Of a stretch of 64,000 nucleotides of DNA, positions 1-64,000 are shown piece by piece; the first letter of the stretch is position 1; every line of letters begins with the position of its first letter. A model generated the notes under the pieces. That model saw only the letters and a list, made by a program, of their open reading frames with translations. It was not told the origin of the DNA and ran no database searches. The stretch is from Microbacterium sp. H1-D42 (GTDB lineage Bacteria; Actinomycetota; Actinomycetes; Actinomycetales; Microbacteriaceae): positions 3,596,001 to 3,660,000 of the forward strand of contig NZ_CP093342.1 in NCBI RefSeq assembly GCF_022637555.1. Reading direction: 5' to 3'. The position numbers and the translations under genes are program-made.

Positions 1-1085
1 CCAACGCCGTGGCCGGTGAACTCTACGAGCAGCAGGTGGAGTCCAACAACCCGACGACGGTCCGGTTCGAGGTGACCTCGGGCTCGCTGCCGAAGGGCCT
101 GAAGCTCAACAAGGACACCGGTGGCATCATCGGCACCCCCGAGAAGCCCGGCACCAGCAAGTTCACGGTGACGGCGCACAACTCGGCAGGACTCGACTCG
201 GTGTCGAAGAACCTGCAGATCCAGGTGCGGCCGTTCGGCGGCAAGGCGGCGGTCTCGATGAAGGCACCGCTCAGCACCGACGACCCGGTCGTGATCACGG
301 TGCGCAACCCCAACGAGCACGCGCTGAAGAACCTGAACGTCACTCTGTCGGCCGGCGACGGCTGGACCGCCACGCCGGCGAGCACGATCCCGAAGAAGCT
401 CGCGCCAGGGGTATCCGTCGAGATCGCCTTCGACCTCGCCGCCGTCCCCGACGCCGCCAGTGCGCGCACGATCGACCTGCGCGGAGCGGTGACGTACGAC
501 TACCCGGGCTCGAAGGGACTCAGCGAATCGGTGAAGGGCAGCATCATCGTGCCGCTCGCCGACATCTCGCTGGCCTTCAACAACGTCGGCATCACGCACG
601 ACGACAACCCCGGCCCTGGCAACGTCGACGGCGCCCGCAACAGCTACTCGGCCGAGGCACTCGCGGCCGCCGGCCTCGTGGCGGGTGCGGAGTTCACCAA
701 CGACGGCATCACGTACACGTGGCCGTCGGCCGTGGGCACGCCGAACAACGTCAACGGCAGCGCGACCTTCAAGGTCGCCGGCGAGGGAGACCGCCTCGGC
801 TTCCTCGGCAGCGCGATCGGCTCGCAGTCGGGCACGGGTGTCATCACCTACACCGACGGCACGACCCAGCAGTTCACCCTGAGCTTCGAGAACTGGGGCG
901 ACCCGGAGCCCGGCGATGCCGTGGCCAACTCGACGTACCGCAACACTCAGAGCGGTCCGGCGAACCACGGGTACTCGTACCGCGTGTTCGCGGAGCAGGT
1001 GGAGCTCGCAGCGGGCAAGCGCGTGCACACGGTCACGCTGCCGAACAACGGATCCATCCACGTGTTCGCGGCGGCGATCGGCTGA
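1..1085 (+). CDS. 3' end of a secreted Ig-like/NEW3-domain protein (partial)
   Basis: The reading frame is open from the left edge, so the start lies outside the window. The visible 360 residues begin in a putative-Ig (He_PIG-like) domain with the typical 'SGSLPKGLKLNKDTGGIIGTP' style of sequence. An NPCBM-associated NEW3-like beta-sandwich follows (about residues 80-185, 'NLNVTLSAGDGWTATP'). The last 175 residues form a compact domain containing 'DDNPGPGNVDGARNSYS' that recurs at the C-termini of actinobacterial secreted glycosidases. No catalytic domain is visible, so the protein is probably the accessory tail of an exported glycoside hydrolase. The convergent neighbour is a secreted GH20 enzyme with a similar NEW3 domain, which supports a glycan-degradation role. 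The exact family cannot be told from this fragment. Confidence 0.6.
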   Translation, partial: NAVAGELYEQQVESNNPTTVRFEVTSGSLPKGLKLNKDTGGIIGTPEKPGTSKFTVTAHNSAGLDSVSKNLQIQVRPFGGKAAVSMKAPLSTDDPVVITVRNPNEHALKNLNVTLSAGDGWTATPASTIPKKLAPGVSVEIAFDLAAVPDAASARTIDLRGAVTYDYPGSKGLSESVKGSIIVPLADISLAFNNVGITHDDNPGPGNVDGARNSYSAEALAAAGLVAGAEFTNDGITYTWPSAVGTPNNVNGSATFKVAGEGDRLGFLGSAIGSQSGTGVITYTDGTTQQFTLSFENWGDPEPGDAVANSTYRNTQSGPANHGYSYRVFAEQVELAAGKRVHTVTLPNNGSIHVFAAAIG

Positions 1086-1107
1086 GCGCCCCGCGCTGAG
1101 TTCGAAA

Positions 1108-1138
1108 GGAGCCCCGTCGCCTCGTGCGGCGGGGCTCC
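1108..1138 (+). terminator. Rho-independent-type hairpin after the partial gene
   Basis: Arms GGAGCCCCGTCGC and GCGGCGGGGCTCC pair over 13 positions, with one G-T wobble, around a 5-base loop, 22 bases after the stop codon. There is no strong T tract, as is common in high-GC genomes. Confidence 0.6.
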
Positions 1139-1197
1139 GTCGTCGCCCGAGCGGTTCGGTTCGGGAACGGATGCAGGTCGATTGAACGTTTGTGGCG

Positions 1198-1227
1198 CGA
1201 CACGCCGTGGGGGCGGTCCGCGTGTCG
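1198..1227. repeat. Intergenic inverted repeat with a CGACACGC arm
   Basis: CGACACGC (1198-1205) and its exact reverse complement (1220-1227) flank a 14-base GC-rich centre between two convergent genes. The left arm is part of a 9-mer, CGACACGCC, found in three other intergenic gaps in the first 15 kb. The function is unknown. Confidence 0.35.
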
Positions 1228-1290
1228 TGGAGTCTTGTCCTGCATCCTTTCTGGTTAGGCCGCGACCGGGATGGTCGGGGGCGAAAACGC

Positions 1291-1336
1291 CGGATGCCGG
1301 TGGCCGACCCCTGAGAGGGCCGGGCACCGGCATCCG
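1291..1336 (-). terminator. Hairpin terminator of the secreted GH20 gene
   Basis: Perfect 12-base arms (CGGATGCCGGTG at 1291-1302 and its complement at 1325-1336) lie directly after the GH20 stop codon. The position fits a terminator for the minus-strand gene and perhaps a bidirectional one. Confidence 0.6.
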
Positions 1337-1344
1337 ATTCGCTG

Positions 1345-4300
1345 CTACTTGCCGCTTCCGCTGAGCTTCAGCGGGGCATCGTCGCTCGCTCCCGTCACCG
1401 TGCCGGTGAGGATGAGCTGGTGCTTGCCACCCTTGCTGTTCTTCGGAACAACGACGTCCTCGGCGATCCTGCCCTCGGCGTCGGCGGTGAGCGTGGCGAT
1501 CAGCGTCTCGGTGTTCGGCCCGTGCTTGAGCAGCACGACCTCGATCGGCTCGCCGGGTGCGAAGCCCGCCCCGGTGACGCCGACAGTGCCCCCGAACGCG
1601 GCGCGGTCACGGTCGACGGTGATCGAGGCTTCATAGCTCGGCGCCTCCTGCACCGGACCCGCCGCGGCGAGCTCGCCGACCGTCGCCCACGGGTTTCCGT
1701 TGACCTCCGACAGAGCGACCAGCTTCAGGTAACGCGCCGACTGAGCCGGGAATCCGGCGATCTGCGCATCACCCGTGTTGGCGAACGCGCCGGACGAGAC
1801 GGGCTCGCCCCACACACCGTCGATCGTCGCGACGTCGGTGGAGGCGTACACCTCATACTCACCGATGCGACCGTTCGCACCGCCCGAGCCGGTGCTGCTG
1901 CGACCGGTGTAGACCAGGCCGCACACCTGCTGTGCCTCACCGAGGTCGATGACGATCGAGTGCGGGTACTGCGCCTCCGGGCTCGACCACTGCGAGTGCC
2001 AGTAGGTCGCGGGGTTGCCGTCGATGGCGGCCGTTGCCGGTCCGTTCGGTGCGGGCTCGCCCGAGCGCTGCTCGCTGGAGACCGCGGCGATGGCGGTGGG
2101 TCGCACTGTTCCGGCGGCGCAGACTGAGTTGGCCTGCGTCTGACCCGAAGCGATGACCGTGCCGTCGGCGCCGACCAGTTCGAAGACGAACCCGCCGGTT
2201 CCGGTTGCCGCATTGACGTTGAACAGCTTCGCGTTGACCTCGGCGCTGTCGCTCGCGGCGATGTCGTCGAGCGCGAAGTTCGCGGGCAGAGCCGTCCAGC
2301 CGTCGGCCGCCTTCACCCGGAGGGCCGCTCCGGCGAGGGCATCCCCCGTCGAGTTGTTCACGGTGACCGTCACGTCGGCCGACTGACCGGGCGAGGCGGT
2401 GACGAACCCGGGCACCACGTTGACCGAGACGTCTCCGACCACGGTCCAGGCGGTGCGGCCCCAGTCTGCCGGCGTCTGCACGACGCGACCGTCGGCGACG
2501 TTCTTGAACCCTTCGCCGGCCACGGGCACGTCGTTCAGGCCCTGTGAGACCGACACGAACTGCTGGCTGGCGGCGTTGGCGATCGTGTAGCCGCCGTCGA
2601 CCTTGCGCACCTGCCACTTCTGCAGGGTCGTGGTGGCGCACGTGCTCAGGGTGATGTCCACGCCGATCTCGACGGGCACGTTCAGGCGCATGGTCCCGTC
2701 GCCTGCCACGCTCAGGCAGCGCCCGTCGGCGGATGCGATCGTGTAGTAGCCGTCGTCTGTGCGGGTGAACGTGAAGGTCTCACCGGCATCCGAGAGCACG
2801 GTGCCAGCACCCTCGCCCGCGGCGAGCGCGCCGCCATCGGTCGACAGCGTGAACGCACCGGACGGCAGCGGCTGACGATCGGCGTTCTCCCACAGCGGGG
2901 CACGGCCGATGGTGTCCATCGAGGTCTTGAAGTCGGCGTACGTCGCCCACGGACGCTCGTCCGTCCACGTCGACTGCGCGACGAAGCGCAGCGGCTCGTA
3001 CATCCGCTGCTCGGTGGTGTTCTCGGCCTCGCTCGGGGTGCCGCCGTCTGGCCAGATGCTCATCCGCGCGCCGAGGATCTTGTCGGCGCCGCTTGTGATC
3101 TTCTGACCGTAGAACTGCTCAGGGGTCCAGCCGTTCTCGTACAGGCCCTTGCTGTCCACGCCGTAGCCGCCGCGCACCATGTACAGCGAGTTCGAGATGT
3201 TGTTCACCTCGTGGCCCCAGTCGATGAACTGCTGCGGCTTGATCGTGGATCCGGCCTGGTTCCAGTGCTCGACAATGATGTCGGTGTCGAAGTCGACGAA
3301 CTGGTTATCGCGCATCACGCCGTCATTCCAGATGCGCAGCGTCTTGCCCTTGGACTTGACGTAGTCGTTGATCTTGTTGACGTACCAGGCGACGACGTCG
3401 TTCTCGGTCGCTCCTGCGCCGAACTGCTGCTGAGCGAAGCGCTTGATCTGCGGGTAGTTGGCGTAGCCGCTGCCGAGCATGTACTCGTCGACGCCCATGT
3501 GCCAGTAGTCGCTGTCGAAGGCCTCGAAGTACTCGTCGATCAGGTCGGTGTAGAAGTCGTAGGAGGCGTCCTTGGTGATGTCCATGCGGACCTCGTCCTT
3601 GGCGCCGGTGCTCTCGTTGGTCAGCTGCAGCTCTGGCATGTTCTCGAGCCAGATCTCCATGTGACCCGGGGAGTTGATCTCGGGGATCACGTCGATGCCG
3701 TAGCGCTTCGCCTTCTCGACGAGAGCGGTGATGTCCTCCTTCGTGTAGTACGACCAGGTGTTGGTCTGCGGGTACTCGTCGACCTTGACCTTCAGCTCGA
3801 CCATGAGCGTGTTCAGCTTGAGGAACGCCATGTCCTCGATCAGCCGGTCGATGAACTCGGTCGAGATGTTGATGACACAGGCGCACACGGTGACGCCGCG
3901 CTCGGGGTACTCGGGCACGTCGATGACCGAGCCGCGTGGCAGGGTGTCCTGCTGCGTCAGCATCTGCAGTACGGTGCGGGTGCCGTTGAAGACGCCAGCG
4001 GCGTCGGCGCCGGTGATGACGATGCTCTCGCCGACCTGCAGGTCGTAGCCCTGCGCGCCGAGGTCGTCGCGTGCGTCGTCGACGCGCAGCTCGATGTCGC
4101 CTGCGGCCGCATCGGCCGTCTCGACGCTCGCGGCCGGGTAGTCGGGGCGCAGCTCGTCGCGCAGGATGCCTGCCGTCGAGGTCAGGTGCGCGTCGGCGCC
4201 GTCGGCGATGATCGCGATGTCGTCGGATGCTGAGAACGTGCCGTCTACCTGCTGCCAGCCGTCGATGGAGGGGATGACGTCGGGCAGCGGGGCGGATGCC

Positions 4301-4413
4301 AGGGCGGCCGGGGCCGTGAAGGCGAGGGACCCGATGACGAAGGCCGTGGTGGTGACGGTGGCCGCGAGCGCTGTGCGCAGGCGACGCCCTGGTCTGCTGG
4401 TCGGTGATCTCAC
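1345..4413 (-). CDS. Secreted GH20 beta-N-acetylhexosaminidase, multidomain
   Basis: The 1022-residue exported enzyme should release terminal GlcNAc from chitin oligomers or glycans. The GTG start at 4413 is preferred because AGAGG lies 8 bases upstream and the resulting N-terminus is a clean signal peptide ('TALAATVTTTAFVIGSLAF', then 'ALASAPLP'). The ATG codons further upstream (4497-4479) lie at or before the predicted transcription start. Order of domains: GH20b-like N-domain, GH20 barrel with the catalytic Asp309-Glu310 pair ('HMGVDEYM'), a ricin-like or linker segment, a NEW3 beta-sandwich, an F5/8-type C (CBM32-like) carbohydrate-binding domain ending near 'LKLVALSEVNGNPWATVGEL', and a short final beta-rich domain. 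There is no LPXTG-like anchor, so the enzyme is probably released. The divergent LacI gene and the following kinase suggest a GlcNAc salvage locus. Confidence 0.9.
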   Translation of the reverse strand: MRSPTSRPGRRLRTALAATVTTTAFVIGSLAFTAPAALASAPLPDVIPSIDGWQQVDGTFSASDDIAIIADGADAHLTSTAGILRDELRPDYPAASVETADAAAGDIELRVDDARDDLGAQGYDLQVGESIVITGADAAGVFNGTRTVLQMLTQQDTLPRGSVIDVPEYPERGVTVCACVINISTEFIDRLIEDMAFLKLNTLMVELKVKVDEYPQTNTWSYYTKEDITALVEKAKRYGIDVIPEINSPGHMEIWLENMPELQLTNESTGAKDEVRMDITKDASYDFYTDLIDEYFEAFDSDYWHMGVDEYMLGSGYANYPQIKRFAQQQFGAGATENDVVAWYVNKINDYVKSKGKTLRIWNDGVMRDNQFVDFDTDIIVEHWNQAGSTIKPQQFIDWGHEVNNISNSLYMVRGGYGVDSKGLYENGWTPEQFYGQKITSGADKILGARMSIWPDGGTPSEAENTTEQRMYEPLRFVAQSTWTDERPWATYADFKTSMDTIGRAPLWENADRQPLPSGAFTLSTDGGALAAGEGAGTVLSDAGETFTFTRTDDGYYTIASADGRCLSVAGDGTMRLNVPVEIGVDITLSTCATTTLQKWQVRKVDGGYTIANAASQQFVSVSQGLNDVPVAGEGFKNVADGRVVQTPADWGRTAWTVVGDVSVNVVPGFVTASPGQSADVTVTVNNSTGDALAGAALRVKAADGWTALPANFALDDIAASDSAEVNAKLFNVNAATGTGGFVFELVGADGTVIASGQTQANSVCAAGTVRPTAIAAVSSEQRSGEPAPNGPATAAIDGNPATYWHSQWSSPEAQYPHSIVIDLGEAQQVCGLVYTGRSSTGSGGANGRIGEYEVYASTDVATIDGVWGEPVSSGAFANTGDAQIAGFPAQSARYLKLVALSEVNGNPWATVGELAAAGPVQEAPSYEASITVDRDRAAFGGTVGVTGAGFAPGEPIEVVLLKHGPNTETLIATLTADAEGRIAEDVVVPKNSKGGKHQLILTGTVTGASDDAPLKLSGSGK

Positions 4414-4479
4414 GGGGAGTGCCTCTCTGTGGGGACGGCGACGTCTCGAAGGGGGAGCGACATCGCTCGTATGTGGCAT

Positions 4480-4513
4480 CGATAACATACTTGTCATCGC
4501 TAAGCTGTGTCAA
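4480..4513 (-). promoter_or_regulatory. GH20 promoter with a LacI-type operator over the -10 box
   Basis: On the minus strand TTGACA (4513-4508), an 18-base spacer and TATGTT (4489-4484) form a good sigma70-like promoter. A 20-bp imperfect palindrome, CGATAACA-tact-TGTCATCG (4480-4499), covers the -10 box. This is the expected site for the adjacent LacI-family protein. The layout places the transcript start near 4477 and so excludes the ATG codons further upstream. Confidence 0.6.
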
Positions 4514-4533
4514 CGAATCGAGCGGAGGTCGCG

Positions 4534-5550
4534 GTGAAAGACGCGCAGAGCAAGGCGCCGGGGATGCTGGACGTCGCCAGGGTGGCCGGCGTGTCGGCGC
4601 AGACCGTGTCGCGGGTGCTTCGCGACCATCCGTACGTCTCCGACGACAAGCGCCAGCGGGTACTGGATGCCGTCGAGCAGCTCGGCTACCGGATGAACAC
4701 CGCCGCCCGCGCGCTGTCCTCTGGCCGCACCCGCACGATCGGCGTGGTCAGCATGGCCACCGAGTCCTACGCCGGGGCGATGACCCAGTCAGCCATCGAA
4801 CATGCCGCTGACGGCATGCACTACAGCGTGGTCGGGGCGCAGATCTCCAGCGTCGGGGTGGAGTCCATCAGCGCCGCACTCGGACGCCTGGAGCGGCTGG
4901 GGGCCGAAGCGCTCATCCTCGCGGTGCCGCTGCGCACCCCGGACAGCCGCGTCGAGGCCATCGCCGACCGCCTGCCGACCGCCACGATCGGCGGGTCCCC
5001 GGTCAGTCGAGCGCGTTCGCTCGACGTCGATCAGCGAGCCGTCGCCCGCCTGGCGTCCGAGCACCTGCTCGCGCTCGGACACCACACCGTGCAGCACATC
5101 ACCGGTCCGGACGACTGGGTGGACTCCGTCGAGCGCACGGCGGGATGGCAGGAGGCGCTGGCAGCAGCCGGGCGCCCAGTGCCCAAGACGATCCATGGCG
5201 ACTGGTCGCCGGAGTCCGGCTATCAGGCCGGCCTGCGCCTCGGCGCGGATCCCGACGTCACGGCGATCTTCGTCGCCAGCGATGAGATGGCCTTCGGGGT
5301 GGTGCGGGCCCTGCATGAGCGCGGTCGACGCGTGCCGCAAGATGTCTCGATCGTCGGGGTCGACGACGTGCGCCTGGCCGCGTACTGCACCCCCGCCCTG
5401 ACCACCGTCGCGCAGCCGTTCGCTGAGCTTGGGCGCAGCGCCGTGGCATCCGTCACCGCGCGACTGGAGGGCCGCGACGACCCGACCAGCGACCTCACGC
5501 TCACCCCCGAGCTGATCGTCCGCGCCTCCACCGCTCCGCCCGCCGGTTGA
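4534..5550 (+). CDS. LacI-family transcriptional regulator
   Basis: The 338-residue protein has an N-terminal LacI helix-turn-helix (about residues 12-31, 'LDVARVAGVSAQTVSRVLRD') and hinge helix, followed by a periplasmic-binding-protein-like effector domain ('GVDDVRLAAYCTPALTTVAQP'). The GTG start at 4534 is chosen because GGAGG lies 5 bases upstream; a longer frame from 4507 has no ribosome site. It is divergent from the secreted hexosaminidase and followed by a sugar kinase, so it probably represses both genes and senses a GlcNAc-derived sugar. The effector is inferred, not seen. Confidence 0.85.
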   Translation: MKDAQSKAPGMLDVARVAGVSAQTVSRVLRDHPYVSDDKRQRVLDAVEQLGYRMNTAARALSSGRTRTIGVVSMATESYAGAMTQSAIEHAADGMHYSVVGAQISSVGVESISAALGRLERLGAEALILAVPLRTPDSRVEAIADRLPTATIGGSPVSRARSLDVDQRAVARLASEHLLALGHHTVQHITGPDDWVDSVERTAGWQEALAAAGRPVPKTIHGDWSPESGYQAGLRLGADPDVTAIFVASDEMAFGVVRALHERGRRVPQDVSIVGVDDVRLAAYCTPALTTVAQPFAELGRSAVASVTARLEGRDDPTSDLTLTPELIVRASTAPPAG

Positions 5551-5667
5551 CGGTCGGCCCCCCCTGCGATGACAGGGGTCATCGCCGCTGGGCAGCGGGG
5601 CCGGATGTCTTACGCTGGCTGTTGGCCCTCTGCCCGATCGGGCCGCTCACCCCCGAGGAGTTCCCGC

Positions 5668-6609
5668 ATGTCAGACGCACCGCAGAGCGCCCCCGAGCTG
5701 CTCGCCATCGACGCCGGCCAGACCGGCATCAAGGTGCGCCTGCGTCGTGCCGACGGCTCCACGCATGACGATGTCTTCTCGGGCGTGCTCACCGACCGTC
5801 CGCTGCTTGGCCAACTGGCCGAGGTCGCCGAGAGCGTCGTGCGCTCGGCCGGCGCCGCACCGCACACGATGACGCTCGGCGTGTCAGGCCTCACCGACGC
5901 GCGCGTCGAGGCAGAGGGGCTGATGCAGCGACCCGCGCTGGCCGGCGTGCAGCGTATCGTCGCTACGCACGATTCGGTGACATCGTTCCTCGGGGTGCTC
6001 GGCGACCAGTACGGCTCCGTCGTCGCCGCCGGCACCGGTGTCGTCACCCTCGGCGTCGGGCCGCAGCACTCCACCCGCGTCGACGGGTGGGGCTACATCA
6101 TGGGCGACGCTGGCAGCGGCTACTGGATCGGCCGCGCGGCATTGGATGCCGTGATGCGCGCCTACGACGGCCGAGGACCCGTCACCGCCCTCACCGCTTC
6201 GGTGCAGGAACGCTGGCCCGACCTCGAGAGCGCGTACACCCAGTTGCAGGCCTCGCACGATCGCGTACGCACCGTCGCGTCGTTCGCGGCGAAGGTGGCC
6301 GAGTTCGCCGGAACCGGGGATGCCGTAGCCGTGCGCATCTGCCAGGAAGCCGCCCGCGAGCTGGCACTCGCGGCACTCGCATCGCTGCGTGTCGTCGACG
6401 CGCCGGCGGATGCCGCCGTGGGTGCGGTCGGCGGGGTGTTCGGGTCAGATGCCATCCGCAGTGCCTTCATCGACGCGGTGCGCGCCGAGCGATCGGATGC
6501 CCGATTCGTGCCCCCCATCGGCTCTGGCATCGACGGTGCCGTGGCCCTCGCCGACCTTGGCCCGAACCACCCGCTGCGCGAGCGTTTCGCCGACGTGACC
6601 CGCGGCTGA
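5668..6609 (+). CDS. BadF/BadG-type sugar kinase, probably N-acetylglucosamine kinase
   Basis: The 313-residue ASKHA-fold kinase has the phosphate-1 motif at residues 14-19 ('IDAGQTGIK') and an adenosine/phosphate loop 'VAAGTGVVTLG' near residue 120, followed by 'GYIMGDAGSGYWIGR', typical of GlcNAc kinases of the BadF/BadG/BcrA/BcrD family. GAGGAG lies 7 bases before the ATG at 5668. It should phosphorylate GlcNAc (or glucosamine) taken up after extracellular hexosaminidase action. It lies 117 bases after the LacI gene on the same strand, so co-transcription is plausible. Substrate identity is inferred from family and context. Confidence 0.8.
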   Translation: MSDAPQSAPELLAIDAGQTGIKVRLRRADGSTHDDVFSGVLTDRPLLGQLAEVAESVVRSAGAAPHTMTLGVSGLTDARVEAEGLMQRPALAGVQRIVATHDSVTSFLGVLGDQYGSVVAAGTGVVTLGVGPQHSTRVDGWGYIMGDAGSGYWIGRAALDAVMRAYDGRGPVTALTASVQERWPDLESAYTQLQASHDRVRTVASFAAKVAEFAGTGDAVAVRICQEAARELALAALASLRVVDAPADAAVGAVGGVFGSDAIRSAFIDAVRAERSDARFVPPIGSGIDGAVALADLGPNHPLRERFADVTRG

Positions 6610-6613
6610 TCGT

Positions 6614-6699
6614 CCTGGGTCGGGAGGAGTTCTCACGCTCGGGAGGACGTTCTGGGCGAAAAGCTCCTCCCGAGGCAGAGTTCTCCTCCCGAGGCAGAC
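6614..6699. repeat. Nested inverted and direct repeats between convergent genes
   Basis: The unit CGGGAGGA (C/G)nTTCT occurs twice on the plus strand (6621 and 6640) and twice in reverse complement (6664-6671 and 6684-6691, ending CTCCTCCCG). The copies can pair as one nested hairpin. The element fills the gap between the kinase and ZIP genes and could terminate both transcripts. It could also be a small palindromic repeat family. Confidence 0.45.
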
Positions 6700-6709
6700 C
6701 AAGAGCCCG

Positions 6710-7417
6710 CTACGCGGTGAGCGCGAGGCCGGCAGCCACGGCGAACCCGAGCACCGTGGCGAGGCCGGTCGACTCCTTGGCCTTCGACTGCGCCTCGGGA
6801 ATCATCGAATCGACGAGCATCACCAGCAGTGCGCCGGCCGCGAAGCCGTTCGCCGCCGCGCGGAAGTCAGGACCGACGGCATCCGCCAGCGCGTACCCGG
6901 CGACCGTCGCCAGGGCACACGCCACCGCGACACCCGCCCACAGCAACACGACGCGGCCCTTACGCATGCCCGATTCGAGCAAATCTGACGCGGACCCGAT
7001 CGACTCCGGCAGGTTCGACACCAGGATCGCGACGACCAGCGCGATGCCGACGCCATCACCTGAGGCGACGCCGATACCGAGAACGAGCTGCTCCGGGATG
7101 CCGTCGAGCAGTGCCGCCACGGCAAGCGAGGGGCCGCCGGCGGGCTGATGCGTCTTGGCCTGGCGGGCATCGAGGATGCGCGCCGCGATGTAATAGGCGA
7201 TCGCGCCCGCGGCGACGCCGATGACGAGGGGGACGGCGCCGGCCAGCTGCAGTCCCTCTTCCCAGAGTTCGAAGGCGATGGATGCCATCAGCGCACCCGC
7301 CCCGAAGCCGAGTACGATGCCGAGCCACTTCGGCGGCCAGCGGCGCAGCAGCGCGAGCAGCGCGCCGACCAGCAGCGGCGACGCCGCCACGACCCCCCAC
7401 AGCACCGCCTGTCCCAT
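6710..7417 (-). CDS. ZIP-family divalent metal transporter
   Basis: The 235-residue integral membrane protein has about eight hydrophobic segments and the two ZIP core motifs in degenerate form: 'LDGIPEQLVLGIG' in the TM4 position and 'SNLPESIGSAS' in the TM5 position. It resembles the bacterial ZIP subgroup thought to move zinc or other divalent cations. The ATG at 7417 starts directly in the first membrane segment; the longer frame upstream runs into a strong palindrome and is less likely. The usual metal-site histidine of TM4 is replaced, so the metal cannot be named. It stands alone between convergent and divergent neighbours. Confidence 0.8.
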   Translation of the reverse strand: MGQAVLWGVVAASPLLVGALLALLRRWPPKWLGIVLGFGAGALMASIAFELWEEGLQLAGAVPLVIGVAAGAIAYYIAARILDARQAKTHQPAGGPSLAVAALLDGIPEQLVLGIGVASGDGVGIALVVAILVSNLPESIGSASDLLESGMRKGRVVLLWAGVAVACALATVAGYALADAVGPDFRAAANGFAAGALLVMLVDSMIPEAQSKAKESTGLATVLGFAVAAGLALTA

Positions 7418-7480
7418 GGCGACTACCGTACGCCCAGTGCGGCCCGACCCCGGGCATCCGACACCCGCCCGGAACACATC

Positions 7481-7542
7481 GGGGGCCGACGCGCCACATG
7501 TCGGACCGGTTCGCCGGTCCGACATGTGGCGTGTCGACCCCC
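7481..7542 (-). terminator. 62-base hairpin with a TTCG loop
   Basis: The inner 18-base arms (7492-7509 and 7514-7531) are perfect complements around a TTCG tetraloop. The arms extend to 29 bases with only two mismatches. The element lies 26 bases after the stop codon of the minus-strand adhesin gene, so a terminator role is likely. It is far longer than needed for that and may belong to a palindromic repeat family. Confidence 0.6.
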
Positions 7543-7568
7543 AGAGTGCAACGGGCCGTTCGACCCGC

Positions 7569-10500
7569 TTACGCCTCGCGGCGGCGGCGCAGCACGAGCA
7601 TCAGGATGCCCACACCGATCAGCAGACCGGCCAGCACGATGATCGCGCCGGACAGCAGCGGGCCGCCGGTGACGGCCAGGTCGGGCAGCTTCTCGAACTC
7701 GTTGCCGAGGTCGACGCTCGCCGTGCTCTCACCGTCACCGGTCACGATGATGGTGATGGCGTCGCCGTCCTGCTGGTCGAGGGCGACGGTCTCGTCATCG
7801 CTCGTCCAGGTCGCACCGTGCCAGCGCGCGTTGGCCGGAACCTCGGCGGCGGTCTCGGTGAGCGTCACCTCGGTGCCCATCGGCAGGTTCTCGATGACGG
7901 TCGCCTCACCGGCGCGCACCTCGATGTCGGTCTGCTGGGTCTCGCCGAGCAGATCGGTCCAGGTGGCGGTGACGGGGAAAGCGACGTCCTTGACGAGGCC
8001 TGCCCCACTGCCGGTGAGCGACTTGTTCACTGCCAGGCTGCCGAGCTTCGCCGTGACGCTGTTGGTCACTGCGACCTTGGCATCCTTCGCGGCGCCGATG
8101 GTCAGCACGGCCGTGCCGTCCTCGTGCGCCACGATGGCGTCACCAGACCACACAGGGGTGTTCCAGGTGAACGCGGCGCCATCTTCAATGGTCAGCTCAG
8201 ACAGCGTGACCGTGGTGCCGTGCGGCAGGTCCTGCCCGAACGGCACCGGAGTGCCGTCTGTGGGCAGGGTCACCTCGGCCGACATCGGCTCATCGCCGTC
8301 GAGCCAGGACGCCGTCACGGTGACCGTCTCGGGCACATCCGGGTTGTCCATCAGGATGCCGGTGACGGCCTTCGACAGTGTGAAGGTGCCAGGTGCCCAG
8401 GTGGCCTCGTTTACGACGGTCACCAGGGTGGTGTCACCCTGCTGGTCGGAGACGATGATCTCAGCGGAGCCGTCACCGTTGTCAGTGACATCGTCACCGC
8501 TGATGGTGATGGAATCCCAGATCACCGTGTCGAACGCAGGTCGCTCGCCCTCAGTGATCGTGACGACGGTGCCTGCCGGCAGGTCGACGCCGAGCGAGGT
8601 CGGCTCGACAGCGTTGATGGTGAGTTCCTTCGAGAACTCCTCGTCGCCGATCGTCCAGGTCGCGGTGACCGGGAACTCGGTGGCGGGGTCCACCTCTTCG
8701 GTCGCGTCTCCGGCGATGCCCTTGATCAGACTGATGCCGGCGACCGACGTGGCCGCATGGTTCTCCAGCAGAACCTGAGCTTCGCCGTCGCGGGTGATCG
8801 AGACGACCGCAGAGGTGCCATCGACCGCCACGCCATCACCAGACCAGACCGGAGCCGACCAGGCAATGCTCGAGCCGTCGACAAGCGGCGTCTCGACCAG
8901 AGTGACCTTCGTGCCGATCAGCAGGTTCTCGCCAAGGGCGACTGGCGTGCCATCGGTCGGGACCGCCAGCGTCTTCTCACCGTCGACACCGTCCTGGGTC
9001 CAGGTCGCGGTGACCGTGACGTTCTCCGGCACAGCCGGGTTCTCAGCCTGCGCGCCCGTGACGGACTTCGCGATCGAGAACGTGCCGACCGTGCGCTCGA
9101 CATGGTTCGTCACCGTGACGACCACCGGTGCGGTTGCATGCGCGGCAGCGACTTCGATGCTCGCCGGGCTGATGACGGGAGCCGACCAGGTCAACCGGTC
9201 GTCGTCAGTCGGCTGCGCCTCGGAGAAGTTCACGGTCGCGCCGATCGGCAGGTCCTTGATCGTGACGGTTTCGCCCGCCTTGATCTGCAGAACCCGATCG
9301 GCCTGTGCCGGGAAGCCCTCACCGAGCTTGCTCGTGTCGATCTTCGCCGTGACGACGTAGGACTTGTCCTCGTCGACCAGGGCGAGCGCAGCCTCGGGTC
9401 CGGTGAGCGCCTTGGTCACGTCGATCATGCCCAGCTCGGCCTCGTTGACCAGGCCGACCTTGACGTCGGTGCTCGGCGCGAATGCGACCGTCGCCGTCTT
9501 GCCGTCGGCGCTCGGCGTGACACCGTCGGATGCCGCGAACACCGGGCTTCCCCAGGTGACGCCAGGGACGTTCGGGAACGTCGGCTCCGAGAGCTCAGCG
9601 GTCCAGCCAGGACCCGAGAGGTTGAGCTGACCCTTGACAACCGCGCCGTTCACGGGCACCTGCAGGTCGTACTCCTTCTCGAGGTCACCCGACGGGCTGA
9701 ACTCCTTCACGTGCACGGTGAACTCCGTGCCGTCGGCGACGAATTCCGCACCGGGAGTGTCAGCGAGCGACTTCGAGATGCTGAAGCTGCTCGGCGCCCA
9801 GGTGGCCTCGTTGACGACGGTCACCAGGGTGGTGTCACCCTGCTGGTCGGAGACGATGATCTCGGCGGAGCCGTCACCGTTGTCGGTGACATCGTCACCG
9901 CTGATGGTGATCGAACCCCACACGACCGTGTCGATACCGGGGCGCTTGCCCTCGGTGATCGTCACGACAGTGCCCGCAGGCAGCTCGACACCCAGAGGCG
10001 TCGGCTTCACCGCATTGATCATCAGATCCTTTGTAACGGTCTCGTCCTCGGCATCCGTCCAGGTCGCGGTGACCGGGAACTCCGTGTCAGCGTCGACCTC
10101 ACCGGCCGCCGCTCCCGCGATGCCCTTGATCAGGCTGATGTCGGCGACCGACGTGGCCGCGTGATTCTCGAGATCGACATGCGCCTCAACATCCCGCACG
10201 ATCGTCACGACCGCCGACGAACCATCAACGGTCACACCAGTACCAGACCAGACCGGAGCCGACCAGGCAATGCTCGAGCCGTCGACAAGCGGCGTCTCGA
10301 CCAGCGTGACCTTCGTGCCGATCAACAGGTCAGCACCCAGATCGACCGGCGAGCCATCGGTCGGAACCGTCAGCACCTTCTCGCCATCGACACCCTCCTG
10401 CGTCCAGCTCGCGGTGACCGTGACGTTCTCAGGAACAGCCGGGTTCTCAGCCTGCGCGCCCGTGACCGACTTCGCGATCGAGAACGTGCCCAGCGTGCGC

Positions 10501-13199
10501 TCGACGTGGTTGGTGACCGTCACGGCGGCGGGCTCGGTCGCGTGCTCCGCACCGATCGTGATCGGGTTGGGGCTGATGACCGGCGCCGACCAGGTGACGT
10601 CGTCATCACTGGTGGGCTTCGTCTCCGAGAAGGTGACGATGGCGCCGATCGGCAGGTCCTTGAGCGTGACCGTCTCGCCCGCCTTGACGCCGAACTCGCG
10701 ATCAGCCTGCGTGGGGACGCCCTCGCCGAGCTTGCTCGTGTCGATCTTGACCATGACCTTGTAGGTCTGGTCGGGGTCGACCAGAGCGGTCGCAGCCTCA
10801 GGACCGGTCAGCGCCTTGGTCACGGCGACGCTGCCAAGCAGGGCGCGGTTCTCAACGCTCACCTTGATGTTGCTGCCAGGCGTGAGAGCAGCGACCGCGG
10901 TCGTGCCGTCGGCACTGGGCGTGACGCCGTCAGACGCCTTGAAGATGGGCTTACCCCAGGCGACACCCGGCACGCTCGGGAAGGTCGGCTCTGAGAGCTC
11001 GATCGTCCAGCCATTGCCACGGGCGTTGAGGCCGCTGATCGGATCGCCGTTGACCGGCACCTGCAGGTCGTACTCGTTCTGAGCCACGCCCTTCGGGTCG
11101 ATCTCCTTGACGTGCACGGTGAACTTCGTACCTGCGGGCACGAACTCGGCACCAGGGGTGTCGGCGAGGAGCTTCGAGATCGCCACGGAACCGCGGGTCA
11201 CACCGGTTCCGGTGCCAGATCCCTTGTTGCTCTGGGTCATCGAGTCGGTGAAGCTGATGCCCTTGCCGGTGAGCTCGTTCCCGTACACGGTGCCCGGTGC
11301 GTCCATGCCACCACTGGTGGTGCAGGTCGTGTAGCTGAGCGTGTACTGGTACTCGCGGCTGAAGCCGTCGCTGACCCCGCCGGTCGGCTGCGGCAGCTTC
11401 GGCGGGGCGACCTTGAACGTGATCTTCTGACCGTCGACCGAAACGTCAGTGGTGTCGGTGAGGTCAACGGTGGCGAGGCCCCCCTTGTTGATCTGATCCA
11501 CCGCCTGCACCCTCAGGTTCAGGCGGGAAGCCAATCCGCCGGTCGGGTCGCCGGCCTCGCAGATGGCCTGCGTGTCGGACAGCACGTCGAACAGCGTGAG
11601 CGCTCCGGTCGGATCGAAAGCGCCTTCTGCGGGGCTCTCGGGGTCGAGCAGCGCACCGGGGATCGTGACGTTCCAGTTCAGCGTCGTCTGCGGCATGTGC
11701 TGGACGCCGTCGATCGTCACCGGCGTGGTGTTGATCTTGCCGTCCTTGCCCTCGGAACGGCCCGGCACCTTGGCTTCGGTCGTCGCGATCTTGCCGTCGA
11801 CGTCCACGCTGTTCGTGTACCCGGTGCCGCCTTCGGGAAGGTCGGTCGAGGTCACGCAGGTGTCGTACGCGACGATGTAGCGGTAGTCCGACTTCTTGAA
11901 GTCGAACGAACCGCTGCCGGTCGTGAACTTCATGCTGAACGCCTGCGTGGAAGTGGTCGTGGCGGTGCGGGTGAGCAGGTCCGTGATGTCACGATCCTTC
12001 TGGTTGCTCGGTCCGTAGCGCTCGAAGACGCGCAGGCCGCTCACGGTGTCTTCGCACACCTGGTGCCCGGCGCCGAGCGTCTCGCTGAAGGTGAAGGAGT
12101 CCTTGCCGAACAGCTGGTCGCCGGGGATTACGACGCTCCAGGCGATCTTTCCATTGCGGTCGGCGCCGCCGAGCACGCTGCCCGACTTGGTCAGGTCGTC
12201 GTGCCACGGCTGGTTGGTGACGGTGCCGATGCCCTGGCCGGCCTCACCCCAGCCCTCTATCTGCATGGAGTTGTCGTACTTCGTGCCGGAGGGGTCGATC
12301 TGGCCGTCGGGCGTGCAGGTCTGGTACGTGATGCGGTAGGTGACGTCCTTGCTCCAACCGGCGTCGGGCTCGCTGAGAACGATGTCGAATCCTGCGGCGC
12401 CTGCAACCGGCTGCGTCTCGACCAGGTCCGTCACATCGACCACGGTGTCGCCGCGCACCGTCTGCACCTTGAAGCCGGTCGGGGCACACAGCACGTGACC
12501 CGCGCCGAACGTGTCGGTGATGTGCGCATCGCCGCCTGCGGCAGCGAGGTTCGCACCGGGGATGTCGACGGTCCAGGTCATCGACCAGTTGTTGCCGTTC
12601 ATCACACCAGACTTCGAGACCTCGCCCGGCAGCTCGATGCCATCATCGATGCCGCCGCCACCCGGCAGCACCACGTTGCCCGGGGTGCCGTTCAGGTCGA
12701 ACTCGACCTCGGTCGCGGTCGTCGCCTTGGTGGCCTTGACCTCGAACTCCCAAGTGCCCTGCACCAGTTCAGGCTTCGTCGTCACCAGTGAAGTGAGCGT
12801 GCACGTCGCGATCCCGGTGCCGGGATCGGTCATGCAGTTGCCCCACACCTCGTTGTCCGGCGCCGGGCCGAGCAGCTGGAATGGAACCGCCTCGGGGAAG
12901 TCGAACTCATCGGGCAGCCCGATGGTGAACTCGTCACCCTCCTTGGGATTCGCCATGGTGGCATCCCAGCTTCCCGACACGGTTACCGTGTCACCGACTG
13001 TGAGCTGCCCATCGTCCGGTGTGAGTGTGACGTCGCCGACGACGATGTCCGAATTGGCCGCGGCCACAGCAGCGGCCGGCACCGAGACGAGTCCGATGAT
13101 CGCCAGCAGGCCGACGCTCAGCGCGGCGACGATGCGGCGGACAGCACCGGACGGCGCTGAAGAATGGCGCGCTTGAGCGGGCGCGTGAAACGTATGCAT
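7569..13199 (-). CDS. Giant repeat surface adhesin with an LAxTG sortase signal
   Basis: The 1876-residue protein has a signal peptide (residues about 20-47, ending 'VPAAAVAAANS'), an N-terminal beta-rich region of about 620 residues resembling actinobacterial SpaA/adhesin-like domains, and ten Ig-like repeats of 100-130 residues from about residue 672 (DUF5979-like; each begins in the style of 'GTFSIAKSVTGAQAENP' or 'GSVAVTKALTGPEAA'). The tail reads 'LPDLAVTGG', a membrane segment, then RRRREA. LAVTG matches the LAxTG signal of class E sortases known from high-GC Gram-positives, so the protein should be covalently wall-anchored. GGGGAGA precedes the ATG. Repeats 1-4 and 5-8 are a recent tandem duplication. 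The likely role is adhesion or surface structure; the ligand is unknown. No sortase gene is in the window. Confidence 0.85.
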   Translation of the reverse strand: MHTFHAPAQARHSSAPSGAVRRIVAALSVGLLAIIGLVSVPAAAVAAANSDIVVGDVTLTPDDGQLTVGDTVTVSGSWDATMANPKEGDEFTIGLPDEFDFPEAVPFQLLGPAPDNEVWGNCMTDPGTGIATCTLTSLVTTKPELVQGTWEFEVKATKATTATEVEFDLNGTPGNVVLPGGGGIDDGIELPGEVSKSGVMNGNNWSMTWTVDIPGANLAAAGGDAHITDTFGAGHVLCAPTGFKVQTVRGDTVVDVTDLVETQPVAGAAGFDIVLSEPDAGWSKDVTYRITYQTCTPDGQIDPSGTKYDNSMQIEGWGEAGQGIGTVTNQPWHDDLTKSGSVLGGADRNGKIAWSVVIPGDQLFGKDSFTFSETLGAGHQVCEDTVSGLRVFERYGPSNQKDRDITDLLTRTATTTSTQAFSMKFTTGSGSFDFKKSDYRYIVAYDTCVTSTDLPEGGTGYTNSVDVDGKIATTEAKVPGRSEGKDGKINTTPVTIDGVQHMPQTTLNWNVTIPGALLDPESPAEGAFDPTGALTLFDVLSDTQAICEAGDPTGGLASRLNLRVQAVDQINKGGLATVDLTDTTDVSVDGQKITFKVAPPKLPQPTGGVSDGFSREYQYTLSYTTCTTSGGMDAPGTVYGNELTGKGISFTDSMTQSNKGSGTGTGVTRGSVAISKLLADTPGAEFVPAGTKFTVHVKEIDPKGVAQNEYDLQVPVNGDPISGLNARGNGWTIELSEPTFPSVPGVAWGKPIFKASDGVTPSADGTTAVAALTPGSNIKVSVENRALLGSVAVTKALTGPEAATALVDPDQTYKVMVKIDTSKLGEGVPTQADREFGVKAGETVTLKDLPIGAIVTFSETKPTSDDDVTWSAPVISPNPITIGAEHATEPAAVTVTNHVERTLGTFSIAKSVTGAQAENPAVPENVTVTASWTQEGVDGEKVLTVPTDGSPVDLGADLLIGTKVTLVETPLVDGSSIAWSAPVWSGTGVTVDGSSAVVTIVRDVEAHVDLENHAATSVADISLIKGIAGAAAGEVDADTEFPVTATWTDAEDETVTKDLMINAVKPTPLGVELPAGTVVTITEGKRPGIDTVVWGSITISGDDVTDNGDGSAEIIVSDQQGDTTLVTVVNEATWAPSSFSISKSLADTPGAEFVADGTEFTVHVKEFSPSGDLEKEYDLQVPVNGAVVKGQLNLSGPGWTAELSEPTFPNVPGVTWGSPVFAASDGVTPSADGKTATVAFAPSTDVKVGLVNEAELGMIDVTKALTGPEAALALVDEDKSYVVTAKIDTSKLGEGFPAQADRVLQIKAGETVTIKDLPIGATVNFSEAQPTDDDRLTWSAPVISPASIEVAAAHATAPVVVTVTNHVERTVGTFSIAKSVTGAQAENPAVPENVTVTATWTQDGVDGEKTLAVPTDGTPVALGENLLIGTKVTLVETPLVDGSSIAWSAPVWSGDGVAVDGTSAVVSITRDGEAQVLLENHAATSVAGISLIKGIAGDATEEVDPATEFPVTATWTIGDEEFSKELTINAVEPTSLGVDLPAGTVVTITEGERPAFDTVIWDSITISGDDVTDNGDGSAEIIVSDQQGDTTLVTVVNEATWAPGTFTLSKAVTGILMDNPDVPETVTVTASWLDGDEPMSAEVTLPTDGTPVPFGQDLPHGTTVTLSELTIEDGAAFTWNTPVWSGDAIVAHEDGTAVLTIGAAKDAKVAVTNSVTAKLGSLAVNKSLTGSGAGLVKDVAFPVTATWTDLLGETQQTDIEVRAGEATVIENLPMGTEVTLTETAAEVPANARWHGATWTSDDETVALDQQDGDAITIIVTGDGESTASVDLGNEFEKLPDLAVTGGPLLSGAIIVLAGLLIGVGILMLVLRRRREA
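8389..11190 (-). repeat. Tandem duplication of a 1.4-kb four-domain block within the adhesin
   Basis: Long near-identical DNA stretches recur at a spacing of 1401-1404 bases. Examples are GTGGCCTCGT at 8401 and 9802 with the following 60 bases, and GGAGCCGACCAGGCAATGCT at 8851 and 10255. The unit is four Ig-like domains (467-468 codons). The two copies are in frame, so the duplication lengthens the protein stalk. Confidence 0.75.
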
Positions 13200-13285
13200 T
13201 TGTCTCCCCTACAAGACATGCCTGTCCCGTGCGCCCCCGCGCACGTGAAAGTCCCTCGGACAGACATACGATCATTGACCGGGAC

Positions 13286-13326
13286 GGGTTCCCAGCCGGC
13301 CCGAAACCGGGCATCAAGGGGAACCC
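13286..13326. repeat. Inverted repeat in the adhesin/argG intergenic gap
   Basis: GGGTTCCC (13286-13293) pairs with GGGAACCC (13319-13326), enclosing a second small hairpin GCCCG-aaac-CGGGC. It lies upstream of the divergent adhesin and argG genes and may be part of the adhesin 5' leader or an operator. The rest of this 242-base gap shows no clear gene. Confidence 0.35.
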
Positions 13327-13336
13327 TAGCGCATAG

Positions 13337-14887
<1,551 letters not shown>

Positions 14888-14960
14888 GCGCCAGCGCCTT
14901 CGGGCGCGGCGCGCCCTCCCGTTTGCGAATCGGGAGCCGACACGCCAGAAGACCCACAGC

Positions 14961-15012
14961 AAAGGAGGGTTTCCCGGGTTCGAGAGTCTTCGAACCCGGG
15001 AAACCCTCCTTT
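14961..15012 (+). terminator. 52-base perfect hairpin downstream of argG
   Basis: Perfect 23-base arms (14961-14983 and 14990-15012, beginning AAAGGAGGGTTTCCCGGG) surround a 6-base loop, 73 bases after the argG stop and just before the TetR operator. Position and stability suggest an argG terminator. The left arm begins with A3 and the right arm ends with T3. Confidence 0.65.
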
Positions 15013-15037
15013 CACGTCCGACATCGGGCATCCGCGC

Positions 15038-15076
15038 GTAACTATCTTGCACAAGTGTGTGCAAGATAGTTACACT
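15038..15076 (+). promoter_or_regulatory. 36-bp palindromic TetR operator and promoter
   Basis: GTAACTATCTTGCACA (15038-15053), a 4-base centre (AGTG) and the exact complement (15058-15073) form a perfect operator. It covers a possible -35 (TTGCAC, 15047-15052) and touches a -10 (TACACT, 15071-15076) placed 6 bases before the ATG at 15083. This implies autorepression and a leaderless transcript. Confidence 0.7.
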
Positions 15077-15082
15077 TGGTGC

Positions 15083-15751
15083 ATGGTCACTCCCCGCACC
15101 CCGCGCGCCGACGCGCGCGCGAACCGCACTGGCATCCTCGACGCCGCGCGCAGCGCGCTCGCCCGTGACCCCTTCGCCTCGGTGGATGCGATCGCCCGCA
15201 GCGCCGGTCTGTCGCGGCGCACGCTGTACGGGCACTTCGACGACCGCGACGCGCTGGTTCGCGAGCTCATCATCACCGGTGCACAGCGGTTCAACGCGCT
15301 GGCGGAATCCGTCGACGACGACGACCCGCAGATCGCGCTCGCGCGCCTCGCAGCACTGCTGTGGCATGAGGCCGCACACGTGCAGGTCACCGCAGCGCTC
15401 GCGCTCGACGAGGCCCATCTGCCGCAGACGGCTGAGGCCCTGGCCCCGTTGCGACGGGTCGTCGCCGACATCGTGCGCCGCGGCCAGAGCACGGGCAGCC
15501 AGAGCAGTTCCAGCCAGAACAGCGGCGGACTGCGCACCGACGTCGCCGCGGACGTGCTCTCCCGCCTGATCGAAGAGGTCGCCCGCACTGTCGTCGCCCG
15601 CGACGTGATCGGACCTGACACCTCCTCTCCTGCAGCCGCCGACCTCGCCGTGCGCACGGTGCTCAGCATCGCAGGACTGTCGTGGCGCGAAGCGGATGCC
15701 CTGCTGCGGGCGCACCCGGATGTGCTTTCGGTCGCGACGGACTCCGAGTGA
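15083..15751 (+). CDS. TetR-family regulator controlling the YhgE/Pip operon
   Basis: The 222-residue protein has an N-terminal TetR helix-turn-helix ('VDAIARSAGLSRRTLYGHFD', about residues 33-52) and a helical ligand-binding domain without recognisable effector residues. The ATG at 15083 is preferred over 15047, because the longer start would place coding sequence across the 36-bp operator and promoter. It is the first gene of a probable three-gene operon with the ATPase-like gene (13 bases later) and the YhgE/Pip gene. It probably represses its own operon and is relieved by a small molecule that the membrane protein handles. Confidence 0.85.
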   Translation: MVTPRTPRADARANRTGILDAARSALARDPFASVDAIARSAGLSRRTLYGHFDDRDALVRELIITGAQRFNALAESVDDDDPQIALARLAALLWHEAAHVQVTAALALDEAHLPQTAEALAPLRRVVADIVRRGQSTGSQSSSSQNSGGLRTDVAADVLSRLIEEVARTVVARDVIGPDTSSPAAADLAVRTVLSIAGLSWREADALLRAHPDVLSVATDSE

Positions 15752-15764
15752 GGAAGGACCCGGC

Positions 15765-16424
15765 ATGAAGATCACCCTGAACGGCATCTCGAAGGGCCGC
15801 CGAGGGCAGGCGCTGCCCGAGATGAGCCTCGCGTTCGAGTCCGGCCACGCCCGATTCGTGCTCGCCGAGACCGAGCAGCGCCCCACAGTGCTCGGCCTGA
15901 TCGCCTCTGGTCGCATGCGACCAGACACCGGTCGCGTCACGATCGACGGCACGACGGATGCCAGTGCCCTGCGCCGACGCGTGGCACTGGTCGACGCCCC
16001 AGAGGTCAGCGACCCGCATTCCGACGTCACCGTCGGGGGCGTCGTCGGCGAGGAGCTCATGTTCGCTGGACTCCCCGCCACCGGGTTGCACGCCAGACGC
16101 TGGCTCAGCGCACTCGGCTTCGACGATCTCGTCGGCACGCCGATCGGCGTGATCGACCCGGCGGCGCGCGTGCGGATCCTGTGCGAGCTCGCCGTGCTGC
16201 GCAAGGGCGTGGACGGCCTCGTGCTCGTCGCCCCCGACCGGCACGGCGGACGTCCGGACGGCTGGTGGCGCATCTCGGCGGAGTTCGCCGAGCGCGGGTA
16301 CGCCGTGCTCGTGATCGTCGGCGGCGCAGCCGCGGCCGTGATCTCAGAGATGCCCGAGACGCTCAGCACCGACCACCTGTCGGATGCCGCGAACGCAGCC
16401 CGTGAGTTGGAGGACGGCGAATGA
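15765..16424 (+). CDS. Degenerate ABC-type ATPase-like partner of YhgE/Pip
   Basis: The 219-residue protein follows the outline of an ABC ATP-binding subunit ('MKITLNGISKGRRGQALPEM', a 'GRVTIDGTTD' turn after the P-loop, 'LSALGFDDLVGTPIGVID' where the signature helix lies). All nucleotide motifs are altered. The Walker A position reads 'VLAETEQRPTVLGLI' with no GxxGxGKS. There is no LSGGQ. The Walker B position reads 'GLVLVAPDRHG' with no Asp-Glu. It is probably a pseudo-ATPase or regulatory subunit. It overlaps the YhgE/Pip gene by four bases (ATGA), so a 1:1 partnership is likely. Upstream AGGAAGG precedes the ATG. Confidence 0.65.
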   Translation: MKITLNGISKGRRGQALPEMSLAFESGHARFVLAETEQRPTVLGLIASGRMRPDTGRVTIDGTTDASALRRRVALVDAPEVSDPHSDVTVGGVVGEELMFAGLPATGLHARRWLSALGFDDLVGTPIGVIDPAARVRILCELAVLRKGVDGLVLVAPDRHGGRPDGWWRISAEFAERGYAVLVIVGGAAAAVISEMPETLSTDHLSDAANAARELEDGE

Positions 16425-18256
16425 AGGTCCCCTCGATGATCGCCGCAGAACTGCGGCGGCTGATGGCGAGCCCGATGGCCGTGGTGGCGCTGGTCGCCCT
16501 GCTGGCGGTGCCGATCCTCTACGGTGGCCTCTACCTCTGGGCCAATCAGGACCCGTATGGCAAGTTCAGCGAAGTCCCCGTCGCACTGGTCGTCGACGAT
16601 GCCGGGGTCTCGGCCGATGCAGGCGCCTCGGCCGGCACCGGCACCGAGTCCGAGAACTACGGCGACGAGGTCGCGGACAACCTGCTCGAGGACGGCTCAT
16701 TCGACTGGCGGGTGATGACAGCATCCGACGCCGCCGCAGCCCTGTCCGACGGCACGGTCGACTTCACCGTCACCATCCCCTCCGACTTCTCCGAAGCCCT
16801 CGCCTCGGTTGCGGGCGACGATCCGCACCAGGCGCGCATCGAGCTCGAGACGAACGACGCCAACAACTACCTCGCGTCATCCATCGGCACGCAGGCCGTG
16901 GAGCAGATCCGTCGCTCCGTCGCGGAGATGGTCGGATCCGAGGCCGCCGGCCGGCTGCTCACCGGGCTCAGCGATGTGCGCGACAGCCTGGCCGAGGCCA
17001 CCGACGGCGCCAGCCGCCTCTCGGACGGCGCCGGCACCGCGCAGCAGGGCGCGACCACGCTGACGACGGGGCTCGGCTCGCTCGCGGACGGCACGCAGAC
17101 GCTCGCCGGCGGTGCGAAGACGCTGGCCGACGGTGCCTCGCAGGTCAGCGCCGGCAACGGCAGACTGGCCTCGATCGCCGACGAGGTCGGAACGCTCACC
17201 CAGCAGGCGACCGATGCGCTGCCCACCGCACGCGCCGACCTCGCGCAGGCGATGACCGAGCAGGGCCTGACCCCGGAGCAGATCGATGCCGTGCTCGCCC
17301 GGCTCGATCCGCTGGCAGCGAAGGTCCGCGACGGCAACGCGAAAGCCCAGGGTGCGGTCGCCCAGATCGAGCAGCTCGCCGCCGGAGCGAAGCAGGTCGC
17401 AGACGGGGCCGCGCGGCTGGCAGAGGGCGCCAGCAGCGCAGCCGCCGGTGCCGCCTCGGCCCACGACGGCGCCGCCCGGCTGAGTGACGGACTCGGCACC
17501 CTCGGCACGGGCATCGGCACTCTGCACGACGGCCTGGCGTCAGGGGTCGAAGCGATCCCGGCATCCACCCCTGATCTGCGCACGCTGCAGGCAGACACCA
17601 TCGCCGACCCGGTCAAGGTCTCCAGCGACAAGGTCGCCGCGGCCAAGGACTACGGTCAGGGACTCGCACCCTTCTTCGCTGCACTGGCCGGGTGGATCGG
17701 CATCTACGCGCTGTTTCTGATCGTCAAGCCGATCTCCCGCCGCGCGGTGACCGCCCTGCACTCCCCCATCCGCATCACCCTGGCGGGGTGGCTCACGCCT
17801 GCACTGTTCGGCGCGCTGCAGATGGTCGGTCTGATGGCCGTGCTCGGCTTCATGCTCGGGTTCGACTTCGAGCATCCATGGGCCTCGCTCGGGGTGATGG
17901 TGATGGCATCGGCGACGTACGCGGCCATCATCCTCGCCCTGAACGTGTGGCTGGGGTCGGTCGGACAGTTCCTCGGCCTCGTGCTGATGGTGCTGCAGCT
18001 GGTGACGGCCGGCGGCACGTTCCCCTGGCAGACATTGCCAGAGCCGCTCGCCGCCCTGCACCATGTGCTGCCGATGAGCTACGTCGTCGACGCACTGCGG
18101 CAGCTGATGTACGGCGGCGACGCCTCCCGCGCGTTCTGGGACCTCGCGGTATTGGCGATCTGGCTCGTCGGCGCGCTCGTGTTCGCGGCGATCGGAGTGA
18201 CGCGCATGACGCACCGGCGCACGCTGCGCGACCTGCAGCCGAGCCTGATCGGGTGA
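16421..18256 (+). CDS. YhgE/Pip-family membrane protein
   Basis: The 611-residue protein has one N-terminal membrane segment (residues about 20-42), a large extracytoplasmic region and five or so C-terminal membrane segments of ABC-2-like character (from about residue 410). The extracytoplasmic part contains the heptad-like 'LADGTQTLAGGAKTLADGAS' repeats typical of the YhgE/Pip family (phage infection protein and ESX/type VII-associated relatives). Family roles include phage adsorption in Lactococcus and export-related functions. The operon partner lacks ATPase motifs, so active transport by this pair alone is doubtful. Control by the upstream TetR operator is likely. Confidence 0.85.
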   Translation: MKVPSMIAAELRRLMASPMAVVALVALLAVPILYGGLYLWANQDPYGKFSEVPVALVVDDAGVSADAGASAGTGTESENYGDEVADNLLEDGSFDWRVMTASDAAAALSDGTVDFTVTIPSDFSEALASVAGDDPHQARIELETNDANNYLASSIGTQAVEQIRRSVAEMVGSEAAGRLLTGLSDVRDSLAEATDGASRLSDGAGTAQQGATTLTTGLGSLADGTQTLAGGAKTLADGASQVSAGNGRLASIADEVGTLTQQATDALPTARADLAQAMTEQGLTPEQIDAVLARLDPLAAKVRDGNAKAQGAVAQIEQLAAGAKQVADGAARLAEGASSAAAGAASAHDGAARLSDGLGTLGTGIGTLHDGLASGVEAIPASTPDLRTLQADTIADPVKVSSDKVAAAKDYGQGLAPFFAALAGWIGIYALFLIVKPISRRAVTALHSPIRITLAGWLTPALFGALQMVGLMAVLGFMLGFDFEHPWASLGVMVMASATYAAIILALNVWLGSVGQFLGLVLMVLQLVTAGGTFPWQTLPEPLAALHHVLPMSYVVDALRQLMYGGDASRAFWDLAVLAIWLVGALVFAAIGVTRMTHRRTLRDLQPSLIG

Positions 18257-18370
18257 CGCCACTCGGTGGTCCGACGCAATAGGTAGGATGCGGAGGGTGC
18301 GCCGTTCCCGAGACGCGCACCCGAGCTCCGTGAGACGGAGTCCCACGTACTACCCGAGAGTCCTTCACTG

Positions 18371-21010
18371 ATGATGACCGAAGCCAGCGATACGCCCCGC
18401 CGACCCCTAGCCGTTCGGATCGGACGCATCGCGTTCATCGTGATCGCTGCGCTCATCGTGATCGCGGTGGCGGCGGCGTTCTTCCTCACCTGGACGATCC
18501 AGCGCTCCTTCCCGCAGACCGCGGGCGAGGTGCAGCTGAAGGGCCTGCAGAGCTCCGTCACAGTGCAGCGCGACGATCGCGGCATCCCGACGATCACCGC
18601 GTCGAACACCGACGACCTCTTCTACGCCCAGGGATTCACCCACGCCCAGGACCGGTTCTTCGAGATGGACTTCCGGCGCCACGTGACCTCCGGCCGAGTC
18701 GCCGAGATGTTCGGTGAGTCCCAGGTCGCGACCGACAAGTTCCTGCGCACACTTGGTTGGCGCACTGTCGCCGAAGAAGAGGTGGCGAACCTCGACGAGA
18801 CGACGCTCGGGTACTACCAGGCGTACGCCGACGGCGTGAACGCGTACCTCTCGACGCGCTCCGGCGCCCAGCTCTCGCTCGAGTATGCCGTTCTCGGCAT
18901 ACAGAACCCCAACTACAAGCCGGAGCCGTGGGAGCCTGCTGATTCGGTGGCATGGTTGAAGGCGATGGCCTGGGACCTGCGCAGCAATGTCGAGGATGAG
19001 ACCGACCGTGCGCTGCTCGCGGCGCAGCTCGGTGCGGCCGGATCGTCGGATGCTGAATCGCAGGCTCTGATCGAGACGGCCTACCCGCCGTACCCGTTCG
19101 ATCGCAACCCCGTGATCGTGCCGAAGATCTCGACCGTCGAGCCGCCTGCGACGGATGCTGCGCCTGCGGCCTTCACCGGCGAGAAGAAGCCCGCGGTGAC
19201 CGATGCGCTGACCACGGTCGAATGGCAGGAGGCCGAGAACGTCATCGCCGCCGCCAGCATGCTGGTCGGCGACGCCGGCGAGGGCATCGGATCGAACTCG
19301 TGGGTCGTCTCGGGCGACCTCACCGAGAGCGGCATGCCGCTGCTGTCGAACGACCCGCACCTCGGCGCTGCTCTCCCCTCGGTCTGGTACCAGGTGCAGC
19401 TGAAGTGCGAAAAGGTCAGCGACGCGTGCCCGTTCGACGTCGGCGGGTTCTCGTTCTCTGGACTGCCCGGCGTCGTGATCGGCCACAACGCGAAGGTCGC
19501 CTGGGGCTTCACCAACCTCACCACCGACGTCACCGACCTGTACGTCGAGAAGGTGGAGGGCGACCAGTACTGGCGAGACGGCGCCCTGACGCCGATGGAC
19601 GTCGAGCAGGACGTCATCAAGGTCGCCGGCGGCAAGGATGTGCCGCTGACCATCCGTCGCACCGTGCACGGCCCGATCATCTCGGGCCTGACCGACGATG
19701 CCACCGCGATCGCAGATGCCCCAGTGGTCAGCGCCGGAGACGCTGTGCTCTCACTCGAGAACGCGCCGGAGATCCCCGCAGGCGACACCGCGGTCAGTCT
19801 GCGGTGGACCGCACTCGATCCGGGCACCACGGCGAGCGCGCTGTTCGCCCTGAACACGGCACAGGACTTCGACACCTTCCGCAAGGCGGCATCCCTCTTC
19901 GATGTCCCCGCGCAGAACCTCGTCTACGCCGATCTCGAGGGCAACATCGGGTATCAGGCACCCGGGCGCCTGCCGATCCGCGGCGCTGGTGACGGATGGC
20001 TGCCGCAGGCGGGCTGGGACAGCGCGAACGACTGGCAGGGGTTCATCCCGTTCGAGGATCTGCCGGTGTCGTACAACCCGCCCCAGGGGTATATCGTCAC
20101 GGCGAACAACGCGATCGTCACCGACGACTACGACTACTTCCTCTCCCGCGATTGGGACTACGGATACCGTGCGGCGCGCATCGCGCACCTGATCGAGCGC
20201 AAAGCAGCCGCGGGGCCTCTGACCGCCGATGACATGCGCAGCATCCAGATGGACAACGAGATGTGGATCGGTAAACAGCTGTCCGTCGCGATGGATGAGG
20301 TGAAGGTCGAGGGCAAGGGGGCGAAGGCCGCCGTCGACCTGCTGCGCACCTGGGACGCGCAGAATGCACCGAACTCCCCCGCGGCCGCCTACGCGAACGT
20401 GCTGTGGTCGCACCTGGCGCAGAACATCTTCTCCGAGCGCGAGGTGCCGCTGCCCGTTGGCGACCAGGGCCGGCTGTTCTCGGTCGTCGGCGCGATGCTC
20501 GAAGACGCGTCGGACCCGCTGTGGACCAACGAGAGCCTCGGCACCACCGACATGTACTCGATGCTCGCCCTGTCGGCCGAGGACGCGTACGACGAGCTGG
20601 CCGGGTTGCAGGGCGAGGACGTCACGCGCTGGAACTGGGGTCAGCTGCACGCTCTGACCCTGACTCACGCGACACTCGGCACCTCGGGCATCGCCCCGAT
20701 CGAGTGGCTGTTCAACCGCGGCCCGTATGGCGTCGGCGGCGGCTCTTCTGTGGTGAACGCGACCGGCTGGAAGCTCGGCCAGTCGTATGAGACGACCACG
20801 GTGCCGTCGATGCGCATGGTGATCGACATGTCGGACCTCGACGCCTCGACCTGGAACCACCTCACCGGAGCCAGCGGGCACGCGTTCGACCCGCACTACA
20901 CGGACCAGACCGAAGACTGGGCGAAGGGCATCCAGAAGCCCTGGGCGTTCAGCGCGAAGGCCGTCGACAAGGCGACCGTCGACACCCTGGTGCTGAAGCC
21001 CACCGGCTGA
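18371..21010 (+). CDS. Penicillin acylase (S45) family amidase, membrane-anchored
   Basis: The 879-residue protein has an N-terminal membrane anchor (residues about 18-40, 'IAFIVIAALIVIAVAAAFFL') and the alpha/beta-chain layout of the Ntn-hydrolase S45 family. The nucleophile is Ser308 in 'IGSNSWVVSGDLT'; autocleavage is expected between Gly307 and Ser308. Downstream 'LLSNDPHLGAALPSVWYQV' and 'GVVIGHNAKVAWGFTN' are standard family motifs. Substrates of the family include penicillins and acyl-homoserine lactones; the natural substrate here is unknown. The start could be 18371 or 18374 (two ATG in a row), without a strong ribosome site. An alpha/beta hydrolase gene follows 42 bases later. Confidence 0.9.
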   Translation: MMTEASDTPRRPLAVRIGRIAFIVIAALIVIAVAAAFFLTWTIQRSFPQTAGEVQLKGLQSSVTVQRDDRGIPTITASNTDDLFYAQGFTHAQDRFFEMDFRRHVTSGRVAEMFGESQVATDKFLRTLGWRTVAEEEVANLDETTLGYYQAYADGVNAYLSTRSGAQLSLEYAVLGIQNPNYKPEPWEPADSVAWLKAMAWDLRSNVEDETDRALLAAQLGAAGSSDAESQALIETAYPPYPFDRNPVIVPKISTVEPPATDAAPAAFTGEKKPAVTDALTTVEWQEAENVIAAASMLVGDAGEGIGSNSWVVSGDLTESGMPLLSNDPHLGAALPSVWYQVQLKCEKVSDACPFDVGGFSFSGLPGVVIGHNAKVAWGFTNLTTDVTDLYVEKVEGDQYWRDGALTPMDVEQDVIKVAGGKDVPLTIRRTVHGPIISGLTDDATAIADAPVVSAGDAVLSLENAPEIPAGDTAVSLRWTALDPGTTASALFALNTAQDFDTFRKAASLFDVPAQNLVYADLEGNIGYQAPGRLPIRGAGDGWLPQAGWDSANDWQGFIPFEDLPVSYNPPQGYIVTANNAIVTDDYDYFLSRDWDYGYRAARIAHLIERKAAAGPLTADDMRSIQMDNEMWIGKQLSVAMDEVKVEGKGAKAAVDLLRTWDAQNAPNSPAAAYANVLWSHLAQNIFSEREVPLPVGDQGRLFSVVGAMLEDASDPLWTNESLGTTDMYSMLALSAEDAYDELAGLQGEDVTRWNWGQLHALTLTHATLGTSGIAPIEWLFNRGPYGVGGGSSVVNATGWKLGQSYETTTVPSMRMVIDMSDLDASTWNHLTGASGHAFDPHYTDQTEDWAKGIQKPWAFSAKAVDKATVDTLVLKPTG

Positions 21011-21052
21011 CCCGCACCGGGGTCATCCACATCCGGCGGTTAACGTAGAGGC

Positions 21053-21814
21053 ATGCCGGAACGTCTGCTCGCCCCAGTAGGAATCCCCGCCGAGATCAGT
21101 GAGTTCGCGCACGGCGGGGCGACGCTGGTGTTCGAGGACTTCGGCTCAGGCGCCCACCCCATCGTGCTGTTGCACGGCATCGGCATGGGACGCAGCGTCT
21201 ACGTCGACCTGATCTCTCGTCTGGACGGGCGGGTGATCGGCGTCGACCTGCCCGGCTTCGGCGAAGCACCCGAACCGGAGCGGACGCTGACGATGGAGCG
21301 GCATGCCGACCTGGTCGCCGCCCTGCTGCGCGAGCGCAGGGTGTCGGATGCTGTCGTGCTCGGCCACTCGATGGGCAGCCAGATCGCCGCGGAGGTCGCT
21401 GCGCGGCATCCCGATCTCGTCTCCGCTCTGGTGCTGGCCGGTCCCACCGTGGACAGCGCGTCGCGCAGCATCCGCATGCAAGCCGGGTATCTGCTGCGCG
21501 ACCTGATCGGCGAGCGTCCAGCCGTGCTCTGGCGCGGAGGCCGGGAGTACTTGCGCGGCGGACCGCACCTGATCCGCAAGATGCGCGCCACCATCGTGCA
21601 CGAACCAGAGAAGGCGTACCCGCGCGTGCACGTGCCGACCCTCGTGCTGCGCGGGCAGCGCGACCCGCTCGCCACCACGACCTGGTGCCGCGAAATCGTC
21701 GATGCGGTGCCGCATGCCCGCCTCGCCGAGATCCCCGATCACGGCCACGGCACGTTGATCAGCGACTCGGGGCTGGCAGCCGAGAAGATCCGCGACTTCG
21801 TGCACGGCCTCTGA
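21053..21814 (+). CDS. Alpha/beta-fold hydrolase
   Basis: The 253-residue protein has an HG oxyanion motif ('VLLHGIGMGRSVY', about residues 39-51), the nucleophile elbow 'LGHSMGSQ' with Ser106, a likely acid in 'VLRGQRDPLA' and a terminal His in 'IPDHGHGTLI'. It is a complete soluble serine hydrolase or esterase of unknown substrate. It follows the penicillin-acylase gene on the same strand and may share its transcript. Confidence 0.8.
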   Translation: MPERLLAPVGIPAEISEFAHGGATLVFEDFGSGAHPIVLLHGIGMGRSVYVDLISRLDGRVIGVDLPGFGEAPEPERTLTMERHADLVAALLRERRVSDAVVLGHSMGSQIAAEVAARHPDLVSALVLAGPTVDSASRSIRMQAGYLLRDLIGERPAVLWRGGREYLRGGPHLIRKMRATIVHEPEKAYPRVHVPTLVLRGQRDPLATTTWCREIVDAVPHARLAEIPDHGHGTLISDSGLAAEKIRDFVHGL

Positions 21815-21833
21815 CACAGGGGCCGCGCGCGGC

Positions 21834-22232
21834 TCAGCCGGCTGCGGGAGGGGTCTGCTTCGAGTCGGCGTACTCGTCGACGACCAGGCTGTGCGCCTGG
21901 ATCGTGCCGTTCCGATAGGCCTGCCGGCCGACCATGTGCGCCGACAGCGGTGCGGTCGCGAACTGCAGCAGGATCACCGGGGTCACGATCACGATGCCGA
22001 GCAGGATGCCCCCGACCGTGCGCTGCGACACCGCGATCGCCATGCAGATCAGCAGCAGTCCGAGCACCTGCGGCTTGGTCGCCGCGTGCAGGCGCGAGGG
22101 CACGTCGCGGAAGTGCAGCAGACCCACCGCCGCCGACAGGCACAGGATCGCGCCCAGCAGGATGAGCACCAGCGCGATGCCCTCAGCGACGGGGGCGGGC
22201 AGTTCGAGCGCGAAGAAGGCTTCCACGGTCAT
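21834..22232 (-). CDS. mrpG: Mrp antiporter subunit G
   Basis: The 132-residue protein has three membrane segments and the MnhG/MrpG/PhaG motif region 'HFRDVPSRLHAATKPQVLG'. It is the last gene of a six-gene Na+(K+)/H+ antiporter operon. Its ATG overlaps the mrpF stop by four bases. The C-terminus carries a short polar tail after the third segment. Confidence 0.92.
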   Translation of the reverse strand: MTVEAFFALELPAPVAEGIALVLILLGAILCLSAAVGLLHFRDVPSRLHAATKPQVLGLLLICMAIAVSQRTVGGILLGIVIVTPVILLQFATAPLSAHMVGRQAYRNGTIQAHSLVVDEYADSKQTPPAAG

Positions 22233-22498
22233 GATGTCGTGTTGTCCCTTCGTGCGACATAGCGGGCCACCGCGATCGACGAGAACACGCCGACGGCGGC
22301 GATGATCAGCAACACCGGCACGTTGCGGGTGTGGCCGTTGATGGCCATCTCGGCGCCGAGCACGCACATCACCAGCGTCAGCAGCACGTCAGAGGCCACC
22401 GCGCGGTCGAGGATCGACGGGCCACGGATGATGCGCACCACGCACAGCAGGGCGGCCACGCCGAAGACGACCATGATCAACACCATCAGAATGCTCAT
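22229..22498 (-). CDS. mrpF: Mrp antiporter subunit F
   Basis: The 89-residue protein has three membrane segments and the family motif 'RIIRGPSILDRAVASDVL'. It is overlapped by four bases at both ends, by mrpE and mrpG, so it is strictly co-translated within the antiporter operon. Confidence 0.92.
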   Translation of the reverse strand: MSILMVLIMVVFGVAALLCVVRIIRGPSILDRAVASDVLLTLVMCVLGAEMAINGHTRNVPVLLIIAAVGVFSSIAVARYVARRDNTTS

Positions 22499-23070
22499 CG
22501 GACACCTTCCTTCGCCTGGTCGGCCTTGAGAGCACGGTACTGCGCCGGCGAGCCGACGGCACGCACGATCCGGCGCTCCCACTGCAGCACGCCCGCGCGG
22601 AATTCTTCGACATCGGCACGGTTGTGTACGCCGATGACGTGCAGATAGAGGATGCGACGGTCGCGGTCGCTCTCGACGACGAGCGATCCGGGGATCAGCG
22701 ACGCCGTGATGGCGACGTGTGTGGACACGATGTCGTCGGCGTAGCGCAGCGGGATCTCGATGATGGCCGCCCCTGGCTGGCGGCGGAAGTCGAAGACCTG
22801 CATGGTGACGCTGACGGCGCCGGCCACCACCGCTCCGAGGAACAGCACGACGAACACCAGGGTGTACCAGACGTTGACGCGTCCGACGAGCTCGACGGTC
22901 GGCAGACGGAACACGCGCGTGACGAAGATCGCGACGATCAGCCCGGTGACCAGCGCCAGCGGCGTGAACTGGTGCCACAGCAGCATCCACAGCAGCACCA
23001 GCCAGAGCAGGAACGGCAGCTGCATCAGCAGATCGCGCAGCATGCCACGTCGCGATTCGGGGCTCATCAT
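22495..23070 (-). CDS. mrpE: Mrp antiporter subunit E
   Basis: The 191-residue protein has two N-terminal membrane segments and a cytoplasmic region with 'SVTMQVFDFRRQPGAAIIEI' and 'ASLIPGSLVVESDRDRRILY', both typical of MnhE/MrpE. It overlaps mrpD and mrpF by four bases each. In this family the subunit is needed for assembly of the Mrp complex. The first ATG (23070) and the next codon (23067) are both possible starts. Confidence 0.92.
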   Translation of the reverse strand: MMSPESRRGMLRDLLMQLPFLLWLVLLWMLLWHQFTPLALVTGLIVAIFVTRVFRLPTVELVGRVNVWYTLVFVVLFLGAVVAGAVSVTMQVFDFRRQPGAAIIEIPLRYADDIVSTHVAITASLIPGSLVVESDRDRRILYLHVIGVHNRADVEEFRAGVLQWERRIVRAVGSPAQYRALKADQAKEGVR

Positions 23071-24629
23071 CCGGCCCCCTCATCGATCTGCTCGAGTGTG
23101 ACGGGCTGCAGCAGCCCGGTGCCGATTCGGTCGCACAGCGCGTACAGGGGTCCGGCGAACACGGTCAGCGCCAACGTGACAGCCACCATGCCGCCGGTGG
23201 CGAGCGTCATGATCGACGGAATCACGCGGGTGGCCTGCTGTACATCAGCGGCCGGCGCGTTGCCGAGGTACGCGATGCGGCCGTCGGACTCGGTGCCCTC
23301 AGTGGCGTCGTCCTCCTCGCGCCAGAACGCGAGGTTCCAGGCCCGCATCAGCGCGTAGAGCGTGAGCAGCGAGGTGAGGATGCCACCGAAGATCAGCACG
23401 ATCATCAGCGGCGTGCCCACCTCGGCCGCCGCCTCGAACAAAGCGATCTTGCCGATGAATCCTGAGAACGGCGGAAGTCCGCCCAGGTTGATGGCGGGCA
23501 CGAAGTACAGCACCGCCAGCAGCGGGGCGGCTTTCATCAAGCCGTTCACCCGCAGGATCGAGGTGCTGCCCGCCTTGCGCTCTATGAGCCCGACCGCCAG
23601 GAACAGCGTGGTCTGCACGACGATATGGTGCACGATGTAGTACACCGTCGCGCCGATGGCAGCCTCGGTCGCGATCGCGAGGCCGAAGATCATGTATCCG
23701 ACGTGACTGACCAGGGTGAACGACAGGATTCGCTTCAGCTCGGCCTGCGCCACCGCACCGAGCACCCCGACGATCATCGTCGCCAGCGCGATGATAAGCA
23801 GCAGCGTGTCGATGCTGTTCGAGGCGAACAGCTGCGTCTCGGTGCGGATCAGCGCGTACACGCCGACCTTCGTCAGCAATCCGGCGAAGACCGCCGTGAC
23901 CGGCGCCGGCGCCGTGGGGTACGAGTCGGGCAGCCAGAACGACACCGGGAAGATCGCGGCCTTGATGCCGAATGCCACCACCAGCATCAGGTGCAGCACC
24001 AGCTGCGTCTCCTGCGGAAGCTGCGCCACCCGCTCGGCGATCTGCGCCATGTTCACCGTGCCCACGGCGCCGTAGATCATCGCGATCGCAGCGAGGAACA
24101 GGATCGATGAGACGAGTGAGACGACGATGTAGACGGCACCGGTGCGGATGCGGGACTCGGTGCTGCCCAGCGTGATCAGCACGTACGAGGCGACCAGCAG
24201 GATCTCGAAACCGACGTACAGGTTGAACAGGTCACCGGCGATGAACGCGTCGAAGATGCCAGCGGCGAGGATGAGATACGTCGGGTGGAAGATCGAGATC
24301 GGGGTGTCCTCGGCGCCGTCGGCGGAGCCCTGGCCGATCGAGAACAGCAGCACCGCCAGCAGCACGATGCTCGAGACGAGCACCAGCAGCGCGGCGAACC
24401 GGTCGACGTACAGGATGATGCCGAACGGCACTGGCCAACCGCCCACCGAGACCGCGAAGGGTTCATCCGCGGCATCCACCGCCACCAGCAGCACGGCGGC
24501 GATGACCGAGACGGCGGCGAGTGTGCCGGCCGAGACGATCACCTGCAGTCGCGGACGTCGTCCGTAGATCAGGGTGATGGCGGCACCCAGCAGCGGCAAC
24601 ATCACTATGAGGGGGACGAGTGCGCTCAT
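23067..24629 (-). CDS. mrpD: Mrp antiporter subunit D (proton channel)
   Basis: The 520-residue protein has about 14 membrane segments and is homologous to complex I NuoM/NuoN subunits. The proton-channel helices show 'NLYVGFEILLVASYVLITLG' (with the conserved Glu) and 'KAAIFPVSFWLPDSYPTAPA'. It forms one of the two ion-translocating arms of Mrp. It overlaps mrpC and mrpE by four bases. A short acidic insertion ('REEDDATEGTESDG') lies near residue 455. Confidence 0.95.
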   Translation of the reverse strand: MSALVPLIVMLPLLGAAITLIYGRRPRLQVIVSAGTLAAVSVIAAVLLVAVDAADEPFAVSVGGWPVPFGIILYVDRFAALLVLVSSIVLLAVLLFSIGQGSADGAEDTPISIFHPTYLILAAGIFDAFIAGDLFNLYVGFEILLVASYVLITLGSTESRIRTGAVYIVVSLVSSILFLAAIAMIYGAVGTVNMAQIAERVAQLPQETQLVLHLMLVVAFGIKAAIFPVSFWLPDSYPTAPAPVTAVFAGLLTKVGVYALIRTETQLFASNSIDTLLLIIALATMIVGVLGAVAQAELKRILSFTLVSHVGYMIFGLAIATEAAIGATVYYIVHHIVVQTTLFLAVGLIERKAGSTSILRVNGLMKAAPLLAVLYFVPAINLGGLPPFSGFIGKIALFEAAAEVGTPLMIVLIFGGILTSLLTLYALMRAWNLAFWREEDDATEGTESDGRIAYLGNAPAADVQQATRVIPSIMTLATGGMVAVTLALTVFAGPLYALCDRIGTGLLQPVTLEQIDEGAG

Positions 24630-25162
24630 GGGCGGTCCTCCCCTGCTTCATGTGGTGACGCGTCGGGCCGGTCGACCGGAGCATCGTCGTGGATCGAGGG
24701 ATGGTCACGCATATGCAGTACGGTGATCGGCGCGGTGACCGTGCCGACGAAGTCGGTGGTCGCATCGTCGTCGTCGGTGTCCGACTCGTCGTCGAACAGC
24801 TCCTCTTCGGCATCCGTCCGCTCGCGCAGCGCGATGTCCGACTCGTCGTCCTCGACGATGTCGGCCTGACCAAGCTGCCAGGAGCGGTAGATCAGTGCCA
24901 GCAGGAACGCCGAGACGGCGAAGGTGATCACGATGGCTGTCAGCGTCAGCGCCTGCGGCAGCGGGTCGCTGACAGCGCCCTCCTCGCCGTAGAACGGTGC
25001 GCTCCCCGGCACGCCCATCACAGTGAGCAGCAGCAGGTTGGTCGCGTTGCCGAGAAGCAGGAAGCCGATCAGGACGCGCGTCAGGCTGCGCTCCATCATC
25101 GCGTAGACGCCGGCCGCGAAGAGCACAGCCATGATGATGATCAGGGTGAGCGAGGCATCCAT
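24626..25162 (-). CDS. mrpC: Mrp antiporter subunit C with an acidic tail
   Basis: The 178-residue protein has a NuoK-like core of three membrane segments (residues 1-105, 'RVLIGFLLLGNATNLLLL'). A 70-residue, strongly acidic extension follows ('DDESDTDDDDATTDF'), making it longer than the usual MrpC of about 115-130 residues. The start ATG at 25162 shares one base with the mrpA stop (TGATG). The acidic tail is presumably cytoplasmic; its role is unknown. Confidence 0.92.
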   Translation of the reverse strand: MDASLTLIIIMAVLFAAGVYAMMERSLTRVLIGFLLLGNATNLLLLTVMGVPGSAPFYGEEGAVSDPLPQALTLTAIVITFAVSAFLLALIYRSWQLGQADIVEDDESDIALRERTDAEEELFDDESDTDDDDATTDFVGTVTAPITVLHMRDHPSIHDDAPVDRPDASPHEAGEDRP

Positions 25163-28095
25163 CAGGCACTCACCCCCCGTTCGCGAAGGGCAGCCGCCTG
25201 CCGGTCGACCTCGGCACCGAGGCTGCGCAGCACATCGAGCACCAGCCCGATCACGACCAGGTAGACGCCGACGTCGAAGACCGTCGACGAGACGAACTCG
25301 AGGTGACCGAGCACCGGCACCTCCCACTCCCACACCGTGCTCTGCAGCGGCGCCATGCCGAAGAACAGCGGCAGCAGCGCCGCGCCGACAGCCAGCACCA
25401 GCCCGTATCCGAGCAGACGTCCGGCGTCGGTGGGTGCCGCGGCGCCGAGCTCCCAGCGGCCACCGGCGATGTAGCGCATCACCAGCGCCATGCCAGCGAC
25501 CAGTCCCCCGGCGAAGCCGCCGCCGGGCATGTTGTGACCGGCGAAGAGCAGGTAGATCGACACCACGATGATCGTGTGGAACAGCACGCGCACGATCACC
25601 TCGAGCAGGATCGAGCGGTCCTCCGCCTTGATCTGCTGGCCGCTGACCAGCCAGGCCCGAGGGGCGCCGCGGTTCTCAGCGGTCTGGAACCGCAGGCCGT
25701 CCGCGGTCTCCACCAGCGGCCGGCGGGCAGCCGCGCGACCGTCGGTCTGCGGCAGGTCGCGGGTCGCCGAGAGCAGGTCGGCGCGGTGGGTGACGAAGAC
25801 GAGGGATGCCACGCCGGTGGCAGCCAGCACGAGCACGCTCAGCTCGCCCATGGTGTCCCATCCCCGCAGATCGACGAGGGCGACGTTGACGACGTTCTTG
25901 CCGTGACCGAGCTCGTAGGCCAGTTCGGCAAAATCGACCGAGACGGGATCGAACATGCGCGCCTGCGTCGCGACGATGGCAACCAGTGCCATGGTCACGC
26001 CGACGCCGATGGCGAGCACCGCACGAGGGATGCGCCCCACAGATTCGTTGTGCTCGCCCATCCGCGACGGCAGGCGGCGCAGTACAAGGGCGAAGGTCAC
26101 CATGGTCACGGTCTCGACGAGGATCTGCGTGAGGGCGAGATCCGGTGCGCCGCTCGTCGCGAAGAGCACGACCATTCCGAGTCCGGTGACCGAGACGAGC
26201 ACGACACCCGTGTAGCGCTTGCGCGCTCGCACGGCGACGACGCCGGCGATCGCCATGACCGGCGCGACGACGATCTGCACCGGGGTGTGCCAGGCCGACA
26301 GCTCGAGCTTGTCCGGTGCGGCGCCGACGAGCGCGGTCGCCTCAGCCGCGAGCAGCACGATGAAGATCGTGCCGACGTACAGAGGCAGCGAACCGCGCTG
26401 CGTGAGGCTGGTGGTGAGCACCGAGAGGCGATCGACGCCGCGCATGACGACGTAGTAGACGTCGGCGGCGGTGAAGCGCAGCATCCGAGGTCGGCGGTCC
26501 CAGCGGGTTCGGATGCTGACCACGAAGACCCCGAGACCTGCGGCGATCGCTCCGAGCGAGAGGAACAGCGCCGGCTCGAAGCCGTGCCACAGCATGAGAT
26601 GTCCTGCATCCGGCGACGCGGTGGATCCCGGCGGGAGCGCGGTCACCGCGTAGCCCTGCAGCACGGCATCCACTGCCGGTGCGCCGAGACCGGTCGCGAT
26701 CGTGACGCCGGCGAGGATGATCGGCGCCGAGAGGAAGCCGACCGGCGGGTCCGGCCATGCCGTTTCTGGCATATTTGCGCCTGCGGCGTCCTTCTTGCGC
26801 CAGAACGCACCCCACAGGAACCGGGCGCCGTATGCCGCGGTGAGAATCGCTCCGAGTGTGACGCCCACGAGGGCGACCCATCCCCAGATCGAGCCGTGCT
26901 GCGCGTCTTCGAGCAGAGCGGTCAGCGTCGATTCCTTCGCGACGAAACCGATCGTGGGCGCGATGCCCATCATCGACGCCACCGAGATGAACGCCGCCGT
27001 CGCCATCACCGGGGCCTGCCGCCCGACGCCGGAGAGCTCGTCGATGTCACGCGTGGAGAGCTGGCGGTCGATCACGCCGACGATCAGGAACAGTGCCGAC
27101 TTGAACAGAGCGTGGCCGATCACCAGGGCTAGCCCGGCCAGCGCAGCTGCGGGCGTGCCGTAGCCGACCACGACCGAAAAGAAGCCGAGCTGGCTCACGG
27201 TGCCGAACGCCAGGATGCGCTTGAGGTCGGTCTCGCGCAGCGCCTGGATGCCGCCGAGCAGCATCGTGAAGACACCGAGGCCGATCACGATGGGTCGCCA
27301 CGGAGCGGAGAGCGCGAAGATCGGCGCGAAGCGCGCGATCAGATAGATGCCCGCCTTCACCATGGCCGCCGCGTGCAGGTAGGCGCTGACCGGTGTGGGC
27401 GCAGCCATCGCTCCCGGCAGCCAGAAATGGAACGGGAAGAGCGCCGACTTGCTGACCGCGCCGATCAGCAGCATGACGACCGCGGCATCGACGAGGGGGC
27501 CGGTGGGGGCGATCTCCAGCAATTCTCGGATGCTGGAGGTGCCGGCATCCACCACCAGCAGGATCGCGCCGACGAACAGCACCAGGCCGCCCAGCGTCGT
27601 CACCAGCAGGGCCTGCAGGGCCGCACGGCGGCTGGCCGCACGGCGCCGGTAATGCCCGATCAGCAGGTAGGACAGGATGCTGGTGAGTTCCCAGAACATC
27701 ACGAGGATGATCAGGTCATCGGTCAGCACCAGTCCATACATGGCACCGGCGAACCCGAGCAGCACACCCGCGAACTGGCCGACCGCCTTGTCGTCGTGGA
27801 AGTACCAGCGGCAGTACAGCAGCACGAGCGCGCCGACGCCGGTGACGACGAGGGTCATCACCCAGCCGAGCACGTCCATGCGCATCGAGATGTTCAGCCC
27901 GAGCTGCGGGATCCATTCGTACGACTCGAACGGCACCGTGTCCGGATTCATCACCGCGGGGGTGAGCATCAGCGCGTGGACGAATGCCGCGGCTGGCACC
28001 AGGGCGCCGATGACGAATGCCTGCGCTCCCAGCCAGCGGACCAGAACAGGAAGAAGAAGAGCCCCGATCAGGAACACCGCGAGGAGCAACAGCAT
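25162..28095 (-). CDS. mrpA: Mrp antiporter fused A+B subunit
   Basis: The 977-residue protein has an N-terminal NuoL-like antiporter module ('ALFPFHFWLPGAMAAPTPVS', about residues 225-244) followed by MrpA-specific helices. An MrpB domain is fused at the C-terminus, from about residue 820, with the MrpB signature 'AGHNMPGGGFAGGLVAGMAL'. No separate mrpB exists in the operon. The ATG at 28095 is preferred because GAGGAG lies 6 bases upstream; an earlier ATG at 28131 would add 12 hydrophilic residues. The complex should export Na+ in exchange for H+ and support pH and salt tolerance. It is the promoter-proximal gene of mrpABCDEFG. Confidence 0.93.
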   Translation of the reverse strand: MLLLLAVFLIGALLLPVLVRWLGAQAFVIGALVPAAAFVHALMLTPAVMNPDTVPFESYEWIPQLGLNISMRMDVLGWVMTLVVTGVGALVLLYCRWYFHDDKAVGQFAGVLLGFAGAMYGLVLTDDLIILVMFWELTSILSYLLIGHYRRRAASRRAALQALLVTTLGGLVLFVGAILLVVDAGTSSIRELLEIAPTGPLVDAAVVMLLIGAVSKSALFPFHFWLPGAMAAPTPVSAYLHAAAMVKAGIYLIARFAPIFALSAPWRPIVIGLGVFTMLLGGIQALRETDLKRILAFGTVSQLGFFSVVVGYGTPAAALAGLALVIGHALFKSALFLIVGVIDRQLSTRDIDELSGVGRQAPVMATAAFISVASMMGIAPTIGFVAKESTLTALLEDAQHGSIWGWVALVGVTLGAILTAAYGARFLWGAFWRKKDAAGANMPETAWPDPPVGFLSAPIILAGVTIATGLGAPAVDAVLQGYAVTALPPGSTASPDAGHLMLWHGFEPALFLSLGAIAAGLGVFVVSIRTRWDRRPRMLRFTAADVYYVVMRGVDRLSVLTTSLTQRGSLPLYVGTIFIVLLAAEATALVGAAPDKLELSAWHTPVQIVVAPVMAIAGVVAVRARKRYTGVVLVSVTGLGMVVLFATSGAPDLALTQILVETVTMVTFALVLRRLPSRMGEHNESVGRIPRAVLAIGVGVTMALVAIVATQARMFDPVSVDFAELAYELGHGKNVVNVALVDLRGWDTMGELSVLVLAATGVASLVFVTHRADLLSATRDLPQTDGRAAARRPLVETADGLRFQTAENRGAPRAWLVSGQQIKAEDRSILLEVIVRVLFHTIIVVSIYLLFAGHNMPGGGFAGGLVAGMALVMRYIAGGRWELGAAAPTDAGRLLGYGLVLAVGAALLPLFFGMAPLQSTVWEWEVPVLGHLEFVSSTVFDVGVYLVVIGLVLDVLRSLGAEVDRQAAALRERGVSA

Positions 28096-28220
28096 AAGCG
28101 GCTCCTCAGGCTCGTCGAGGCCTTCCGGCACGGGCGGGCGATTTCCCCTATTCTACTGGCCGCATCCAGCGACGGTGTCGCGTCTTTGCGGCGGAGGGGC
28201 CGTTCCGCCGGTCAAGAATG

Positions 28221-28285
28221 CAGGACGATTCCACTTTCATAGGATGACAAACCGCCGATCATCCTGCGGAAGTGGAGTCGTCCTG
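28221..28285 (-). terminator. 65-base hairpin downstream of the LacI-family gene
   Basis: Arms at 28221-28247 and 28259-28285 pair at 23 of 27 positions, with three of the four differences being G-T wobbles, around an 11-base loop. The element lies 29 bases beyond the stop codon of the minus-strand LacI gene and upstream of mrpA. It may terminate or attenuate readthrough into the Mrp operon. The rest of the 219-base gap shows no gene. Confidence 0.55.
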
Positions 28286-28314
28286 TGAAGTTGAGGCGGC
28301 GTATGGATCTTCAG

Positions 28315-29388
28315 TCACGCCGGCGGCGGAGCCGTCGTCTCCCCCGGCTGGAACACACAGCGGAAGTGCACGGAGTCGGCACTCTCCCCCGCCAGCATCC
28401 GCGAGATCTGCTCCCCGGCGGCGCGCCCCTTCGCCAGCGCCGGCTGGGCGATCGTCGTGAGTTTCAGCGAGCCGATTCCGTCGGCCGAGATGCCGTCGAA
28501 ACCGACGATACTGAGGTCCTCTGGCACCTGCAGACCCAGCTCTTCGGCCGCCCTGACCGCACCGACGGCCAGCAGATCGCTCTGCGCGACGATGGCGGTG
28601 GGGCGGTCGGCGCGCAGCGCCCCGTCGGCGTCTGCCAGCAGCATCCGAGCGCTGAGGATGCCCTCATCGACGAGGCTGCCGGCAGCCGATACGCCTGGGC
28701 CGTCCGGGTACACCTCGCGGAAGCCGGCAAGGCGGTCGAGTGCCACGTCGACCGTGCCATTCGCCACTCTCTCGGGGGTGAGCGGGATGCGCGCGCGCTC
28801 GGCGTCGAGCGCCAGCGTGATGGTCGCGACCTTCGTATGCCCCAAACGGAATAGATGGCCGGCGATCTCAGCGCTGGCCTCACGGTTGTCGAGGGTGACC
28901 TGCGGAACACCCTCTCCGGCATCCCCCTCGATCACCACCACCGGCAGGCCGCGCTGCAGCACGATCTCCATCGCCGTGCGCGCCCGCGCCGAGCATCCGA
29001 TCAGTACGACGGCGTCGACCGGCGCCTCGGCGACCGGCGGCGCCTCGTTCTCGCGAGGATCGTCACGCAGCAGCAGCAGGCCGGCACTGGCATCGGCGAG
29101 AGCGTCGATCAGGCCGTCCATGACGACGGTGGTCACCGGATCGAGGAACGCATGACGCAGGTCGCCCCCGAGCACCACTCCGACGATGCCGCTGCGCCCG
29201 GTGCGCAGCGAGGCGGCGCGCGGATCGGGGCCGGTGTAGCCGAGTGCGGCGGCGGCGGCGAGCACGCGCTCGCGGGTGGCGTCGGCGACGTTGACCTTGC
29301 CACTGAAGACGACGGATGCCGTCGACGTCGAGACCCCGGCCTCCCGGGCCACATCGGCGATGGTCGGCCGACGCCCGCTGCTGCTCAT
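28315..29388 (-). CDS. LacI-family regulator divergent from an MFS transporter
   Basis: The 357-residue protein has a LacI helix-turn-helix at residues 8-29 ('TIADVAREAGVSTSTASVVF') and a periplasmic-binding-like sensor domain ending in 'TTIAQPALAKGRAAGEQISR'. The ATG at 29388 follows a TATCCT hexamer by six bases with no Shine-Dalgarno sequence, so the transcript may be leaderless; an in-frame ATG at 29418 is less likely. It is divergent from the MFS gene and shares a 60-base gap with a palindromic site, so it probably regulates that transporter. The effector is unknown. Confidence 0.85.
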   Translation of the reverse strand: MSSSGRRPTIADVAREAGVSTSTASVVFSGKVNVADATRERVLAAAAALGYTGPDPRAASLRTGRSGIVGVVLGGDLRHAFLDPVTTVVMDGLIDALADASAGLLLLRDDPRENEAPPVAEAPVDAVVLIGCSARARTAMEIVLQRGLPVVVIEGDAGEGVPQVTLDNREASAEIAGHLFRLGHTKVATITLALDAERARIPLTPERVANGTVDVALDRLAGFREVYPDGPGVSAAGSLVDEGILSARMLLADADGALRADRPTAIVAQSDLLAVGAVRAAEELGLQVPEDLSIVGFDGISADGIGSLKLTTIAQPALAKGRAAGEQISRMLAGESADSVHFRCVFQPGETTAPPPA

Positions 29389-29421
29389 GATCCGAGGATA
29401 ACCCGGCCGGAAGCACATGCG

Positions 29422-29442
29422 TCGAATCGATTCGATTACGAT
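29422..29442 (+). promoter_or_regulatory. LacI-type operator and -10 box of the MFS gene
   Basis: TCGAATCGATTCGA (29422-29435) is a perfect 14-bp palindrome with the central CG usual in LacI operators. TACGAT (29437-29442) is a good -10 placed six bases before the MFS ATG at 29449, which suggests a leaderless message. The operator lies in the spacer of this promoter. Confidence 0.6.
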
Positions 29443-29448
29443 GTTCTG

Positions 29449-30684
29449 ATGGACACCGCCCTCACCCGTTCACAGTTCGTGCGCTGGCGCGCCGCGATCT
29501 TCGCCATCTTCCTCGCCAGCGGACTGTCGATCGCGACCTGGGCATCGCGGGTGCCGAGCATCGCCGAAGCCCTGCAGATCGACAAGGCGCAGATCGGACT
29601 GCTGCTGCTGGGCATGGGCATCGCCTCGATCATCGGCATCTCCACCGGGCCGCTCGTGATGGCGCGCACCGGCGCTCGGTTCGGAATGCTGATCATGATG
29701 CTGGTCTTCGGCACCGGTGTGCTGCTGATCGGGCTCGGCACTGACGTCTTCGGAGCGCTGCCGGTGGTGGTGCTCGGCATGGTGTTCTTCGGATACGGCA
29801 ACGGCTCGGTCGACGTGATGATGAATGTCGAGGCGACTGCCATCGAGCAGCAGATGGGCAAGACGATCCTGCCCGTCTTCCACGCCTTCTTCAGCTTCGG
29901 CACCGTGATCGGCGCCGGCATCGGCGCGGGGGCGGCCATCCTCGGCCTCAACGTGGCCGTGCACGCTGCCATCATCAGCGCGGTGATCATCGCCGCTGCC
30001 TTCGTGTGCTTCTTCCAGGTGCCGGTGCGCGAGGCCGCACTCGACCCGACCCCCGAGGTCAAGGCGCCGTGGCGCGAGCGCGTGCACAATGCCCTCGAGG
30101 CCTGGCGCGAGCCCCGCATCTACGCCCTTGGCGTCGTGATGCTCGGCATGTCGTTCGCCGAGGGCGGTGCGAACGACTGGATCGCGCTCGGCGTCGTCGA
30201 GGGTCACGACCAGCCTGTCGGCATGGGGGCGCTCGCCCTTGCCGTCTTCTCGGTCGGCATGACCGTCGTCCGCCTGCTCGGCGGCCCGCTGGTCGATCGG
30301 TTCGGCCGGGTCATCGTGCTGCGCGTGCTCGCGGTGACGGCGGCATCGGGCATCCTCCTGTTCATCCTCGGCCCGTCGCTGCCGCTGGTGCTGCTCGGTG
30401 CCGCACTGTGGGGGATCGGCGCTTCGCTCGGCTTCCCGCTCGGCATGTCCGCCGCCGCCGACGATCCCGCCAAGGCGGCCGCCCGAGTGAGCGCGGCGGC
30501 GACCATCGGCTACATCGCCTTCCTCGGCGGTCCGCCGCTTCTCGGCCTGATCAGCGAGCACATCGGCCTGCTGAACACGCTGTACATCCTCGTCGTGCTC
30601 GTCATCATGTCGGGGCTGTTCTCCTCGGCCGCTCGGCCGCTGAAGGCCGAAGAGATGACCGCGGCCACCCGCGCGGACGGTTAG
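29449..30684 (+). CDS. MFS transporter (YbjJ-like)
   Basis: The 411-residue membrane protein has 12 predicted membrane segments and an N-terminus ('FLASGLSIATWASRVPSIAE') like the YbjJ/fucose-permease-like subgroup of the major facilitator superfamily. No Shine-Dalgarno precedes the ATG; it sits at the expected +1 of the promoter. The divergent LacI gene suggests a sugar or related metabolite as substrate, but none can be named. Confidence 0.85.
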   Translation: MDTALTRSQFVRWRAAIFAIFLASGLSIATWASRVPSIAEALQIDKAQIGLLLLGMGIASIIGISTGPLVMARTGARFGMLIMMLVFGTGVLLIGLGTDVFGALPVVVLGMVFFGYGNGSVDVMMNVEATAIEQQMGKTILPVFHAFFSFGTVIGAGIGAGAAILGLNVAVHAAIISAVIIAAAFVCFFQVPVREAALDPTPEVKAPWRERVHNALEAWREPRIYALGVVMLGMSFAEGGANDWIALGVVEGHDQPVGMGALALAVFSVGMTVVRLLGGPLVDRFGRVIVLRVLAVTAASGILLFILGPSLPLVLLGAALWGIGASLGFPLGMSAAADDPAKAAARVSAAATIGYIAFLGGPPLLGLISEHIGLLNTLYILVVLVIMSGLFSSAARPLKAEEMTAATRADG

Positions 30685-30693
30685 GCTCTTCGG

Positions 30694-31389
30694 GTGCGTC
30701 TCGTCATCGCCCGCTGCTCAGTCGATTACTCCGGTCGGCTCAACGCCCACCTGCCCCTGGCCACGCGCCTGCTGGTGCACAAGGGCGACGGGAGTCTGCT
30801 CGTGCACTCCGACGGCGGCAGCTACAAGCCGCTGAACTGGATGAGTCCGCCGTGCACGCTCGCCCCTGAGGTGCCGGGGGAGGACGAGTCGGATGCCGGC
30901 GTCATCGAAGTCTGGCGAGTGACCCACAAGAAGACCGGCGACGCGCTGCGCGTGCAGATCTACGAGATCATCCACGACTCCAACCATGACCTCGGCATCG
31001 ACCCCGGTCTGCAGAAGGACGGCGTCGAAGCCGACCTGCAGCGGCTGCTCGCCGAGCAGGTCGATCTGATCAGCGAGGGCGCGACGCTGGTGCGTCGCGA
31101 GTTCCCGACGGCGATCGGGCCGGTCGACCTGATGGTGCGGGATGCCAATGGCGCGGCCATCGCGGTGGAGGTCAAGCGCCGCGGCGACATCGACGGCGTC
31201 GAGCAGCTGACCCGCTACCTCGAGCTGCTCGGTCGCGACCCGCACCTGTCGCCGATCACCGGCGTCTTCGCCGCGCAGGAGATCAAGCCGCAGGCCCGCG
31301 TGCTGGCCGAGGACCGCGGCATCCGCTGCGTCGTGCTCGACTACGAGGACATGAAGGGCATCGAGTCGGGCGTCCCCCGCCTGTTCTGA
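30694..31389 (+). CDS. nucS: Mismatch-specific endonuclease NucS
   Basis: The 231-residue protein matches the NucS/EndoMS nuclease that provides non-canonical mismatch repair in Actinobacteria lacking MutS/MutL. It cuts both strands at G-T, G-G and T-T mismatches and works with the sliding clamp. The N-terminal DNA-binding domain starts '[20 protein letters not shown]'. The C-terminal RecB-like nuclease core shows '[16 protein letters not shown]' and '[20 protein letters not shown]' (catalytic Asp, Glu, Lys). The last residues, 'ESGVPRLF', fit the usual clamp-binding tail. GTG start; the gene begins 9 bases after the MFS stop. Confidence 0.93.
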
Positions 31390-31408
31390 CCGACCATAGG
31401 CTGGGGGA

Positions 31409-32068
31409 GTGAAGTACACCTGCATTCTCTGGGACGTCGACGGCACCATCGCGGACGCGTCAGCGGGCATCCTGCCCCGGCTGCGCCAGGTGTTCGCCTC
31501 GTACGGACTCGCTGAACCCGACGCCGACATCCTGTCCCAGTGGATCGGACCGCCGATGCTGGAGTCGTTCCAGAAGTTCGCGGGGATGGACAGGGAGCAG
31601 GCACAGGAGGCGGTGGCCAGGTACCGCGCACTGGCAGCGGCAGACGGCTATGCGGCCTCCGTCGACCTGTATCCGGGCGTCGAGGACGTGCTGCGCGCCG
31701 TGCACGCAGCCGACATCCCGCAGGCGACAGCCAGCACAAAGCCCGAGAACCAGGTGCAGGCGATCCTCGACCACTACGAGCTCACACCGCTGTTCACGGC
31801 CGTCTCCGGCGCCCGCGTCGGCGAGGTAGGCAACGACGACGGCAAGGCGTTCGTCATCGGGCAGGCACTTGAACGCCTCAGCGCGGCCGGCGTCGATGTG
31901 TCACGCCCGGTGCTGATCGGCGATCGTCACCACGACATCGACGGAGCAGCTGACCACGGAATCCCGGTGATCTTCTCGGATTGGGGTTTCGGAAGCGTCG
32001 AAGAGGCCGAGGGTGCACTCATCCGGGTCTCGGACGCACAGGAACTCAGGCGGGCACTGCTCGACTGA
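31409..32068 (+). CDS. HAD-superfamily phosphatase (phosphoglycolate phosphatase-like)
   Basis: The 219-residue protein has HAD motif I 'LWDVDGTIADASAG' (residues 6-19; Asp8 nucleophile, Asp10 acid), a helical C1-type cap, motif II 'QATASTKPENQ' and motif IV 'VLIGDRHHDIDGAADHGIP'. It resembles Gph/YjjG-type phosphatases. GTG start with GGGGGA upstream. It follows nucS by 19 bases and is probably co-transcribed with it. Substrate unknown. Confidence 0.85.
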   Translation: MKYTCILWDVDGTIADASAGILPRLRQVFASYGLAEPDADILSQWIGPPMLESFQKFAGMDREQAQEAVARYRALAAADGYAASVDLYPGVEDVLRAVHAADIPQATASTKPENQVQAILDHYELTPLFTAVSGARVGEVGNDDGKAFVIGQALERLSAAGVDVSRPVLIGDRHHDIDGAADHGIPVIFSDWGFGSVEEAEGALIRVSDAQELRRALLD

Positions 32069-32074
32069 TAGCGG

Positions 32075-32107
32075 GGTACTGTACCGTGGCCTAGGCGTGC
32101 CATGGCA
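32075..32107. repeat. Three adjacent short palindromes upstream of the ParR-like gene
   Basis: GGTAC-T-GTACC (32075-32085), GCCTAGGC (32089-32096) and TGCCATGGCA (32098-32107) follow each other within 33 bases, directly upstream of the ParR-like gene. In plasmid par loci this is where the centromere-like repeats and operator lie. The palindromes are not copies of one another, so this is only a candidate binding region. Confidence 0.4.
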
Positions 32108-32140
32108 TGTCACGCACGATGAGGAAGTGAAGGAGCACCC

Positions 32141-32590
32141 GTGGCCGAGCAGTCATCCACCCGAAAGGTGCAGATCACTGTCCCCACGGCCGACACCAGC
32201 GTGATCGAGTGGCTTGCCCAGCAGCACTCCGCCTCTGAGTCGGTGCGCCGCCTGATTCGCGAGTCCGTCGCCCGCGAAGGATTCGTCGATGTCGCGAACC
32301 GGCCGGTGCGGCCGCCGGCGCAGCCCGTCTACGTCGCCGAGGCGCTGCCGTTCGAGGCGGATCCCGTCATCGAAGCGGACGCGCACATCGAAGCGGACGC
32401 GCACGTCGAAGCGGACGCGCACGTCGAAGCGGAACCGCAGGCCAAGGCGGCACCTCGGGCAAAGTCGGCACCTCGGGCCAAGGCGGAAGCCGCCGACGCT
32501 GACGTCGACGAAGCTCCCGTGAAGAGGTCCCGTGCGCGAACCGAGAGCGCGAGCGCCTCGGCGACGATCGACGATCTTCTCGGTCTGTGA
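32141..32590 (+). CDS. ParR-like ribbon-helix-helix protein with a disordered tail
   Basis: The 149-residue protein opens with 'KVQITVPTADTSVIEWLAQQ' and 'RRLIRESVAREGFVD' (residues 8-50). This pattern of one beta strand and two helices resembles ribbon-helix-helix adaptors paired with plasmid actin-like proteins. A Pro/Ala/Glu-rich region follows, with three 18-base tandem repeats giving E-A-D-A-H-(I/V) units. A basic patch ('KRSRARTE') and a short hydrophobic C-terminus, 'ATIDDLLGL', close the protein. By analogy to ParR, the N-terminus would bind DNA and the C-terminus would contact the actin-like protein encoded 86 bases downstream. AAGGAG precedes the GTG start. Function is inferred from pairing and layout. 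Confidence 0.65.
   Translation: MAEQSSTRKVQITVPTADTSVIEWLAQQHSASESVRRLIRESVAREGFVDVANRPVRPPAQPVYVAEALPFEADPVIEADAHIEADAHVEADAHVEAEPQAKAAPRAKSAPRAKAEAADADVDEAPVKRSRARTESASASATIDDLLGL
32372..32425 (+). repeat. Three 18-bp tandem repeats inside the ParR-like gene
   Basis: The unit GAAGCGGACGCGCAC(A/G)TC occurs three times in a row with a truncated fourth copy. It keeps the frame (six codons) and can vary the linker length between the DNA-binding and C-terminal parts. Confidence 0.8.
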
Positions 32591-32675
32591 CCGGTTCTGC
32601 GCTGATCCACCATTGATTTCCCTCCCCCCGTGATCCCCCCCCATTGAACCGAAGACTCGGCACGAAAGGCTCCCC

Positions 32676-33998
32676 ATGAGTTCGGACATCATCCATCTGA
32701 CCGGCGGCATCGACGTCGGAAACGGCTACGTCAAGGGCATGATCCTCAACACCGACACGAATGTGCGGGATCGGATCGACCTGCCCAGTGCGATCGTGGC
32801 CACCCCCAGGCAGTCACCGAAGGTGCCACTGGAGGATGCCGAGGCTGCACAGGCCATGAACGACTCCGAAGAGGACTTCTACAACCGCCTCGACGCGTCG
32901 CTCTCGTCGCCGCTGGTCTCCGACAGCGACCGCCGCATCTTCGGGCGCTCGGCGCTCAGCGTGCGCGGCTCGGTGTTCAGCGAGTTCGAGGTGCACGACG
33001 GCCACGCCAGCAAGGCCGACCAGCAGCTGAGCAAGATCCTGGTGCTCGGTGTCTTCGCTGCGAAGGCGCTGCGTGACTACGTGCGCACACACGAGGCGCT
33101 TCCCGATCACGAGCTGCGCGTCAAGGTGCGCGCCGGCCTGGCCCTGCCGATCAGCGAGTTCGTCGCCCGCCGCTACGGGTACGCGGGGGAGTTCCTCGGA
33201 TCCAAGGGCTCTGCAGTGCACCTGGTGACGATCAAGAACTTCAACACCCCGGTCAGCGTCCGCCTCGAGTTCGATGACGTTCAGGTCGTCGCCGAGGGCG
33301 CCTCGGCCCAGTACGCGATCTCCGACAAGGGCGAGCCGCTCGCCGATGCCCTGCTGACCGACCTGCGCTCGCGTGAGAAGGACGTCCTGCCCGGTGTGAC
33401 CGGCGCTGACCTCGTGGCTGCGCAGAACACCATCGGCATCGACATCGGCGAAGGCACGGTGAACTTCCCGGTGTTCACCAACGGCCGGTTCAACGCCGAG
33501 GCCGCTTCCACACTCGACATGGGCTACGGCACGATCCTCGAGAACGCCCTCGACCGTCAGGACGAGGCCGACCTGCGCTTCACCAGCCGCAAGCAGCTGG
33601 CAGACTTCCTGCAGTCGACCCCGTCGGTGCTGCAGCGCAACCGCCACCAGCGCGCCGCGCGCCTGGTCGAGCCCGACGTGAAGCACCTCGTCGAGCAGAT
33701 CCGCCGGTCGTTCAACGAGACGCTCAGCCAGTCCGGTGAGTCCACCGAGGTCGTCTACGTGTACGGCGGAGGGTCCGGTCCCATCAAGGACGAGCTCTAC
33801 CCCGAGCTGATCAGCGCCGCAGGCGACGTGCCCGTGCTGTACCTGGATGCCCGGTACTCGCGACACCTCAACCGTGAGGGCCTGTTCCTCGCCGCACGCG
33901 CGGCAGAAGAGGCCGAGCAGGCAGCGCGCGCCGCGGTCGAGAGCGCGTCCGACGGAAGCCGTCGCGCCAACCGCCGCGAGACGAAGGCATCTGCCTGA
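32676..33998 (+). CDS. ParM/StbA-like actin-family ATPase
   Basis: The 440-residue protein is an intact actin-fold ATPase. It shows phosphate-1 'GGIDVGNGYVKGM' (Asp13), phosphate-2 'IGIDIGEGTVNFPVF' (Asp256) and an adenosine motif 'YVYGGGSGPIKDELYPEL' near residue 355. The closest known families are plasmid ParM/StbA and other actin-like proteins that push or pull DNA by filament formation. It is not MreB: the mreC/mreD context is absent and the N-terminus differs. It is preceded by a ParR-like gene, giving a two-gene cassette among ordinary chromosomal genes. AAAGG lies before the ATG. The C-terminal 35 residues are charged and probably disordered. The cellular role is unknown. Confidence 0.8.
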   Translation: MSSDIIHLTGGIDVGNGYVKGMILNTDTNVRDRIDLPSAIVATPRQSPKVPLEDAEAAQAMNDSEEDFYNRLDASLSSPLVSDSDRRIFGRSALSVRGSVFSEFEVHDGHASKADQQLSKILVLGVFAAKALRDYVRTHEALPDHELRVKVRAGLALPISEFVARRYGYAGEFLGSKGSAVHLVTIKNFNTPVSVRLEFDDVQVVAEGASAQYAISDKGEPLADALLTDLRSREKDVLPGVTGADLVAAQNTIGIDIGEGTVNFPVFTNGRFNAEAASTLDMGYGTILENALDRQDEADLRFTSRKQLADFLQSTPSVLQRNRHQRAARLVEPDVKHLVEQIRRSFNETLSQSGESTEVVYVYGGGSGPIKDELYPELISAAGDVPVLYLDARYSRHLNREGLFLAARAAEEAEQAARAAVESASDGSRRANRRETKASA

Positions 33999-34017
33999 TC
34001 CGTCGTCCGGACATAGA

Positions 34018-34058
34018 AGAACCCCGCCGGCGCTGCGATCGCAGTCCGGCGGGGTTCT
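34018..34058. terminator. Bidirectional terminator between the actin-like and cold-shock genes
   Basis: AGAACCCCGCCGG (34018-34030) pairs perfectly with 34046-34058. The enclosed loop itself contains the palindrome CTGCGATCGCAG. TCTTT follows on the plus strand. The element lies between two convergent genes. Confidence 0.8.
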
Positions 34059-34067
34059 CTTTCCGCC

Positions 34068-34274
34068 TCAGAGAGGGCGGATGTTCTCAGCCTGCAGGCC
34101 CTTGGGGCCCTGCGCCACATCGAACTCGACGCGCTGGTTCTCGTCGAGCGAGCGGTAGCCGCTGGAGGTAATGGCGGAGTAGTGCGCGAAAACGTCGGCG
34201 CCACCGTCGTCAGGGGAGATGAAGCCGAAGCCCTTCTCCGAGTTGAACCACTTGACTGTGCCCTGGGTACTCAT
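34068..34274 (-). CDS. Cold-shock protein, CspA family
   Basis: The 68-residue OB-fold RNA chaperone carries RNP1 '[11 protein letters not shown]' and RNP2-like 'VFAHYSAI'. The N-terminus, '[15 protein letters not shown]', is diagnostic. It binds single-stranded nucleic acid and relieves RNA structure. No strong Shine-Dalgarno precedes the ATG. Confidence 0.95.
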
Positions 34275-34327
34275 TTACTGCCGTTCTGCTTGTTGCTATG
34301 CCGACGCAGGATGCACCGACTGCGCTA

Positions 34328-34355
34328 ACGCTATCCCAGGCGACCCTCCCGTCAA
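34328..34355 (-). promoter_or_regulatory. Promoter of the cold-shock gene
   Basis: On the minus strand TTGACG (34355-34350), a 16-base spacer and TAGCGT (34333-34328) give a plausible promoter with a start near 34321 and a 5' leader of about 47 bases. Confidence 0.5.
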
Positions 34356-34465
34356 CAGCACTCAGCAGATGGTGATGTAAACGTTGCAACCGGATTTCCG
34401 TCGGATCTGGCCCGCCAGCCCCGGAATCACGCGGGTGCCGCACCTTGTCGGGCCCCGGTGCGCGC

Positions 34466-34531
34466 GGAAAAAAATGATGGCCCTCATCGCGGGGGGAGCG
34501 ATGAGGGCCGAAGACGACCGGAGGGTGCGTC
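34466..34531 (-). ncRNA. Candidate small RNA ending in a C6-loop terminator
   Basis: On the minus strand a perfect 12-bp stem (34509-34498 with 34490-34479) carries a TCCCCCC loop and is followed by ATCAT and a run of seven T. This is an excellent intrinsic terminator. A possible promoter (GGGACA at 34567-34562, 18 bases, TATGCT at 34543-34538) would start an RNA of about 65 bases near 34531. The C-rich loop recalls actinobacterial 6C RNA, but that family normally has two such hairpins and only one is seen here. Confidence 0.4.
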
Positions 34532-34559
34532 AAGTTCAGCATACACAGTTTCGAAGGAG

Positions 34560-34583
34560 TTTGTCCCCCAAAAGGGGGACAAA
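34560..34583. promoter_or_regulatory. 24-bp palindrome, candidate operator
   Basis: TTTGTCCCCC-AAAA-GGGGGACAAA is a perfect inverted repeat. It overlaps the -35 position of the possible minus-strand small-RNA promoter, so it may be an operator. Equally, it could fold as the first hairpin of the plus-strand structured region. Confidence 0.5.
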
Positions 34584-34658
34584 ACACAAAATCGGTGAGA
34601 AGATGTGTGTGGTCGCTCATCCAGCACACTGGGGACACTGCTGTAGAGAGATCAAGCC

Positions 34659-34861
34659 GCATGTGTTGATCGCCGGGTACTGGGGAGTCTCCGTCGCCGG
34701 CTGGGGCCGGCGAAAGCGATCAGATCTCGTCACATGCTCTTTCACACCAAGGGAGGAACGGTTCGGAATCCACCGGATTCCGGCCCCCTCCTGTGAAGGA
34801 CCTAGCGGGGTTGCTGCAGGCTCGGAGAGAAGCGGACGATAGCACCGACTCTCTCCGAGCC
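34659..34861 (+). ncRNA. Candidate structured RNA or leader upstream of the CsbD gene
   Basis: A coaxial stem is formed by GCATGTG (34659-34665) with CACATGC (34731-34737) and TGATCGC (34667-34673) with GCGATCA (34716-34722). It encloses CGCCGGC-tggg-GCCGGCG (34695-34712). CGGAATCC-acc-GGATTCCG (34764-34782) and a perfect 12-bp stem (34819-34830 with 34850-34861, 19-base loop) follow. The spacing and nesting look like a folded RNA. It does not match any riboswitch consensus recalled. The CsbD gene starts 128 bases later on the same strand. Confidence 0.45.
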
Positions 34862-34989
34862 GCGCATGACCGTCTTTAGCGCGCGTCTCTCACGCTGTCA
34901 ATCCCGTAGGCGCACGCCGTCCGCGATGCGACGCTGGCACCTCCACATCACACCGGGCGGCGATCCCGCCCACAACGGAGGGAGCGACC

Positions 34990-35163
34990 ATGGGAGCCAT
35001 GGACGACGCCAAGCACAACACTGAGAAGCTCGTCGGCAAGGCGAAGGAGAAGCTCGGCGACGCGACCGACAACGAGAAGCTCCAGGCCGAGGGAAAGCTC
35101 GACCAGGTGAAGGCGGATGCCAAGAAGGTCGGCGACGACGTCAAGGACGCCTTCGACAAGTGA
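34990..35163 (+). CDS. CsbD-family stress protein
   Basis: The 57-residue, highly charged helical protein reads 'MGAMDDAKHNTEKLVGKAKE' then 'KLGDATDNEKLQAEGKLDQV', the standard CsbD-like pattern (general-stress induced, sigma-B regulon in Bacillus). GGAGGGAG lies just before the ATG at 34990; an internal ATG at residue 4 is less well placed. It is followed 22 bases later by a ligase gene. The precise function of CsbD proteins is not known. Confidence 0.9.
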   Translation: MGAMDDAKHNTEKLVGKAKEKLGDATDNEKLQAEGKLDQVKADAKKVGDDVKDAFDK

Positions 35164-35185
35164 TCATCCACCGCAACGAGGAGTG

Positions 35186-36244
35186 ATGTCCCACACGCGG
35201 TTCGGCGTCGAGGAGGAGTTCATCCTTCTCGACGCCGACGCGCTCGTCCCGCTGACAGGAGCGGAGCTCGGCGCCCAGGTGCTCGGGCCGGCCGAGGCGG
35301 GCGGGCGGATCACCTCGGAGTATCTGACCAGCCAGTTCGAATGTGCCACCGACCCGGTGCATACCCTCGCCGATGCGGCCGTGCAATTGAGCGGCATGCG
35401 CAAGATCCTCGCCCACCATGCACCGCCGAAGTCGCTGATCGCTGCCACCGGTGCCCCCTTCGCGCAGTCCGGTGGGCCTGCGATCTCCGCATCCGATCAC
35501 TATGACGACGTGTCGACCCTGCTCGGCGAGCTCACGCGCCAGCACGCGGTCAACGGACTGCACGTGCACATCGAGGTCGCGGAGGATGAGCAGCGGGTGC
35601 GCGCGCTGCGTCGACTGCGCGCGCACCTGCCGGTGCTGCTGGCGCTGAGCACCAACTCGCCGTTCGCGAACGGGGTGCCCGCTCACCTCGCCAGTTGGCG
35701 CAGCGTGCTGATCCGGCGCCTGCCGGTGTCGTGGGCGCCGCCCGCTTTCCGCGACGCCGACGACTATCACCGCACCGTCGACCGGCTGGTGCGGATCCAG
35801 CTGCTTCCGTCCCGCGCATCCGTGGCATGGGCGGTGCGGCTCTCAGAGCAGTACCCGACGGTCGAGGTGCGCGTCGCCGACGCACAGCTGCAGGTCGGTG
35901 ACGCACTGCTGCTGGCCGCACTCATGCGCGGCCTGGTGTGCGCCGAGGATTTATCGGATGCCACGGCACCGCCCTCCGAACTGGACGGTTCGCAATGGCT
36001 CGCCGCACGGCACGGGATGAGCGCACGGTTCTTCACGCCAGAGGGCGACGTCGAAGACGCGTGGACGGCGTGCGATCGGATGCTGGAGCGCATCCGACCC
36101 GCGCTGATCGCGGTCGGCGACGAGGAGTTCGTCGACGAGCGTCTCGCCCTCCTGCGCGCCGCAGGCACCGGCGCGGAACGTCAGCGCGCGGCCTACGCCA
36201 CCGGCGGCACCGCATCGCTGGGGACGCTGCTGGCGTCGGGCTGA
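35186..36244 (+). CDS. YbdK-type carboxylate-amine ligase (glutamate-cysteine ligase family 2)
   Basis: The 352-residue protein starts 'SHTRFGVEEEFILLDADALV', the hallmark of the GCS2/YbdK family, and contains 'LHVHIEVAEDEQRVRALRRL' in the active-site region. YbdK proteins show weak gamma-glutamylcysteine synthetase activity. In Actinobacteria related enzymes include EgtA and ligases of unknown substrate. GAGGAG lies before the ATG at 35186. The last 52 bases overlap the 3' end of the convergent MFS gene. Confidence 0.88.
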   Translation: MSHTRFGVEEEFILLDADALVPLTGAELGAQVLGPAEAGGRITSEYLTSQFECATDPVHTLADAAVQLSGMRKILAHHAPPKSLIAATGAPFAQSGGPAISASDHYDDVSTLLGELTRQHAVNGLHVHIEVAEDEQRVRALRRLRAHLPVLLALSTNSPFANGVPAHLASWRSVLIRRLPVSWAPPAFRDADDYHRTVDRLVRIQLLPSRASVAWAVRLSEQYPTVEVRVADAQLQVGDALLLAALMRGLVCAEDLSDATAPPSELDGSQWLAARHGMSARFFTPEGDVEDAWTACDRMLERIRPALIAVGDEEFVDERLALLRAAGTGAERQRAAYATGGTASLGTLLASG

Positions 36245-37926
36245 ACGGTGTGGCTGCGCTCCGCCGCCTGCTCGGACTTCTTCGCCTCCACCCGCAGTCG
36301 CAGTGCACCGACCAGACCAAGCAGCAGGAACAGCGCCGCGAACAGCAGCGACCAGCGCGTGGCATCCGAGAATCCATCGGCCAGAGCGTTGACCGCGGCC
36401 GTCGTGTGCTCGCCGAACGGACTGGCATCGCCCTGCGCGCGCAGCTGCATGATCGTCGTGCCCGCCGACTCGCGCGTGGCGTCCGCGATCTGATCCGCGC
36501 TCTTGCCGGTGATGCCGGCATCGTCGAGCGCGGCGGGAAGGGTGATGGCGAGGGCCATCGCCAGCGCCGCCCCCGAGAACGCCGTGCCGAGGGCCGAGCC
36601 GATCTGACGCACGGTGCTCTGCGTGGCGGATGCCTGCCCTGACACGCCGACGGGGATGTCCCGCAGCACCGTGCCGGTGAGCTGCGCCGAGGCGAGCCCC
36701 AGCCCGAGCCCGTAGACGATCAGCGGCAGCGCGATCACCCAGCCCGAGGTGTCGGGCCGGATGAGGACGGCGAGGATGAGGATGCCGATGACCTCGAGGC
36801 CCAGACCGATCAGCACCACCCCTGGCGCCCCGAAACGCACCGCGAGGTGCCTGGCCGCAGCTCCGGAGGCGAAGGCGCCGAGCGCCATTCCTGCCAGTAC
36901 GAGACCTGCGCCCATGACGTCGAGACCGAGCGCGTTGACGAGGTAGAGAGGGAGCACGAACAGCAGGGCGAACTCGCCGATGGCGACCATGGCCGCGGTG
37001 ATGTTGCCCCACGAGAATGTCGCGAACGAGAACAGCTCCAGGTCCAGCAGCGCCGAGCGCTGCACCTTCGCGCGGTGCCGTTCCCATACGACGAACAGGG
37101 TGAGTGCCACGAGGGCGACCGCGAGCGCGATCGGGACGATCGACACGGCAGCATCCGACGGCCACTGCCAGCCGAACAGCGAGAAGTCGCCCGTCGGCTT
37201 CCACCAGCCCAGATCAGGGCCCTCGATGACCGCGAACACGAGCGCGCCGAAGCCGATGCCGCTCAGCAGCGCACCGTCGACGTCGGCGCCGGGGCGCGGT
37301 TTGCCGCCCTTGGTCTCTGGCACGGTGAAGAGCGCTGCGATGAAAACCAGCGCGCCGAGCGGGATGTTCACCAGGAAGATCCAGTGCCAGGTGGTCCACT
37401 GCGTGAGCGCGCCGCCGGCGAGAGGGCCGATGGCCGCTGCCCCCGAGATCACGGCGCCCCACACCCCGAATGCCGCCGCGCGGTACTTGCCGCGGAACAC
37501 GGCGTTCACGGTCGACAGCGTCGACGGCATGATCAGCGCGGCGCCCACAGCCTGCACGGCGCGCGCGCCGATCAGCAGCCCAGCCGAGGTCGACATGGCC
37601 GCGAACAGGCTGCCGCCGACGAAGATGATCAGTCCCGCCAGGAACAGTCTCTTGCGCCCCCAGCGGTCCGCGAGCTTGCCGGTCGACAGCAGCAGGGCGG
37701 CCAGCAGCACGGCGTACAGGCTGTTGACCCATTGCGCGTCTGTGAGGTTGAGCCCCAGGTCGCTGATGATCGCAGGCAGCGCGACGCCGACGATCGTGCC
37801 GTCGAGCACGATCAGCCCGAGGCCGATCGCGAGCACGCCGAGCCCCAGCCACTCCCGGCGTGTGGGGGCGTCCTCGCGTCCGGCGGCTGTGTCGTCGGTG
37901 CGCGGCGTGCTCGCGGAGGAGGACAT
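36193..37926 (-). CDS. DHA2-family (EmrB/QacA-like) multidrug exporter
   Basis: The 577-residue protein has 14 predicted membrane segments. It shows MFS motif A 'GKLADRWGRKRLFLAG', motif C-like 'GVWGAVISGAAAIGPLAGG' and an extracytoplasmic loop before the last helix. It probably exports toxic compounds by proton antiport. It is followed after two bases by the upstream end of no other gene on this strand; its 3' end overlaps the convergent ligase gene. The DUF2871 gene just upstream (start 38387) ends two bases before this ATG, so the two are probably one operon. Confidence 0.9.
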   Translation of the reverse strand: MSSSASTPRTDDTAAGREDAPTRREWLGLGVLAIGLGLIVLDGTIVGVALPAIISDLGLNLTDAQWVNSLYAVLLAALLLSTGKLADRWGRKRLFLAGLIIFVGGSLFAAMSTSAGLLIGARAVQAVGAALIMPSTLSTVNAVFRGKYRAAAFGVWGAVISGAAAIGPLAGGALTQWTTWHWIFLVNIPLGALVFIAALFTVPETKGGKPRPGADVDGALLSGIGFGALVFAVIEGPDLGWWKPTGDFSLFGWQWPSDAAVSIVPIALAVALVALTLFVVWERHRAKVQRSALLDLELFSFATFSWGNITAAMVAIGEFALLFVLPLYLVNALGLDVMGAGLVLAGMALGAFASGAAARHLAVRFGAPGVVLIGLGLEVIGILILAVLIRPDTSGWVIALPLIVYGLGLGLASAQLTGTVLRDIPVGVSGQASATQSTVRQIGSALGTAFSGAALAMALAITLPAALDDAGITGKSADQIADATRESAGTTIMQLRAQGDASPFGEHTTAAVNALADGFSDATRWSLLFAALFLLLGLVGALRLRVEAKKSEQAAERSHTVQPDASSVPSDAVPPVA

Positions 37927-37928
37927 GA

Positions 37929-38387
37929 TCAGGCGGCGTTCGACTGCGTCGTGTCGGATGCCGGGGCCGAGCCCACAGAGGCGTTGACGGCCCGACCGAG
38001 GGCGATGAAGAGGATGATCATCGCCGCGGTGAGCAGGATGTGCCCGAGTCCGGCGATTCCGGAGATCATCGCGTTCGATTCCTCGCCGAGCACCGTGAGG
38101 CTGCCGTGCCAGACCATCATGCCCGCCGTGAGCACGATGCCGGCGTTGTACAGCCAGAAGAACCAGCCGAACAGCTTGGGGCTGCGGGATATCGTGAACA
38201 GCTTCTCGAGCGCCAGCAGGATCAGCAGCACGATGAACCCGAGGGTGAGCAGGTGCGTGTGGACGACGGCGAGCTGCGTGTACGTCCCCTCGGGGAATGC
38301 GTTCGCCTTGGTGAACTCGCGGTAGAACAGGCCGGAGGCGACGCCGAGCACCATATAGACGAATGCGGCGTTGAACAGCTTCTTCAT
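37929..38387 (-). CDS. DUF2871-family membrane protein
   Basis: The 152-residue protein has four membrane segments and begins 'MKKLFNAAFVYMVLGVASGL', characteristic of DUF2871. A conserved His lies in 'VVHTHLLTLGFIVLLIL', which recalls the haem-binding helices of related four-helix membrane proteins, so a haem or quinone role is possible. AAGAAGGGAA precedes the ATG. It lies between a response-regulator gene and a drug exporter on the same strand. Confidence 0.8.
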   Translation of the reverse strand: MKKLFNAAFVYMVLGVASGLFYREFTKANAFPEGTYTQLAVVHTHLLTLGFIVLLILLALEKLFTISRSPKLFGWFFWLYNAGIVLTAGMMVWHGSLTVLGEESNAMISGIAGLGHILLTAAMIILFIALGRAVNASVGSAPASDTTQSNAA

Positions 38388-38415
38388 GGGATTCCCTTCT
38401 TTCTGTGGTTGCAGG

Positions 38416-39033
38416 TCAGATCAGGCCGGTCTCGCGCGCCACGTGCACGGCGCGCGAGCGGCTGTCGACCTCGAGCTTGGTGAAGATGTGCGCGAGGTGA
38501 CTCTTCACGGTCGCCTCGGTGACGAAGAGGGTGCGGGCGATCTCTTTGTTCGCCGAGCCTTCGGCGAGCAGTCGCAGCACCTCGATCTCACGATCGGTGA
38601 GCTTGGGCAGCGGGTTGCGCATGCCCTTGAGCACTCGATTCGCGAGGTCGGGGGCGAGCACCATGTCTCCCGCGGCGGCGCGGCGGATGCCCTCGATGAT
38701 CGCCTCCGGTGCGGCATCCTTCAGCAGGTAGCCGGCCGCACCCGCCTCGATCGCACCGAGGATCTCGGCGTCGCGGTCGAAGGTCGTGAGGATCACGACC
38801 GCCGGTGCCGGGATGAGCGCGCGCAGCGCGGTGGTGGTCTGGATGCCGTCGATTCCGGCGCCGAGGCGCAGATCGCACAGCACGACGTCTGGCCGCAGAT
38901 GCGCGGCGAGGGTGATCGCCTCCTCGCCCGTTGCGGCTTCGCCGACGACCTGCACGGCATCGCCGTCGAGCACGGCGCGCAATCCGCTGCGCACGACGGG
39001 GTGATCGTCGACCAGCAGCACGGTGGCGGTCAT
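38416..39033 (-). CDS. NarL/LuxR-type response regulator
   Basis: The 205-residue protein has a receiver domain (residues 1-120; 'VLLVDDHPVVRSGL' acidic pocket, phospho-acceptor in 'VVLCDLRLG' near Asp53, Lys in 'YLLKDAAPE') and a LuxR helix-turn-helix ('LTDREIEVLRLLAEGSANKE', then 'VKSHLAHIFTKLEVDSRSRA'). The ATG at 39033 overlaps the stop of the kinase gene by four bases. It pairs with that kinase and probably controls the MMPL transporter or the downstream exporter. Confidence 0.93.
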   Translation of the reverse strand: MTATVLLVDDHPVVRSGLRAVLDGDAVQVVGEAATGEEAITLAAHLRPDVVLCDLRLGAGIDGIQTTTALRALIPAPAVVILTTFDRDAEILGAIEAGAAGYLLKDAAPEAIIEGIRRAAAGDMVLAPDLANRVLKGMRNPLPKLTDREIEVLRLLAEGSANKEIARTLFVTEATVKSHLAHIFTKLEVDSRSRAVHVARETGLI

Positions 39034-40286
39034 GGTGTCGTCTCCGTCCGCGGGCGCAGCGGCAGATGCGCGGATATCGCCGTGCCCTCGCCAGGGGTGC
39101 TCTCGATGTCGAGGCCGCCGCCGAGCTCGCGCAGGCGGGCGCGCATGAACCGCAGTCCGTAGCTGGACGCGCCTGCACCGGCATCCGACTCCCACGCGGC
39201 CAGGTCGAACCCGGCGCCGTCGTCGATGATGTCGAGCCGCACGACGTCGTCGGCGTCGATGAGACTCATCACGACGCGGGTCGCCCCGGCGTGCAGGCGC
39301 ACGTTCGCGAGGCCGGACTGGGCGATGCGCAGCAGCGCCACCTCGACCTCGGTGGACAGGATCGGCAGGGTGTCGTCGATGTGCAGCTCGGCCTGGAGCC
39401 CCGCCTCGTCGTGCGCGCGATCCAGCATCCGCTGCAGGGCCGCGGTGAGCGCGTCGTCTTCGAGCTCGGCCGGCGCGAGCGACTCGACGATGCGGCGCAC
39501 GTCGGCGAGGCTGTCGCCCGCGAGCTTCTCGACCTGACCCAGCGTGCGCACGGCATCCGCGTCGTCGGTGCGCGCGGCGCCGGCGTGCGCGAGCAGGCGG
39601 ATGGAGGAGAGCCCCTGCGCGATGGTGTCGTGGATGTCGCGCGAGATGCGGGTGCGTTCGGCGATCGCCCCGGACTGGCGCTGCGCGTGCGCGAGCTCGT
39701 CCTGCAGCTCGGCCATCTCGTGCTGGGCCCTGGTGAGCGAGGCGACCAGGATCTCGCGCTCGGCGGCGTCCTTGAGCAGCTGCAGGTAGCCGCGTGAGAT
39801 CCCGAAGGCGAAGACGCCGCCGATCAGCGGGCCGAACACGTTGGCGTAGCTGGTGGCGCCGTGGTGCAGGATCGGGGCGACGACCACGACCGCCAGGACG
39901 ACGACCGAGAAGACCAGGCCCCAGCGCAGGGTGAGCAGGTGGCCCGCGAGCAGCCAGAGCAGGAACGCCAGCCAGACGAACTCCGCCGACACGCTGACCG
40001 CTGCGATCCAGACCGCGGCGAAGCCGATCAACCACCACATCGAGAGGGTGCGCGACGGGTTCCTGGCCAGCAGCACCGCTCCGGCGACGTGCCAGACGAG
40101 GATCGCCACTCCGGTGATGATCGCGACGGGTGCGGCGACTCCGTCGCCGATCGCGCGCACGACGCCGATCGTCGTCAGCAGCGCGGCCATCAGGTACTGA
40201 CCGATCTCCATCGCGCGCACCGCCGGTCCTGCGACCGCCGATGCGGCAGCGTCAGCGCGCGTCAGCGGTGCGCCTACGAGGCTCAT
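39030..40286 (-). CDS. Sensor histidine kinase (HisKA_3 type)
   Basis: The 418-residue protein has about six membrane segments in the first 165 residues, a coiled-coil region, the H-box 'RTRISRDIHDTIAQGLSSIR' and an HATPase domain with 'GLANVRLHAGATRVVMSL' and 'IIDDGAGFD'. It is of the NarL-type (DesK/LiaS-like) class with no large sensor domain, so it probably senses the membrane. The ATG at 40286 has GGAGAG 10 bases upstream. It overlaps the last 35 bases of the MMPL gene, indicating translational coupling. Confidence 0.9.
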   Translation of the reverse strand: MSLVGAPLTRADAAASAVAGPAVRAMEIGQYLMAALLTTIGVVRAIGDGVAAPVAIITGVAILVWHVAGAVLLARNPSRTLSMWWLIGFAAVWIAAVSVSAEFVWLAFLLWLLAGHLLTLRWGLVFSVVVLAVVVVAPILHHGATSYANVFGPLIGGVFAFGISRGYLQLLKDAAEREILVASLTRAQHEMAELQDELAHAQRQSGAIAERTRISRDIHDTIAQGLSSIRLLAHAGAARTDDADAVRTLGQVEKLAGDSLADVRRIVESLAPAELEDDALTAALQRMLDRAHDEAGLQAELHIDDTLPILSTEVEVALLRIAQSGLANVRLHAGATRVVMSLIDADDVVRLDIIDDGAGFDLAAWESDAGAGASSYGLRFMRARLRELGGGLDIESTPGEGTAISAHLPLRPRTETTP

Positions 40287-42435
40287 GGTTGCTCTCTCCA
40301 TCCCGCCCGTTCTCATCATCATCCTGCCGGTTTCCCGGCTCGTCGTGGGGATTCGAACCCAGTTCCCTGTCATTCGGGCGCTCATCCCTGCGATTCGGGC
40401 GTCCCGGCCACCAGATGCGGTCGCCCACGATGCTGAAGATGGCCGGCACCATAACGGTGCGCACCACCAGGGTGTCGACGATCACGCCGACTCCGACGAT
40501 CAGACCAAGCTGGCCGAGCGTGACCAGTGGCAGCACACCCAGCGCGGCGAAAACTCCGGCCAACACGATGCCGGCGCTGGTGATCACACTGCCGGTGTGG
40601 GCGACGGCCTCGACCATGCCGGCCTTCGTGCCCTTGCGCACCGACTCGGCCCTGGCGCGGTGCACGAGGAAGATCGTGTAGTCGATGCCGAGAGCCACCA
40701 GGAAGAGGAACGCCAGCAGAGGGACCTGCAGGTCGAGGGCGTGCTGGCCGAACAGCATCCGACTCAGCCACGCGCCGGCGCCGATCGCCGCGAGAGCACT
40801 GGCGACGTTGACGAGCAGAAGCAGCACGGGGGCGACGAGCGAGCGCAGCAGCATCAGCAGCACCAGGAAGCTCACGGCGAGCACCAGCGGCGCGATCAGC
40901 CAGAAATCATGAAGGTTGCCGGCCCTGGCATCCACATCGGTGGCGACGGCGCCGCCGACGACGGCATCCGCGCCGGGAACCGCGTGCACCGCATCGCGGA
41001 GCTCGTCGATCTGCGCGAGGCTCTCGCCGGTGCTTGGCGCGTACTCGCTGGTCACCATGATCTTGGTGAGCGTGCCGTCATCGGTCGTGGCAACGGGGTG
41101 GGCGCGCACCACGCCATCGACGTCGTCGGCAGCCGCCACGACCTCATCGGCCGCGTCGGCGTCGGCGATCACCCAGATCGGCTGCGCCTCACCGGCCGCG
41201 AAGTGCGCCGAGACGACCTCGAGTCCGGCCGCGGATTCGGACTGCACGCGGAACTTCTCGACCTGATCCAGGCCGACCGACGTGCCGATGAGTCCTGCGG
41301 CCATCACGGCGAGGAGGGCGACCCCGGCGAGCAGGCTCACCACGGGGCGGCGGACGACGCCGGTGGCGATGCCGCGCCAGACGCGGCCCTGCGGGCGGGT
41401 GTCGCCTGGGCGGGGCACGAACGGCCAGAACACCTTGCGTCCGCAGACCGCGAGGAACGGCGGAAGCACGAACAGCACGGCGGCGAGCGCGATGAGCAGG
41501 CCGATGGCCGACGAGACGCCGAGACCGTGGGTGCCGGGGGTCACCGCGAGCACGAGGGTCAGCAGCGCCAGCACGACGGTGACGTTGGACGCCAGGATCG
41601 CCGGCGCGGTCTTGCGCCAGGCGGTGCTGAGCGCGTGACGGTGATCGTCATCCTGCAGCAGCTCTTCGCGGTAGCGCGAGATCAGCAGCAGGGCGTAGTT
41701 GGTGCCGGCGCCGAACACGAGCACGCTGACGATGCCGGAGTCGAACTGCAGGTCCCACTGCGCGGCGGCCGCGGCCGTCATCCGGCCGGCCAGGCCGTCG
41801 GCGAGCGCGACGACGGTGAGCGGAATCAGCCAGAGCACGGGGGAGCGGTAGGTGATGATCAGCAGCAGGGCGACGATCAGGATGGTCACCAGCAGCAGCG
41901 TGAAGTTGGCTCCCTCGAACGATGCGGCGATGTCGGCGCCGAACGCCGGCCCGCCGGTGACCTGCAGGGTGAGTCCCTCAGGGGTGTTGTCGGCGAGGTC
42001 GGCGCGCAGCGTCTTGATCACCTGAGCCGTGTCGGTGTTGCTCTCGCCCACCTTGATCGGGGCGACGAGCAGCGCAGCATCGCCGTCATCGCTCACCAGC
42101 GGACCGGTCGATGCGGCGTCGGTCTGCTCGTCGAGCACCGGCAGCAGCCCCTCCAGGTCGGCGATGTCAGCATCCGACAGCACAGCGCCGTCGTCGCGCG
42201 TGGCGACCACGAGCACAGACTGCCGGTCGGCGTTCGGGAACTCCTGCATCAGCTCGCTCGCCTGCGCGGACTCGGAGTTCGCGGGCGCCTGGGCGTTGCC
42301 GGCGGGCGCCTTGGCCGAGCCGAACGCGCCGAACAGCGCGACCATGATCAGCAGGCCGATGCCGAGCGAGATCCACGCTCCGCGGCGCGAGGTGAGTCGG
42401 TCTGAGAAGCGGGAAGAGGGTGGAGTGGATGCCAT
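40252..42435 (-). CDS. MMPL/RND-family membrane transporter
   Basis: The 727-residue protein has 11-12 membrane segments in two halves, each with an extracytoplasmic domain, as in MmpL and YdfJ proteins. The core shows 'FGAGTNYALLLISRYREELL' and 'ALGIDYTIFLVHRARAESV', the proton-relay region in TM4 and TM10. It likely moves lipids or hydrophobic drugs. The ATG at 42435 is proposed because GGTGGAG lies 9-14 bases upstream; this start sits in the loop of a perfect 13-bp hairpin. A second in-frame ATG lies at 42498. It is the first gene of a set followed by a two-component system. Confidence 0.88.
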   Translation of the reverse strand: MASTPPSSRFSDRLTSRRGAWISLGIGLLIMVALFGAFGSAKAPAGNAQAPANSESAQASELMQEFPNADRQSVLVVATRDDGAVLSDADIADLEGLLPVLDEQTDAASTGPLVSDDGDAALLVAPIKVGESNTDTAQVIKTLRADLADNTPEGLTLQVTGGPAFGADIAASFEGANFTLLLVTILIVALLLIITYRSPVLWLIPLTVVALADGLAGRMTAAAAAQWDLQFDSGIVSVLVFGAGTNYALLLISRYREELLQDDDHRHALSTAWRKTAPAILASNVTVVLALLTLVLAVTPGTHGLGVSSAIGLLIALAAVLFVLPPFLAVCGRKVFWPFVPRPGDTRPQGRVWRGIATGVVRRPVVSLLAGVALLAVMAAGLIGTSVGLDQVEKFRVQSESAAGLEVVSAHFAAGEAQPIWVIADADAADEVVAAADDVDGVVRAHPVATTDDGTLTKIMVTSEYAPSTGESLAQIDELRDAVHAVPGADAVVGGAVATDVDARAGNLHDFWLIAPLVLAVSFLVLLMLLRSLVAPVLLLLVNVASALAAIGAGAWLSRMLFGQHALDLQVPLLAFLFLVALGIDYTIFLVHRARAESVRKGTKAGMVEAVAHTGSVITSAGIVLAGVFAALGVLPLVTLGQLGLIVGVGVIVDTLVVRTVMVPAIFSIVGDRIWWPGRPNRRDERPNDRELGSNPHDEPGNRQDDDENGRDGESNHEPRRRTADAR

Positions 42436-42450
42436 GACATCCACTCCACC
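42419..42450 (-). promoter_or_regulatory. Hairpin holding the MMPL start codon in its loop
   Basis: In the mRNA sense, GGTGGAGTGGATG (42450-42438), the loop TCATGG and CATCCACTCCACC (42431-42419) form a perfect 13-bp stem. The likely Shine-Dalgarno sequence is in the 5' arm and the AUG is in the loop. Such a structure would block initiation unless melted or bound. A protein-binding operator on DNA is an alternative. Confidence 0.55.
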
Positions 42451-42542
42451 AAGATCGACGCCGCACGGCATCGGGCACCGGGACGAACCCGTTCTCATCC
42501 TTTTGGGTGATGGCGGATTCGTCGCAGGTCACCCGCGCCCGA

Positions 42543-43361
42543 TCAGCGCAGCGACGTGCGCCGCTCGACCGATCGTGCGCCCCACCAGGCCAGCAGCGCC
42601 ATCACGACGATGGTCGTGACCACGAAGCCGAGGCCGAGCACCTCAGGCTGAGCCCCCGGGTCGTCGATGGCCGCCAGGACTCCGTCCAACATGCCCTGAG
42701 GCACCAGCTCACCGGCATCCGGTCCCGTCAGTCGGATGCCGAAGGGGATGAACAGGATGCCGATGAACGTGACCACCTGCATGACGACGTACAGGATCAC
42801 CGCTCCGATGACCGGGGCGCCGAAGCCGAGGTGGTTGTAGCGTCCCTCGGCGCCGATCGTCATGATGGCGGCGCCGACGATCACCAGGTACGCGAGCTGC
42901 AGAATTATCGCCAGCACCCCGAGCCATGCCATCCACGGCTCGATCGCCGCCAGCCCGTCGCGGATGAAGATCGCCGGGTCCTGGCGCTGCGAGAGCGCGA
43001 GGGCGGAGGCGGCACCCAGCAGCCCGACAGCCGTCACGACGAGCGCGAGCAGTGAGATGATGACGCCGTAGAGCACCTTGGTGAGGAACAGCGTGCGTCC
43101 GCGCACCGGGATGGTCATCGTGAAGTACCCCTCGCGCCCGTACATGCTGCGCCAGTAGTTCTCGGCGAGCAGACCGAGCACGATCGGCGTGATGAGCACG
43201 ATGATGACGATTCCGAAGCCAAGGCCGAGCGTGCCCAGCACGGGAACGCGCAGCGCGACGAGCGTCAGGGCGACGGCCGCGATCAGCAGCAGCACGCCGA
43301 CCGTCACGAGCAGGTTCTTGCGCGTGGATCGGAGCTCTTGGGCGAACAGTGAGCCGATCAT
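42543..43361 (-). CDS. ABC-2 type permease subunit
   Basis: The 272-residue protein has six membrane segments ('LFAQELRSTRKNLLVTVGVL' at the N-terminus). It is the membrane part of an ABC-2 exporter with the ATPase gene that overlaps it by four bases. The operon with a YtrA-type GntR regulator resembles ytr-like loci, which respond to cell-wall antibiotics. Substrate unknown. Confidence 0.85.
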   Translation of the reverse strand: MIGSLFAQELRSTRKNLLVTVGVLLLIAAVALTLVALRVPVLGTLGLGFGIVIIVLITPIVLGLLAENYWRSMYGREGYFTMTIPVRGRTLFLTKVLYGVIISLLALVVTAVGLLGAASALALSQRQDPAIFIRDGLAAIEPWMAWLGVLAIILQLAYLVIVGAAIMTIGAEGRYNHLGFGAPVIGAVILYVVMQVVTFIGILFIPFGIRLTGPDAGELVPQGMLDGVLAAIDDPGAQPEVLGLGFVVTTIVVMALLAWWGARSVERRTSLR

Positions 43362-44053
43362 GATGCGTACACCTTTCGGAAGAGCGCGTCGAGGCTGACG
43401 CCATGCTCGGCACGCAGCTCGTCGGCGCCGCCCTGCAGCAGCACTCCGCCCTCGCGCAGGAACACCACGGAGTCGACGATCTGCTCGACGTCCTGGATCA
43501 GATGGGTGGAGACGAGCATCAGCGCGTCCTCGTCGAAGTTCGAGAGGATGCCGCGCAGGATGACGTCGCGGGAGGCAGGGTCGACGCCGGAGATCGGCTC
43601 GTCGAGCAGATACACCTTCGCGCGGCGCGACATGGCCAGCGAGATCTGCACCTTCTCACGCATGCCCTTGGACATCTCCTTCAGCGTGCGGTCCCAGGGA
43701 AGGCCGAAGAAGTCGATCATCTGGCGGGCCTTGTCCGCGTCGAAGTCGGCGAAGAACCGGGCGTACTGGGCGATGGAGTCGGCGGGTCTGTGCGCGTCAG
43801 GCAGGAAAGAGGCGTCGGGCAGGAAGGACACCAGCGCCTTGGAGTCCGGTCCTGGAACCTGGCCGGCCACGGTCACCTCGCCATCCCATTCGGCGAGCAC
43901 TCCGGCGAGGATCTTCAGCAGCGTGGTCTTGCCCGACCCGTTGTCGCCCATCAGGCCGACGATCTGACCGGGTGCGAGGGCGAGGTCGAGCCCGTGCAGT
44001 GCGGGGCGTCCGCGATAGGCCTTGGTGAGGCCCGTGATCTCGATGGCGTTCAT
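43358..44053 (-). CDS. ABC transporter ATP-binding subunit
   Basis: The 231-residue ATPase has Walker A 'GLMGDNGSGKTTLLKIL' (residues 33-49), a degenerate signature 'LKEMSKGMREKVQISLAM' in place of LSGGQ, Walker B 'VYLLDEPISGVDP' and the H-loop 'LMLVSTHLIQD'. It is of the YtrB-like class. It overlaps both neighbours by four bases, giving a GntR-ATPase-permease operon. Confidence 0.92.
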   Translation of the reverse strand: MNAIEITGLTKAYRGRPALHGLDLALAPGQIVGLMGDNGSGKTTLLKILAGVLAEWDGEVTVAGQVPGPDSKALVSFLPDASFLPDAHRPADSIAQYARFFADFDADKARQMIDFFGLPWDRTLKEMSKGMREKVQISLAMSRRAKVYLLDEPISGVDPASRDVILRGILSNFDEDALMLVSTHLIQDVEQIVDSVVFLREGGVLLQGGADELRAEHGVSLDALFRKVYAS

Positions 44054-44490
44054 CGGGCGTCCTTTCTGTCGTTGTCGTCGCTGTCTTTGTCGTCGCGGTC
44101 CTTGTCGCCACAGTCGTTTTCGAGCGGCGCGTCGACGTGCGCCCAGCGTTGGGCGAGCAGATCGGATGCCTCGCTGAGGGTCAGCCCGATACCTCGGGCC
44201 GCGGCGACGAATCCGTCCGCGGTGGATGCCGCGAGCGCGGCGCGCCCGTCGGCGACGAGGTGCTCGTCGCGGGTGACGAAGCGGCCGGCGGTGCGCTCAG
44301 GGGTGGTCAGGCCGAGACGGTCGACCTCACCGAGCGCCTTCTGCACCGTGTTGGGGTTGACACCAAGCTCGAGGGCGAGTTCGCGCACCGATGGCACCTT
44401 GGCCCCTGGCATCCACTCGCCCGCGGCGATGCGCCGACGGAACTCGTCGACCAGCTGAGCCCAGATGGGGCGGGACTCGTCGATCTGCAT
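44050..44490 (-). CDS. GntR-family regulator (YtrA subfamily)
   Basis: The 146-residue protein has a GntR winged helix ('PIWAQLVDEFRRRIAAGEWM', then 'VPSVRELALELGVNPNTVQK') and the short C-terminal helical extension typical of YtrA. It ends in a very charged Asp/Lys/Arg tail ('KDRDDKDSDDNDRKDAR'). It should repress the operon by binding the palindrome just upstream. The ATG coincides with the predicted transcription start. Confidence 0.9.
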   Translation of the reverse strand: MQIDESRPIWAQLVDEFRRRIAAGEWMPGAKVPSVRELALELGVNPNTVQKALGEVDRLGLTTPERTAGRFVTRDEHLVADGRAALAASTADGFVAAARGIGLTLSEASDLLAQRWAHVDAPLENDCGDKDRDDKDSDDNDRKDAR

Positions 44491-44497
44491 GTGTCTT

Positions 44498-44526
44498 ACT
44501 GTATTACAACACTAATACAGATGCAA
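44498..44526 (-). promoter_or_regulatory. GntR operator and leaderless promoter
   Basis: CTGTATTA-caacac-TAATACAG (44499-44520) is a perfect inverted repeat. On the minus strand TTGCAT (44526-44521), 17 bases and TACAGT (44503-44498) form a promoter seven bases before the ATG at 44490. The operator covers the spacer and the -10 box. Confidence 0.7.
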
Positions 44527-44550
44527 GATCTTCGGACTCAGTGCCGATTC

Positions 44551-44570
44551 ATACCCCCACCGGGTATGCT
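44551..44570 (+). promoter_or_regulatory. CsoR-like copper box with an overlapping -10
   Basis: ATACCC-ccacc-GGGTAT (44551-44567) fits the GC-rich CsoR operator pattern. TATGCT (44565-44570) is a possible -10 seven bases before the GTG at 44578. It would control the small exported protein and the multicopper oxidase downstream. Confidence 0.6.
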
Positions 44571-44577
44571 CGCGGAC

Positions 44578-45048
44578 GTGACGGAATCCGCACGCAGCCG
44601 ACTGAGCGCACCGCGTGGTGCACTTACGATCGCGCTGGCCGTGCTCCTCACCCTCGGACTACTGGGCATGCACGCGCTGTCGGGCGTCGCTCTGCCGAGC
44701 ACTGCGCCGGACACCGCCCACAGCGCCCCGCATCTCGATCCCGGCTCCGCCACGCACCCCGACTCAACCACCGCCGCACATGCCGCGGATGCGGTCGTCT
44801 CGCACCATGCCCCGGTCCATCCGCAGTCGCCGAGTGACGGGCATCCGCTCGCCGTCTGTCCCGCCGACCCCGGCGGTGACGGCACGATGTGCCTGCCGGG
44901 CCCGATCATCCCGGTCGCCGTCTCGGCCGAACCGCCGGCGACCGGGCCGGCGCGGGCCACCCTGACCGATGACGCCGTCGCGTCGCCACCTCGCGATCCG
45001 CGCCGCTTCGCACTCTCTCCGCTCGAACTGTCGATCAGTCGCACCTGA
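44578..45048 (+). CDS. Small exported His-rich protein (DUF6153-like)
   Basis: The 156-residue protein has one N-terminal hydrophobic segment (residues about 14-35, 'ALTIALAVLLTLGLLGMHAL'). An extracytoplasmic part rich in His, Asp and Pro follows, with two cysteines in 'LAVCPADPGGDGTMCLPGP'. This resembles DUF6153 proteins, which often sit beside copper genes. The GTG at 44578 is chosen over an ATG at 44566 because the latter overlaps the CsoR-like box. A metal-binding or accessory role for the following oxidase is likely but unproven. Confidence 0.6.
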   Translation: MTESARSRLSAPRGALTIALAVLLTLGLLGMHALSGVALPSTAPDTAHSAPHLDPGSATHPDSTTAAHAADAVVSHHAPVHPQSPSDGHPLAVCPADPGGDGTMCLPGPIIPVAVSAEPPATGPARATLTDDAVASPPRDPRRFALSPLELSISRT

Positions 45049-45115
45049 ACTCGGCCCGCGCAGGCCCGCCTGCCATGCCGCTCTCACTCACCGACGACAC
45101 GAAAGACCGTTCACC

Positions 45116-46666
45116 ATGCCTGACTTCATCGACCGCCGACGCTTCCTCGCGCTCGGCGCACTCACGCTCGCGACCGCCAGCCTCGCCGCCTGCACTCCGC
45201 GATCGTCCACCTCCTCGTTCATCCCGCCGACCGGCGCACCCGTCGCCGAGACCGAGGCCGGCCGCAGACTCAGCGGCAACACGGTCCGCCACGCGCTGAC
45301 GGCCGCCCCGACCACACTCGATCTCGGCGGCACCACAGTCGACACCTGGGCGTACCGGGGCGCCTCGGCGACCGAGCCGATCCGCGCCGCGGTCGGCGAC
45401 ATGCTGCAGGTGAGCATCGAGAACGCCCTGCCCGAGCCCACCAGCATCCACTGGCACGGCATCGCGCTGCGCAACGACATGGACGGCGTCCCGCACCTCA
45501 CACAGGATCCGATCGCCCCCGGCGGCTCGTTCACCTACGAGTTCGCGCTGTCGCATCCGGGCACTTACTGGTTCCACCCGCACTCCGGCACCCAGCTCGA
45601 TCGCGGGCTGTACGCGCCGCTGATCATCGACGATCCAGCCGAGCCCGGCGATTACGACCAGGAGTGGATCCTCGTGCTCGACGACTGGCTCGACGGCGTG
45701 ACCGCCACCCCCGACGAGGTGCTCGCCGAACTCGCCCAGGGCATGGACATGGGCGGGATGGATCACGGCGACATGGACGGAATGGACCACGGCGACATGG
45801 GCGACGGCGGCGCGGACCCCATGCGCATGGGGAACATGCTGATGGGCGCCACCTCCGACCTGCTCGGCGGCGATGCCGGCGACGTCTACTACCCGCTGTA
45901 CCTCATCAACGGCAGATCCCCGCAGGACCCGGCGACGTTCACGGCGAAGCCGGGGCAGCGCATCCGCCTGCGCATCCTCAACGCCGGCGGCGACACGGCC
46001 TTCCGGTTCGGGATTCCCGGGAATCCGCTCACCATCACCCACACCGACGGCTTCCCGGTCGACCCCGTCGAGGCCGAGAGCGTCGTGCTGGGGATGGGGG
46101 AGCGCTACGACGCGGTCATCACGGTCGCCGACGGGGCCTTCCCGATGATCGCCGAGGCGATCGGCAAGCAGCAGCAGGCGATGGCCATCCTGCGCACCGG
46201 ATCCGGCGCGAAGCCCCCGGCCGATGCGAAGCTGCCGCAGTCCCGACGCCCCGCCATGGCATCCGACCTGCGCGCGGCCTCCGCCGTCGGTCTGAAGAAG
46301 CGCTCCGCTGTCCGCACGCTGCGCTTCGAGCTCACCGGCGGGATGGCGAAGTACGACTGGGGCATCAACGGCCGCCGGATGGACATGGAGCAGCCGCTGC
46401 GCGACGCCGTCGCGATCGCCGAGGGGGAGCGGGTCGCGGTGGAGTTCGTGAACTCGACCACGATGTGGCATCCCATGCACCTGCACGGGCACACCTACCA
46501 GCACGCCGACGGCGGGCCGCGCAAGGACACCTCGATCGTGCTGCCCGGCCAGACGCTGCGGGTGGAGTTCGACGCAGACAACCCGGGGCAGTGGCTGACG
46601 CACTGCCACAACCTGTACCACGGCGAGTCGGGCATGATGGCGACCGTCGCGTACGAGCAGCGCTGA
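45116..46666 (+). CDS. Tat-exported multicopper oxidase (lipoprotein)
   Basis: The 516-residue enzyme probably oxidises Cu(I) to Cu(II) outside the membrane. The N-terminus has a twin-arginine motif 'DRRRFLAL' and a lipobox ending 'SLAAC' near residue 25. All four copper-ligand motifs are present: 'SIHWHGIAL', 'YWFHPHSG', 'MWHPMHLHGHTY' and 'WLTHCHNLYHGESGMM'. A Met/His-rich insertion of about 40 residues ('MDMGGMDHGDMDGMDHGDMG') resembles the CueO methionine-rich region. It lies 67 bases after the His-rich exported protein, and both are probably under the CsoR-like box. Confidence 0.93.
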   Translation: MPDFIDRRRFLALGALTLATASLAACTPRSSTSSFIPPTGAPVAETEAGRRLSGNTVRHALTAAPTTLDLGGTTVDTWAYRGASATEPIRAAVGDMLQVSIENALPEPTSIHWHGIALRNDMDGVPHLTQDPIAPGGSFTYEFALSHPGTYWFHPHSGTQLDRGLYAPLIIDDPAEPGDYDQEWILVLDDWLDGVTATPDEVLAELAQGMDMGGMDHGDMDGMDHGDMGDGGADPMRMGNMLMGATSDLLGGDAGDVYYPLYLINGRSPQDPATFTAKPGQRIRLRILNAGGDTAFRFGIPGNPLTITHTDGFPVDPVEAESVVLGMGERYDAVITVADGAFPMIAEAIGKQQQAMAILRTGSGAKPPADAKLPQSRRPAMASDLRAASAVGLKKRSAVRTLRFELTGGMAKYDWGINGRRMDMEQPLRDAVAIAEGERVAVEFVNSTTMWHPMHLHGHTYQHADGGPRKDTSIVLPGQTLRVEFDADNPGQWLTHCHNLYHGESGMMATVAYEQR

Positions 46667-46688
46667 GGCGCGGGGCGACTGCGGCGAT

Positions 46689-46743
46689 CGTGGGTGGGCA
46701 CGGCGGCATCCGATGCCCCGCCCACGGGCGCCGCACGGCGCCC
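46689..46743. terminator. Two tandem hairpins between convergent genes
   Basis: The first hairpin pairs 46689-46700 with 46714-46726 (GC-rich, one bulge). The second, GGGCGCCG-ca-CGGCGCCC, spans 46726-46743. They separate the oxidase gene from the convergent peptidase gene. Confidence 0.6.
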
Positions 46744-46761
46744 GTCAGCGGTCCGGCGGCC

Positions 46762-47634
46762 TCAGCGCACGCGACTGTCGCGCACCGCCACCGTCAGGTG
46801 TTCCCCGTTCTTCGGCAGTCCGTCGATGCGCTCGGGACTGTCGTCGATGACGATGTCGGCGAAGGCCATGGGGATCCCCTGCGCCGTCAGCAGTGATCGC
46901 CGGTCCATCAGCTGGGCGTGCACGTGCGGTTCGCTGCTGTTGCCCGAGTTGCCGCACCGGCCGATCTGCTGTCCGGCGGCGACGGTCTCGCCGACTCGGA
47001 CGCTCACCGAGTGGCGCTGCAGGTGGGCGATCGCCGCGTGGGTGCCATCGGCGGCGCGGATGATGACGTGGTTGCCGAGGATGAAGCCGGGTCCGCCCAG
47101 TTCGCGGACCGCGCCCTCGACCATCAGGTAGAGCACGGCGAGCAGGGTGGAGCGCGAGCGATGATCGCGTCGCCACCCCGAGGCGCGCACGACGACGCCG
47201 TCGATCATCGCGAAGACGGGTTCGCCGAAGGCGGGATAGTCGTTCGGATGCCGCATCGCCGAACCTTCTCCGAAAACAGGTCGCGGCCGGTCGAGCGGAT
47301 CGGCGATCAGGTCGATCGCATAGGTCTGGCCATACATGCGGATGCCATGACTCGGCACGTTCGATGCGGGGCTGTTCAATGCCTGCCACCTGCCGCGCAC
47401 CGGCGAGGTGACGGTTTTCGCGTCGAGCGTGGGCAGCAGCCTGGGGCCGACGAGCGCGAGCACGAGGGTGATCGCGAAGACGACGATCGCACACAGTGCG
47501 ACGAGGCTGCGCAGTTGGCGTACGCCGTCGCCGAACGAGATTCCGCTGGTGAGGGCGATTGCGACGAGCACGATCACAGCCGGCAGGTAGAGCAGTCCGC
47601 GAATCCGGTAGGCCGCGAGCGCGAGGCGCTTCAT
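46762..47634 (-). CDS. Membrane-anchored M23-type peptidase
   Basis: The 290-residue protein has two N-terminal membrane segments (residues about 12-33 and 40-62) and a LytM/M23 domain. It shows 'SHGIRMYGQTYAIDLIAD' (first metal-site region), 'GNHVIIRAADGTHAAIAHLQ' and the final HxH motif 'SSEPHVHAQLM'. It probably cleaves peptidoglycan cross-links or a cell-surface protein. It overlaps the ArsR-type regulator gene by four bases. This pairing is unusual for a cell-wall hydrolase. Confidence 0.85.
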   Translation of the reverse strand: MKRLALAAYRIRGLLYLPAVIVLVAIALTSGISFGDGVRQLRSLVALCAIVVFAITLVLALVGPRLLPTLDAKTVTSPVRGRWQALNSPASNVPSHGIRMYGQTYAIDLIADPLDRPRPVFGEGSAMRHPNDYPAFGEPVFAMIDGVVVRASGWRRDHRSRSTLLAVLYLMVEGAVRELGGPGFILGNHVIIRAADGTHAAIAHLQRHSVSVRVGETVAAGQQIGRCGNSGNSSEPHVHAQLMDRRSLLTAQGIPMAFADIVIDDSPERIDGLPKNGEHLTVAVRDSRVR

Positions 47635-48164
47635 CGCTCCACTCCGAGCACGCAGGCGAGCAGAGGCACGATGCGGGCCGCGGGAACCTCGTAGCTGCCC
47701 CGGCCGCCCTGACGCACCCACCCGGCCGCCACGAGCTGGCGCAGGTGGTGGTGCAGCTGGCCGGTCGTGCCGAGCCCCTCGATCGCGGCGAGACCGGCGG
47801 TGGTCTGCACGCCCGACAGGATGTGGCGCAGCAGCTCGACGCGCACCGGATGCCCGAGTGCGGCGAACACGGCGGCGTGATCGCTCCAATCGACCTCGAG
47901 CATGCCGGCTGTGCCGGCGGCCTGCTGCCAGGCCACCGGAGCGCCGGTCGGCAGAGTGAGCGAGCCGACCAGCATCACGGCGCCTTCCGCCGTCACGGCA
48001 TCGTCGGCGAGGCGGGCGTTCAGCCCTTCCAGGGCCCAGAACGCGTCGCCGTCGACGGTAGGCGCGGCCCGATTGCCGGCGCCGCCGCGCTGACTCTCCA
48101 GCGCATCGAGGCGGCCGGCGAGGTCTCGGATCTGCTGTCGGAGTTCGTCCATCTCGGCAGTCAT
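47631..48164 (-). CDS. ArsR-like winged-helix regulator with an N-terminal coiled coil
   Basis: The 177-residue protein begins with a coiled coil ('MDELRQQIRDLAGRLDALES') and ends with an ArsR-type winged helix from about residue 98 ('FAALGHPVRVELLRHILSG', then 'TTGQLHHHLRQLVAAGWV'). No metal-binding cysteine pair (ELCVCDL type) is present, so a non-metal signal is likely. It probably autoregulates through the palindrome 12 bases upstream and controls the co-translated M23 peptidase. Confidence 0.8.
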   Translation of the reverse strand: MTAEMDELRQQIRDLAGRLDALESQRGGAGNRAAPTVDGDAFWALEGLNARLADDAVTAEGAVMLVGSLTLPTGAPVAWQQAAGTAGMLEVDWSDHAAVFAALGHPVRVELLRHILSGVQTTAGLAAIEGLGTTGQLHHHLRQLVAAGWVRQGGRGSYEVPAARIVPLLACVLGVER

Positions 48165-48175
48165 GCCTCATACCA

Positions 48176-48189
48176 TACGTTAAAACGTA
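48176..48189 (-). promoter_or_regulatory. Palindromic operator before the ArsR-like gene
   Basis: TACGTT-aa-AACGTA (48176-48189) is a perfect palindrome 12 bases upstream of the ATG. A second ACGTA follows at 48193-48197. This is the probable autoregulatory site. Confidence 0.55.
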
Positions 48190-48212
48190 CTTACGTAGTA
48201 GTGACATGACGT

Positions 48213-48250
48213 GAGGGCGGTGGACACGACCATCCGTGTCCACCGCCCTC
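48213..48250 (-). terminator. Terminator of the DHA2 exporter gene
   Basis: GAGGGCGGTGGACACG (48213-48228) pairs perfectly with 48235-48250 around a 6-base loop, 29 bases after the minus-strand stop codon at 48280. Confidence 0.75.
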
Positions 48251-48279
48251 CGTGCTGCACTCAGGGTGCCGTTACGTCA

Positions 48280-49731
48280 TCACGCATCGAGGCCGGTGCG
48301 CGCGTGACGCCCGCGGAAGAAGATCATCGTCAGCAGCGCGCCCAGCAGTGCCAGGGCTCCCGCTGCGATGAACGCCGCCGAGTAGCCCTGGGTGAGCGCC
48401 TCAGGATCACCCAGCTGTCCGGCACCGAAAACCGCCGCGATCGCCGAGACGACAGCGAGACCGACCGCCGAGCCCACCTGGTAGCTGGTGTTCACGATGC
48501 CCGAGGCGAGTCCGCCCTCCTGCGGCGGTGCCGCCGAGATCGCGGTCTGCAACGACGGCACGAAGGCCAGCGCCTGCCCGAAGGCGACCACGAGCGAGGG
48601 CAGGAAGGCGTCGATCCAGTAGTTCCCGTCAGGGCGGATGAAGGCCATCCACGCGAGGCCGACCGCGAGGATCAGCAGACCGGCGACGATCGGCACCTTG
48701 GTGCCGAAGGCGGCGACCACCCGCGGCGCCAGCAGGATCATGCCCACCATGATGAGGGTGGTCATCGGCAGCAGCGCGGCCCCCGCGGGGAAGGCCGTGA
48801 AGCCCAGCACCTGCTGCAGGTAGAGGTTCAGGAAGAACCACATGGGGATCCAGGCGGCTCCGAGCATCACCTGAGCGAGGTTCGCCGCGCCCAGGTTCGG
48901 CGAGCGGAAGATCGACAGCCGCACGAGCGGCTCGCGCTTGGCGCGCTGGATGATCAGGAACAGCGCCAGCAGCACCACGCCGATGCCGAGCGCGATCCAC
49001 GTCTCGGCGGATGCCCAGCCGACGACCTCCGAGCGGACGATGCCGTACACGAGCGCCGCCAGACCCACGGTCACGGTGAGCGCGCCGATGACGTCGACCG
49101 ACCCGCGCGCGCCGACCTTGCCGCCGGGCAGCGACTTCCACATGAAGATGAGGACGATGACCGCGATCGGCACGTTGATGAAGAACACCCATGGCCAGGA
49201 TGCGAACTCGGTGATGACGCCGCCCAGGAACACTCCGGCCGTGCCGCCGGCCGGAGCCGCGGCGCCGTAGAACGCCATCGCCTTGGTGAGCTCGCGCGGG
49301 TTGGAGCCGAAGAGCATCATCAGCATGGTCAGTGCCGCGGGCGCGATGAGCGCCGAGCCGGCGCCCTGCAGCACGCGTCCGATCAGCTCGGTCGGCACGT
49401 CACCGGCGAAACCGGCGACGAGCGATCCGACGCCGAGGATGACCCAGCCGGTGGCGAACATCTTGCGCGGGCCGAACAGGTCGGACAGGCGGCCGCCGAG
49501 CAGCAGCAGTCCGGCCAGAGCGATGACGTAGGCGTTGAACACCCATGAGAGGGTGTTCGGCGTGAAGCCGAGGTCGGTCTGCATCTGCGGCAGGGCGACG
49601 CCGATGATCGACGAGTCCATGATGACCATGAACTGTGCGAAGGCGATGATGGTGAGTCCCCACCACCGCGCGTTTCCTCGGGGTGAGGCGGTACCGCTCG
49701 CTGTCGCGGTACCTCTGGTTGACGATGACAC
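48280..49731 (-). CDS. DHA2-family (EmrB/QacA-like) multidrug exporter
   Basis: The 483-residue protein has 14 membrane segments. It shows MFS motif A 'GGRLSDLFGPRKMFATG', motif B-like 'GRVLQGAGSALIAPAALTML' and 'GVFLGGVITEFASWPWVFFI'. The start is the GTG at 49731, with CGGAG 6 bases upstream; frames further upstream run antisense through the neighbouring oxidoreductase gene. It is a second drug exporter in the window, distinct in sequence from the one at 36-38 kb. It lies 46 bases after the FAD oxidoreductase on the same strand. Confidence 0.9.
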   Translation of the reverse strand: MSSSTRGTATASGTASPRGNARWWGLTIIAFAQFMVIMDSSIIGVALPQMQTDLGFTPNTLSWVFNAYVIALAGLLLLGGRLSDLFGPRKMFATGWVILGVGSLVAGFAGDVPTELIGRVLQGAGSALIAPAALTMLMMLFGSNPRELTKAMAFYGAAAPAGGTAGVFLGGVITEFASWPWVFFINVPIAVIVLIFMWKSLPGGKVGARGSVDVIGALTVTVGLAALVYGIVRSEVVGWASAETWIALGIGVVLLALFLIIQRAKREPLVRLSIFRSPNLGAANLAQVMLGAAWIPMWFFLNLYLQQVLGFTAFPAGAALLPMTTLIMVGMILLAPRVVAAFGTKVPIVAGLLILAVGLAWMAFIRPDGNYWIDAFLPSLVVAFGQALAFVPSLQTAISAAPPQEGGLASGIVNTSYQVGSAVGLAVVSAIAAVFGAGQLGDPEALTQGYSAAFIAAGALALLGALLTMIFFRGRHARTGLDA

Positions 49732-49777
49732 GATGACTCCGTTCTGGTGAAGTGGTTGCGTTGCGTTCAGGGATGGG

Positions 49778-50953
49778 TCAGGTGCTGCCCAGCGCGCTCG
49801 TGGACGAATCCGCCGGGAGCGGCGGCGAACAGGGGTCGTTCGCCCACTGGTAGACGGCACCGACGGCGTCGATGCCGCTGACGCCGACCGCGACGTGCGC
49901 CACGCGGTGAACCACGGCGAGTCCGCTGTCAGCCGCGACGTGCTCCTCGTCCCCGACCAGCAGTCCGGCCCCGGCGATCGCTCGGCCGTGCACCATCGCC
50001 AGATAGGGACTGTGCGGCTCATAGGCTCCGGGGTCGTCCGCGCCGGTGAGGTCGTGCAACACAGCTTGCGCGGCATGCGCCCCCTGCGCTGCGGCGTCGT
50101 CCCAGTGGTCGATGCGCCAGTTGCCGCGCAGGGCGTCGCGATGCCAGGCGGTGCCGCCGGCGGCGTACACGCCCGGGGCGACCCGCAGTCGGAGGTCCAC
50201 GTCGACGCCGTCCTGCCACGGCCAGGGCCCCGAGGGGATCGTGCCGAGCGCCACCAGCAGCAGGTCGGCGGCCTCGACGCTGCCGTCGTCCAGGGTGAGG
50301 AGCAGCGCGCCGTCGCGGTGATCCACCGCGGTGAGGGAGCGCCCGAACCGCGTGCGCACGCGCTCTTCATGGGCGCGGGCGACTCGCTCGGCGACCGGCG
50401 CACCGAACGTCGCGAGGCCGGGCACGGCGCTGCGGGCGATGAGCGTGACCTCGCGCCCGTCGTCGCGCAGGCTCGAGGCCGATTCCGAGCCGATGACGCC
50501 ACCTCCATAGATCGCGACCCGTGCAGACGGTGCGAGGCCGCTCAGCACATCGCGCACGCGCAGGGCGTCGTCGAGCGTGTGCAGCACGGTCACGCGTGCG
50601 GATGTGGTCGCCGTTCCCACGATCTCGGCGGGCAGCGGACGTGGCCTGCTGCCGGTGGCGACGAGCAGGGCGTCGAAGTCGATCGTCCGACCGGATGCCA
50701 GGGCGACGACCTTCGACGGTGCGTCGATCCGGATCGCCGTGTCGGCGATGACCTCGACGGAGGGCAGGGCGGTGGCGACGAGTTCCGCCGGGGTCGACCC
50801 GAAGGCCACGCTCTTGATGAGCATCCGCGTGTAGGCGGTCTCTCCGGTGCGCGCCACGAGAGTCACCCGGACGTCCGCGTGGGACGACAGGATCCGGGCG
50901 GCTGCCACGCCGGCCGCGCCGGCGCCGATGATGACGACGTGTCGTTCTGTCAT
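49778..50953 (-). CDS. FAD-dependent NAD(P)H oxidoreductase
   Basis: The 391-residue protein has two Rossmann motifs: FAD-binding 'HVVIIGAGAAGVAAARIL' (residues 5-22) and NAD(P)-binding 'ARVAIYGGGVIGSESASSL' (about 145-163). It also has the 'ALLVATGSRPRPLP' strand and the FAD-contact 'GVYAAGGTAW' segment where related ferredoxin- and nitrite-reductase-type enzymes read GDxA. It lacks the CxxxxC disulfide of mercuric or glutathione reductases, so it is closer to ferredoxin-reductase-like enzymes. AGGAAGAG precedes the ATG. It follows the copA-YHS genes on the same strand, which suggests a role in copper or redox stress. Confidence 0.82.
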   Translation of the reverse strand: MTERHVVIIGAGAAGVAAARILSSHADVRVTLVARTGETAYTRMLIKSVAFGSTPAELVATALPSVEVIADTAIRIDAPSKVVALASGRTIDFDALLVATGSRPRPLPAEIVGTATTSARVTVLHTLDDALRVRDVLSGLAPSARVAIYGGGVIGSESASSLRDDGREVTLIARSAVPGLATFGAPVAERVARAHEERVRTRFGRSLTAVDHRDGALLLTLDDGSVEAADLLLVALGTIPSGPWPWQDGVDVDLRLRVAPGVYAAGGTAWHRDALRGNWRIDHWDDAAAQGAHAAQAVLHDLTGADDPGAYEPHSPYLAMVHGRAIAGAGLLVGDEEHVAADSGLAVVHRVAHVAVGVSGIDAVGAVYQWANDPCSPPLPADSSTSALGST

Positions 50954-50990
50954 TTCTCTTCCTGACGAAGGCTGTTCATGGGGATCCGCA

Positions 50991-51033
50991 TGCTCGGGGG
51001 GCGCAGTCCGGATGCCGGCTGCGCCCCCGAGCA
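50991..51033 (-). terminator. Hairpin after the YHS gene
   Basis: TGCTCGGGGGGCGCAG (50991-51006) pairs with 51019-51033 with one bulged G. It lies between the YHS stop codon (51043) and the oxidoreductase start (50953), so it may terminate or partly attenuate the copper transcript. Confidence 0.65.
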
Positions 51034-51042
51034 CGCGAGGTC

Positions 51043-51306
51043 TCATGCCACGTTGGCGGCGTACTTTGCGGGGTCGGAGTCGAAGGCGGGTCCGCAGCCT
51101 GCGCAGCAGAAGTAGTAGCGCTGGCCGTCGTGGTCGCGGAACAGTCCGGCCGCCTCGGCGACCTTCTTGTTCACCGGGCTTCCGACCATCACGGGGCAGG
51201 TGGTCATGTCGTCGGCGCCGGCCAGCAGGTTCTGGCGCCCGTCTGCGATGGGGCCTGCCGGTGCGGTGCTGCAACAGCTGGAGGCGGCCTGGGTCTCTTC
51301 GTTCAT
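51043..51306 (-). CDS. YHS-domain metal-binding protein
   Basis: The 87-residue protein has a Cys-rich N-terminus ('EETQAASSCCSTAP') and a YHS domain with 'TTCPVMVGSPVNKKVAE' and 'GQRYYFCCAGCGPAFDSDPA'. Small YHS proteins often accompany CopA-type ATPases and may deliver or buffer copper. It starts 50 bases after the copA stop codon on the same strand. Confidence 0.88.
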   Translation of the reverse strand: MNEETQAASSCCSTAPAGPIADGRQNLLAGADDMTTCPVMVGSPVNKKVAEAAGLFRDHDGQRYYFCCAGCGPAFDSDPAKYAANVA

Positions 51307-51356
51307 GTCGTTCAATGCCTTTCGCATCGGGATTGGGTGGGGTGGATGCCGCGGCG

Positions 51357-53651
51357 TCACTTTCCGGCGACGCTGCGGAATCCGCGCAGGCGAAGGCTGT
51401 TGCCGACGACGAAGACGCTGGAGAACGCCATCGCCGCGCCTGCGAGCATGGGGTTGAGCATGCCGAGCGCGGCGACGGGGATCGCCGCCACGTTGTAGGC
51501 GAAGGCCCAGAACAGGTTGGTCTTGATCGTGCCGAGCGTCTTGCGGGAGAGGCGGATGGCATCCACCGCGCTGCGCAGGTCGCCGCGCACGAGGGTGATG
51601 TCGGCGGCCTCGATCGCGACGTCGGTGCCGGTGCCCATCGCCAGACCCAGATCGGCCTGGGCGAGTGCGGGGGCGTCGTTGACGCCGTCGCCGACCATCG
51701 CGACGACCTTCCCCTCCATCTGCAGCCGGGTGACCACATCGACCTTCTCCTGAGGCAGCACCTCGGCGTAGACGGTCTCGATGCCCACCTCGGTGGCGAT
51801 CTGGCGAGCGACCGCCTCGTTGTCGCCGGTCAGCAGCACCGGAGTGAGGCCGATCTGCTTGAGCTGCGCGATCGCTTCGGCGCTGGTGGGCTTGACCGTG
51901 TCGGCCACGACGAGGACGCCGCGGGCCCGTCCGTCCCAGCCGATGGCGACGACGGTCTTGCCCTCGCCCTCGGCACGCGCCTTGGCCGAGGCCACCTCGC
52001 GCGACAGGTGCTGCGACCAGTCGGCGAGCAGCGACTCGCGCCCGACGACGACGGGCACGCCGCCGATCATGCCCTGCACGCCCTTGCCCTCGATGTTGGC
52101 GAAGTCCTCCAGCGGGGGCAGTTCTCCGACCTCCTGGGTGGCACCCTTGGCGATGGCCTGCGCGATCGGGTGCTCGGAGGCATCCTCCAGCGCACCGGCG
52201 TAGCGCAGCAGCTCGGCCCTGTCGACGCCCGGCTCGGTGATCACGTCGACGAGCGTCATCCGCCCCGAGGTGACGGTGCCGGTCTTGTCGAGCACCACGG
52301 TGTCGACCCGCCGGGTGGACTCGAGCACCTCGGGTCCCTTGATGAGGATGCCCATCTGGGCGCCGCGACCGGTGCCGACCAGCAGAGCCGTCGGCGTGGC
52401 GAGACCCAGCGCGCACGGGCAGGCGATCACGAGCACGGCCACCGCTGCGGTGAAGGCCGCCGCCACGGGGAATCCGGCGCCGAGCCAGGCGCCGAGGGCC
52501 ACGACGGCGATGACGATCACGATCGGGACGAACACGCCTGAGATCCGGTCGGCCAGGCGCTGCACCTCGGCCTTGCCCGTCTGCGCGTCCTCGACCAGCT
52601 TCGCCATCTGCGCGAGCTGCGTGTCGGCGCCCACTCGTGTGGCGCGCACGACCAGGCGTCCGCCGGCGTTCACCGTCGCGCCCGCGACGCTGTCTCCCTC
52701 ACTGACTTCAACGGGCACGGATTCGCCGGTGAGCATCGAGGCGTCCACCGCCGAGGTGCCTGAGACGATCACCCCGTCCGTGGCGATCTTCTCGCCGGGG
52801 CGCACGATGAACTCGTCGCCGACGCCGAGCTCATCGATGGGGATCTTCGTCTCGATCTGGGTCCCTGAGCCCGCCGAACGGCGCAGCACAGCGACCTCTT
52901 TGGCACCCAGTTCGAGAAGGGCGCGCAGTGCGGCTCCGGCCTGTCGCTTCGACCGCTTCTCGAAGTAGCGGCCGGCGAGGATGAACATCGTCACGCCGGC
53001 GCCGACCTCGAGGTAGATGTTGGCGGCGCCGTCGGACGGCGCGATGGTGAACTCGAACGGGTGCGTCATGCCCGGAGTGCCGGCGGTTCCGAAGAACAGC
53101 GCGTACACCGACCAGAGCAGCGCAACAGAGGTGCCCATCGAGATCAGGGTGTCCATCGTGGCGGTGCCGTGCCTGAGGTTCGTCCAGGCCGCCTTGTGGA
53201 ACGGCCAGGCACCCCACACGATCACCGGGGCAGCCAGGGCGAGCGAGGCCCACTGCCAGTAGGTGAACTGCAGTGCGGGGATCATCGCCATCGCGATCAC
53301 GGGCACCGTGAGCACGATCGATCCGATCAGCCGCTGGCGCAGCGTCGTCAGTTCGGGGTCGGCATCGCCGTCGGCGGTGTCGTCCGAGTCTGCACCGGCC
53401 GTGCGAGGGCGGTCGGGCTTCGGCAGCGTCGCGCTGTAGCCGGTCTTCTCGACCTCGGCGATCAGCAGCGTCGGGTCGTACCCTTCAGGCACGGTGACCT
53501 TGGCCTTCTCGGTGGCGTAGTTCACGGTGGCCGTCACGCCGTCGATCTTGTTGAGCTTGCGCTCGATGCGGTTCGCGCACGAGGCGCAGGTCATTCCGCC
53601 GATCACCAGTTCGATTCCTGTGCCATCGGCAGCAGGCGCGGATGTGCTCAT
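51357..53651 (-). CDS. copA: Copper-exporting P1B-type ATPase
   Basis: The 764-residue pump has one N-terminal HMA domain ('[18 protein letters not shown]', Cys22 and Cys25), eight predicted membrane segments, the intramembrane copper site CPC (residues 411-413, '[13 protein letters not shown]'), the phosphorylation site Asp455 in 'DKTGT', the actuator 'TGES', and the hinge '[20 protein letters not shown]'. The CPC motif and paired HMA cysteines point to Cu(I). It lies in a UspA / small membrane protein / CopA / YHS series behind two CsoR-like boxes. GGAAG precedes the ATG. Confidence 0.95.
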
Positions 53652-53696
53652 GATGTGCTCTTCCTTCTCTCTCGTCTTCGACGCACGCGATGCGGG

Positions 53697-53963
53697 TCAG
53701 TGCCCGGCGGGGTGCGTCTCGTCGTCGGACGGGGTCGCAGGCTGATCCTCGTGCGGCATCTCGTCGCTCGGTGCCGCGGGGTCGCCGCCGTGCGGGGTGT
53801 CTTCGCTCGGCGCGGCCGGTTCGTCACCGTGCGGCGTCGAGCTGCGCGAGACCCAGTCATCGACGAAGCTGTCGGGCACGACGACTCCCGCGAGTCCGAA
53901 CGCGACGACGAACGCCACGATGAGACCCGCGCCGTACAGGGTCAGGCGCACGGCCGCGTTCAT
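53697..53963 (-). CDS. Small membrane protein with a His/Asp-repeat tail
   Basis: The 88-residue protein has one membrane segment (residues about 8-30, 'LYGAGLIVAFVVAFGLAGVV'). A tail follows with four related units of the kind P-H-(G/E)-(D/G)-x-P-A-A-P-S-(D/E) ('STPHGDEPAAPSEDTPHGGD'), ending in 'ETHPAGH'. The repeated His and acidic residues suggest weak extracytoplasmic metal binding. It overlaps the uspA-type gene by four bases and is 45 bases upstream of copA. No family is recognised. Confidence 0.75.
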   Translation of the reverse strand: MNAAVRLTLYGAGLIVAFVVAFGLAGVVVPDSFVDDWVSRSSTPHGDEPAAPSEDTPHGGDPAAPSDEMPHEDQPATPSDDETHPAGH

Positions 53964-54478
53964 CGGTCGCGACCGTTCTCGTCGAGGGGTGGCAGCAGCG
54001 CGCGGCTCTGCGAGCGCGCCTGCGCGACGGCATCCGAGGGGATGACGACGGTGGGGCGGGTGGCGTGGTGGAGCACGTTCGTCGAGGTGCTGCCCAGCAG
54101 AGTGGCCTTGAGTCCGCGCATGCCGCGGGAGCCGAGCACGATGAGAGTGACGTCGAGTTCCTCGGCGACCTCGACGATCGCCTCAGAGGCCGTTGCCATG
54201 GTCGACGAGACGAGGGCCTCGGCATCCAGGCCCGCAGCGCGGGCGATCTCGGCGCCCTCGGCGGCGATCCGCTCCGAGGCGTCGAGCGCTGCGGCGTCCA
54301 GCCCGCTCAGCTCCTCGAGCGCGGGATGCCCCTGCAGGTGCGCGGCAAAGCTCTCCATCGGCTGTCGCGCATAGAACATCACGGCGTCGGCCCCGGGGAA
54401 CAGGTCCGCGGCGGCCTGGACGGCGCTCTTCGCGTTGGGCGAACCGTCATAAGCGATCAGAAGCTTCGGAGTCGTCAT
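53960..54478 (-). CDS. Universal stress protein (UspA family)
   Basis: The 172-residue protein begins 'MTTPKLLIAYDGSPNAKSAV' and carries the ATP-binding type signature 'GSRGMRGLKATLLGSTSTNV' near the C-terminus (G-2x-G-9x-G-S/T). The ATG at 54478 has GGAAGAG upstream. It is the first gene after the CsoR-like boxes, so it is probably copper-inducible. The usual role of the family is stress adaptation; its partner here is unknown. Confidence 0.88.
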   Translation of the reverse strand: MTTPKLLIAYDGSPNAKSAVQAAADLFPGADAVMFYARQPMESFAAHLQGHPALEELSGLDAAALDASERIAAEGAEIARAAGLDAEALVSSTMATASEAIVEVAEELDVTLIVLGSRGMRGLKATLLGSTSTNVLHHATRPTVVIPSDAVAQARSQSRALLPPLDENGRDR

Positions 54479-54520
54479 TTCTCTTCCTTCGTCGGCAGGT
54501 GGCGTCGGCATCCGGATCGG

Positions 54521-54561
54521 ATACCCCCTGGGGGTATTAAGACTATACCCCCTAGGGGTAT
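54521..54561 (-). promoter_or_regulatory. Two CsoR-like boxes at the copper operon promoter
   Basis: ATACCCCCTGGGGGTAT (54521-54537) and ATACCCCCTAGGGGTAT (54545-54561) are 17-bp palindromes separated by seven bases. They match the known CsoR operator style. The minus-strand hexamer TATAGT (54547-54542) lies between and partly within them, so repressor binding would block the promoter of the uspA-copA series. The remaining gap up to 54704 shows no gene. Confidence 0.75.
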
Positions 54562-54704
54562 TCCCGACACCGCGATGACACCACTACAGCCATCGCCGAT
54601 CCCGCCCGCTATCGTGGGCGGATCGAATCGTGCCGCCATGACCGCCCGGGGCGGACGACCCGGTGGGATCGACCTGGACAACATCCGAGAAAGGGGAGCA
54701 CTCC

Positions 54705-54773
54705 GTGGCTCTCGTCACCCCGCATCCGACGCCCGCATCCGATCTGCACCTGGAGGTGGCGGCGTGCTGCTGA
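54705..54773 (+). CDS. 22-codon upstream reading frame overlapping the GH20 start
   Basis: A GTG at 54705 with AAAGGGGAG 7-8 bases upstream opens a 22-codon frame (VALVTPHPTPASDLHLEVAACC) that stops at 54773, inside the next gene. It has a better ribosome site than many genes here. It may be a leader peptide coupled to the GH20 gene or the residue of a deleted gene. Not recognised. Confidence 0.3.
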   Translation: MALVTPHPTPASDLHLEVAACC

Positions 54774-56947
54774 GCGAGAAGCTCGCGAGCGAAGGGCGGG
54801 TGCGCGTGTATCGCGGTGCCGCTGTGTTCGATGGCACTGGCGCTCCGCGGTTCACCGCTGACGTCGCGATCGAGGGAGCGCGGATCGTCGGCATCCGACG
54901 TCAGGGCGACCCCGATGACCTCACCCTGCCCGCCGGCGCCGTCGAGGTCGACGCGACGGGCCTGGCTCTCGCGCCCGGCTTCGTCGCCGCGGCACCCGAC
55001 GCGCAGCCGACCGTCACCACCGCGCTGACGGCGCCGGATGGCAACGGACCGGCGGCCGTCGCGAACGTGTTCCGCGCCGATTCTGCCGAGACGCGCACAC
55101 CGAGCGGCCGGCCCCGCACGCTCGAGGAGGCGGTGCGGATGCTGACGAGCGCCCCCGCAGAGCGCCTGGGACTCGATCTGGGCGACGCGCCGCGAGGCGT
55201 GCTCCGCGAGGGAGCCATCGCCGATCTGTTGCTCTTCGATCCGAGCGTCGTCGATGCCGGCGCACTGCTCGCCGTCCACCCCCACGAGGTGCTCGTCGCC
55301 GGCATCGCGGTGGTCGCCGACGGGGCGCCCACCGGCGCGGAACCGGGTCGGATGCTGACCGCGCAGCCCCCCGCGCACCTGGCCACCGTGCCGTGGATCG
55401 AGCACGACATCGACCCGGAAGCCGAGCCCTTCGAGCTGCGGGCGAACACTCCCGTGATCGCCGCCGACGGGCTGGCCGGCATCGCGGCTCAGCTGCGCGG
55501 GTGGCTCGGCGTCAGCATCCACTCCGTCGGGCAGCCGGCGATCACTCTGGGTCTTGACCGATCGCTCGACGGCGCGGAGGCGTTCCGCATCACTGTCACC
55601 GCGGCTGGCGTCGAGATCACCGGGGCGACGCCGGAGGGCGTCTTCCGCGGCGCCGTGACACTGCGTCAGCTGTGCACGTCCGAGAACGCGATCGGCAGCG
55701 TCATTTCGGCCGGCACCTGGTCGGGGGAGCCGGCGTTCGGCTGGCGCGGCGTGATGCTCGATGTGGCCAGGCACTTCCGCCCGGCGGACGACGTGCGCAG
55801 GCTGATCGACCTGCTCGCCGCCCATCACCTGAACGTGCTGCACCTGCATCTCACCGACGACCAGGGCTGGCGGTTCGAGGTGCCTGGGTATCCGCGGCTG
55901 ACCGAGATCGGCGCCGTGCGCACGGCGACGCAGCTCGGACACGGACCGGATGCCACGGTGCAGCCCGGGCGCCATGAGGGGTTCTATTCAGCATCCGACC
56001 TGCGTGATCTCGTCGCCTACGCGGCCGAGCGATTCGTCACCCTGGTGCCCGAGGTCGAGCTGCCGGGGCACGTGCAGGCCGCGTTGGCCGCGTATCCCGA
56101 CCTCGGCAACACCGATGTGTCCGAGCCTGCCGTGGGCCCGTGGGACCGGTTCGGCATCAACCACCGCACGCTCGCTCCGACAGACGCGGCGCTGACCTTC
56201 GGCTTCGCCGCGATCGACGCGCTGTGCGACGCCTTCGACTCGGAGTGGATCGGCATCGGCGGCGACGAGGTGTCGATCAAGGAGTGGGCGACGAGCGCCG
56301 CCGCGCAGGATCGGATGCTGCAGCTCGGACTGACCTCGGCGCGAGACGTGCAGCCGTGGTTCACCCGCGCTTTCGTCGCTCATGTGCGCTCGCGCGGGCG
56401 GACGGCGCTGGCGTGGGACGAGGTGCTCGAGGGCGAGGTGCCCGAGGGCGTGCGACTGCTGGCCTGGCGGGGGCCGGTCGCGATGGCGGAGGCGCTGCGC
56501 CGTGGCATTCCCGTCATCGCCTGCCCTGACCTCGAGGCGTACCTCGACTATCCGCAGGCGGACTCGGTCGATGAGCCGATCCGCGTCGGTCCGCCGCTGC
56601 CGCTCGAGCGCGCCTACACGCTGCGCGTGCCCGACGGCGCCGTCGGCGGGCAGGCGAACGTGTGGACCGAGCATCTGCCGACCAGGGACCGCGTGGACTT
56701 CGCGATGTTCCCGCGGCTGGCGGCGATCGCCGAGCGGCTGTGGCTCGGGGGAGAACCCGCGCCGTTCGACGACTTCGCTGGGCGACTGCCCGTGCACCTT
56801 CGGCGTCTCGCGGCGGCCGGTGTGCAGTACCGTCCGCTGGACGGACCGCGTCCCGATCAGCGGCGTCCAGGGGTGCCGGGCAAGCACCTCACGCTGGCGC
56901 AGCGCACCGCCATCGTGGATGAGCTGGTCGCCGGGCTGCGGGGCTGA
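54764..56947 (+). CDS. GH20 hexosaminidase fused to a barrel-less amidohydrolase remnant
   Basis: The 727-residue protein has two parts. Residues 1-215 are the two halves of the composite beta-sandwich of a D-aminoacylase-type amidohydrolase. The N-half reads 'VYRGAAVFDGTGAPRFTADV' to 'GLALAPGFVAAAPDAQPT'. The C-half reads 'TLEEAVRMLTSAPAERLGLD' to 'VLVAGIAVVADGAPTG'. The catalytic barrel and the HxH metal site that normally follow 'LAPGFVD' are missing. From about residue 225 a full GH20 domain follows, with catalytic Asp501-Glu502 ('GIGGDEVSI') and 'LHLHLTDDQGWRFEVPGY'. No signal peptide is present, so it is likely cytoplasmic and acts on imported GlcNAc oligomers. The GTG at 54764 has GGAGG 7 bases upstream. 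Confidence 0.85.
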   Translation: MLLSEKLASEGRVRVYRGAAVFDGTGAPRFTADVAIEGARIVGIRRQGDPDDLTLPAGAVEVDATGLALAPGFVAAAPDAQPTVTTALTAPDGNGPAAVANVFRADSAETRTPSGRPRTLEEAVRMLTSAPAERLGLDLGDAPRGVLREGAIADLLLFDPSVVDAGALLAVHPHEVLVAGIAVVADGAPTGAEPGRMLTAQPPAHLATVPWIEHDIDPEAEPFELRANTPVIAADGLAGIAAQLRGWLGVSIHSVGQPAITLGLDRSLDGAEAFRITVTAAGVEITGATPEGVFRGAVTLRQLCTSENAIGSVISAGTWSGEPAFGWRGVMLDVARHFRPADDVRRLIDLLAAHHLNVLHLHLTDDQGWRFEVPGYPRLTEIGAVRTATQLGHGPDATVQPGRHEGFYSASDLRDLVAYAAERFVTLVPEVELPGHVQAALAAYPDLGNTDVSEPAVGPWDRFGINHRTLAPTDAALTFGFAAIDALCDAFDSEWIGIGGDEVSIKEWATSAAAQDRMLQLGLTSARDVQPWFTRAFVAHVRSRGRTALAWDEVLEGEVPEGVRLLAWRGPVAMAEALRRGIPVIACPDLEAYLDYPQADSVDEPIRVGPPLPLERAYTLRVPDGAVGGQANVWTEHLPTRDRVDFAMFPRLAAIAERLWLGGEPAPFDDFAGRLPVHLRRLAAAGVQYRPLDGPRPDQRRPGVPGKHLTLAQRTAIVDELVAGLRG

Positions 56948-56965
56948 GTCTCAGCCCGGCCGGCG

Positions 56966-57436
56966 TCAGAACTCCTCGTCCTCCTCGGGACGAGGGCCGC
57001 GGGAATCCTGGGTCGCCAGCACCAGAGAGATGATCGTGAACGCGAACATGATGACCCAGGCAGGATTGGTGACCCCGATGGCGATATCGAGCGCGGGCTG
57101 CTGTGTGCCGCTGACGATCGTCTGCAGTCCGTCTGCGGTGATGTCCGGGATCGTCAGGCCGAACAGGACGCCGCATATGCAGGCCACGATGAGGGTGCCC
57201 CACGTTGACGGTCGCGTCGTGAATCCGCGGTTGGCCGTGCGCGCGATCGCTCGCCCGAGGAACGCGTACAGCACGATCACCACCACGCCGATCGGCAGGT
57301 ACGCGATGGTGAGTTCACCCCCTGCTCCGAAGAGGAATCGGCCGAGGACGATCCACAGCGCGAGCGCCACACCGGCGACGAGAACACCGACACCGCGGGT
57401 GGTGCCAACGCGTGTCGTCTGCTCGAGGGAGTCCAT
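56966..57436 (-). CDS. Four-helix membrane protein of unknown function
   Basis: The 156-residue protein has four hydrophobic segments (about residues 15-36, 44-63, 80-99 and 124-141) and an acidic C-terminus 'RGPRPEEDEEF'. No family is recognised. It is convergent with the GH20 gene and lies 83 bases downstream of tRNA-Leu on the same strand. Confidence 0.65.
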   Translation of the reverse strand: MDSLEQTTRVGTTRGVGVLVAGVALALWIVLGRFLFGAGGELTIAYLPIGVVVIVLYAFLGRAIARTANRGFTTRPSTWGTLIVACICGVLFGLTIPDITADGLQTIVSGTQQPALDIAIGVTNPAWVIMFAFTIISLVLATQDSRGPRPEEDEEF

Positions 57437-57478
57437 GCTCCGAGCCTACGAGGCCGGTGACCTCGACCACGAAAGCAG

Positions 57479-57510
57479 AAGGACCCCGGGTCTTTCGACC
57501 TGGGGTCCTT
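57479..57510 (-). terminator. tRNA-Leu terminator
   Basis: AAGGACCCCgGGTC (57479-57492) pairs with 57497-57510 with one mismatch around TTTC, nine bases beyond the 3' end of the minus-strand tRNA. The run ends in CTT on the minus strand. Confidence 0.7.
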
Positions 57511-57519
57511 CACATTCTG

Positions 57520-57603
57520 TGCGCGAGGGGGGACTTGAACCCCCACGCCCTTGCAGGCACTGGCACCTGAAGCCAGCGCGTCTACCTATTCCGCCACTCG
57601 CGC
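57520..57603 (-). tRNA. tRNA-Leu (anticodon CAG)
   Basis: The 84-base minus-strand sequence has the acceptor stem GCGCGAG/CTCGCGC with discriminator A, an anticodon stem CTGGC/GCCAG around the loop TTCAGGT (anticodon CAG), a long variable arm as expected for leucine, and a T arm with GTTCAAG. CCA is not encoded. Confidence 0.95.
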
Positions 57604-57845
57604 ATGTTGTCTTCCGCAGAAGCCAACCTCCCTAAGATATCACGTGATTTCCCGGTGCTCGAACCACGCCCGGGTGGCCCGGCTTCCAGCATCCACGCCC
57701 GAGACAGGCGATGCGCCGGCAGCAGGCGAATCCCCGAGAAATCGGCCTGATCCGGGTGGATCGCCTGATCTCGGCGGCGTGCGGGGCACGTTTTCAGGCC
57801 ACATGGATACGATGGCGTAACCGATCGGCATGCCAAAGGAACCTT

Positions 57846-58532
57846 GTGGGACTACTCGACAGCTTTGAGAAGGGTCTGGAACGCGCTGTCAACAGCGCGT
57901 TCGCGAAGACCTTCCGCAGCGGCATCCAGCCTGTCGAGATCGCCTCCGCCCTTCGGCGCGAGGCTGACACGAAGGCGGCTGTGGTCAGCCGCGATCGCAT
58001 CATCACCCCCAGCGACTACCTCGTCCGCCTCAGTCCTGACGATGACGAGCGGATGCGATCGCTCGGACGCGCCCTGCACGACGAGCTGTACGCGCTGCTC
58101 ACCAAGCACGCCCGCACCCAGGGCTACAGCTTCTCGGGCCCGCTCTCCATCGCGATCGAGGCCGACGAGCGCGTCGCCACCGGCACCGTGCGCGTGAACT
58201 CCAGCTCGGTCGAGGGCCGCGTCAGCTGGCAGGGCGTCGTCGAGATCGCTGGGCAGCGGCATCCGCTCACCAGCGCACGCACCGTGATCGGCCGCGGGAC
58301 CGACGCCGACATCACCATCGCCGATGCCGGCTCCAGCCGCCGCCACGCCGAGATCCTCTGGGACGGCGAGCGCGCGATGCTGCGCGACCTCGGCTCCACG
58401 AACGGCACGAAGATCGACGGACAGAAGGTGCGCGAGGCTGCGCTGACGCCAGACACGTCGTTCACGATCGGGCGCACGGAGCTGACGTTCCGCGTGGTCC
58501 CGGTCACGCACAAGGGAGCCATTCATGAGTGA
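57846..58532 (+). CDS. fhaA: FHA-domain protein FhaA
   Basis: The 228-residue protein has the N-terminal DUF3662/FhaA-N domain ('GLLDSFEKGLERAVNSAFAK', residues 2-120) and a C-terminal FHA domain that binds phosphothreonine ('TVIGRGTDADITIADAGSSR', then 'RDLGSTNGTKIDG'). In mycobacteria FhaA couples the PknA/PknB kinases to peptidoglycan synthesis. AAGGA lies before the GTG start. It is the first gene of the fhaA-fhaB-pstP-rodA-pbpA-pknA operon. Confidence 0.93.
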   Translation: MGLLDSFEKGLERAVNSAFAKTFRSGIQPVEIASALRREADTKAAVVSRDRIITPSDYLVRLSPDDDERMRSLGRALHDELYALLTKHARTQGYSFSGPLSIAIEADERVATGTVRVNSSSVEGRVSWQGVVEIAGQRHPLTSARTVIGRGTDADITIADAGSSRRHAEILWDGERAMLRDLGSTNGTKIDGQKVREAALTPDTSFTIGRTELTFRVVPVTHKGAIHE

Positions 58533-59019
58533 ACTGATGCTCCTGCTGCTGCGGGTCGGCTTCCTGGTGATGCTGTGGTTCTTCGTCTTCGGCGTCGTCT
58601 ACTCGCTGCGCGCGGACCTGTTCGGCGTCCGGGTCCGCAAGATGCCGGCCGGTGAAGCTGGCGCGGTTCCCGTGGCATCCACCCCCGCTCGTCCCCCGCG
58701 ACCCAGCGGCGCCGGCGTCAAGGGCGCAACCCACCTCGTGATCACGTCCGGACCCAAAGTCGGTCTCGAAGTGCCCCTCGGCACCGCGGACTCCATGTCG
58801 ATCGGCCGCTCCAGCGAATCGGGCCTCGTCATCCGCGACGACTACACCTCCAGCCACCACGCCCGGCTCTCCCGTCGCGGTGACATCTGGACTCTGCAGG
58901 ACCTCGGCTCGACCAACGGCACGTTCCTCGACGGGCAGCGCCTGAGCGACGCCCCGGTGCAGGTCGCCATCGGCACGCCCATCAAGGTCGGCGCCACGAC
59001 ATTCGAGCTGCGAGCGTAA
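58525..59019 (+). CDS. fhaB: FHA-domain protein FhaB (FipA-like)
   Basis: The 164-residue protein has one N-terminal membrane segment (residues about 5-28, 'LLLRVGFLVMLWFFVFGVVY'), a Pro-rich linker and an FHA domain ('SIGRSSESGLVIRDDYTSSH', then 'LQDLGSTNGTFLDG'). It overlaps fhaA by eight bases. Homologues link kinase signalling to the division machinery. Confidence 0.93.
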   Translation: MSELMLLLLRVGFLVMLWFFVFGVVYSLRADLFGVRVRKMPAGEAGAVPVASTPARPPRPSGAGVKGATHLVITSGPKVGLEVPLGTADSMSIGRSSESGLVIRDDYTSSHHARLSRRGDIWTLQDLGSTNGTFLDGQRLSDAPVQVAIGTPIKVGATTFELRA

Positions 59020-59034
59020 GGGCCCCGCACCGCA

Positions 59035-60366
59035 ATGGTCTTCGAGGGCTCGAGCGCTGCGATCTCCCACACCGGGAAGGTCCGCTCCAACAACCAGGAT
59101 TCCGGATATTCCGGCGCGAACCTGTTCGTCGTCGCAGACGGCATGGGCGGTCACGCCGGCGGCGACGTCGCCTCGACCATCGCCATCGGCCGGATGGAAG
59201 CCCTCGACAAGGCCTACGCCGACACCGATGACGCCCAGGCGTCACTGCAGGCCGCCGCGACCACAGCCGCCACCGACCTCGTGCGCGCATCGAAGGAGCG
59301 CCCTGAGCTCGCCGGCCTCGGCACCACGCTCAGCGCCATCATCATGGTCGATGACTACGCCGTCATCGGACACATCGGCGACTCGCGCATCTACCTGTAC
59401 CGCGACGACGCGCTCACCCAGATCACCACCGACCACACGTTCGTGCAGAGACTGGTGGACTCCGGCCGCATCACGCTGGAAGAGGCCAGGTACCACCCGC
59501 GCCGCTCGGTGCTGATGCGCGTGCTCAGCGACATGGACATCGCCCCCGACCTGGACATGTTCGTCATGCCCACCCAGCCGGGCGACCGCTGGATGCTGTG
59601 CTCCGACGGTCTGTCCGGCGTCGTCGACGAACTGCACATCGCCAAGGTGATGAGCCTGGGGCTGGCACCTGGCCGCACCGCCGACAACCTGCTCAAGCAG
59701 GCCCTCGACGGCGGCGCACCCGACAACGTCACCGTCGTGCTCGTGGACGTCGGCGGCGCCCACCCGCTCTCGTCGGGCACGCCGACGATCGTCGGTGCGG
59801 CATCCAACCCCTCCGACCTGCCGGTGCCCACCGCACGCCCCTCGCTCAGCAGCTGGTTGCACCCGGTGCGCCAGGCCGCCAACGAGCCCAGCCACTTCGA
59901 ACCCGACTCGGACTACTTCGAGGAGATCATCGAAGAGGATCGTCGCCGCGCGCGGCGACGGCGGGCCGCATGGCTGGTCGGGCTGTTCCTCGCGATCCTC
60001 GCCCTCGTCGGCGCGGGGATGCTGGCGTACAACTGGACCCAGACCCGCTACTTCGTCGGTGCTGACGACGACAGCGTGGTGATCTTCCGCGGGGTGCAGC
60101 AGAGCCTCGGACCGATCTCGCTGTCGACCGAGGTGCATGACACGCAGATCCTGTTGGCCGACCTGCCGACGTATCAGCGGGACTCTGTCGAACGGACCAT
60201 CAATGCGCGCTCGTTCGCGGACGCGGTGGCGATCACCGAGCGCCTTCGGGGCAGCGTGCTCGCCCCGGTTCCCGAATCGACTCCCGTCCCCGAGATCGAC
60301 CCCAGCGCGACGCCGACGCCTGGCGCGACGACGCCTGCCGCAACGACGGAGGTGCCGACGCCATGA
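59035..60366 (+). CDS. pstP: PP2C-type Ser/Thr phosphatase PstP
   Basis: The 443-residue protein has a PP2C domain (residues 1-235) with the metal-site motifs 'VRSNNQDSGY', 'LFVVADGMGGHAGG', 'IGHIGDSRIYLYRD', 'LCSDGLSG' and 'GGAPDNVTVVLVD'. A linker, one membrane segment ('WLVGLFLAILALVGAGML', about residue 315) and an extracytoplasmic tail ending in Thr/Pro/Ala-rich sequence follow. It reverses PknA/PknB phosphorylation. No clear Shine-Dalgarno lies before the ATG, 15 bases after fhaB. Confidence 0.93.
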   Translation: MVFEGSSAAISHTGKVRSNNQDSGYSGANLFVVADGMGGHAGGDVASTIAIGRMEALDKAYADTDDAQASLQAAATTAATDLVRASKERPELAGLGTTLSAIIMVDDYAVIGHIGDSRIYLYRDDALTQITTDHTFVQRLVDSGRITLEEARYHPRRSVLMRVLSDMDIAPDLDMFVMPTQPGDRWMLCSDGLSGVVDELHIAKVMSLGLAPGRTADNLLKQALDGGAPDNVTVVLVDVGGAHPLSSGTPTIVGAASNPSDLPVPTARPSLSSWLHPVRQAANEPSHFEPDSDYFEEIIEEDRRRARRRRAAWLVGLFLAILALVGAGMLAYNWTQTRYFVGADDDSVVIFRGVQQSLGPISLSTEVHDTQILLADLPTYQRDSVERTINARSFADAVAITERLRGSVLAPVPESTPVPEIDPSATPTPGATTPAATTEVPTP

Positions 60367-61745
60367 CCGACGTGAGTGCAGACACCAGCGTCGTACGCGC
60401 GCTGAAGAAGATCAGGATGCCGCAGAAGCAGCGCAACCGGGAGTTCTGGCTGCTGCTGTTCGCCTGTGTGATCTCGGGTTCGGCCCTCACGCTGGTGCAG
60501 CTGGGCGCGCTCGGCTCGGTCGACCCGATGATCCTCGTGATCGGCGGCGGCCTTGCCCTGCTGGTGTTCGCCCTGCACGTGGTGCTGCGCGTGGTGGCAT
60601 CCGATGCCGACCCGTTCGTGCTGCCGATCGCGACGGTGCTCACCGGGCTCGGCATCGCGATGATCTACCGCATCGACATCGCCCTGAAGTACACCGGCTG
60701 GGACGCCTACTCGAACAAGCAGCTCGCCTGGACCGCGATCTCGCTCGCCGGCGCGATCGCGCTGGTGATCGCGCTGCGCAACTACCGGGTGCTGTACCGC
60801 TACACCTACATCTTCGGCCTGGCCGGAATCGCGCTGCTGATCCTGCCGTTCATTCCCGGTCTCGGCGCCTCGGGGGCGAACGCCGACGTCTGGGTGTCGA
60901 TCGGCGGACTGTTCTCGTTCCAGCCGGGTGAGCTGGCCAAGATCTGCCTGGCGATCTTCTTCGCCGGATATCTCGTGCGCACCCGCGAGAGCCTCAGCTC
61001 GGTGGGCAAGAAGTTCCTCGGCATCACCTGGCCGCGCATGCGCGAGCTGGGGCCGGTGCTGGTGGTCTGGCTCATCTCACTGCTGATCATCGTCACCCAG
61101 CGTGACCTCGGCACCGGAATGCTCATCTTCGGCATGTTCATCGCCATGCTCTACGTCGCCACCGGCAAGACCAGCTGGGTGCTGATCGGCCTTGTCGGCG
61201 TCGGGGTGGGCGTGTTCTTCGCGACGCGGGTGCTCTCTTACGTGCAGGGCCGTTTCACCAACTGGCTTGACGCGTTCAACCCCGACGTGATCGCCGCTGA
61301 CGGCGGCAGCTATCAGCTGGTCGAGGGCATCTTCGGTCTCGCGCACGGCGGCCTGATCGGCACCGGCTGGGGCCAGGGCCGCCCGCAGATCACCCCGCTC
61401 GCGCACAGCGACTACATCATCCCCAGCCTCGGCGAAGAGCTCGGCATCGTCGGCCTGTTCGCGATCCTCTGCCTGTACATGGTCTTCATCAGCCGTGGTC
61501 TGCGGATCGGGCTGGCCGGGCAAGACGATTTCGGCAAGCTGCTCGCCACCGGTCTCTCGTTCACCATCGCTCTGCAGGTGTTCATCATGGTCGGCGGCGT
61601 CACGCGCGTCATTCCGCTGACCGGCCTGACCACGCCGTTCCTCGCCGCGGGTGGCTCGTCGCTGGTGGCCAACTGGCTCATCGTCGCGCTGCTGCTGCGC
61701 ATCAGCGACGGCGTGCGCCGCCAACCCCGGGTCGTGATCGGATGA
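60363..61745 (+). CDS. rodA: SEDS peptidoglycan glycosyltransferase RodA
   Basis: The 460-residue protein has about 12 membrane segments and the SEDS features 'TQRDLGTGMLIFGMFIAMLY' and 'SDYIIPSLGEELGIVGLFAI'. It polymerises lipid II and works with the class B penicillin-binding protein encoded next. It overlaps pstP by four bases. Confidence 0.93.
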   Translation: MTDVSADTSVVRALKKIRMPQKQRNREFWLLLFACVISGSALTLVQLGALGSVDPMILVIGGGLALLVFALHVVLRVVASDADPFVLPIATVLTGLGIAMIYRIDIALKYTGWDAYSNKQLAWTAISLAGAIALVIALRNYRVLYRYTYIFGLAGIALLILPFIPGLGASGANADVWVSIGGLFSFQPGELAKICLAIFFAGYLVRTRESLSSVGKKFLGITWPRMRELGPVLVVWLISLLIIVTQRDLGTGMLIFGMFIAMLYVATGKTSWVLIGLVGVGVGVFFATRVLSYVQGRFTNWLDAFNPDVIAADGGSYQLVEGIFGLAHGGLIGTGWGQGRPQITPLAHSDYIIPSLGEELGIVGLFAILCLYMVFISRGLRIGLAGQDDFGKLLATGLSFTIALQVFIMVGGVTRVIPLTGLTTPFLAAGGSSLVANWLIVALLLRISDGVRRQPRVVIG

Positions 61746-61765
61746 TGCGCCGTGATCGGATGATG
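61733..61765 (+). repeat. 15-bp direct repeat at the rodA stop
   Basis: CGTGATCGGATGATG occurs at 61733-61747 and 61751-61765, an 18-bp period. The first copy contains the rodA stop codon. It looks like a small tandem duplication that lengthened the rodA-pbpA gap. Confidence 0.8.
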
Positions 61766-61779
61766 GGAGTGGTGATCAG

Positions 61780-63237
61780 ATGACTAAAGAATTGCGCCGA
61801 CTGAGTTTTGTCGTGCTGGTGATGTTCCTGTCGCTGTTCCTGGCGACGAGCTGGATCCAGGTGATCGATGCCGACAACCTGGCTCAGAATCCCGACAACA
61901 CCCGCACGCGCCTTGACAGCTTCCAGATCCAGCGTGGATCGATCATCGTCGACGGCGCGGCGATCGCGTCGTCGGTGCCGGCACCGGATCGCTACCAGTA
62001 CCAGCGGGTGTACACGGATGCTGCCATGTGGGCGCCGGTGACCGGCTATTTCAACCCGGCGCTGCAGTCGGCGACCGGCATCGAGCAGTCGTTCAACGCA
62101 GACCTCTCTGGCACGGGATCGAACGCGTTCTTCGGCGAGATCGAACGCATCCTGTCGGGTCAGCCGCAGCAGGGTCTCAGCGTGGAGCTGACGATGAACG
62201 CGAAGGCCCAGCGTGCGGCGTACGAGGCGCTGCAGGGCCTGCAGGGAGCCGTCGTCGCCATCGAGCCGGCCACAGGGCGCGTGCTCGCGATGGCATCCAC
62301 GCCCGGCTACGACACCAACGCCCTCGCCTCACACGACGCGGATGCCGTCAACGCCGAGCACGACCGACTCGCCGCCGATCCGAGCAAGCCGCTGTACAAC
62401 CGCGCGATCGCCGGCAAGCTGAACCCGCCTGGATCGACGTTCAAGGTCGTCGTGGCGGCTGCGGCACTGGCATCCGGTGACTGGACTCTCGAATCGACGC
62501 TGCCGAACCCGGCGCGCTACCGGCTGCCTGGCACCATGACCGACATCTCCAACGCCTGGGGTGGCACCTGCGGCAACGGCCCGACCGCCACGCTCGCGCA
62601 GGCGCTGAAGCTCAGCTGCAACATCCCGATGGCCGAGCTCGCCGTCGAGCTCGGTGACAAGCAGATCCGCGAGACTGCGGAGAAGTTCGGCTTCAACACC
62701 GAGCTCGACATCCCGCTGAAGGCGACCGAGTCGAGCTACCCGTCGGGCCTCAATGACGCCGAGACGGCGCTGACCGGATTCGGCCAGGGGCAGGTCACCG
62801 CAACGCCGCTGCAGATGGCGATGGTGTCGGCCGGAGTCGGCAACGGCGGCACGGTCATGAAGCCGCGAATGGCGGATGCTGTGATCGGCGACGACTTCGC
62901 CGTGCACACGCAGTTCACCGATGAGGCCTTCGACCAGGTGCTCGATGCCGACGATGCCGCCGCATTGACCGCCGTACTGGTCGAGGGCGTCGAATCGGGA
63001 GCGGCGACGGGTGCAAGAATAGACGGCGTCGATGTCGCCGGAAAGACCGGAACAGCGGAGAATGCCGAAGGCGAGCCGTACACGTTGTGGTTCACGGGAT
63101 TTGCACCTGCGGACGATCCGCAGGTGGCAGTGGCGGTCCTCGTCGAAGACGGCGGTGGAAAGGGTCAGTCGGGAACGGGCAACGAGCTCGCCGCCCCGAT
63201 TGCGAAGAAGGTCATAGAGGCGGTGCTGGGCAAATGA
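61780..63237 (+). CDS. pbpA: Class B penicillin-binding protein PbpA
   Basis: The 485-residue transpeptidase has a single N-terminal membrane anchor (residues about 8-27). Active-site motifs are SxxK 'PPGSTFKVV' (Ser219, Lys222), SxN 'KLSCNIPMA' and '[10 protein letters not shown]' (Lys422). It partners with RodA and is a substrate or partner of PknA/PknB in related bacteria. It is shorter than typical PBP2 proteins, as in other actinobacterial PbpA. Confidence 0.95.
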
Positions 63238-64000
63238 GGCCGACGCAGGGTGTGTCGTTCGGAGGACGCTACGAGCTGCAGTCGCGGATCGCGATCGGCG
63301 GCATGGGCGAGGTCTGGGAGGCGACCGACCACGTCATCGGACGTGTCGTCGCGATCAAGATCCTCAAGGACGAGTACATGGGCGACCCCGGGTTCCTCGA
63401 GCGCTTCCGCGCCGAGGCCCGCCACGCCGCACTCGTCAACCATGAGGGCATCGCGAGCGTGTTCGACTACGGCGAGGAGAACGGCTCTGCCTACCTCGTC
63501 ATGGAGCTGGTGCCAGGAGAGGCCCTCTCGACGGTCCTCGAGCGCGACGGCGAGCTCAGCGCAGACAAGACGCTCGACATCGTGGCGCAGACCGCCTCGG
63601 CACTGCAGGCCGCTCACGCCGCGGGTCTCGTGCACCGCGACATCAAGCCGGGCAACCTGCTGATCACTCCGGACGGCCGGGTGAAGATCACCGACTTCGG
63701 CATCGCCCGCATCGCCGACCAGGTGCCGCTGACCGCCACCGGACAGGTGATGGGCACGGTGCAGTACCTGTCTCCCGAGCAGGCATCAGGACACCCGGCG
63801 TCGCCGGCCACCGACATCTACTCGCTGGGAATCGTCGCGTACGAGTGCCTCGCGGGCAGGCGCCCGTTCACCGGTGAATCGCAGGTCGCCATCGCGATGG
63901 CGCAGATCAACGAGCAGCCTCCGCCGCTGCCCCAGACCGTGCCTGTTCCGGTGCAGAACCTCGTCATGGCGATGATCGCCAAGAAGCCCGCCGACCGTCC
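63234..64000 (+). CDS. pknA: Ser/Thr protein kinase PknA (3' end outside window)
   Basis: 255 codons of a Hanks-type kinase are visible and the frame is open at the right edge. Motifs are the glycine loop '[14 protein letters not shown]', the ATP lysine '[11 protein letters not shown]', the catalytic loop '[12 protein letters not shown]', '[10 protein letters not shown]' and '[13 protein letters not shown]'. The ATG overlaps the pbpA stop by four bases. Gene order identifies it as PknA; PknB would be expected next. Confidence 0.93.

Follow-up and report, generated by a model that had tools for sequence, protein, structure and literature searches.

The window analysed here, a stretch of 64,000 nucleotides, carries an adjacent pair of genes for a ParR-like adaptor and a ParM-type actin-like ATPase, and the evidence speaks more for a pair domesticated after the loss of its centromere than for plasmid-type partition that is still active. 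In the explanation that we prefer, on a judgement that is close to evenly balanced, a ParMR-type pair that probably stems from a mobile element lost its centromere and was then domesticated in Microbacterium, perhaps for a cytoskeletal task, in parallel to FcmBC. The carrier contig is single and chromosome-sized (3.66 Mb, with dnaA and parB), which agrees with the ParR-ParM layout on a chromosome described in an earlier note on this DNA. Both ORFs run in the same direction, with intergenic gaps of 72 bp (HAD-adaptor), 85 bp (adaptor-ParM) and 69 bp, and the pair is flanked by a HAD gene on one side and a cold-shock gene (csp) on the other. Pfam recognised both nucS and HAD, which had been named as neighbours, and the cold-shock neighbour, which is conserved in relatives, is named from our own reading of its sequence. 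The region singled out in that note starts at 32075 and takes in the upstream region besides the adaptor gene. The features discussed below are collected in Table 1.

Table 1. Position of the cassette and of the features within and around it (numbering of the window).
Feature	Position	Strand	Remarks
-10-like hexamer TACTGT	32077..32082	+	putative; in the conserved stretch between HAD and adaptor
Candidate single autoregulatory operator GGCGTG...GTCACGC	32094..32115	+	putative; partly conserved GGCGTG...GTCG block
ParR-like adaptor gene	32141..32590	+	GTG start, 149 aa; RHH-like ~1-58, variable repeat-rich linker, C-terminal tag
Presumed DNA-reading strand, adaptor residues 9-15 KVQITVP	32165..32185	+	residue 11 Gln
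Linker-coding repeats	32352..32441	+	four 36-nt copies at 18-bp steps
C-terminal tag ATIDDLLGL, candidate filament-binding tip	32561..32587	+	conservation
ParM-type actin-like ATPase	32676..33998	+	ATG start, 440 aa
13-bp perfect inverted repeat	34018..34058	.	between the convergent ParM and cold-shock genes; possible shared terminator

The assignment of the second gene to an actin-fold ATPase with its nucleotide motifs was borne out by several lines of evidence. The protein matched MreB-like_C (PF21522) at 34.2 bits, above the Pfam cut-off of 27.8, and PHROG 691, annotated as 'partition protein' (3.6e-16); its ALP_N match fell under the Pfam cut-off and no NCBIfam model matched it. Across 46 aligned ParM homologues the columns G11, D13-Y18, D256, G258-T261 and Y361-G366 are invariant, and the predicted fold resembles those of plasmid ParMs, of the chromosomal Dh-cParM1 (8x1i) and of the cyanobacterial CorM (9rmi). 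Its fold and motifs predict that it polymerises with ATP. Purifying selection acts on ParM, with dN/dS values of 0.118-0.181 between our copy and nine full-length relatives, all of which keep open frames, and of 0.12-0.16 for the examined carriers at the HAD|csp site. The row for the adaptor of L046, a gene that is present at its locus, was left out of the rate comparison.

The evidence on the adaptor is more mixed at its start than at its end. An RHH-like N-terminus had been proposed, and the sequence pattern together with two fitting helices in the AF2 model speaks for it, but that model is weak (mean pLDDT 60.1; helices 19-28, 31-46 and 139-146, no strand assigned) and neither Pfam nor a PDB sequence search recognised an RHH match; we therefore use 'RHH' as a label for a sequence pattern. 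This region is well conserved among the aligned adaptors. The repeat linker was found as described, and its sequence differs between species. The C-terminal tag proved to be conserved, as IDD[LI]LGL in 46 of the 47 adaptor matches (the last seven residues being IDDLLGL in 39, IDDILGL in 7 and INDILGL in 1), with I143, D145, L147, G148 and L149 invariant in 33/33 aligned adaptors. Such a near-invariant tip is as expected for a filament-binding tag, for which it is a candidate. We call these 47 matches the Microbacterium set, since the 17 that bear an organism name are all Microbacterium; a second set, named after Streptomyces, also includes Kitasatospora, Promicromonospora and Brevibacterium, and 106/120 of its adaptors (best 120 of 209 matches) end in IDEIMASTRR.

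The two sets differ in the presumed DNA-reading strand. Residue 11, which by analogy with RHH structures presumably faces DNA, is Gln in 45, Glu in 1, Pro in 1 and Arg in none of the 47 Microbacterium-set matches, and Arg in 107/107 alignable Streptomyces-set rows (13/120 gapped; best 120 of 209), although each set was gathered by similarity to one query, which favours uniformity inside it. Arg is likewise found at 9/9 other non-Microbacterium loci, which overlap the Streptomyces set (L070 equals P0168 at 100% and L078 is probably P0283). A second motif, the AT-hook-like RGRP, occurs in 119/120 Streptomyces-set adaptors (best 120 of 209), at 4/9 other loci and in 0/47 of the Microbacterium set. 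Arg at residue 11 is not universal, because in a Lactobacillus plasmid adaptor (L073) we read Thr at this position, and the strand residues are themselves conserved in the Microbacterium set (K9 40/47, Q11 45/47, T13 33/47). Since Q11 is conserved and the Lactobacillus adaptor has Thr, the change may mean an altered specificity rather than a loss of DNA reading.

The earlier note had presented the pair as a segregation cassette, and an active one would be expected to sit beside a parC-like array. We measured period-11 self-similarity against shuffles over the 400 bp that precede the adaptor at 20 loci (11 Microbacterium and 9 other), lag 11 having been fixed after a scan of all lags gave p < 0.05 at L070 and L071 only; all p values of the repeat tests are raw, per test. 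Once the period was fixed four further loci passed, giving p <= 0.022 in 6/9 non-Microbacterium loci (Streptomyces, Rhodococcus and Gordonia plasmids, a viral contig, Brevibacterium L078 and G247), with failures at G293 (0.419), G987 (0.092) and Arthrobacter L066 (0.579). Among the Microbacterium loci no lag-11 array was detected in the 400 bp upstream (0/11, lowest p 0.263), over 800 bp upstream (lowest p 0.124) or over 600 bp downstream (0/10, L048 left out, lowest p 0.088). Outside the genus 5/9 loci stayed below 0.05 in the 800-bp version, L072 (0.058) and L066 (0.072) lying just above, and L070 was positive downstream too (p 0.016). In a separate word test, the upstream region of L066 held AGACCA 7 times where 0.2 occurrences were expected (p 0.003), the sole value below 0.05 among the 20 loci, and no word reached p < 0.13 in any Microbacterium locus. 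By one or other test 7/9 non-Microbacterium loci thus show iterated upstream repeats, L050 and L079 failing both, and the comparison with Microbacterium gives a Fisher value of 0.002 that counts related loci as independent.

Signals at neighbouring lags were scattered over both groups. Lag 12 gave p 0.006 in the window, where the signal falls within the coding sequence of HAD, and 0.016-0.032 at three further Microbacterium loci, signals that we read as probable coding period; it also gave 0.016-0.038 in L070, L072 and L074, and lag 10 gave 0.046 in Microbacterium L042 and 0.048 in L072. Counts of 8-mer pairs did not separate the groups in a useful way, with z reaching 3.0 in M. indicum, 4.0 in Brevibacterium L078 and, for inverted pairs, 4.2 in the Rhodococcus plasmid. 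An active segregation cassette of the plasmid type accordingly found no backing, no parC-like array having been detected upstream in 11/11 or downstream in 10/10 Microbacterium loci by scans that were local to the loci and that a diverged, non-periodic or distant centromere could escape. At the Arthrobacter efr-133 locus (L066), some 480-680 bp before ParM begins, a second short RHH-like ORF seemingly lies just 5' of the adaptor by our own reading, with GACCA/TGGTC repeats ahead of it.

Instead of an array, the DNA before the adaptor offers candidates for regulation. Ten Microbacterium upstream regions could be aligned, with a mean column identity of 47%, and nine of them share a TGTA-type core, M. 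stercoris being the one that differs; a sigma-70 scan found no consensus promoter, and conservation is the argument for the -10-like hexamer. Recurrence of the operator-like block as an array in the window was rejected, its consensus giving 2 matches at 3 mismatches against 2.26 expected, which is chance level, and our own site was not among them. Because no repeat array was detected and the 72-bp gap, like the other two gaps, has little room for one beside a promoter, 32041-32140 is more likely a putative autoregulatory region than a plasmid-type centromere. The same stretch bears on the idea of a changed system that still binds DNA, in which an adaptor of new specificity would let the pair position chromosomal DNA or would only repress its own genes. 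The conserved K9, Q11 and T13 and the partly conserved promoter-proximal block suit this idea, but that block forms no array in the window and self-repression alone would not explain why ParM and the C-terminal tag are conserved, and we regard it as rather unlikely.

Both genes, adjacent, are present in the same 8/198 Microbacterium-genus genomes sampled, the remaining 190 being without a ParM match at the thresholds used, and since the same genomes carry both genes side by side the co-occurrence exceeds chance. That the two are conserved together, as had been suggested, was thus upheld by a joint search for ParM and adaptor. ParM recurs in 14/14 compared neighbourhoods and the adaptor in 13, the adaptor of L050 having been located afterwards; the remaining clusters with wide sharing consist of frames that overlap either the cassette or the flanks of the HAD site, and cluster 17 is present in four neighbourhoods at varying distances. 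Wider samples, with our own genome counted, gave hits in 3/199 genomes of the family, 3/297 of the order, 1/394 of the class and 1/396 of the phylum, where the order, class and phylum searches scored at most 4 or 5 candidates per genome and may be undercounts. A large protein database gave 1097 ParM matches; the 120 listed include Streptomyces, Arthrobacter, Kribbella and Amycolatopsis, some of them encoded by contigs whose size (4-11 Mb) marks them as chromosomal. Homologues are not confined to plasmids or integrated elements.

The pair occupies more than one chromosomal site; M. arabinogalactanolyticum JCM 9171 (L062) is one of its carriers. Between HAD and cold-shock genes it is found in the window, L042, L043, L044, L045 and L067, and at L048 the contig end cuts ParM while HAD and nucS lie on the other side. 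Empty versions of this site, with HAD and csp as direct neighbours, occur in G004, G001 and G014. Two further genomes without the pair, G007 and G012, have some 3.4-3.5 kb of other DNA between HAD and csp (L054:9039-12443, L055:3703-7215), because of which this gap could be a place where insertions vary. M. mangrovi, M. indicum, M. stercoris and strain G2-8 carry the pair with neither HAD nor csp nearby. By our own reading of the flanking proteins, the M. indicum pair adjoins an SRAP-type protein and an M18-type peptidase and that of M. mangrovi lies near purH; the M. stercoris pair (L065) sits between menB-like and menE-like genes, likely a menaquinone cluster. The HAD regions of M. indicum and M. 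stercoris have no pair between HAD and csp, and in that of M. mangrovi csp was not found within the 10 kb taken.

In a tree of 37 rows all 13 Microbacterium ParMs form one clade (97/100), within which the six HAD-site carriers and ARD32 form a clade of seven (99/95), and the nearest row outside the Microbacterium clade is Arthrobacter efr-133 (94/92). There is only a moderate correlation between ParM and NucS distances (Spearman 0.52 for 36 pairs), and M. mangrovi and M. stercoris are 73% identical in NucS and 90% in ParM, which makes movement or exchange of the pair within the genus, across sites, likely. Reading the flanking proteins by eye revealed no mobile genes, and a look for att sites gave nothing firm: the one tRNA in the window lies 23.5 kb from the pair, and repeats within 31900-34100 were weak or chance-like, the linker repeats and the 13-bp inverted repeat excepted. 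A terminator scan made no call on that inverted repeat. Capture and domestication had both been offered as origins; a single clade for the site, purifying selection and the lack of visible flanking mobile genes support a domesticated pair, and a freshly captured plasmid locus is less supported. That the locus is a captured plasmid or mobile-element remnant, passive and heading to loss, would suit its patchy distribution over several chromosomal sites of the genus and the transposon genes beside its Streptomyces plasmid relative. We nevertheless hold it to be very improbable in view of the open frames in nine relatives, the low ParM dN/dS, the near-invariant adaptor tag and the 89-95% identity of the HAD-site carriers' ParMs to our own copy.

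ParM matched 80 plasmid records, the best at 70% on a 640-kb plasmid of Streptomyces sp. NBC_01454 (L070), followed by Rhodococcus and Gordonia plasmids at 43-46%; for the adaptor only one plasmid record matched (60% over 38%). The neighbours of the L070 pair (L070:1-6305) are TnsA-like, integrase, ATP-binding and TniQ genes, and in view of these neighbours the pair may travel as Tn7-like transposon cargo. The adaptor cluster P0168, 100% identical to that of L070, has a longest contig of 9.1 Mb. Arthrobacter L066 and Brevibacterium L078 share two further small genes 3' of ParM, one with MAAPVNYTT, and the two of L066 are absent from the shared clusters of the Microbacterium neighbourhoods; in its mobile form the module may comprise more than the pair. 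A prophage or phage origin was rejected, with no match among 50,697 phage records and one distant relative (44%) among viral contigs scanned by two peptide patterns.

The presence of related pairs on actinobacterial plasmids raises the thought of an anti-plasmid or incompatibility device, which would titrate the ParM or bind the centromeres of incoming actinobacterial ParMR plasmids. Patchy distribution and several insertion sites, both usual for defence-like genes, are in line with it. However, the adaptor is without the residue and the motif common to its relatives and may not read their centromeres, and a single plasmid record matches it, which leaves this device improbable.

The cellular setting was considered through ParB, MreB and the distance to the origin. 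ParB was found in 12/12 Microbacteriaceae genomes searched, and the pair is therefore no substitute for it. In each of 12 genomes the top PF06723 (MreB) match lay in a frame of 607-688 aa, and the two checked by Pfam were Hsp70 (512 and 510 bits versus 67 for MreB); no MreB was recognised in the 12 genomes by this profile search, and the protein is probably absent. Weaker secondary matches to the MreB profile lie in frames of 568-703 aa (G293:C1:1787984-1788310, G129:C31:113745-114509 and G000:C1:2728977-2729225).

In three genomes the locus is close to an origin marker, at 58 kb from dnaA in our own if the contig is circular, 58 kb from dnaA in G184 and 57 kb from parB in G107. This closeness and the well-conserved RHH-like region would suit a chromosome partition helper, whose adaptor binds one or more sites near oriC and whose ParM filaments push sister origins apart beside ParB. 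Even where the cassette is missing, though, the HAD|csp neighbourhood lies near the origin, the HAD gene of the pairless G004 and G007 lying ~45 and ~34 kb from dnaA, and the pair is away from HAD in the draft assemblies of M. mangrovi, M. indicum, M. stercoris and G2-8. With no repeat array detected at the loci, ParB in every genome searched and most of the genus without a ParM match, such a helper seems unlikely.

Under domestication after centromere loss, a ParMR pair that probably came from a mobile element would have lost its centromere and been taken over by Microbacterium for a new task. ParM would form filaments with ATP, and the adaptor, to judge from the conservation of its IDD[LI]LGL tip, would cap or bundle their ends through it. 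With the repeats absent and the strand Arg and RGRP changed, the RHH-like region would no longer read the old iterated centromere; the adaptor may now repress only its own promoter, or bind chromosomal DNA, protein or membrane. By analogy with FcmBC, the most likely role of the pair would then be cytoskeletal or in positioning, in a cell without a recognised MreB. Patchy carriage, at 8/198 genus genomes, counts against this explanation, and so do the conserved K9, Q11 and T13, which fit an adaptor that reads DNA with another specificity. Moreover, the change at the centromere and that of the Arg each amount to the event of one clade.

A bolder version, which we put forward tentatively and consider doubtful, is that Microbacterium independently turned a segregation actin into a DNA-free cytoskeleton, its centromere gone, its strand changed and its AT-hook absent with the filament tag kept. 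If true, it would place Microbacterium next to the cyanobacteria as a group in which a partition system has become a cytoskeleton, and would mean that partition actins make this change repeatedly, by steps readable in sequence (array lost, DNA-contact residue changed, filament tag kept). Actin filaments would be available to an actinobacterium without a recognised MreB, and what chromosomal ParMs do would become testable, with the plasmid, Arthrobacter and Brevibacterium relatives that have arrays as natural controls.

Set beside known systems, the pair resembles plasmid ParMRC (R1, pSK41, B. thuringiensis ParM, Alp7A) in its actin fold, two-gene layout and conserved adaptor C-terminus, and differs from it in having no detected parC-like repeats, a chromosome-sized contig and no plasmid genes recognised beside it. 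AlpA/AlpC, on prophage CGP3 of C. glutamicum, is likewise an actinobacterial pair in which the adaptor gene accompanies the actin-like gene, but it has 24 alpS repeats in the promoter region (PMC4446434), whereas the Microbacterium pair has no alpS-like repeats and no phage-record match. To CorM/CorR of Anabaena there is a likeness in fold, through CorM (PDB 9rmi, by its title), and our literature search found no paper on that pair. The same search, which left most subscription papers outside, found none joining Microbacterium, ParM and actin-like. Closer still are the cParMR systems of Desulfitobacterium and C. botulinum, chromosomal ParM and ParR-like pairs kept in related species, here in few genomes of the genus. 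According to the 2025 paper, Cb-cParMR of Clostridium botulinum has a genomic parC bound by its ParR, unlike the Microbacterium locus, where no local repeat array was detected, and the role of chromosomal cParMs is left open (PMC12270681); 'Microbacterium' and 'Streptomyces' have 0 occurrences in its main text. FcmBC of Nostoc is a partition pair turned shape system with membrane-associated filaments, a shown shape role, orthologues in all heterocyst formers and fcmC downstream of fcmB (PMC12645912). By comparison, the Microbacterium adaptor lies upstream of its actin gene, and the pair is carried by a small minority of its genus and known from sequence alone. Chromosomal ParMs are already known, and the Microbacterium pair is a further variant of them.
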